From IMG/VR virus record IMGVR_UViG_3300012920_004308, positions 1 through 22,115 of that record: DNA of 22,115 nucleotides; one strand, written 5' to 3'. The notes beneath the pieces are model-generated. The model ran no database searches. It was not told the DNA's origin and saw only the letters and a program-made list of their open reading frames with translations. This stretch comes from a virus. Shown here in pieces: positions 1 to 22,115 of this stretch; position 1 is the first letter of the stretch; the number at the start of each line of letters is the position of its first letter. The translations under genes were made by a program, and so were the position numbers.

Positions 1-1
1 A

Positions 2-169
2 ATGATTTACTTTAACGCTGTTGGTGACCAACAACCTAAACCAACTTGGAAGGATTTATTCTTAGGAGTATTAAACTCATGGAAGAGATTTAAATTCTTT
101 GATGGTATAGTAGATCACGGTATACCGAACTACGTTAAAGCTATTCAAAAACTAATAAAGGCACAATAA
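2..169 (+). CDS. Unknown small protein, possibly 5'-truncated
   Basis: An open frame runs from the window edge to a TAA and encodes at least 55 residues, starting M-I-Y-F-N-A-V-G-D. The first in-frame ATG is the second base of the window, so it cannot be told whether this is a complete small protein or the C-terminus of a longer one. The product is basic and aromatic-rich (several Trp, Phe and Lys), with no clear membrane segment. It ends one base before the next gene's ATG, so the two are probably co-transcribed. I do not recognise the family. Confidence 0.5.
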   Translation: MIYFNAVGDQQPKPTWKDLFLGVLNSWKRFKFFDGIVDHGIPNYVKAIQKLIKAQ

Positions 170-170
170 A

Positions 171-482
171 ATGTATTGGCTTCTAATGTTAAGTTTGAAG
201 TCAATACTCAGTTCTGTAATTGGTTCCTCTTTCTATAAGTGGTTCCAAGGAACAACAGGCGGTATATGGTTCCAAAAACAAGTAGATAGATTCATGCAGC
301 ACTTTGCTGAGAAATATGATTTAGAACTTGCGAAGAAGGATGCCAAATTCAAAAAACAATATCCATTAATGGCGAAGAGAATCGAAGCCCTAGAAAAAGA
401 TTCTCATCCGCCATGTCCCCTTGAATGTTTTGATGGTTACCAGGAACTTATAGATAGAATAGAAAAATTAGAAAAAAAGTAG
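171..482 (+). CDS. Small protein with hydrophobic N-terminus, unknown function
   Basis: Encodes 103 residues. Residues 1-20 are hydrophobic (a possible membrane anchor or signal-anchor), followed by an amphipathic, charged region (about 35-75) likely to be helical. A CPLEC motif sits near residue 82 and a Lys/Glu-rich C-terminal helix ends the protein. It starts one base after the preceding stop codon, so it is probably the last gene of a transcript entering from the left; the next gene has its own promoter immediately downstream. The layout (N-terminal anchor plus long charged helix) would fit an accessory envelope or lysis protein, but there is no diagnostic motif and I give no function. 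Confidence 0.6.
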   Translation: MYWLLMLSLKSILSSVIGSSFYKWFQGTTGGIWFQKQVDRFMQHFAEKYDLELAKKDAKFKKQYPLMAKRIEALEKDSHPPCPLECFDGYQELIDRIEKLEKK

Positions 483-511
483 TTTACATTTGAAGTAAAC
501 TGTGGTATAAT
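483..511 (+). promoter_or_regulatory. Sigma70-like early promoter for the nrd operon
   Basis: TTTACA at 483-488 and TATAAT at 506-511 are separated by exactly 17 bases, with GG just before the -10 box. The same arrangement recurs at 5578, 21744 and 22034, and nearly so at 7147. Transcription would start near 518, about ten bases before the nrdA ATG. Confidence 0.85.
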
Positions 512-527
512 ATATAATTAAATTATT

Positions 528-2837
528 ATGATTAGCGGAACAAATCACATGCAAATTAATGTCACTAAAAGAGATGGCAGTTTACAATTATTCGATTTAG
601 AGAAGGTACATAAAGTCCTTGAATGGGCAACTGAGGGAATTACAGGGGTATCTCAATCTGAAATAGAGATTAGAGCTAACCTACAGTTATATGATAAAAT
701 CCCTGCTTATGATATACATGAGTTAATAATTAAAAGTTCGTCCGAACTAATATCAGAACACACACCAAATTATCAATTTGTAGCAGCAAGATTAATTAGT
801 TACAAATTAAGAAAAGAAGTTTATGGCCAATATGAACCATGGTCATTATTAGATCTAATACATAAAAATGTCGAGCTTGGTGTATACGATAAAAAGATTT
901 TAGAGTATTACACAGAAGAAGAATTAGATCAGTTGAATTCTTATATCAAACATGATAGAGATGATACTTTTACTTATGCGGGGATGGAACAATTCCGTGG
1001 TAAGTATTTGGTTCAAGACAGAAGAACAAAACAATGTTATGAAACCCCGCAAATGTTATACATGATGGTGGCAGCTACATTGTTTGCAAAAGAAAAAGAA
1101 AACAGAATAGCATGGGTGAAAAACTATTATGACGCAATTTCGCAATTTTATATCTCGCTGCCGACTCCGATTATGGCTGGAGTACGAACGCCTACTCGCC
1201 AGTTTTCGTCTTGTGTACTTATTGAATCCGGAGATAGTTTGGACTCTATTAATAGTACTAGTACTAGTATCGTTAAGTATATAAGCAAGAAAGCAGGAAT
1301 AGGAATCGGTGCTGGCTCCATACGTGCGTTAGGAGCAAAGATTGGAGATGGTTCTGTAGTACATACAGGACTAATACCTTTTCTTAAATATTTCCAAGCA
1401 GCAGTTAAATCTTGTTCTCAAGGTGGCGTACGCGGAGGCGCGGCGACCGTGTATCTTCCAGTATGGCATTATGAGTTTGAAGATTTAGTCGTATTAAAGA
1501 ACAATAAAGGTACAGAAGAAACAAGAGTAAGGCACATGGATTATGCCTTCCAATTCAATAAGTTAATGTATGAAAGGTTATTAGAAGGTGGTAATATAAC
1601 TTTCTTTGACCCAGTAGATGTACCAGACTTATATGAAACATTCTTTACCGACCAAGATAAATTTAAAGAACTATATGAAAAGTATGAACGTGCATATAGT
1701 ATAAGAAAAAAATCATTACCTGCAATCGATGTATTTTCATCATTCTTAAATGAAAGAAAAGATACAGGAAGAATATATCTAATGAATGTAGACCATGCAA
1801 ACGAACATGGTTCTTTCAACCCAGAACAAGCACCTATTCGTATGAGTAATTTATGTTGTGAAATAGATTTACCAACTAATCCATTAGGTGAAGATGATAA
1901 TGGAGAGATTAGTCTTTGTACCTTATCTGCGATAAATTGGGGCCTTATTGATGACCCATCTGACTTTGAAAAGTACTGTACGATGACCGTACGTGCGTTA
2001 GACAACCTGTTAGACTATCAGAAGTACCCAGTTAAAGAAGCAGAAAGATCTACAATGGATCGTAGACCATTAGGTGTAGGTGTAATAAATTTAGCATATT
2101 TTTTAGCAAAAAGAGGCTTAAAATATGATTCTGAAGCGTTTGATATTATAGATAAGTATAGTGAGGCCTGGTCGTACTATCTAATAAAAGCCTCGATGGA
2201 ACTCGCAGAGGAAAGAGGAAGTTGCTTCAAGTCAATTGAAACTAAGTACGGATCAGGAATCTTACCTATTGATACATATAAGAGTGCAGTAGATACTTTA
2301 ATAGAGCACAAAGAGAGATTACCATGGAAAAAATTAAGACAAGATCTTAAGAAACATGGTATTAGAAACTCAACTCTAATGGCATTAATGCCTGCGGAAA
2401 CATCTGCACAAATCAGTAATAGCACAAATGGTATTGAACCTCCAAGAGCGTTAGTATCATACAAACAAAGTAAAGACGGTGTAATGGCACAAGTCGTGCC
2501 GGGCTATCATCATCTGAAAAATAAATATGATTTACTCTGGGAACAAGAATCCCCAGACGGTTATCTTAAGATCTGTGCTATATTACAAAAATATATAGAT
2601 CAAGGTATTAGTGTTAATACCTCTTACAATCCTGAGCATTATGAAGACCAGAAAGTTCCCATGTCCATAATGATTACAGATTTAGTAACAGCATACAAAT
2701 ATGGATTAAAACAATTATATTACTTTAATACATACGATGGTTCTGGAGAACATAAAGAAGAGGAATTATTAGAAGAACAAAATGAATGGGAACAGTTAAT
2801 ACAAGACGAAGAGGACTGCGATAGCTGTACAATATGA
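528..2837 (+). CDS. nrdA: Class Ia ribonucleoside-diphosphate reductase, alpha subunit (NrdA)
   Basis: Reduces ribonucleoside diphosphates to deoxy forms for phage DNA synthesis, as a cytoplasmic complex with NrdB. The 769-residue length matches E. coli NrdA (761), and similarity runs end to end. An N-terminal ATP-cone (about 9-95) is followed by the catalytic barrel. Active-site residues are visible: Cys229 in FSSCVLIE, the Asn441/Cys443/Glu445 cluster in SNLCCEI, and Cys464 in SLCTLSAIN. The C-terminal DCDSCTI supplies the swinging redox cysteine pair. An internal ATG at 549 (MQINVTKRDG) aligns better with E. coli NrdA and may be the true start; neither start has a strong ribosome-binding site. 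The stop overlaps the nrdB start (ATGA). The early promoter just upstream fits a nucleotide-metabolism gene. Confidence 0.98.
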   Translation: MISGTNHMQINVTKRDGSLQLFDLEKVHKVLEWATEGITGVSQSEIEIRANLQLYDKIPAYDIHELIIKSSSELISEHTPNYQFVAARLISYKLRKEVYGQYEPWSLLDLIHKNVELGVYDKKILEYYTEEELDQLNSYIKHDRDDTFTYAGMEQFRGKYLVQDRRTKQCYETPQMLYMMVAATLFAKEKENRIAWVKNYYDAISQFYISLPTPIMAGVRTPTRQFSSCVLIESGDSLDSINSTSTSIVKYISKKAGIGIGAGSIRALGAKIGDGSVVHTGLIPFLKYFQAAVKSCSQGGVRGGAATVYLPVWHYEFEDLVVLKNNKGTEETRVRHMDYAFQFNKLMYERLLEGGNITFFDPVDVPDLYETFFTDQDKFKELYEKYERAYSIRKKSLPAIDVFSSFLNERKDTGRIYLMNVDHANEHGSFNPEQAPIRMSNLCCEIDLPTNPLGEDDNGEISLCTLSAINWGLIDDPSDFEKYCTMTVRALDNLLDYQKYPVKEAERSTMDRRPLGVGVINLAYFLAKRGLKYDSEAFDIIDKYSEAWSYYLIKASMELAEERGSCFKSIETKYGSGILPIDTYKSAVDTLIEHKERLPWKKLRQDLKKHGIRNSTLMALMPAETSAQISNSTNGIEPPRALVSYKQSKDGVMAQVVPGYHHLKNKYDLLWEQESPDGYLKICAILQKYIDQGISVNTSYNPEHYEDQKVPMSIMITDLVTAYKYGLKQLYYFNTYDGSGEHKEEELLEEQNEWEQLIQDEEDCDSCTI

Positions 2838-3910
2838 GTATATTAAAAAAGAATAAAAAATCACATTTAAAAAAGAATATGTTTCTTGATGAAGCCGTGG
2901 ACATAGCAAGATACGACCAAGTTCGATATCCACAAATAGATAAAATCATAGATAAACAATTAGGATTTTTCTGGAGACCAGAAGAAGTTGATGTATCAAA
3001 AGACAAAAAAGATTTCGGAGAGCTAACAGAACATGAACAACATATATTCACATCTAATCTCAAAAGGCAAATTTTATTGGACAGTATACAAGGCAGGGCA
3101 CCGAACATGGCTTTCCTTCCTATTGCTTCGTTACCCGAGCTTGAGACATGGATCGAAACTTGGTCCTTTTCTGAAACTATACATTCTCGAAGCTACACTC
3201 ATATTATCCGTAATATATATCCTGATCCGTCTTTTGTCTTTGATAGTCTTCTCGATATTGAATCTATCTTAGAAACAGGAAATGATATAGCAAAATATTA
3301 CGACGAATTAATTAGATTAAATAATAACGGTCGTGAAGATACATACGAACATAAGAAAGCTTTATGGATGTGTTTAATGGCGGCAAATGCTTTAGAAGGT
3401 GTAAGATTCTATGTTTCGTTCGCGTGCTCGTGGGCGTTCGCGGAACTAAAAAAGATGGAAGGCAATGCCAAGATTATTAAATTAATCGCACGTGATGAGA
3501 ATTTACATTTGGCATCTACAACTATTATATTAAAAAGTCTTATGAAAGACGATCCAGATTTTACAAAGATAAGTAAAGAGTGCGAACAAGAAGCAGTAGA
3601 TCTTTACATGAAAGTAATAGAACAAGAAAAAGAATGGGCAGACTTTTTATTTAAAGATGGTTCTATGATAGGACTAAATGAAAAATTATTATGTGATTAT
3701 ATAGAATGGATAGGAGCTAGAAGAATGCGAGCAATTAAATTACCTTGTCCATATACAGTTTCAAAATTAAATCCACTACCATGGACAGAGAAATGGATTG
3801 GTGGTGGTAACGTACAGGTCGCTCCACAAGAAACAGAAATTACTTCTTATGTGGTCGGCGGAGTTAAACAAGACGTAGATAATAAAACATTATCTGGTCT
3901 ATCACTATAA
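2834..3910 (+). CDS. nrdB: Class Ia ribonucleotide reductase, beta subunit (NrdB)
   Basis: Houses the di-iron centre and tyrosyl radical that start catalysis in NrdA. The 358 residues compare with 376 in E. coli. All the family's metal ligands can be placed: Asp83 (LLDSIQGR), Glu114 and His117 (SETIH), Glu188 (ALEGVRFY), Glu222 and His225 (DENLH), with the radical tyrosine at Tyr121 (SRSYTHI). The C-terminal tail carries the conserved NVQVAPQE region and the NrdA-docking end. It is translationally coupled to nrdA by a four-base overlap and followed after six bases by the cytochrome gene. A short run of nine consecutive GC-ending codons (3417-3443) contrasts with the A/T-ending codons around it. 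Confidence 0.98.
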   Translation: MSILKKNKKSHLKKNMFLDEAVDIARYDQVRYPQIDKIIDKQLGFFWRPEEVDVSKDKKDFGELTEHEQHIFTSNLKRQILLDSIQGRAPNMAFLPIASLPELETWIETWSFSETIHSRSYTHIIRNIYPDPSFVFDSLLDIESILETGNDIAKYYDELIRLNNNGREDTYEHKKALWMCLMAANALEGVRFYVSFACSWAFAELKKMEGNAKIIKLIARDENLHLASTTIILKSLMKDDPDFTKISKECEQEAVDLYMKVIEQEKEWADFLFKDGSMIGLNEKLLCDYIEWIGARRMRAIKLPCPYTVSKLNPLPWTEKWIGGGNVQVAPQETEITSYVVGGVKQDVDNKTLSGLSL

Positions 3911-3916
3911 GGAAAA

Positions 3917-4357
3917 ATGAGAGAGTTAGGAACGGTATTATTTGGATGCTTTGCATTTGTTTTATTTTTTTCAACGTTTATATATCCACAACTGGAATAT
4001 AAGAATGTGAAAAGTGTTAGTAGTTGTACAGGAGAATGTTATGAAGAATACGTTAAAAAACATGGTACAGTGGTTGAACAGCTTCAGGCCAAAAAAGAAG
4101 CAGCAATGGAAGATCCATTCAGCTCAATTCGAGGTTTATGGGCAGGATGCGCTGCGTGTCATGGGCAAGACGGCCAAGGAATAGGAGCATTTCCTAAACT
4201 TGCAGGACAAAGTTCTGATTATATATCAGAAAGATTATATGCATATAAAAATAGAGAAACGATAGGCAATATGTCTTCCACCATGTGGGCACAAGCTGGT
4301 ATGCTTAGTGACCAAGATATAAAAACATTATCAGAATTTATTGAAGTAGAACTATGA
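3917..4357 (+). CDS. Membrane-anchored class I cytochrome c
   Basis: Encodes 146 residues. A hydrophobic segment (about 6-23) should anchor the protein with the rest in the periplasm. Cys78-Ala-Ala-Cys81-His82 is a covalent haem c site, followed by G-Q-D-G-Q-G and FPKLAGQ, then Met119/Met123 (one a likely axial ligand) and LSDQDIKTLSEFI. This order resembles single-domain cytochromes of the c4/c5 type. An extra CTGEC pair (37, 41) lies between anchor and haem domain. The protein would carry electrons, and its maturation would depend on host cytochrome c assembly. It sits between nrdB and glutaredoxin and overlaps the next gene by four bases, so it is co-expressed with nucleotide reduction genes. 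The electron partner is unknown. Family assignment is confident; role is open. Confidence 0.9.
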   Translation: MRELGTVLFGCFAFVLFFSTFIYPQLEYKNVKSVSSCTGECYEEYVKKHGTVVEQLQAKKEAAMEDPFSSIRGLWAGCAACHGQDGQGIGAFPKLAGQSSDYISERLYAYKNRETIGNMSSTMWAQAGMLSDQDIKTLSEFIEVEL

Positions 4358-4623
4358 GTCCATACGATCCAGTTTGGAAAAGAGAACTGCCTTCTGCAGC
4401 TGATGACGCAGCAAATGTAATGAGTAATTATCAACAACAACTACAACTTAATTTTAAGCCAAAGGATGCTACACCAGAAGAAGCAAAAGAATGGCAAGAG
4501 AAAGAATTAAATTGGTGGGGAGAAAAACAATTAATGTTTGTATTCATAGCTTCTTTAATACAACTAGGTGCTTTAGGATTTATGCTTACAATGATGATGT
4601 TAATAGGAGTAGGATTTAAATGA
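4354..4623 (+). CDS. Small single-span membrane protein, unknown
   Basis: Encodes 89 residues: a polar N-terminal half containing KDATPEEAKEWQEKE and ending in a Trp-Trp pair, then one strongly hydrophobic C-terminal helix (about 65-87). The start codon overlaps the cytochrome stop (ATGA), and its own stop overlaps the glutaredoxin start in the same way, so the three are translationally coupled. The coupling suggests it may be a partner of the cytochrome or a small respiratory-complex accessory subunit, but that is inference only; I do not recognise the family. Confidence 0.75.
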   Translation: MSPYDPVWKRELPSAADDAANVMSNYQQQLQLNFKPKDATPEEAKEWQEKELNWWGEKQLMFVFIASLIQLGALGFMLTMMMLIGVGFK

Positions 4624-4865
4624 AAATAGAAATTTACGGTAAAACACAATGTCCATATTGTGATATGGCTAAGAGATTAGCAGAAAGAGTATGTAAGGAA
4701 TCAGAACAAGGATTACATACATATAACTATTATCAATTAGGAACAGACTTTGAAAGGGAATTTATATTAGAAGAATTTCCTGGAGCAAGAACCTTTCCAC
4801 AAATAAAAATTGACGGTAAGAATATAGGCGGATATACCGACTTTGAGGAGTATATGCGTGATTAG
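4620..4865 (+). CDS. Glutaredoxin
   Basis: An 81-residue thioredoxin-fold protein with the redox motif CPYC at residues 11-14, the cis-Pro region TFPQIKIDG and the glutathione-site pattern IGGYTDFEEY. Length and motifs fit a phage glutaredoxin comparable in role to T4 NrdC, which reduces ribonucleotide reductase. Linkage to nrdA and nrdB supports that role. The start overlaps the previous stop, and the 3' end contains the GAGGAG ribosome-binding site of the next small gene. Confidence 0.95.
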   Translation: MKIEIYGKTQCPYCDMAKRLAERVCKESEQGLHTYNYYQLGTDFEREFILEEFPGARTFPQIKIDGKNIGGYTDFEEYMRD

Positions 4866-5013
4866 TATACTACAATGTCCAGAGTGTTTTATTCATTGTG
4901 AAGTAATAACAGAGAATGAAGATACAATGGAAGAGGCAAGATTTTGTCCGCATTGTGGTTATGAAATAAACCCGAGAGAAGAAGAAGATTATGATGAAGA
5001 TATTGATTATTAG
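4858..5013 (+). CDS. Zinc-ribbon-like small protein (GTG start)
   Basis: A 51-residue frame starting at GTG, which overlaps the glutaredoxin stop by eight bases and lies seven bases after GAGGAG (4845-4850). The product has CPEC at residues 7-10 and CPHC at 34-37, the two halves of a zinc ribbon, followed by a highly acidic tail rich in Glu and Asp. It could bind nucleic acid or a protein such as RNA polymerase, but no specific family is recognised. The ribosome-binding site, overlap and cysteine pattern make it a likely real gene despite its size. Confidence 0.7.
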   Translation: MISILQCPECFIHCEVITENEDTMEEARFCPHCGYEINPREEEDYDEDIDY

Positions 5014-5143
5014 TATTGCACTCTATTGCACTTTTGGATGTGTTTCCAAACCAATTAATCCAGTCGAACCAAGTAATAATGAATATAATACGTGTGATTA
5101 TGCAACAGTAGAGCCAAATATTGACTGTACTTTGGTTGCATAA
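4991..5143 (+). CDS. Tiny lipoprotein-like peptide
   Basis: A 50-residue frame overlapping the zinc-ribbon gene by 23 bases. It begins M-M-K with a hydrophobic stretch ending in T-F-G-C (Cys17), resembling a short lipoprotein signal, followed by a polar tail with two more cysteines. If lipidated, the mature product is about 34 residues. Small phage lipoproteins include outer-membrane spanins, but there is no inner-membrane partner next to it and the lipobox is imperfect. The ATG at 4994 is an equally possible start. Its TAA is embedded in the late-promoter-like CATAAATA just upstream of the next gene. Confidence 0.5.
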   Translation: MMKILIISIALYCTFGCVSKPINPVEPSNNEYNTCDYATVEPNIDCTLVA

Positions 5144-5146
5144 ATA
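5139..5146 (+). promoter_or_regulatory. T4-type late promoter variant (CATAAATA)
   Basis: CATAAATA differs from the T4 late consensus at one position. In T4 this box covers -13 to -6, which would put the transcription start exactly on the A of the ATG at 5152. The same box-to-ATG distance of five bases is seen at 9466 and 14912, which argues against chance, though this copy also contains the previous gene's stop codon. Confidence 0.5.
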
Positions 5147-5151
5147 CATGT

Positions 5152-5592
5152 ATGAATTGGAAATATAATGGTCTAGATTGGAATCCACCGGAGAACTTTT
5201 CTCCGAAAGACTACTATGGATTTGTATATGTTATTACAAATCGAGCAACAAACAAAAAATACATCGGTAAAAAATTCTTTTGGAGTAAGAAAACACTCCC
5301 ACCACTAAAAGGTAAAAAGCGTAAAAGAAGAAGTATAGTAGAATCAGATTGGAGAGATTACTATGGTTCAAGTGCTAATTTAATGGAAGACATTAATAAA
5401 TGTGGTAAAGATATGTTCTATAGAGAGATATTATATCTTGGAAAAGGAAAGGGAGATCTTGCATATATGGAAGCAAAACTCCAGTTTGATAACGATGTTC
5501 TCCTATCAGACCAATACTATAATGGTATAATTCAGGTTAGAATAGGTGGTAATTCAGTAAAAGTATTAAAAGAGGGGTTTACAAATGAGTAA
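5152..5592 (+). CDS. GIY-YIG-type nuclease-like protein
   Basis: Encodes 146 residues. Residues 23-40 read GFVYVITNRATNKKYIGK, a good match to the GIY...YIG core of the nuclease superfamily, followed by a Lys/Arg-rich segment and DWRDYYGSS (about 68-76), common in phage members. A possible catalytic Glu lies around YMEAKLQF (about 107). Such phage proteins are homing or free-standing endonucleases, or nucleases acting on host or phage DNA; no intron or interrupted gene is visible here. No ribosome-binding site precedes the ATG, and the late-like promoter upstream would give a leaderless transcript. The C-terminus overlaps the next promoter. Confidence 0.75.
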   Translation: MNWKYNGLDWNPPENFSPKDYYGFVYVITNRATNKKYIGKKFFWSKKTLPPLKGKKRKRRSIVESDWRDYYGSSANLMEDINKCGKDMFYREILYLGKGKGDLAYMEAKLQFDNDVLLSDQYYNGIIQVRIGGNSVKVLKEGFTNE

Positions 5593-5606
5593 ATCTATGG
5601 TATAAT
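5578..5606 (+). promoter_or_regulatory. Sigma70-like early promoter
   Basis: TTTACA (5578-5583), a 17-base spacer and TATAAT (5601-5606) preceded by GG. The -35 box lies inside the end of the upstream gene. The expected start of transcription falls on the ATG at 5613, so the first message would have no leader. Confidence 0.8.
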
Positions 5607-5612
5607 ATGCCT

Positions 5613-5720
5613 ATGTTTTTGGAAAATGAAATGGGTTTGTTTATTATGCTAAACATATTTGCATGGTTTGGACTGCCCGCAATATTTATTTTAATAGGAA
5701 ATTACTTTGATATTACTTGA
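5613..5720 (+). CDS. 35-residue membrane peptide
   Basis: A short frame beginning at the predicted transcription start of the promoter just upstream. The product is nearly all hydrophobic (MLNIFAWFGLPAIFILIG in the middle), with an acidic N-terminus, and should span the membrane once. It overlaps the RNase H start by 14 bases, so its translation may also load ribosomes for that gene. The evidence is promoter position, membrane-helix composition and overlap; no family is recognised. Confidence 0.5.
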   Translation: MFLENEMGLFIMLNIFAWFGLPAIFILIGNYFDIT

Positions 5721-6549
5721 TTATAGCCAAATTGCGTTGGCAAATATTATAGTACAAAAGATAGATGATGAAGAACTAATACGTCACATGATTCTTAATT
5801 CTATCCGTATGTACAATAAGAAATATCGTGATGAATATGGCCAAATGGTTATATGTTGCGATGGATTTAACACTTGGAGGAAAGAATACTTTCCTGAATA
5901 CAAGGCTAACAGAAAGAAAAGCAGAAATGCTTCAGATCTAAATTGGGAAAATATATTCTTATTCCTAAACCAAATCAGAGAAGAAATCAAAGAAAATTTA
6001 CCTTATAAAGTACTACACATGGACGGTGTAGAAGCAGATGATATTATAGGAACACTAACCTATGAAACACAGGAGTTTGGACAACACGAACCTGTTATGA
6101 TTATATCATCAGATAAAGACTTTATACAGTTACACAAATTTAAAAACGTCAAGCAATATTCGCCTGCACTTAAAAGAATGGTGGAAGAAAAACACCCAAG
6201 ACAATATCTATTTGAACATGTATGTCGTGGCGATTCAGGAGATGGTATACCAAATGTCTTATCTCCAGACAATAGCTTTACAGACGGGATTAAACAAACC
6301 CCACTCAGAAAAACAGTTATAGATTTCTGGATGGAAAATGAAGAGAACATGCCGCAGGAAGTACTTAGAAATTATCAAAGAAATTCAACACTAATTGATC
6401 TTTCTAAGATCCCTACGGACATATATAGTAATATAGTTCAAGAATACAATTCGCAGAAACCTGCAATGAAAATGAAAGTACTAAATTACCTAATTAAAAA
6501 AAGATGTAAAAACTTGATTGAAGTCGTGGAGGAATTTTACAATGGCTGA
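5707..6549 (+). CDS. rnh: T4-type RNase H (5'-3' FEN-family exonuclease)
   Basis: Removes RNA primers and flap DNA from lagging-strand fragments. The 280 residues align throughout with T4 RNase H (305). Visible metal-binding acids include Asp5 (LLDYSQIAL), Asp52 (ICCDG), Glu109 and Asp111/112 (VEADDIIG), Asp136 and Asp138 (SSDKDFIQLHK) and Asp176/Asp179 (GDSGDGIPN). The TTG start is forced: an in-frame TAG lies at 5695-5697, and TTG puts LLDYSQIAL exactly where T4 has LIDFSQIAL. It is driven by the promoter at 5578, probably with coupling to the membrane peptide. Its end overlaps the next gene by eight bases. Confidence 0.93.
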   Translation: MILLDYSQIALANIIVQKIDDEELIRHMILNSIRMYNKKYRDEYGQMVICCDGFNTWRKEYFPEYKANRKKSRNASDLNWENIFLFLNQIREEIKENLPYKVLHMDGVEADDIIGTLTYETQEFGQHEPVMIISSDKDFIQLHKFKNVKQYSPALKRMVEEKHPRQYLFEHVCRGDSGDGIPNVLSPDNSFTDGIKQTPLRKTVIDFWMENEENMPQEVLRNYQRNSTLIDLSKIPTDIYSNIVQEYNSQKPAMKMKVLNYLIKKRCKNLIEVVEEFYNG

Positions 6550-7033
6550 CAGAATGATTTCAGAGGTATTACAAAAAGCCGCTGAATTAAAAACAAGACA
6601 AGAGAAAATTGATTACTTACGTAACAATAACTCTAAACCTTTAAGAACAATATTGGCTGGATCTTTTGATCCTTCAATACAGTTTCTATTACCTGAGGGT
6701 ACACCACCATATAGAAAAGATGACGCACCGAAAGGTTTCGAGCCATCTAATCTGCATAGAATATCTAGACAATTTAAATATTTCGACAAAGGCGGGATCG
6801 GAGAAAGATTAACGGCTGCCAAAAGAGAATCAATGTTTATTAATTGTTTAGAGTCTTTGCATCCGGACGAAGCAGAACTAGTGCTTCTTATGAAAGATAA
6901 GAAAATGGCTGGCAAATATAAAGGGATTACTAGAAAACTAGTATCAGATGCTTTCCCTAATCTTATCAAAGGTGCCCGAGAGGGTTTAGATGGGGCTTCA
7001 CCCGATAGTGAGTCGGAGGAAGTTAAACAATAA
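6542..7033 (+). CDS. Conserved T4-like phage protein of unknown function
   Basis: Encodes 163 residues from the ATG that follows GGAGGAA (6528-6534) at seven bases; a possible start at 6518 lacks this. The protein is soluble and mostly helical, with an N-terminal region (VLQKAAELKTRQEKIDYLR), a Pro-rich middle (LPEGTPPYRKDDAP) and a C-terminal acidic tail. Proteins of this pattern are common in T4-like marine phages, from general memory rather than a search, and have no established function. It overlaps RNase H by eight bases, so it is likely to be expressed with replication genes. Confidence 0.75.
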   Translation: MADRMISEVLQKAAELKTRQEKIDYLRNNNSKPLRTILAGSFDPSIQFLLPEGTPPYRKDDAPKGFEPSNLHRISRQFKYFDKGGIGERLTAAKRESMFINCLESLHPDEAELVLLMKDKKMAGKYKGITRKLVSDAFPNLIKGAREGLDGASPDSESEEVKQ

Positions 7034-7041
7034 CCAACGAT

Positions 7042-7054
7042 TAAGGAGGTGATC
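7042..7054 (+). promoter_or_regulatory. Extended anti-16S (super Shine-Dalgarno) element without a proper start codon
   Basis: TAAGGAGGTGATC is an exact 13-base complement of the usual bacterial 16S rRNA 3' end (GAUCACCUCCUUA). No ATG, GTG or TTG with a following open frame lies at normal spacing; the first ATG (7070) is about 20 bases after GGAGG. Confidence 0.6.
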
Positions 7055-7069
7055 TAAGTAAGATATATT

Positions 7070-7111
7070 ATGTTTTACTTTAACTTTTTTACAGGAGGAC
7101 ACCAAACTTAA
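7070..7111 (+). CDS. Possible Phe-rich leader peptide (13 residues)
   Basis: A mini-ORF encoding MFYFNFFTGGHQT: four Phe and one Tyr in the first seven residues, as in attenuator leader peptides for phenylalanine genes. Its stop codon lies inside the first of two hairpins, the second of which resembles a terminator. The nearest strong ribosome-binding element is unusually distant. No phenylalanine-related gene follows, so its function, and even its translation, is uncertain. Confidence 0.3.
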   Translation: MFYFNFFTGGHQT

Positions 7112-7122
7112 AAAATTTAAGT
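7106..7122 (+). repeat. Perfect inverted repeat (7-bp stem)
   Basis: ACTTAAA-AAA-TTTAAGT forms a 7-bp A/T-rich stem with a three-base loop. It lies three bases before the GC-richer hairpin at 7125 and contains the stop codon of the mini-ORF. Confidence 0.55.
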
Positions 7123-7124
7123 AT

Positions 7125-7155
7125 ACCCCTAGTCTGCAGCTGGGGGTTTACTTTT
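7125..7155 (+). terminator. Probable intrinsic terminator overlapping the next promoter
   Basis: ACCCCTAG (7125-7132) pairs with CTGGGGGT (7140-7147): eight pairs including one G-U, with a seven-base loop. A moderately T-rich tail TTTACTTTT follows and is also the -35 region of the next promoter. It probably ends the transcript carrying RNase H and its neighbour; the tail is imperfect. Confidence 0.6.
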
Positions 7156-7175
7156 CACACTTGATATGATATAAT
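7147..7175 (+). promoter_or_regulatory. Sigma70-like early promoter
   Basis: TTTACT (7147-7152), a 17-base spacer and TATAAT (7170-7175). The start of transcription should be at about 7182, one base before the ATG at 7183, giving a leaderless message. The -35 box sits on the descending arm and tail of the terminator. Confidence 0.75.
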
Positions 7176-7182
7176 AGAGATT

Positions 7183-7575
7183 ATGAATATATTAACTAGA
7201 TTCGCTACATGGGTCGTCGATTGCTGGAGATTAGTAATGGACAACCGATACAACCCACTTAAATATATCCCAGATCCTAGTTTACAATCATACTTTACTT
7301 TAGTATTGTTTGTAATGTGGTCTGTGTATTTTGGATTCTTAGCTATATTTTATATGGGTTGGTTAGGATATGATATTGTCCTAAGTATTATTATTCACAT
7401 GCTGGTTTTAATTCCAGTTATGTTTACTAACGCTGTTTTTATGGACGCAGAAAGACATGGTTCCAAATGGTTAAAAGATGTTAGAACACAACAAGATATT
7501 GAAGCCATGAATAAAAGACTAAAAAAACGTAATTATGAAAAAAGAATAAAATGGGATATTGATATAGAAGCATGA
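7183..7575 (+). CDS. Membrane protein with two hydrophobic helices, unknown
   Basis: Encodes 130 residues. Two long hydrophobic helices occupy about 38-62 and 66-90, flanked by an N-terminal amphipathic segment and a strongly basic C-terminal tail (KRLKKRNYEKRIK). There is no ribosome-binding site because the promoter abuts the ATG. Proteins of this shape occur in T4-like marine phages without known function; an early inner-membrane role is possible from promoter type and topology. It overlaps the next gene by four bases. Confidence 0.7.
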   Translation: MNILTRFATWVVDCWRLVMDNRYNPLKYIPDPSLQSYFTLVLFVMWSVYFGFLAIFYMGWLGYDIVLSIIIHMLVLIPVMFTNAVFMDAERHGSKWLKDVRTQQDIEAMNKRLKKRNYEKRIKWDIDIEA

Positions 7576-8186
7576 ACATATTTGTATTAGATAGAGACCC
7601 AATTGTTGCAGCACAAATGCAATGTGACAAACACATTGTAAAAATGATTGTGGAATCAGCTCAGATGATGTCCACTGCACACCGTATGCTAGACGCAAGA
7701 GTTACACGTGGTCCATCTAAATCAGGAAAGACTATCCAAAAGAAATGGGTATTCGATGATGAGAGAGAAGATATTCTATACAAAGCTGTTCACATGTATC
7801 ACCCATGCACAACGTGGACAATGCAATCTATGCACAATTATCGTTGGCACTATATACATTTCATTGGTATGTGTGACGAATATAAATATAGGTATGGTAA
7901 GGTTCACGGAACTGATGAAAGACTAAGAGGTCCATTAGAAAAATTACCTCATAATATACCTCGGGGCAAAATGACTGACTTTGCATTAGCAATGAAAGCA
8001 TTTCCAGATTGTATAACAGATTGTTCAGTAGAATCTTATCGTAATTTTTATCATACCAAGTTAGCATATATGCCAATGGTATGGACTAAACGTAAACAAC
8101 CAGAATGGTTTAATCCATCAGCTTACAAAAAAGAATATAAAAAAGCAGATTGGGTTGGGGAACATTGGGAAAGAGCAAATGCCTAG
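7572..8186 (+). CDS. Conserved marine-phage protein, unknown function
   Basis: Encodes 204 residues with a conserved-looking N-terminus (MNIFVLDRDPIVAAQMQCDK, then HIVKMIVESAQMMSTAHRML), many His, Trp, Tyr and Met residues, and a C-terminal PEWFNPSAYKKEY segment. I remember close relatives in T4-like cyanophages and pelagic phages, annotated only as hypothetical. His/Cys/Asp clusters (CDKH, YHPC) could bind metal. It is coupled to the preceding membrane protein by ATGA overlap and overlaps the next gene by eight bases. No enzyme motif is clear enough to name. Confidence 0.75.
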   Translation: MNIFVLDRDPIVAAQMQCDKHIVKMIVESAQMMSTAHRMLDARVTRGPSKSGKTIQKKWVFDDEREDILYKAVHMYHPCTTWTMQSMHNYRWHYIHFIGMCDEYKYRYGKVHGTDERLRGPLEKLPHNIPRGKMTDFALAMKAFPDCITDCSVESYRNFYHTKLAYMPMVWTKRKQPEWFNPSAYKKEYKKADWVGEHWERANA

Positions 8187-8424
8187 ATATGATTTTTTAA
8201 ATACAGAAACGGGAGAAGTGACAGAATATACTATGTCATGGAAAGACCTTGATAAATTTAAAGAAGAGAATCCACATTTGAAACAACAGATATCACAAAT
8301 GAATATGATAACTGGTAAAGAAGGATCAATGCTGAAAACAGCAGGAGACGGTTGGAAAGAAGTTCAGGATAGAATTAAATCAGGACTTCCTCCACGATTA
8401 AGAGGAAATATAAAAACGAAATGA
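8179..8424 (+). CDS. Small conserved phage protein (FmdB-like N-terminus without cysteines)
   Basis: Encodes 81 residues from the ATG at 8179 (MPRYDFLNTETGEVTEYTMS); an upstream in-frame ATG at 8155 lies within the preceding gene and is less likely. The opening pattern resembles the first strand of FmdB-type zinc ribbons, but no Cys is present, so zinc binding is lost. The middle (DLDKFKEENPHLKQ) and C-terminus (GLPPRLRGNIKTK) fit small T4-like phage proteins of unknown role. It overlaps its neighbours by 8 and 4 bases. Confidence 0.7.
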   Translation: MPRYDFLNTETGEVTEYTMSWKDLDKFKEENPHLKQQISQMNMITGKEGSMLKTAGDGWKEVQDRIKSGLPPRLRGNIKTK

Positions 8425-8606
8425 AAGCAATATTAAGCAGAGATGATTATAGACTATTTAATGTAAAGGTTGGAATCTTAGAAAATAAAGGTTACAATTT
8501 ACCATTTGAGGTTTTACATAATCGCGAAGAAGATACATTTAAAGTAACTATCCATGGGGAACACAATATGGATGAGTTAGATAAGTTATGTTCCAGCACG
8601 AAATAG
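8421..8606 (+). CDS. Small hypothetical protein
   Basis: Encodes 61 residues, soluble, with alternating hydrophobic residues suggesting a small alpha/beta fold. It starts on an ATGA overlap with the previous gene and ends 19 bases inside the exonuclease gene, which supports it as a genuine member of this compact series. No family recognised. Confidence 0.6.
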   Translation: MKAILSRDDYRLFNVKVGILENKGYNLPFEVLHNREEDTFKVTIHGEHNMDELDKLCSSTK

Positions 8607-9238
8607 TAAACGAAGATTATTCCTTAGACCAACAAACTTCCAAAAAGGGAAGAGTTTATGTTGATGCAGAAGGAAATAAATATCCTTCCATTACAACAGT
8701 ATTATCTATTCTAAATAAAGAAGCTATATTAGCTTGGCGTAAACGTGTAGGTGAAGAAGAAGCAAATAAGATTTCTACGCGTGCGGCCGTACGAGGTACT
8801 AAGGTTCACGATATGATTGAGAAATATATCTTGAACGAAGATCCAGGAGAACCAGATTTAATATCTGTTTCTAATTTTAAAGAAGTAAAACCAATCATTG
8901 ATGAAAGGTTATCTAAGGTATATGCCACAGAGAAAAGAATGTTTAGTAAACATTTAGGTGTAGCTGGTACAGTAGATTGTGTTGGTGTTTGGGACGGAAA
9001 AGATTCAATTATAGATTGGAAGACTTCCGCTAAATTTAAAAAGAAAGAATGGATATCCAATTATTTTATGCAAGCTTCTGCTTATGCTATAATGTGGGAA
9101 GAAAGAACAGGAAGACCTATAACACAATTAGTTGTTTGTATTGCTGGAGATATGGGTCCACAAGTTTTTATAGAACATAGAGATAATTGGGATAAAGAGT
9201 TAGTATCAGTTATAAAGAGGTACAAGGAGAAGAAATGA
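8588..9238 (+). CDS. PD-(D/E)XK exonuclease, MGME1/RecB-like
   Basis: Encodes 216 residues with the order typical of MGME1-like phage exonucleases: YPSITTVLS (about 32-40), ILAWRK, then RAAVRGTKVHDMIEKY (65-80) containing His74, Asp130 in GTVDCVGVWDG, the catalytic IIDWKTS with Asp143 and Lys145, and the RecB-type Gln162/Tyr166 in MQASAYA. Such enzymes degrade single-stranded ends and act in DNA repair, recombination or host DNA breakdown. It is translationally coupled to the following small gene by ATGA overlap, whose ribosome-binding site AAGGAG lies at its 3' end. The family fold is confident; exact substrate is not known. Confidence 0.88.
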   Translation: MFQHEIVNEDYSLDQQTSKKGRVYVDAEGNKYPSITTVLSILNKEAILAWRKRVGEEEANKISTRAAVRGTKVHDMIEKYILNEDPGEPDLISVSNFKEVKPIIDERLSKVYATEKRMFSKHLGVAGTVDCVGVWDGKDSIIDWKTSAKFKKKEWISNYFMQASAYAIMWEERTGRPITQLVVCIAGDMGPQVFIEHRDNWDKELVSVIKRYKEKK

Positions 9239-9453
9239 GAAAATTAATTATAGAAGCATTAAAAGCCCATTACGAGGGTGAGATTGCAAAGGCTAAAGCT
9301 AATGTAGAAGTATTTTTAGAAAACAATGTTGGTGTTGGTGAACATCCAGACGTTGTAGAAACTATATCAGGTGAGGTTGAAAAAATCGCAGCTGCAGAAG
9401 ATAATTTAAACGCTTTAGAAAAGCATTTTAATCAATCATTGCCTAGAATCTAA
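9235..9453 (+). CDS. Small helical phage protein, unknown
   Basis: Encodes 72 residues: an Ala/Glu/Lys-rich helix, the motif NNVGVGEHPDVVETI, and a second helix (EKIAAAEDNLNALEKHF), consistent with a helical hairpin. The start is preceded by AAGGAGAAGAA and overlaps the exonuclease stop. Similar proteins are widespread in T4-like cyanophages and pelagic phages (recollection), with no known function. Confidence 0.7.
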   Translation: MRKLIIEALKAHYEGEIAKAKANVEVFLENNVGVGEHPDVVETISGEVEKIAAAEDNLNALEKHFNQSLPRI

Positions 9454-9459
9454 ATTTCG

Positions 9460-9476
9460 TTCTATCATAAATAGAA
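9460..9476 (+). promoter_or_regulatory. T4-type late promoter variant within an inverted repeat
   Basis: CATAAATA (9466-9473) precedes the ATG at 9479 by five bases, the T4 late start distance. The box lies in the inverted repeat TTCTAT-cataa-ATAGAA (9460-9476), so the short space between genes can also form a 6-bp hairpin. Confidence 0.5.
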
Positions 9477-10102
9477 TGATGGACAAGAAGATTTTAAATC
9501 TAATACTCGAAGCTAAGGGTAATAAGGGATTGACTATATTTGATATAGACGATACCATGTTTACTTCGAGCGCTCGTGTGCTAGTCCGAAATAAAAATAC
9601 AGGTGATGTAAAAGAGTTAACTCCAAAAGAGTATAACAATTACAAACTACAAGATAATGAAGAATGGGATTACGGTCAATTTAAATCGTCAAAATTATTT
9701 TATAAGACGGCCACACCAATTGGTAAAATGGTCTCTAAATTTAAAGCCATTCTTAAGAACGCAACAAAGAAAGGATCCAAAGTTATATTAGTTACTGCAA
9801 GAGCAGATATGGATGACAGGGATCTTTTCTTAAAAGCATTTGAAGTAAACGGATATCCATTGGACAATGTTTACATTGAAAGAGCTGGTAATCTAGGATT
9901 AGATAGTTCAGCAAAAAATAAAGAAAAGGTATTTAGAAAATATTTAGATACCGGTGAATATAAACGTATAAGATTATTTGATGATGCCGTTGAAAATTTA
10001 TATGCTTTACTTAAACTAAGAGATGACTATCAAGATGTAGAGTTTGAAGCTTATAGAGTAAAGTCAGATGGTTCTATCAAAACAATGAAATTTAAGAGAT
10101 AA
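9476..10102 (+). CDS. HAD-superfamily phosphatase
   Basis: Encodes about 208 residues. HAD motif I is LTIFDIDDT (nucleophile Asp and acid/base Asp), motif II is VILVTARAD, a Lys in the KNKEKVF region can serve as motif III, and motif IV is IRLFDDAVEN. The arrangement resembles the 3'-phosphatase half of phage polynucleotide kinases and other phage HAD proteins; no kinase P-loop is present, so a stand-alone phosphatase on nucleotides or nucleic-acid ends is more likely. Two adjacent ATGs (9476, 9479) exist; the late-like promoter would begin the transcript at the second. It is followed after one base by a small basic protein. Confidence 0.8.
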   Translation: MMDKKILNLILEAKGNKGLTIFDIDDTMFTSSARVLVRNKNTGDVKELTPKEYNNYKLQDNEEWDYGQFKSSKLFYKTATPIGKMVSKFKAILKNATKKGSKVILVTARADMDDRDLFLKAFEVNGYPLDNVYIERAGNLGLDSSAKNKEKVFRKYLDTGEYKRIRLFDDAVENLYALLKLRDDYQDVEFEAYRVKSDGSIKTMKFKR

Positions 10103-10103
10103 C

Positions 10104-10319
10104 ATGCCAACAAAATTAGGAAAATCACATAAGACAATAGATAGAGCCACTAAAAAAGTTAGTGTACATCATCCTTATATCAAAGGGTTTAGTAAAGACG
10201 AATTAATAGAAAAGTATAATGCAGATAATACTAGACCAAGAGATAAAAGAAAAATTAAGAATGAATTAGTAAGAAGAGGCGGTGTAGTTTTTAATGTCAA
10301 AAAAGAAACGATCATATAA
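10104..10319 (+). CDS. Small basic conserved phage protein
   Basis: Encodes 71 residues, rich in Lys and Arg, beginning PTKLGKSHKTIDRATKK and ending with a KIKNELVRRGG helix. The N-terminal sequence is characteristic of a small T4-like cyanophage/pelagiphage protein family (recollection) of unknown function; its charge suggests nucleic-acid contact. It overlaps the next small gene by 26 bases. Confidence 0.7.
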   Translation: MPTKLGKSHKTIDRATKKVSVHHPYIKGFSKDELIEKYNADNTRPRDKRKIKNELVRRGGVVFNVKKETII

Positions 10320-10464
10320 GACTAACCCAAATAAAAGTAGGGGAAAGTATAGGACTTATAAAACTAAATCAAACCAAATGCCATTTTGGAAAAAGGCTTT
10401 ATCTGGTTTAATTGGTTTAGGATTAATTATAGGCGCAATATTATATTTTGTATATTATGGGTAA
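10294..10464 (+). CDS. Small basic single-span membrane protein
   Basis: A 56-residue frame starting at ATG within the end of the preceding gene. Residues 1-35 are very basic (MSKKKRSYKTNPNKSRGKYR), and residues 36-55 form one hydrophobic helix (ALSGLIGLGLIIGAILYFVY). It overlaps its right neighbour by eight bases. The clear two-part composition and chained overlaps support a real gene. A small cationic membrane protein could be holin-like or membrane-active, but nothing specific is identifiable. Confidence 0.6.
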   Translation: MSKKKRSYKTNPNKSRGKYRTYKTKSNQMPFWKKALSGLIGLGLIIGAILYFVYYG

Positions 10465-10630
10465 AGGAAGTAAAAGAAGACCACAAGTTGTTAATCAAAA
10501 ACAATTTGAAGAAGCTTGGAATAATATATTTCCTAGGAGAAAAACTCCTGAGCATGGTGTTACCCAAGTTCATAAAGATAAGACAAAAGTAGTGCCTAGA
10601 CATTATAAATATAAACATATAGAGGAATAA
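10457..10630 (+). CDS. Small conserved phage protein (MGKGSKRRP family type)
   Basis: Encodes 57 residues from ATG (MGKGSKRRPQVVNQKQFEEA). The opening and the following EAWNNIF segment match a small basic protein that I remember as common in T4-like marine phages; function unknown. The late promoter TATAAATA for the next gene lies in its 3' end. Confidence 0.7.
   Translation: MGKGSKRRPQVVNQKQFEEAWNNIFPRRKTPEHGVTQVHKDKTKVVPRHYKYKHIEE
10604..10611 (+). promoter_or_regulatory. T4-type late promoter (TATAAATA)
   Basis: Exact TATAAATA, with a predicted start near 10617 and a normal ribosome-binding site AGAGGAA before the ATG at 10633. It lies in coding sequence (His-Tyr-Lys-Tyr-Lys), so the match may be partly coincidental, but it precedes structural-type genes as expected. 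Confidence 0.55.
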
Positions 10631-10632
10631 CT

Positions 10633-10899
10633 ATGTCAGACGATCTATTAAAATTTGATTTTGGATTTACCGCAGTAGATGAAAGCGAATTAGAAGCGGT
10701 ACAAGAAATCAGTACAAAAGCTTCTTCCACAGAGGCAGAAGTAAAAGAATTAGAAGATAAACTAAATAAATTATATAATGCTATATTACCATTATTAACT
10801 AATCTAAAGAAAAATCCAGAGAAAGAATATATATTATGGCCGAATCGTACAGAAAAGATTGAGGCTTTTGAAAACCATATATCAGGAATAATTAAATGA
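10633..10899 (+). CDS. Conserved small T4-like marine-phage protein
   Basis: Encodes 88 residues: an acidic N-terminus (DDLLKFDFGFTAVDESEL), a coiled-coil-prone middle (TEAEVKELEDKLNKLYNAIL) and a C-terminal motif NPEKEYILWPNRTEKIEAF. The last motif is very characteristic of a small protein family of T4-like cyanophages and pelagiphages (recollection); function unknown. It overlaps the fibre gene by four bases and would share its late promoter. Confidence 0.75.
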   Translation: MSDDLLKFDFGFTAVDESELEAVQEISTKASSTEAEVKELEDKLNKLYNAILPLLTNLKKNPEKEYILWPNRTEKIEAFENHISGIIK

Positions 10900-12173
10900 C
10901 TTTAATTTCATCAGGCACACTAGGTTTAAAAGACGCTGGAACTAATCCCACTAGTGGAGTAAAACTATCTACAACAATTACAGTTGGAGGTAGCGGTATT
11001 GATTGTTATCAAGTGTCAAGAAGACTTCAATATGAGCAAGGATTCTCATATTATCTTTATTCAGCAGATAAGATTATAGACGGAACAATGTATGGATATG
11101 GTAATCCTACTGACAGAACCATGAAAGATACGAATCCCGCATCTACTGTTCCTTTTGGAAATCTTGTAGGAATGAGTAATTCTGTTCATTCTGGATTACA
11201 AAGTAATTCTTATGCTCCTCAATATTATTCTACCTTCGGCCAAAAATTAGGTTGGGAACATGGCGTTGGAAATAGTACAGGAATAGGAAGCATAGGCGCA
11301 AATACATTTACTGATGATAACGGAAACAGCCAAACAATAAGAGATGTTCTCTGGTTAGAAAATACTGGTGTGACAGGAAACAGTGGAAATCTATTAGTGT
11401 TTTCACTTGATGGTGCACAACTTAATCATAATGATACGTTTATATCAATCACTATAAACGGGAATACTTTTACCCGATCTTCAGCAACACACGTTTTACA
11501 ATATAATAATGCTACATGGTATTGGAATCCATCTGATGCTCAATGTTCAAGTATGGGAACAAGTGGAAGTAAAAGCTTTAGTGTGAATGGAAATACTGTG
11601 TCACTTAATAATGGTATATGGGAAGAGATGGGACAAAACCCAGTAGATTCTAACCCAATTAATATTTCTAGTTATTATAAAGGTGGAAATCAACATAACA
11701 CACCAGGTATACCAACTTCTGGACAAATAAAATTTTCAGATTTTTTTGGTAAAACTTTTATAGGAAATGCCGCAGAGTTTACCTTTACAGGTGCCACACA
11801 CACGTACGGAAAGGTTGGAAGTATTCACGGGTATAATGAAAGTACAGGACCAACAGGATCTAACTTAAGTCCAACCAGTGATAGTGTTGCTGGTGCAACC
11901 TTGTCTCCTTACATTTTCAGTAGGAATGGACCAAGTGGAGCGTTTACTTGGTATAGTGATATTATTTCTGGAACTGTAGGTACTACTTCTTGGAGTAATC
12001 TTGCAATATCTAGATCTGGGTATACTACTTACAATTTTCCTAGATCTAGTGCAACAACAAATTACACCTCATCAGGTAAATATTATGTCGCTTGGACTGC
12101 TGCAGCTCACGGACATGGTTCTGGTTTAGCTAACATATTAGGTTCTGGAACAGTTACGGTTACGATATCATGA
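10896..12173 (+). CDS. Tail-fibre-like structural protein
   Basis: Encodes 425 residues, rich in Gly, Ser, Thr, Asn and aromatic residues, with almost no charged stretches, as expected of a beta-rich fibre or adhesin. The N-terminus (MTLISSGTLGLKDAG) and the central INISSYYKGG...IPTSGQIKFSDFFGK (about residues 250-290) are patterns seen in marine-phage virion proteins. The C-terminal third is Ser/Thr/Tyr-rich and likely the receptor-facing, variable part. It is coupled to the following ATP-grasp gene by ATGA overlap. Host-recognition role is inferred from composition and motif, not from a defined receptor-binding domain. Confidence 0.7.
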   Translation: MTLISSGTLGLKDAGTNPTSGVKLSTTITVGGSGIDCYQVSRRLQYEQGFSYYLYSADKIIDGTMYGYGNPTDRTMKDTNPASTVPFGNLVGMSNSVHSGLQSNSYAPQYYSTFGQKLGWEHGVGNSTGIGSIGANTFTDDNGNSQTIRDVLWLENTGVTGNSGNLLVFSLDGAQLNHNDTFISITINGNTFTRSSATHVLQYNNATWYWNPSDAQCSSMGTSGSKSFSVNGNTVSLNNGIWEEMGQNPVDSNPINISSYYKGGNQHNTPGIPTSGQIKFSDFFGKTFIGNAAEFTFTGATHTYGKVGSIHGYNESTGPTGSNLSPTSDSVAGATLSPYIFSRNGPSGAFTWYSDIISGTVGTTSWSNLAISRSGYTTYNFPRSSATTNYTSSGKYYVAWTAAAHGHGSGLANILGSGTVTVTIS

Positions 12174-13102
12174 AAATAATATTAATTGCAAGAAAGACCA
12201 CACTTGATTATTTAGTTCCTATGTTTGAAGAAGAAGGACATGAAGCTATTCTTATAACAGGTCATGAGAGAAGTACTAACCCTATCCAATTACTTGGAAC
12301 CGATGAAGATAAAGTATATGTTGAAAATTTTATTGGAATAATTAAACCTGATTACGTTGTAAATACTATACCAGGTTTATTAATTGAAAATAAAACAGGA
12401 TGTATTCTATTACAAAATACTGAAGCTTCATCTAATTTAGAATTAAATAAACAAGAAACAAAAGAATTAGCTACAACTAAAGGTTGGAAAGAAATACCTT
12501 ATCTGGAATGGGAAACAGATGAATTCCAAAAACATGATTATGTTCAATACATTAAACCTATTTCCGGACCTAGTGAAACACTTAAAATTCCAGCAAATAC
12601 AGATCCAATAGAATTTCTACATAGACTTGGAAATACCAAATATTTTATAGAAGGTGAATTAGATTACGATGTTGAAGCATGGTGTTTCTTTACTATATCC
12701 AATGGAAAATATTCTATTATAAGACACATTGGTGGAACAGGATGTGGGGAAAGTAAATTAGTTAATAATGACAAATATATTACAGATGCTATAGATGACT
12801 GGAGACAAGGTATTACTTTACACGATTTAACTGACGACCAAAAAGAATTATTTTTAGATAAATGTAAAGATTGGTTAGATCATATAGTAACGTTAGGCGG
12901 CAACTATGAAGGTTGTATAGGTGGTTATATTAAAGATGATGATGTATATTGGTCAGAACAAAACTCAAGACCGGGTATGCAGAATATAGGTATGCTCCCT
13001 GGAACGGCGATGAATTGGTTAGAGGGATTAGAATCAGATCCATCTAAATCAGTTAATCAAATATCAGCAAGTACAATTAGAAATGAAAAAGGATGGGGAT
13101 AG
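12170..13102 (+). CDS. PurD-like ATP-grasp ligase
   Basis: Encodes 310 residues with the layout of phosphoribosylamine-glycine ligase-like ATP-grasp enzymes: an N-terminal nucleotide-type fold (1-70, ending PDYVVNTIPGLL), a linker with NTEASSNLELNKQETKEL comparable to the pre-ATP-binding helix, Lys129 in YIKPISGPSET, the FIEGELDYDVEAWCFF segment (159-174) matching the family's adenine-binding region, and Glu263/Asn265/Arg267 in SEQNSRPGMQN for metal and phosphate binding. It is shorter than bacterial PurD (about 420-430), so it may ligate another substrate. It lies between a fibre gene and a SET-domain gene with overlaps on both sides, pointing to modification of a virion or host component rather than to purine synthesis. 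Confidence 0.8.
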   Translation: MKIILIARKTTLDYLVPMFEEEGHEAILITGHERSTNPIQLLGTDEDKVYVENFIGIIKPDYVVNTIPGLLIENKTGCILLQNTEASSNLELNKQETKELATTKGWKEIPYLEWETDEFQKHDYVQYIKPISGPSETLKIPANTDPIEFLHRLGNTKYFIEGELDYDVEAWCFFTISNGKYSIIRHIGGTGCGESKLVNNDKYITDAIDDWRQGITLHDLTDDQKELFLDKCKDWLDHIVTLGGNYEGCIGGYIKDDDVYWSEQNSRPGMQNIGMLPGTAMNWLEGLESDPSKSVNQISASTIRNEKGWG

Positions 13103-13416
13103 ACTTTACTGGTAAATGGCGACCACTCCCAAACAGCCTTACAATCAAAGAAAGCGATATTGATGGATTAGGTTTATTTGCTAAGGAAGATATTCCTGCA
13201 AATACAGAACTTGGTGTAATGAGAGTATGGCTAGTCGATGAATGGATCAGAACAGCATTAGGAAGTTTTTCTAATCATAGTGAAACACCTACATGTGAAA
13301 ATATAGAAAGAGTACACGCTAACGGGTATAAATACTATTGTCTAAAAACAATAAAAGACCTAAAAGTTGGTGATGAACTAACACTTAAATATCAAATGCC
13401 GGAATATCATAACTAA
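13093..13416 (+). CDS. Minimal SET-domain protein methyltransferase
   Basis: Encodes 107 residues covering the essential SET pieces: ESDIDGLGLFAKEDIPANTE (20-39), GSFSNHSETPTCEN (57-70) with the Asn-His of the cofactor-binding knot, and VGDELTLKY (92-100) with the catalytic-region Tyr100. SET proteins methylate lysines in proteins using S-adenosylmethionine. Size is at the lower limit, with no pre-SET zinc cluster. It overlaps the ATP-grasp gene by ten bases and abuts the lysozyme gene. Possible targets are a virion protein, a ribosomal protein or a nucleoid protein; the sequence does not tell. Confidence 0.85.
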   Translation: MGIDFTGKWRPLPNSLTIKESDIDGLGLFAKEDIPANTELGVMRVWLVDEWIRTALGSFSNHSETPTCENIERVHANGYKYYCLKTIKDLKVGDELTLKYQMPEYHN

Positions 13417-13454
13417 TGGCTATTTGGTATTTAAACCTACTACAGGAGAATGAT

Positions 13455-13895
13455 ATGGATTTGGATAAATTAAGAGAACAATTGATAATCGATGAGGGAC
13501 AAGTAAATGAGATTTATAATGACCACCTTGGTTATCCTACATTCGGCATCGGCCATTTGGTACTTGACGGAGAACCAGAACATGGGTTACCGGTCGGTAC
13601 TCCTATCTCAGAGGATAGAGTTAAAGAATGTTTTGCCAAAGATGTGATAAACGTTATTGAAGATTGTAAAATATTACATGATGGTTGGGACGGTTATCCA
13701 GAAGAGGTAAAACAGGTTGTAGCTAACATGATGTTTAATATGGGAAGAACCAGATTAAGTAAATTTAAAAAACATAATGCCGCATTAGTATGTGGTGATT
13801 GGAAAACAGCTGCTGTAGAAGGTAGAGATTCCAAATGGTATAAACAGGTTACTAATAGAGCAGAAAGGCTTATGTCTAGGCTCGAAAAGGTATAA
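13455..13895 (+). CDS. T4-type lysozyme (endolysin, GH24)
   Basis: Cleaves the glycan strands of peptidoglycan at lysis. From the ATG preceded by AGGAG (13444-13448) the product has 146 residues (T4 lysozyme: 164). The catalytic triad Glu14, Asp23, Thr29 lies in IIDEGQVNEIYNDHLGYPTF with exactly the T4 spacing (Glu to Asp 9, Asp to Thr 6), followed by GIGHLVL. The C-terminal half keeps NMMFNMGRTRLSKF and SKWYKQVTNRAERL. A longer in-frame start at 13416 adds 13 residues and touches the preceding stop codon. There is no signal peptide, so release would require a holin or pore. Confidence 0.93.
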   Translation: MDLDKLREQLIIDEGQVNEIYNDHLGYPTFGIGHLVLDGEPEHGLPVGTPISEDRVKECFAKDVINVIEDCKILHDGWDGYPEEVKQVVANMMFNMGRTRLSKFKKHNAALVCGDWKTAAVEGRDSKWYKQVTNRAERLMSRLEKV

Positions 13896-13898
13896 ATA
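13891..13898 (+). promoter_or_regulatory. T4-type late promoter (TATAAATA)
   Basis: Exact TATAAATA spanning the lysozyme stop codon. The predicted start (13904) leaves a short leader containing TTAGGAG ahead of the ATG at 13917, the conventional late-gene arrangement. Confidence 0.8.
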
Positions 13899-13916
13899 AT
13901 AATTTAGGAGAAAGAA

Positions 13917-14168
13917 ATGGCAGTATTAAGACTATTAGGTTCAGAAGGAAATTTATCTTCTGCATCAAATGTAGGTTTTGCTAAATTAGTTAGAGTATTA
14001 AATAACAAAACTAGTGTACAAGTTATCACACAGAAAAATGCTGGTGGTGATACATTAGCTACAGTTACTTTGGCTGCTGGGGAAATAGCTTATATAGCAA
14101 AAGCACCAACAGATACTTTAACAGGCGTAGCAACTTCATTGGCAGTAAGTGTAGCATTCGCAAACTAA
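13917..14168 (+). CDS. Small virion-type protein
   Basis: Encodes 83 residues, low in charge and rich in Ala, Val, Thr and Leu, predicted to be all-beta (MAVLRLLGSEGNLSSASNVG ... AGEIAYIAKAPTDTLTG). The pattern resembles small structural or decoration proteins of T4-like marine phages (recollection). It has an exact late promoter and a good ribosome-binding site (TAGGAG), fitting high late expression. It is followed after one base by the IscU gene. Confidence 0.65.
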   Translation: MAVLRLLGSEGNLSSASNVGFAKLVRVLNNKTSVQVITQKNAGGDTLATVTLAAGEIAYIAKAPTDTLTGVATSLAVSVAFAN

Positions 14169-14169
14169 A

Positions 14170-14598
14170 ATGGCATACTCAAAGCAGGTCGTCGATAGGT
14201 TTGAATCTGTATTAAATAACCCAGAGAAACATGCGGTTGGAAGATTCGATCCGAAAGACCCTATGGTTGCTACAGGAATGACAGGCGCTCCAGCCTGCGG
14301 CGATGTCATGAAACTTCAATTAAAATTAGATCTAGATGAAAGGATCGAAGATGTCAAATTTAAAACCTATGGATGCGGTTCTGCTATCGCGTCATCGACG
14401 ATGTTTGTTGAAATGCTTAAAGGTAAAACAATTACAGAAGCAAAACAAATTAAAGATAAAGACATTGCAGCAGCTCTTGAATTACCTCCAATCAAATTAC
14501 ATTGTTCAGTCTTAGCAGAGGACAGCATTAAGAAAGCCATAGAAAATTGGGAAGAAAAATCATCTCATAGAAGGCACAACTATGCTAGAACTAACTGA
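14170..14598 (+). CDS. iscU: Iron-sulfur cluster scaffold IscU-like protein
   Basis: Encodes 142 residues aligning along the whole IscU/NifU-N fold. The three cluster cysteines are Cys43 (APACGDVM), Cys69 (YGCGSAIASS) and Cys112 (KLHCSVLAED), with the regulatory Asp45 and His111 kept. LPPIK at 105-109 corresponds to the LPPVK chaperone-binding motif, so interaction with host HscA is plausible. No cysteine desulfurase is nearby; sulfur would have to come from host IscS or SufS. It is behind a late promoter and overlaps the IscA gene by 17 bases. Functionally complete by motif. Confidence 0.93.
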   Translation: MAYSKQVVDRFESVLNNPEKHAVGRFDPKDPMVATGMTGAPACGDVMKLQLKLDLDERIEDVKFKTYGCGSAIASSTMFVEMLKGKTITEAKQIKDKDIAAALELPPIKLHCSVLAEDSIKKAIENWEEKSSHRRHNYARTN

Positions 14599-14899
14599 CA
14601 ATGCTATTAAACAATTCTTAATTAAAACAGAAGAAAAGGGTAATGACACTATTCGTGTAGGTATAACCGGTGGAGGTTGTGCTGGATATGAATATGTTTT
14701 AGATTATGCTGATTCAGTACATGATGATGACCATGTATTAGACTTTGGTAAGTTTATTGTTGTTATAGACCCAACTTCTATACCTTATTTACAAGGTTCT
14801 ACACTCGATTACGTCACAGAGGGAATAAACTCCCAATTCAAATTTGCAAACCCAAACGTCCAAATGGCATGCGGATGTGGGGTTTCTATTCAATTCTAA
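14582..14899 (+). CDS. A-type iron-sulfur carrier (IscA/ErpA-like)
   Basis: Encodes 105 residues with the A-type carrier signature: GGGCAGYEY (Cys33) and the C-terminal ACGCGVS (Cys97, Cys99), the three cluster or iron ligands. Length is typical of IscA (about 107). It overlaps the IscU gene, so scaffold and carrier are made together late in infection, perhaps to mature a Fe-S protein of the virion or of host metabolism. Whether it is IscA, ErpA or SufA-like cannot be decided by eye. Confidence 0.93.
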   Translation: MLELTDNAIKQFLIKTEEKGNDTIRVGITGGGCAGYEYVLDYADSVHDDDHVLDFGKFIVVIDPTSIPYLQGSTLDYVTEGINSQFKFANPNVQMACGCGVSIQF

Positions 14900-14911
14900 C
14901 CCAAAAACTTT

Positions 14912-14919
14912 TATAAATA
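14912..14919 (+). promoter_or_regulatory. T4-type late promoter for the curli/cyclase operon
   Basis: Exact TATAAATA in the 25-base gap after IscA. By T4 geometry (box at -13 to -6) transcription begins on the A of the ATG at 14925. It is the only clear promoter ahead of the chain of overlapping genes that runs to 21393. Confidence 0.8.
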
Positions 14920-14924
14920 GATGC

Positions 14925-15221
14925 ATGGAAGATATTTTTGGATTGATTGTGGATGTTGGTTTGCCTATTGCAGGTGCACTACTATCTGGCTTTTTTATAT
15001 TTTTAATAATAAAACAAATATTAGGTGGGGTTTTAGACCAAATTGATACTCTAAACATGTTTAGTAAAAGTCTAGAAAACAGAGTTAGGGCTATGAATAA
15101 TGATATGATTAAGATTGATATGTTAGTTTCATCGGCTTTAGAATTACGACCTGATATAGAGCGAGTAGCTCGCGCAGAAAATTTTGTTGAAGACGGCAAA
15201 TTAGATTCGAGGAGAGATTAA
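14925..15221 (+). CDS. Membrane protein with coiled coil, paralogue A
   Basis: Encodes 98 residues from the ATG on the predicted transcription start. A transmembrane helix (about 7-33, VDVGLPIAGALLSGFFIFLI) is followed by a helical, coiled-coil-prone region with RVRAMNNDMIKIDMLV. It aligns without gaps over about 67 residues to the next gene's product, so the pair arose by tandem duplication. The short N-terminus, single membrane span and position after lysozyme and before an outer-membrane channel would suit a holin-like or envelope-scaffold role; this is inference. Its stop overlaps the next start by one base. Confidence 0.7.
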   Translation: MEDIFGLIVDVGLPIAGALLSGFFIFLIIKQILGGVLDQIDTLNMFSKSLENRVRAMNNDMIKIDMLVSSALELRPDIERVARAENFVEDGKLDSRRD

Positions 15222-15496
15222 TGGAAGAGATTGCATTAAGTCAAGATCCTACAATCGTGACCCTAATTAATGATTATGGGTTTCCTGTGGTTGCTCTCGT
15301 TGGTCTAGGTTATTTTGTATATTATATTTGGACGTTTGTATCAGAAGAACTAGAACCTAAAATAGAAGAAATGCACTTCCAGTTAATAAGAGTAATCGAT
15401 CAGGTTCGAATGCTCGATAATGATCTAATCAGACTTCAACAAAAGGTTGATACTGTATTAGAATATAAAGAGAATGAGAGGAAAAAGAATGAATAA
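15221..15496 (+). CDS. Membrane protein with coiled coil, paralogue B
   Basis: Encodes 91 residues: an acidic N-terminus, a membrane helix (NDYGFPVVALVGLGYFVYYI, about 17-36), then a charged helix with QVRMLDNDLIRLQQKVDTVL. Shared with the preceding gene are the (V/Y)G(L/F)P turn, the Gly-x-Phe helix end and the VR..(N/D)ND(M/L)I segment. The GAGGAGAG before the ATG gives a strong ribosome-binding site. Small phage proteins of this shape include putative holins; a heteromeric pair with paralogue A is possible. Confidence 0.7.
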   Translation: MEEIALSQDPTIVTLINDYGFPVVALVGLGYFVYYIWTFVSEELEPKIEEMHFQLIRVIDQVRMLDNDLIRLQQKVDTVLEYKENERKKNE

Positions 15497-16046
15497 GAAT
15501 TTTCATATTAATTTTAGCCCAATATACTTTTTACTTGTTTTTTGTTTTTTAACATTTGTTGCAGAAACAAAGGCAGATGAATTAGTACACGAATTTAAGA
15601 ATCCATCGTTTTCTGGAATTGGTACTTCAGCCCATTATTTAACTGTGGAGAACCAGGAAAAATCCAGAAGAGACGCTATAAGAGATGATATCGAAGCAGC
15701 TTTAAAACAAGCTGAAAGAGATGCAGAAAATACTACATTAGCTAAATTTATTCGTAATTTAGAAAGTAGAATATATGCACAATTAAGTAAACAATTAGTT
15801 GAAAGTTTATTCCAAACATGTAGCGCAGAAGCTATAGCAGCTGGAACATGTACAGAAACAACATTTGGTAGTTTTGTTTTAGAAGGTAATACAATTACAT
15901 ATCAAAAAACACAATGTGATGCTTCACTATATGCTTGTACACAGGGAGATGATGTTATTATAATGACAATCTTAGCTGAAGATGGAACAGAAACAACAAT
16001 CGTAATACCAATCGGAGCTGGAACGGCCGGACAAGGAAATGGTTAA
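15489..16046 (+). CDS. csgF: CsgF-like curli assembly factor
   Basis: In curli systems CsgF docks in the outer-membrane CsgG channel and helps anchor the fibre. The start at 15489 follows AGAGGAA and gives 185 residues; a start at 15474 adds five. Residues 1-30 are a signal peptide ending near TKA-DE. The mature N-terminus VHEFKNPSFSGIG matches the CsgG-inserting segment of CsgF (in E. coli FQFRNPNFGG), then comes an Asn-Gln-rich stretch, a helical TTLAKFIRNLESRIYAQLSK, and a C-terminal beta part (FGSFVLEGNTITYQ, DVIIMTILAEDGTETTIVIP). It is longer than E. coli CsgF (138), with a helical insertion about residues 45-75 and four extra cysteines. It overlaps csgG by eight bases, supporting a functional pair. 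Confidence 0.85.
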   Translation: MNKNFHINFSPIYFLLVFCFLTFVAETKADELVHEFKNPSFSGIGTSAHYLTVENQEKSRRDAIRDDIEAALKQAERDAENTTLAKFIRNLESRIYAQLSKQLVESLFQTCSAEAIAAGTCTETTFGSFVLEGNTITYQKTQCDASLYACTQGDDVIIMTILAEDGTETTIVIPIGAGTAGQGNG

Positions 16047-16989
16047 GAAACTTACAACGCTTGGAGTATTAATATTCTTAATACAAGGATGTGCTTCAAT
16101 AGTTCCACCAAATGGATTAGACGCAAGAGATTGTGTTAAAGGATTTGCGTGTGTAGAAGGACCGGAAGTGGTTGTAATGCCTACACATGAAGAATTAAAG
16201 AATTTACCATCACCAGAAAAACCAGTTATTGTAGCTGTATACAAATACATGGATAAGACTGGACAAAGAAAACAGAAAGGTAATGTTGCAATGTTTAGTA
16301 CTGCCGTATCACAAGGTGGTGAAACAATGTTAATTGATGCGCTAAAAAGTGCAGGTGATGGAACATGGTTTAGAGTGGTAGAAAGAGTAGGATTAGATCA
16401 TCTTACTCGTGAACGTCAAATAGTTCGAACCACTAGAGAACAATATGGAGAAGAAGATGCTACAGGTCTTGCTCCATTATTGTTTGCAGGAATTATTCTC
16501 GAAGGCGGTATCATAGGATTTGATACTAACATAGAGACAGGAGGGGTGGGAGCTAGAACTTTCGGCATTGGATACTCACAACAATACCGAAGAGATATAG
16601 TTACTGTTTCCCTCCGAGCAGTGAGTACATTAACAGGAGAGATTCTGCTTAATGTCCAAACATCAAAAACTATCCTTTCATTAGCGGATGGCTATGATGT
16701 TTTTAAATTCGTTGATATGGACACCCAATTGATAGAGATTGAAGATGGGATGACAGAGAACGAATCAGTGACACGGTCGCTTCGCTCAACTATAGAAGCT
16801 GCAGTGTTAGAATTAATTTACCAGGGTGATGAACGAGGATATTGGGAAATTGATTGGCCAGTGAATAAAGTAATAGAAGACAAAGTCGAAGAAATTATGG
16901 ACGAAGCCGAAATTATTTACAGTGCACCGGTCGATGAACTACCAGAAGAGGTTCCCACCCCTGAAAATATAGAGGATATACGAGGATGA
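16039..16989 (+). CDS. csgG: CsgG-like curli secretion channel lipoprotein
   Basis: CsgG forms a nonameric outer-membrane channel that exports curlin subunits. The 316-residue product has a lipoprotein signal with lipobox LIQGC (Cys18) and the full CsgG core: LPSPEKPVIVAVYKYMDKTG (56-75), FSTAVSQGGETML (86-98), WFRVVERVGLDHLTRERQIV (110-129), ILEGGIIGFDTNIETGGVGA (153-172), FGIGYSQQYRRD and TGEILLNVQTSKTILS. Phe86 corresponds to the Phe56 of the E. coli constriction, while its neighbouring Tyr and Asn are not kept. Differences include a longer linker after the lipid Cys with two extra cysteines and an acidic C-terminal tail of about 45 residues. The E. coli protein is 277 residues. Its 3' end supplies the GAGG ribosome-binding site of the first curlin-like gene. 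Confidence 0.95.
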   Translation: MVKKLTTLGVLIFLIQGCASIVPPNGLDARDCVKGFACVEGPEVVVMPTHEELKNLPSPEKPVIVAVYKYMDKTGQRKQKGNVAMFSTAVSQGGETMLIDALKSAGDGTWFRVVERVGLDHLTRERQIVRTTREQYGEEDATGLAPLLFAGIILEGGIIGFDTNIETGGVGARTFGIGYSQQYRRDIVTVSLRAVSTLTGEILLNVQTSKTILSLADGYDVFKFVDMDTQLIEIEDGMTENESVTRSLRSTIEAAVLELIYQGDERGYWEIDWPVNKVIEDKVEEIMDEAEIIYSAPVDELPEEVPTPENIEDIRG

Positions 16990-17714
16990 AAATGTTTAAC
17001 AGATATATCGCATTTTTATTTTTATTATGCCCTGTGGTTTTGTATGCCGGAACAAATGATAACGAAATCAAGCTTGACCAATCTGGAGATACACTTAAAT
17101 TATACGTAGACCAAATAGGATACGGTAATAAGATTTGTGGAACTATCTCAAGTGGAGCTTGTGCTAGTGATTGGGTGTTAACCGGTAATACCGTAACAAT
17201 GGATATTGATATGATTGGTAACTTGAACCAAGTCTTCGGACCAACTCTCTTTGATAGTACTGATGTAGATTTAAAATTTACAGGTAATAGTAATATCTGG
17301 GATTGGAACGTAGGTTATGGTGGTAGTGCTGATAGCTCAGTATTAGATGTAGAAATTACTGGAAGTTCAAATACTTTCGATATAGACTGGGGTTATTCAG
17401 CTTCAGCAGAAAGATTGGATTTTGATTTAGATATAACAGGTGGTTCTAACGTTTGGAACATCGATATTGAAAACGATGACGCAACTTGGAACGTAGATGT
17501 TATAGGAAGTTCTAATAACTTTGTTACGTCAATGTCAGACGGTGCTTATAATTCCCTTACTATGGAATATATAGGTTCTAATGGAGACATTGATATAATA
17601 CAATCTTCCGGAACATGCCCAACAGGCGTAACTGGATGTTATGGTGTTATAAGTGCAGACTTTGATTCAGAAAATGCAGTCATTGACATTAAGCAAAAAG
17701 ATACTGGCGACTAG
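16986..17714 (+). CDS. Secreted curlin-like repeat protein 1
   Basis: Encodes 242 residues with a signal peptide ending near VLYA-GT. The mature part has imperfect repeats of about 20-30 residues, alternating hydrophobic/Asp strands with G-x-x-N turns: VDQIGYGNK, MDIDMIGNLNQ, DLKFTGNSNIW, DVEITGSSNTF, DLDITGGSNVW, NVDVIGSSNNF, ending IDIIQSSG and IDIKQK. This is the strand-turn pattern of curlins (CsgA/CsgB), but most of the stacking Gln residues are replaced by Asp or Thr. It is the likely export client of the adjacent CsgG and could form an amyloid-like beta-solenoid. It overlaps csgG by four bases and the FecR gene by 41. Confidence 0.75.
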   Translation: MKMFNRYIAFLFLLCPVVLYAGTNDNEIKLDQSGDTLKLYVDQIGYGNKICGTISSGACASDWVLTGNTVTMDIDMIGNLNQVFGPTLFDSTDVDLKFTGNSNIWDWNVGYGGSADSSVLDVEITGSSNTFDIDWGYSASAERLDFDLDITGGSNVWNIDIENDDATWNVDVIGSSNNFVTSMSDGAYNSLTMEYIGSNGDIDIIQSSGTCPTGVTGCYGVISADFDSENAVIDIKQKDTGD

Positions 17715-18825
17715 TTTACTAGTCTTTAGTTCTTTTACTTTTGCAAATGATATTGGCGATATAACAGAACACAAGGGCAGTGGTGGAATTACTCGCGAAG
17801 GTGAGAGTTTTACCACTGAACTTGGATTAGGTATTCAGCAAATGGATGCCATTGAAACGGTTAAAGGCCGTATGAAATTAACTTTTCTGGATGATACGGT
17901 ATTAAGATTAGTAGAACATACAGAAGTTGTACTAACTAAATATTATTTCGACCCAGATAATACTAAGAATAATTCCCTTGCTATGAATTTTGTAGCTGGA
18001 ACTGCAAGATTCGCAACAGGTGGAATAGGTTTAGTACCAAAAGAAAATATTGTTATTACAACTCCAACAGCAACGATTGGGGTTAGAGGAACAGATTTTA
18101 CGACTACTGTGGATGAATTGGGAAGGAGCTTAGTTATCCTTCTTCCAGAAACAGAATGTACAATAGATGGTGATTGTTCTCCATCTGGAATGATTACAGT
18201 AACTAATGAAGGAGGAACTGTAACATTAGAAGAAGCATACCAAGCAACAATGGTTTCTAGTTATGATAAAATTCCAACTGAACCAGTTGTATTGGAAAAT
18301 ATAAATTTAAATATGATAGACAATATGTTTATCGTGAGTCCACCTGATGAAATTGAAGAAAGAGAAAATGAGAGACGCGCTAGAACTGGGAGTACTAATA
18401 ATAATCTTCTGGATTTCACTGATCTCGATACAGACTACTTAGCAGAAGATTATTTAGCTGAGGACGATTTAGAGTTTAGCGAACTCGATATGGACTTGCT
18501 GGATGTAGATTTTCTACAAGACGTTTTGGTAACCATCGAAGAGGTTAATATATTAAAACGTAGTACCCAAGCCGCTGAACGTGGTGCAGGAGCAGCAAAC
18601 ATAACTGGAACAAATGTAGGATTTGATAAAGACACACAATATAATACTATAATAGATCAGGGTGCTGGACAAATTTGGTTCTATAGAGAAGTAAATGGAA
18701 TTATATCCGTAAGAATACCTATAGATAGTAATACAACATTGAGGAGCGAAAATGAAGGTAAAGAAAACCTTATTACTGTTGGCGATGGTCAGTCTATCGT
18801 TATCATCATACGTCAAGGCGGGTGA
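17674..18825 (+). CDS. Periplasmic FecR-domain protein
   Basis: From ATG 17674 (an upstream GTG at 17653 is possible) it encodes 383 residues with a signal peptide ending SFTFA-ND. The FecR domain spans about 54-145: GIQQMDAIETVKGRMKLTFL, TVLRLVEHTEVVLTKYYFDP, MNFVAGTARFATGG and the hallmark ITTPTATIGVRGTDF. After it come two cysteines (CTIDGDC), an acidic stretch with a tandem DYLAE repeat, and a C-terminal beta-rich part ending in IIIRQGG. In bacteria such secreted FecR proteins are often encoded beside CHASE2-domain cyclases and are thought to signal to them. No TonB receptor or ECF sigma factor is present. Its ends overlap both curlin-like genes, by 41 and 74 bases. Confidence 0.88.
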   Translation: MQSLTLSKKILATSLLVFSSFTFANDIGDITEHKGSGGITREGESFTTELGLGIQQMDAIETVKGRMKLTFLDDTVLRLVEHTEVVLTKYYFDPDNTKNNSLAMNFVAGTARFATGGIGLVPKENIVITTPTATIGVRGTDFTTTVDELGRSLVILLPETECTIDGDCSPSGMITVTNEGGTVTLEEAYQATMVSSYDKIPTEPVVLENINLNMIDNMFIVSPPDEIEERENERRARTGSTNNNLLDFTDLDTDYLAEDYLAEDDLEFSELDMDLLDVDFLQDVLVTIEEVNILKRSTQAAERGAGAANITGTNVGFDKDTQYNTIIDQGAGQIWFYREVNGIISVRIPIDSNTTLRSENEGKENLITVGDGQSIVIIIRQGG

Positions 18826-19564
18826 TGAACATAACCACGTAGATATAGACCAAGTTGGTTCTTCAGATAATTTTAATCTAGGAATCGAACAAGTTGGCTT
18901 TGAGAATCTAATTAGATTTTCTTTTAGTCATAGTGGTAATGAAGTAGATCTTTTACAATATGGAAATAAAAACTATATTGGTTTCACTGATGCGTGGGGT
19001 TCTGGTTATAGTTGGGGTGGAGACTTAGACGGATTAGATAATGAAATAGATATTCGTCAGAAATGTTCTGCAGCATCTTGTAATGATAATGACTTCCAAT
19101 TCCATATTTTAGGTGATGATAATGTTGTAAAGTTTGGTCAAGGATATAGTTTAAATGATAGTACAACCCCAACCTGGAATTATGACGGAAACGAACCAGG
19201 TGGAAACTTTGTAAGATTAGATATTCATGGCGATAATAATACATTTATTGGAAGTCAAAAAATGGATACAAGTACTGTATCACATTCCATTATTGCAAAT
19301 ATATACACAGACAATAACGATGTATATGTAAGACAAGCACAAAATGGAAATAAAAGTTTTACTATGACAATTAGAAACGCTGATGGTAATGATGTATATG
19401 TTAACCAAAGAGATAACGGTGCGCACACTGCAACTGTAAATTTATTAGGAACACAACCAACAGATCTTACCCTAATACAAAAAGGTGGAACAACACAATC
19501 ATATACATTATCTCAGAATTGTGTTACAGTTGGCGGATGTACAATTAGCGTTACACAAGAATGA
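18752..19564 (+). CDS. Secreted curlin-like repeat protein 2
   Basis: Encodes 270 residues with a signal peptide ending near VKA-GD. The ATG follows GAGGAG (18741-18746) and lies inside the FecR gene, so the signal peptide is coded in a second frame over FecR's C-terminus. Curlin-like units are clearer than in the first protein, with Gln kept: VDIDQVGSSDNFNLGIEQVG, EVDLLQYGNKN, NEIDIRQK, DVYVRQAQNGN, DVYVNQRDNGA, LTLIQKGG and a terminal ISVTQE. It could be the nucleator or major subunit of a fibre exported through CsgG. It overlaps the cyclase gene by four bases. Confidence 0.8.
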   Translation: MKVKKTLLLLAMVSLSLSSYVKAGDEHNHVDIDQVGSSDNFNLGIEQVGFENLIRFSFSHSGNEVDLLQYGNKNYIGFTDAWGSGYSWGGDLDGLDNEIDIRQKCSAASCNDNDFQFHILGDDNVVKFGQGYSLNDSTTPTWNYDGNEPGGNFVRLDIHGDNNTFIGSQKMDTSTVSHSIIANIYTDNNDVYVRQAQNGNKSFTMTIRNADGNDVYVNQRDNGAHTATVNLLGTQPTDLTLIQKGGTTQSYTLSQNCVTVGGCTISVTQE

Positions 19565-21393
19565 AATATATAACTTCCATCTGGGCGTGCTTAGCAGTAT
19601 TTACGTTATTGTTAGGTGTTAGAATAATAGATCCAGATCCCGTAGAAAGAATTAGATTAATCTCTTTCGATTCCAAAATAACATCTATTCCTGAAAAAGA
19701 ATCTGACCAAATAGTATTGGTTAACATAGGGGAAAAATCTTTAGAGAAGTATGGACAATGGCCATGGCCAAGACAATACTATGCACAAATGATTTCTGAT
19801 TTAAGAAATGCAAATGCTGGTATGATTGCATTCACAGTTATGTTTCCGGAACCAGATAGATTTGGTGGTGATGAAATATTTGCATCTTGGATAAAAGGTA
19901 ATGGAATAGTTTTATCACAAACCCCTTCCGCGCGAGGGCGAGCGGACGTGGCCCCGTACGTGGGCGTCGCGACCCTTGGTGAAGGTGACCCATATCAATT
20001 TGTATATGAATATCAAGGAATAGTAACTAACATACCTGAATACGTTCCTGAGGGAATGGGTATGATTAATTCTACAAAAGAAGTTGATAACTTAGTTAGG
20101 AGAATGCCTTTAATAACACAAGTTAATAATCAGTTATATCCATCTTTACCAATGGAGATAATTAGAACACTACAACAAAAGAAAAGTTATACAATAAAAG
20201 CAAATGAATTTGGAATTGTAGATCTTATGATTCCACCTTATGACCCAATTAAAACAGATATGTCTGGTTCAATATGGATTAATCCTACATACCGTTTTCA
20301 GGATATAGAATATGATGGTAGTCCGATTCCGAATCTTCAGGGAAAGACAGTTCTTGTTGGTGTGACAGCAGAGGGCATTCAGCCTCTTCTTTCAACTCCA
20401 ATGGGGGCGGAATATCCTCACCAAGTTCAAGCGTCTGCGCTTCAAACAATATTTTCTGGTGATTCAATATCTCGTCCTCAGTTGGCAAATCTGATGGAAA
20501 TAGTTCTAGTTGCTGTTCTTGGTTTGGGTGTGATTCTTTCTGTTTATTATCTTCCACTTCTATTATCCTTAGGCGCTTTTGGTGGTTTTGCTGGCGGCGC
20601 CGTGCTCGCATCGCATTTTGCATGGACCGATTCCTTCTTCTTAATCGATTGGACCTACTCATTAATAGTATGTATAATACTTTTTGCCCAATCATCATTT
20701 AACAACTTTTGGAAACAATTTAAACTAAGACAACAGATTAAGAAACAATTTGAAACTTATCTCGATCCACGTATGGTTGCTGAACTACAAAAAGATCCTA
20801 GTAAATTAAAACTTGGTGGTGAAAGAAAAGAAATGACAATGATGTTTATGGATATAATAGGATTTACCCCGATTAGTGAAGCTTATAAAGAGCAAGATGA
20901 TCCGGAAGGTCTTGTAGATCTTATAAATAATTATTTAGACACTATGACTAAAATCATACTTAAAAATGGTGGAACCATAGATAAGTATATGGGTGACTGC
21001 ATAATGGCATTCTGGAACGCTCCTTTAGATTGTCCAGATCATGCACAAAAAGCAGTAACTACATCAATGGAGATATTAAATGCAGGTAAAGGATTACAGC
21101 AAGAACTTGAAGATAAAGGCCTTCCTACTATTGGCGTTGGTATCGGTGTTAATACCGGGACAGTTATCGTCGGAAACATGGGATCAGAATCTCGATTTGA
21201 CTATTCCGTCATTGGAGATGCCGTTAATCTCGGGGCTAGACTCGAAGGACAAACAAGAAATTATGATGGGGTGGACTTGCTGCTATCGGAATTCACTTAT
21301 CGACAGTGTCAAGATGGAGTCTTCCATGAAGTCGACCGCATTCAAGTTAAAGGAAAGAAAGAAAAGGTTAAGGTTTTTACCTGTAAAGAATGA
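19561..21393 (+). CDS. CHASE2-domain class III adenylate/guanylate cyclase
   Basis: Encodes 610 residues. A membrane helix (about 5-23) leads to a periplasmic CHASE2 sensor (about 28-305), with the conserved SFDSKI, GQWPWPRQYYA and GKTVLVGVTA. Three helices follow (about 311-378), then a linker with QFETYLDPRMV and a class III cyclase domain (about 420-605). Catalytic residues look complete: metal Asp431 (FMDIIGFT) and Asp479 (DKYMGD), purine-contact Lys475, Ser549 (DYSVIGD) in the position usually Asp or Thr, and Asn556/Arg560 for transition-state binding. The Ser suggests a class IIIb type. It should make a cyclic nucleotide, probably cAMP, in response to an envelope signal, perhaps through the neighbouring FecR protein. 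An anomalous stretch of GC-ending codons lies at 19930-19975. Confidence 0.95.
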   Translation: MKYITSIWACLAVFTLLLGVRIIDPDPVERIRLISFDSKITSIPEKESDQIVLVNIGEKSLEKYGQWPWPRQYYAQMISDLRNANAGMIAFTVMFPEPDRFGGDEIFASWIKGNGIVLSQTPSARGRADVAPYVGVATLGEGDPYQFVYEYQGIVTNIPEYVPEGMGMINSTKEVDNLVRRMPLITQVNNQLYPSLPMEIIRTLQQKKSYTIKANEFGIVDLMIPPYDPIKTDMSGSIWINPTYRFQDIEYDGSPIPNLQGKTVLVGVTAEGIQPLLSTPMGAEYPHQVQASALQTIFSGDSISRPQLANLMEIVLVAVLGLGVILSVYYLPLLLSLGAFGGFAGGAVLASHFAWTDSFFLIDWTYSLIVCIILFAQSSFNNFWKQFKLRQQIKKQFETYLDPRMVAELQKDPSKLKLGGERKEMTMMFMDIIGFTPISEAYKEQDDPEGLVDLINNYLDTMTKIILKNGGTIDKYMGDCIMAFWNAPLDCPDHAQKAVTTSMEILNAGKGLQQELEDKGLPTIGVGIGVNTGTVIVGNMGSESRFDYSVIGDAVNLGARLEGQTRNYDGVDLLLSEFTYRQCQDGVFHEVDRIQVKGKKEKVKVFTCKE

Positions 21394-21709
21394 ACCTACA
21401 CCTGAACAACTTAGACTATATTATATACTAAACTTTATTGATCTATCCTTTTCATATCATGCAACCAAATCTAGACCAGGAATAAAAGAAGGTAATTTTC
21501 TATTACCTGATAAACCAACCTTAACAGAATTCGTATTACATAAAGCGATCACCGCTCCACTTGCAGCTGATAACCTAGATAGTAACCAAATGGTAATAGT
21601 AAACACAGCACTTACCTTAGTCATATTAAACAATCTCCGCTTATATAACAAAGCTCCTAAGTGTGCTAGCTATAATATACATGTCGATGGGTATCCCATG
21701 CCCTGCTAA
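21326..21709 (+). CDS. Small membrane-type phage protein, unknown
   Basis: The reading frame is open far into the cyclase gene. The ATG at 21326 is chosen because GGAG (21316-21319) precedes it by six bases; it gives 127 residues and a 68-base overlap with the cyclase. Recognisable parts are LRLYYILNFIDLSFSY (first hydrophobic helix), HATKSRPGIKEGNFLLPDKP, EFVLHKAITAPL and MVIVNTALTLVILNNLRLYN (second helix). The layout (two or more helices separated by a K-E-G-N-x-L-L loop) resembles small integral membrane proteins I remember from marine phages; no function is assigned. Confidence 0.65.
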   Translation: MKSTAFKLKERKKRLRFLPVKNEPTPEQLRLYYILNFIDLSFSYHATKSRPGIKEGNFLLPDKPTLTEFVLHKAITAPLAADNLDSNQMVIVNTALTLVILNNLRLYNKAPKCASYNIHVDGYPMPC

Positions 21710-21713
21710 CGTC

Positions 21714-21772
21714 ACGATTCCGTGAAATATTTCAATTAGGGGGTTTACAACCCTTTCAAAATTCGGTATAAT
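21714..21772 (+). promoter_or_regulatory. Early-type promoter with conserved upstream block
   Basis: TTTACA (21744-21749), a 17-base spacer and TATAAT (21767-21772), with TCGG before the -10 box. Upstream, TCACG-ATTC-CGTGA (21714-21727) can form a small hairpin. The unit resembles the one at about 22003-22062. A normal leader with AAAAGGAG precedes the ATG at 21800. Confidence 0.85.
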
Positions 21773-21799
21773 GGTCCTATATTTAAAAAAGGAGTTATT

Positions 21800-21994
21800 A
21801 TGTCAAATATGGTAAATGAACAAATCCTCGAAAGACTCGCGGAAGAGGTCGACTTACTGTCTGATAAAGAAGTCGTAAAAGAACTTGGTTTAGTTTCACC
21901 GGTTGCTTTCCCAATTGATTTTTTCAATATGGATAGATTAAGAGATAAATTAGTCTTTAAAATGTTTGAAGACTTACCAGATGGCCCACAATAA
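21800..21994 (+). CDS. Small acidic phage protein, unknown
   Basis: Encodes 64 residues, acidic and mostly helical (MSNMVNEQILERLAEEVDLL, then DKEVVKELGL), with a C-terminal DFFNMDRLRDKLVFKMFEDL. It has its own early-type promoter and a strong ribosome-binding site (AAAAAAGGAG), and a second promoter follows at once, so it is an independently expressed small gene, as is common for early host-takeover proteins. No family is recognised. Confidence 0.65.
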   Translation: MSNMVNEQILERLAEEVDLLSDKEVVKELGLVSPVAFPIDFFNMDRLRDKLVFKMFEDLPDGPQ

Positions 21995-22002
21995 TCTGTT
22001 AC

Positions 22003-22062
22003 GATTCGTCACGAAATTGTCACGAAAAAGGGGTTTACAAAAGGTCAAAAAATCGGTATAAT
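22003..22062 (+). promoter_or_regulatory. Early-type promoter, second copy of the unit
   Basis: TTTACA (22034-22039), a 17-base spacer and TATAAT (22057-22062). It shares GGGGTTTACAA, TCAAAA and ATCGG/TTCGGTATAAT with the promoter 290 bases upstream, and has two direct copies of TCACGAAA in its upstream part. It drives the gene cut by the window end. Confidence 0.85.
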
Positions 22063-22092
22063 AGCCACATATATTTTCAAAAAGGAGTTAAT

Positions 22093-22115
22093 ATGCAAAA
22101 ACTAGTAATTCAAAC
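22093..22115 (+). CDS. Start of a small early gene, cut by window end
   Basis: ATG follows AAAAAGGAGTTAAT, the same leader as at 21800. Only MQKLVIQ is visible, so nothing can be said about the product. Confidence 0.6.

Follow-up and report, generated by a model that had tools for sequence, protein, structure and literature searches.

What use does a virus have for genes of curli export, curlin-like fibres and cyclic-nucleotide signalling? The question is raised by a 22115-base virus record (here termed the window, i.e. the whole stretch of DNA analysed), where CsgF, CsgG, two curlin-like repeat proteins, a FecR-domain protein and a CHASE2 class III cyclase are encoded side by side. The explanation favoured here, with slightly better than even confidence, is that of a late phage module that would export curlin fibres via CsgG-CsgF and carry, in addition, a FecR-CHASE2 sensor linking the envelope to cAMP; the likely benefit would be a fibre coat.

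Limits and order of the module

Open reading frame positions define a chain of eight + strand genes (14925-21393), in which every gene abuts or overlaps the next, in the order upA, upB, csgF, csgG, Cur1, FecR-domain gene, Cur2 and CHASE2 class III cyclase. The features are as follows.

14912..14919, + strand: T4-type late promoter octamer TATAAATA, 5 nt before the upA ATG
14925..15221, + strand: upA, small membrane protein with one TM segment, then a coiled coil; phage-specific, phrog_18771
15221..15496, + strand: upB, tandem paralogue of upA, phrog_18771
15489..16046, + strand: CsgF, pore-associated curli chaperone (PF10614 1e-10, phrog_35372 1.2e-36)
16039..16989, + strand: CsgG, outer-membrane curli pore (PF03783 5.3e-49)
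16986..17714, + strand: Cur1, first curlin-like secreted repeat protein (Pfam curlin repeat 0.0058, below cut-off)
17674..18825, + strand: FecR-domain protein, exported (PF04773 3.1e-10, phrog_37870 3.1e-64)
18752..19564, + strand: Cur2, second curlin-like secreted repeat protein, with six curlin repeats
19561..21393, + strand: CHASE2 sensor with class IIIb-type adenylate cyclase domain (PF05226 1.6e-40, PF00211 8.8e-20, phrog_35576 2.6e-190)

Pfam curated cut-offs are exceeded by CsgF, CsgG, FecR, CHASE2 and the class III cyclase, and PHROGs families already exist for upA/upB, CsgF, CsgG, FecR and the cyclase. A preliminary description of this DNA had proposed one chain running from CsgF to the CHASE2 cyclase. 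Pfam and profile searches bear out that gene content, but the start has to be moved: the chain begins at 14925 and not at 15489, two small membrane genes at its head, upA and upB, having been overlooked.

The phage module is a rigid eight-gene unit. Among 80 CsgG-anchored viral loci, upA/upB are found in 76/76 of those with at least 2.5 kb of upstream sequence, and FecR in 38/38 and the cyclase in 37/38 of those with at least 6.5 kb downstream. Comparison of the window with its relative L192 gives dN/dS values of about 0.09-0.24 for every one of the eight genes, indicating purifying selection and arguing that the module is not a product of chance. Scans for sigma-70 promoters and terminators within the module gave no more matches than in shuffled sequence.

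Phage context

Is the window phage DNA? Its T4-type or common phage neighbours are nrdAB, an RNase H-type exonuclease, DUF6433, a second exonuclease, a GIY-YIG nuclease and a lysozyme; the T4-type genes and the lysis gene that had been described before are thus present. The nearest relatives by CsgG identity, L192 (88%) and L194 (83%), both carry the eight-gene unit; the T4 capsid protein Gp23 is encoded on L194, a contig of 130 kb. Gp23 was found in 9 of 16 sampled records, contigs of 250 and 340 kb included. The virus record, the T4-type neighbours and Gp23 on L194 agree with the earlier assignment to a T4-like marine phage.

Given that the curli, FecR and CHASE2 families belong to bacteria, one might suppose that bacterial DNA was mis-binned as virus. 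This supposition has next to no probability. The complete genomes of two cultured phages, HTVC008M and Melnitz, carry the same eight genes; the window neighbours are phage genes; relatives lie on 44-340 kb contigs with Gp23; the combination is absent from 37 bacterial curli loci; and bacterial bins with the module resemble phage contigs in bins. Bacterial contamination as the source of the window was rejected because of the phage neighbours, the cultured phage genomes and the Gp23 relatives. Two kinds of database entry were set aside: three loci titled as bacteria (L086, L088 and L096) look like phage contigs in bins, and a 'Salmonella phage' clone of 1499 bases (L084; OR851715) looks like a bacterial csgG contaminant.

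A late promoter and predicted leaderless mRNA

The T4-type late promoter previously placed before the chain was recovered, 5 nt before the upA ATG and in a place conserved in the clade. The window contains six copies of TATAAATA where 4.6 are expected, a count not above chance, so the promoter evidence is the fixed place of the octamer across relatives. In the window's clade it occurs within 40 nt before upA in 57/79 loci, and at exactly 5 nt in 36; it is absent before csgF, csgG, cur1 and fecR. In HTVC008M the spacing is 5 in 9 of 19 octamer-gene pairs, including those of the csgF, tape measure, tail-tube cap and DNA end protector genes. Scans of T4 (49 kb) and cyanophage Syn9 (50 kb) found no octamer closer than 12 nt to a gene. 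T4 late transcription begins about 6 nt after the octamer. As the octamer often stands 5 nt before the ATG, the mRNAs should be leaderless, and late transcripts from the upA promoter are predicted to start at the start codon. A full-text literature search found no paper describing such a leaderless late promoter.

The two genes at the head

What are upA and upB? They encode TM/coiled-coil proteins of 91-98 aa, and were found by profile search in 0/37 bacterial curli loci. One or more 'HK' genes have been placed before CsgF in the pelagiphage cluster (PMC9599517), and these correspond to upA/upB by position only. No histidine-kinase domain is detected in upA/upB in Pfam or NCBIfam and the proteins are too short for a kinase. 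Since upA/upB are kept in HTVC008M and Melnitz, it is the published histidine kinase label that is in doubt, and not the membership of the window in the pelagiphage module. If the published genes are indeed upA/upB, they would be 'histidine kinase' genes with no kinase domain.

Export pore and curlin-like proteins

CsgF carries a signal peptide as well as the conserved F-x-NP-x-F stretch. For CsgG, the phage profile gives a full-length match to the E. coli CsgG structures (3.5e-103); the window's protein has a lipoprotein-type N-terminus and, in the window's clade, a C-terminal extension of about 40 aa. Cur2 has six copies of the curlin core N-x-[IVLAMT]-x-[IVLYFAT]-x-Q. This core is found 10-16 times per 1000 aa in phage proteins that best match the two curlin profiles vs 0.44 in other phage ORFs, and the phage Cur2 profile picks up genes adjoining csgG in most of the 37 bacterial curli loci. 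Cur1 has a predicted structure that is beta-rich and solenoid-like (pLDDT 76.7); comparison of the model with the PDB gave weak matches to the SufB/SufD beta-helix, FapC and the CsgA fibril, none below 0.001 and none significant. Of the features of type VIII secretion, a CsgG pore, CsgF and secreted curlin-repeat subunits are present, Cur1 being the weaker case, with family-level and model support.

The Pfam curlin repeat scores below cut-off in both curlins of the window (E 0.0058 for Cur1, 0.095 for Cur2). Neither CsgE nor CsgD was found among the scanned window proteins, and CsgC was likewise not seen; all three were reported absent in pelagiphages (PMC9599517). The sub-cut-off scores and the unseen CsgE and CsgC count against the fibre-export explanation.

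Might the pore serve another purpose? Uptake of a nutrient or cofactor by the infected cell through CsgG has been suggested (PMC7029224, PMC9599517), and the lack of a visible CsgE gate would fit, but CsgF, the two curlins and their conservation are then unexplained; we consider this role very improbable. A repurposed lysis or pinholin-like pore, formed by CsgG-CsgF and timing progeny release with the fibre as a secondary matter, was proposed in 2022 for Melnitz on the basis of synteny and modelled structures, that phage being said to have no csgA/B (PMC9004378). Late-promoter control agrees with such a pore, as does the lysozyme gene 1.5 kb upstream in the window. However, two secreted curlins, FecR and the cyclase, needless for a pure lysis pore, are retained in nearly all loci; CsgG aligns over its full length with the E. 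coli outer-membrane pore; and the Melnitz record itself annotates two curlin repeat proteins, and thus lends no support to the premise of missing curlin genes. A lysis pore is thus unlikely, though less so than an uptake pore. In the Melnitz cultures of the same study, infected cells were not seen to clump (PMC9004378), a finding that counts against the fibre-coat explanation.

The FecR-domain protein

The FecR domain noted in the preliminary description stands (PF04773, 3.1e-10); by its sequence the protein is wholly exported, and not a sigma regulator of the iron type. The FecR domain, the sole Pfam match, comes straight after a signal peptide, and this arrangement points to a protein that is probably entirely periplasmic or secreted. 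The features of FecR cell-surface signalling, a cytoplasmic N-terminal regulator, one TM segment and a partner sigma factor, were not found, and no sigma-factor gene was seen in the window.

In the window's clade, FecR has a terminal strand ending in I-x-I-x-Q in 68/68 sequences vs 3/414 other ORFs. The tail has the full curlin core N-x-I-x-I-x-Q in 45/46 members of the HTVC008M-like clade vs 0/546, and in 2/46 after shuffling. The strict curlin motif is present at this terminus in 0/71 sequences of the window's clade, the window's own FecR included, where I-x-I-x-Q alone holds. Bacterial FecR partners of CHASE2-cyclases do not have the curlin-like tail. Profile comparison of the tail with Cur2 is weak and suggestive only (hhalign P 0.0035, probability 3.8%). 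From these motifs we infer that the FecR tail may touch curlin. A match of FecR to the Cur1 profile was set aside, its best stretch lying outside the tail. The predicted FecR structure is of low confidence (pLDDT 47), and a Foldseek search with this model gave no meaningful match.

The CHASE2 cyclase

The window's cyclase has the class III catalytic set: D431 and D479 (metal Asp), K475 (Lys base selector), and N556 and R560 (transition-state Asn and Arg). Across viral sequences, D431, K475, D479, D553 and R560 are invariant (123/123) and N556 is found in 120/123; these six catalytic or core positions were read by alignment, a strict motif search having been dropped after it missed many true sites.

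Could cAMP be the main product? The cyclase would then rewire host physiology, and the curli part would merely supply the signal that is sensed. The constancy of the catalytic residues is in keeping with this, as are the occurrence of the FecR and CHASE2-cyclase gene pair in bacteria with no curli and the CHASE2 cyclases that drive a cAMP regulon in S. meliloti (PMC5498481, PMC13001267). Yet one deregulated cyclase would suffice, and eight genes are carried; about one chance in five seems a fitting estimate.

Bacterial counterparts and composite origin

Where did the pieces come from? The 37 bacterial curli loci, drawn from alpha-, gamma-, wider Pseudomonadota and Bacteroidia samples, have CsgG in all 37, FecR in one (a marginal match) and neither cyclase nor upA/upB, in what is a limited sample with imperfect profile sensitivity for distant FecR. 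CsgF (PF10614) exceeds the cut-off in 3/289 alphaproteobacterial genomes, and CHASE2 in 138. FecR lies directly upstream of a CHASE2-cyclase in curli-free bacterial loci (L089, L091, L092, L097, L102 and L103), and also in three of 20 sampled alphaproteobacterial CHASE2 loci (L170, L171 and L172), again curli-free. Such adjacency suggests a ready-made sensor pair. Curli loci with no cyclase, and FecR/CHASE2 pairs with no curli, indicate that in the phage unit two modules of bacteria have been merged, with two phage-specific genes in addition; as judged by sequence comparison, it is a composite of pieces that are separate in bacteria. An Alphaproteobacterium had earlier been inferred as the donor of the complete module (PMC9599517). 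Among the bacterial loci sampled here there was no donor with the whole set, and no operon that couples curli, FecR and cyclase.

As the sensor pair and curli occur together in the sampled phage loci alone, a sensor of fibre export is suggested and not an iron regulator. A precedent is offered by the NsrA system of S. meliloti, where CHASE2 cyclases detect a protein via the outer-membrane protein NsrA and raise cAMP in response (PMC13001267); in the same organism a FecR-domain protein is a Clr target (PMC5498481). Was a bacterial FecR/CHASE2-cyclase pair rewired to sense the phage's own amyloid, the FecR terminal strand contacting or capping curlin and turning fibre export into a late cAMP signal? 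We put this forward tentatively, at roughly one chance in four.

A possible course of events and its significance

The genes, their fixed order, their conservation, the intact cyclase residues and, in this clade, the late promoter at the operon head can be read directly from the DNA. Under the fibre-export explanation, that promoter would fire, and the curlins would cross the outer membrane of the infected cell through the CsgG-CsgF pore and polymerise, as the families suggest. The periplasmic FecR-domain protein, with its curlin-like terminal strand, might report the state of the fibre or of secretion to CHASE2, and the CHASE2-cyclase would make cAMP, so that host cAMP would rise. The likely gain would be a covering of fibres around the infected cell, keeping competitors out or tying progeny and host cells to one another. 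The preliminary description had named amyloid coating, a superinfection block, opening of the outer membrane at lysis and a rise in host cAMP as possible purposes.

In collections of ocean viruses the module is common and widely spread. If phages cause hosts that reportedly have no curli genes to display amyloid fibres, views of infection, aggregation and gene exchange in the sea would change. Which genes to clone, and when to look, can be judged from the limits of the eight-gene unit and its predicted leaderless late promoter.

Comparison with known systems

Bacterial curli (type VIII secretion) operons have CsgF, CsgG and curlins in common with the phage module, but in the 37 loci they show no cyclase, no upA/upB and the one marginal FecR match. 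Bacterial FecR and CHASE2-adenylate cyclase pairs have the FecR-domain gene directly upstream of the cyclase gene in their own loci; they differ from the phage arrangement in having no nearby curli genes, no intervening curlin and no curlin-like FecR tail. With the FecI/FecA anti-sigma pathway the module shares the FecR domain, but not the pathway.

The closest system is the pelagiphage module. A curli cluster was reported in 2020 (PMC7029224), and the order HK-CsgF-CsgG-CsgA/B-FecR-CsgA/B-AC, with ocean spread and expression, in 2022, in pelagiphages of Myoviridae and Podoviridae types (PMC9599517). The window has the same order from CsgF to the cyclase, as found in marine phages including T4-like ones, and is a divergent member of this module. 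The mention of curli genes in pelagic T4-like phages in the preliminary description was correct (HTVC008M, Melnitz, PMC7029224, PMC9004378, PMC9599517), but the coupling to a cyclase is not the less described part, as FecR and an adenylate cyclase are already in the published cluster (PMC9599517). Methylophilales phage Melnitz (gp97-gp104) has the eight-gene order of the window, with a cyclase domain of a different lineage in which the transition-state Asn is replaced by Ser. Pelagibacter phage HTVC008M (gp011-gp019) has all eight genes in the same order; its CsgG is 44% and its cyclase 45% identical to those of the window, its csgF has its own late promoter and its second curlin is longer. 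The module is thus confirmed as largely already known, the window being a divergent member, with about 45% identity to HTVC008M; what is added here are clearer eight-gene limits, a late promoter predicted to give leaderless mRNA and sequence evidence that the unit is of composite origin.

Genomic setting of the module

Upstream of the curli-FecR-cyclase module in the window, a cytochrome c gene (3917-4357; PF00034, 2e-10), with a signal-like N-terminus, directly follows nrdB. At 13093-13416 and 12170-13102, a SET-domain protein adjoins two others, one of 310 aa that is unassigned and one of 425 aa that has no match in PHROG or Pfam. NifU/IscU-like and IscA-like iron-sulphur assembly genes (14170-14899) are found immediately 5' of the module, and they likewise precede it in L192, a close relative by CsgG. 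On the 3' side is a pair of strong, near-identical sigma-70-type promoter-like sites, one before a short ORF (21744-21772), the other close to the end of the contig (22034-22062).

The module is also borne by viral contigs of 217-340 kb (L222, L227 and L228), with Gp23 present on those of 250 and 340 kb. In L228, additional genes separate Cur2 from the cyclase, and one of them carries a CxxCH haem-type motif. The phage module occurs as well on L085, L086, L088 and L096, contigs whose titles name Flavobacteriaceae, Pirellulales and Rhodobacteraceae; these look like phage contigs placed in bacterial bins.

Cyclase domains

The same CHASE2 part is joined to another cyclase-domain lineage in loci L003 (8001-10052), L096 (9983-12028), L219 and L265. 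In the cyclases of Melnitz, L219 and L265 the transition-state Asn is replaced by Ser. These features suggest that cyclase domains have been exchanged, and activity is perhaps lower.

Late promoter spacing

In pelagimyophage-type phages, the gap between the T4-type late promoter octamer and the ATG is often exactly 5 nt. This spacing is found at window 14912-14927, at csgF and upA across many loci, and at 9 of 19 such octamers in HTVC008M (L187, L188 and L191). An octamer so placed predicts leaderless late mRNAs in these phages. In 49 kb of T4 and 50 kb of Syn9, in contrast, no late octamer lies nearer the ATG than 12 nt.
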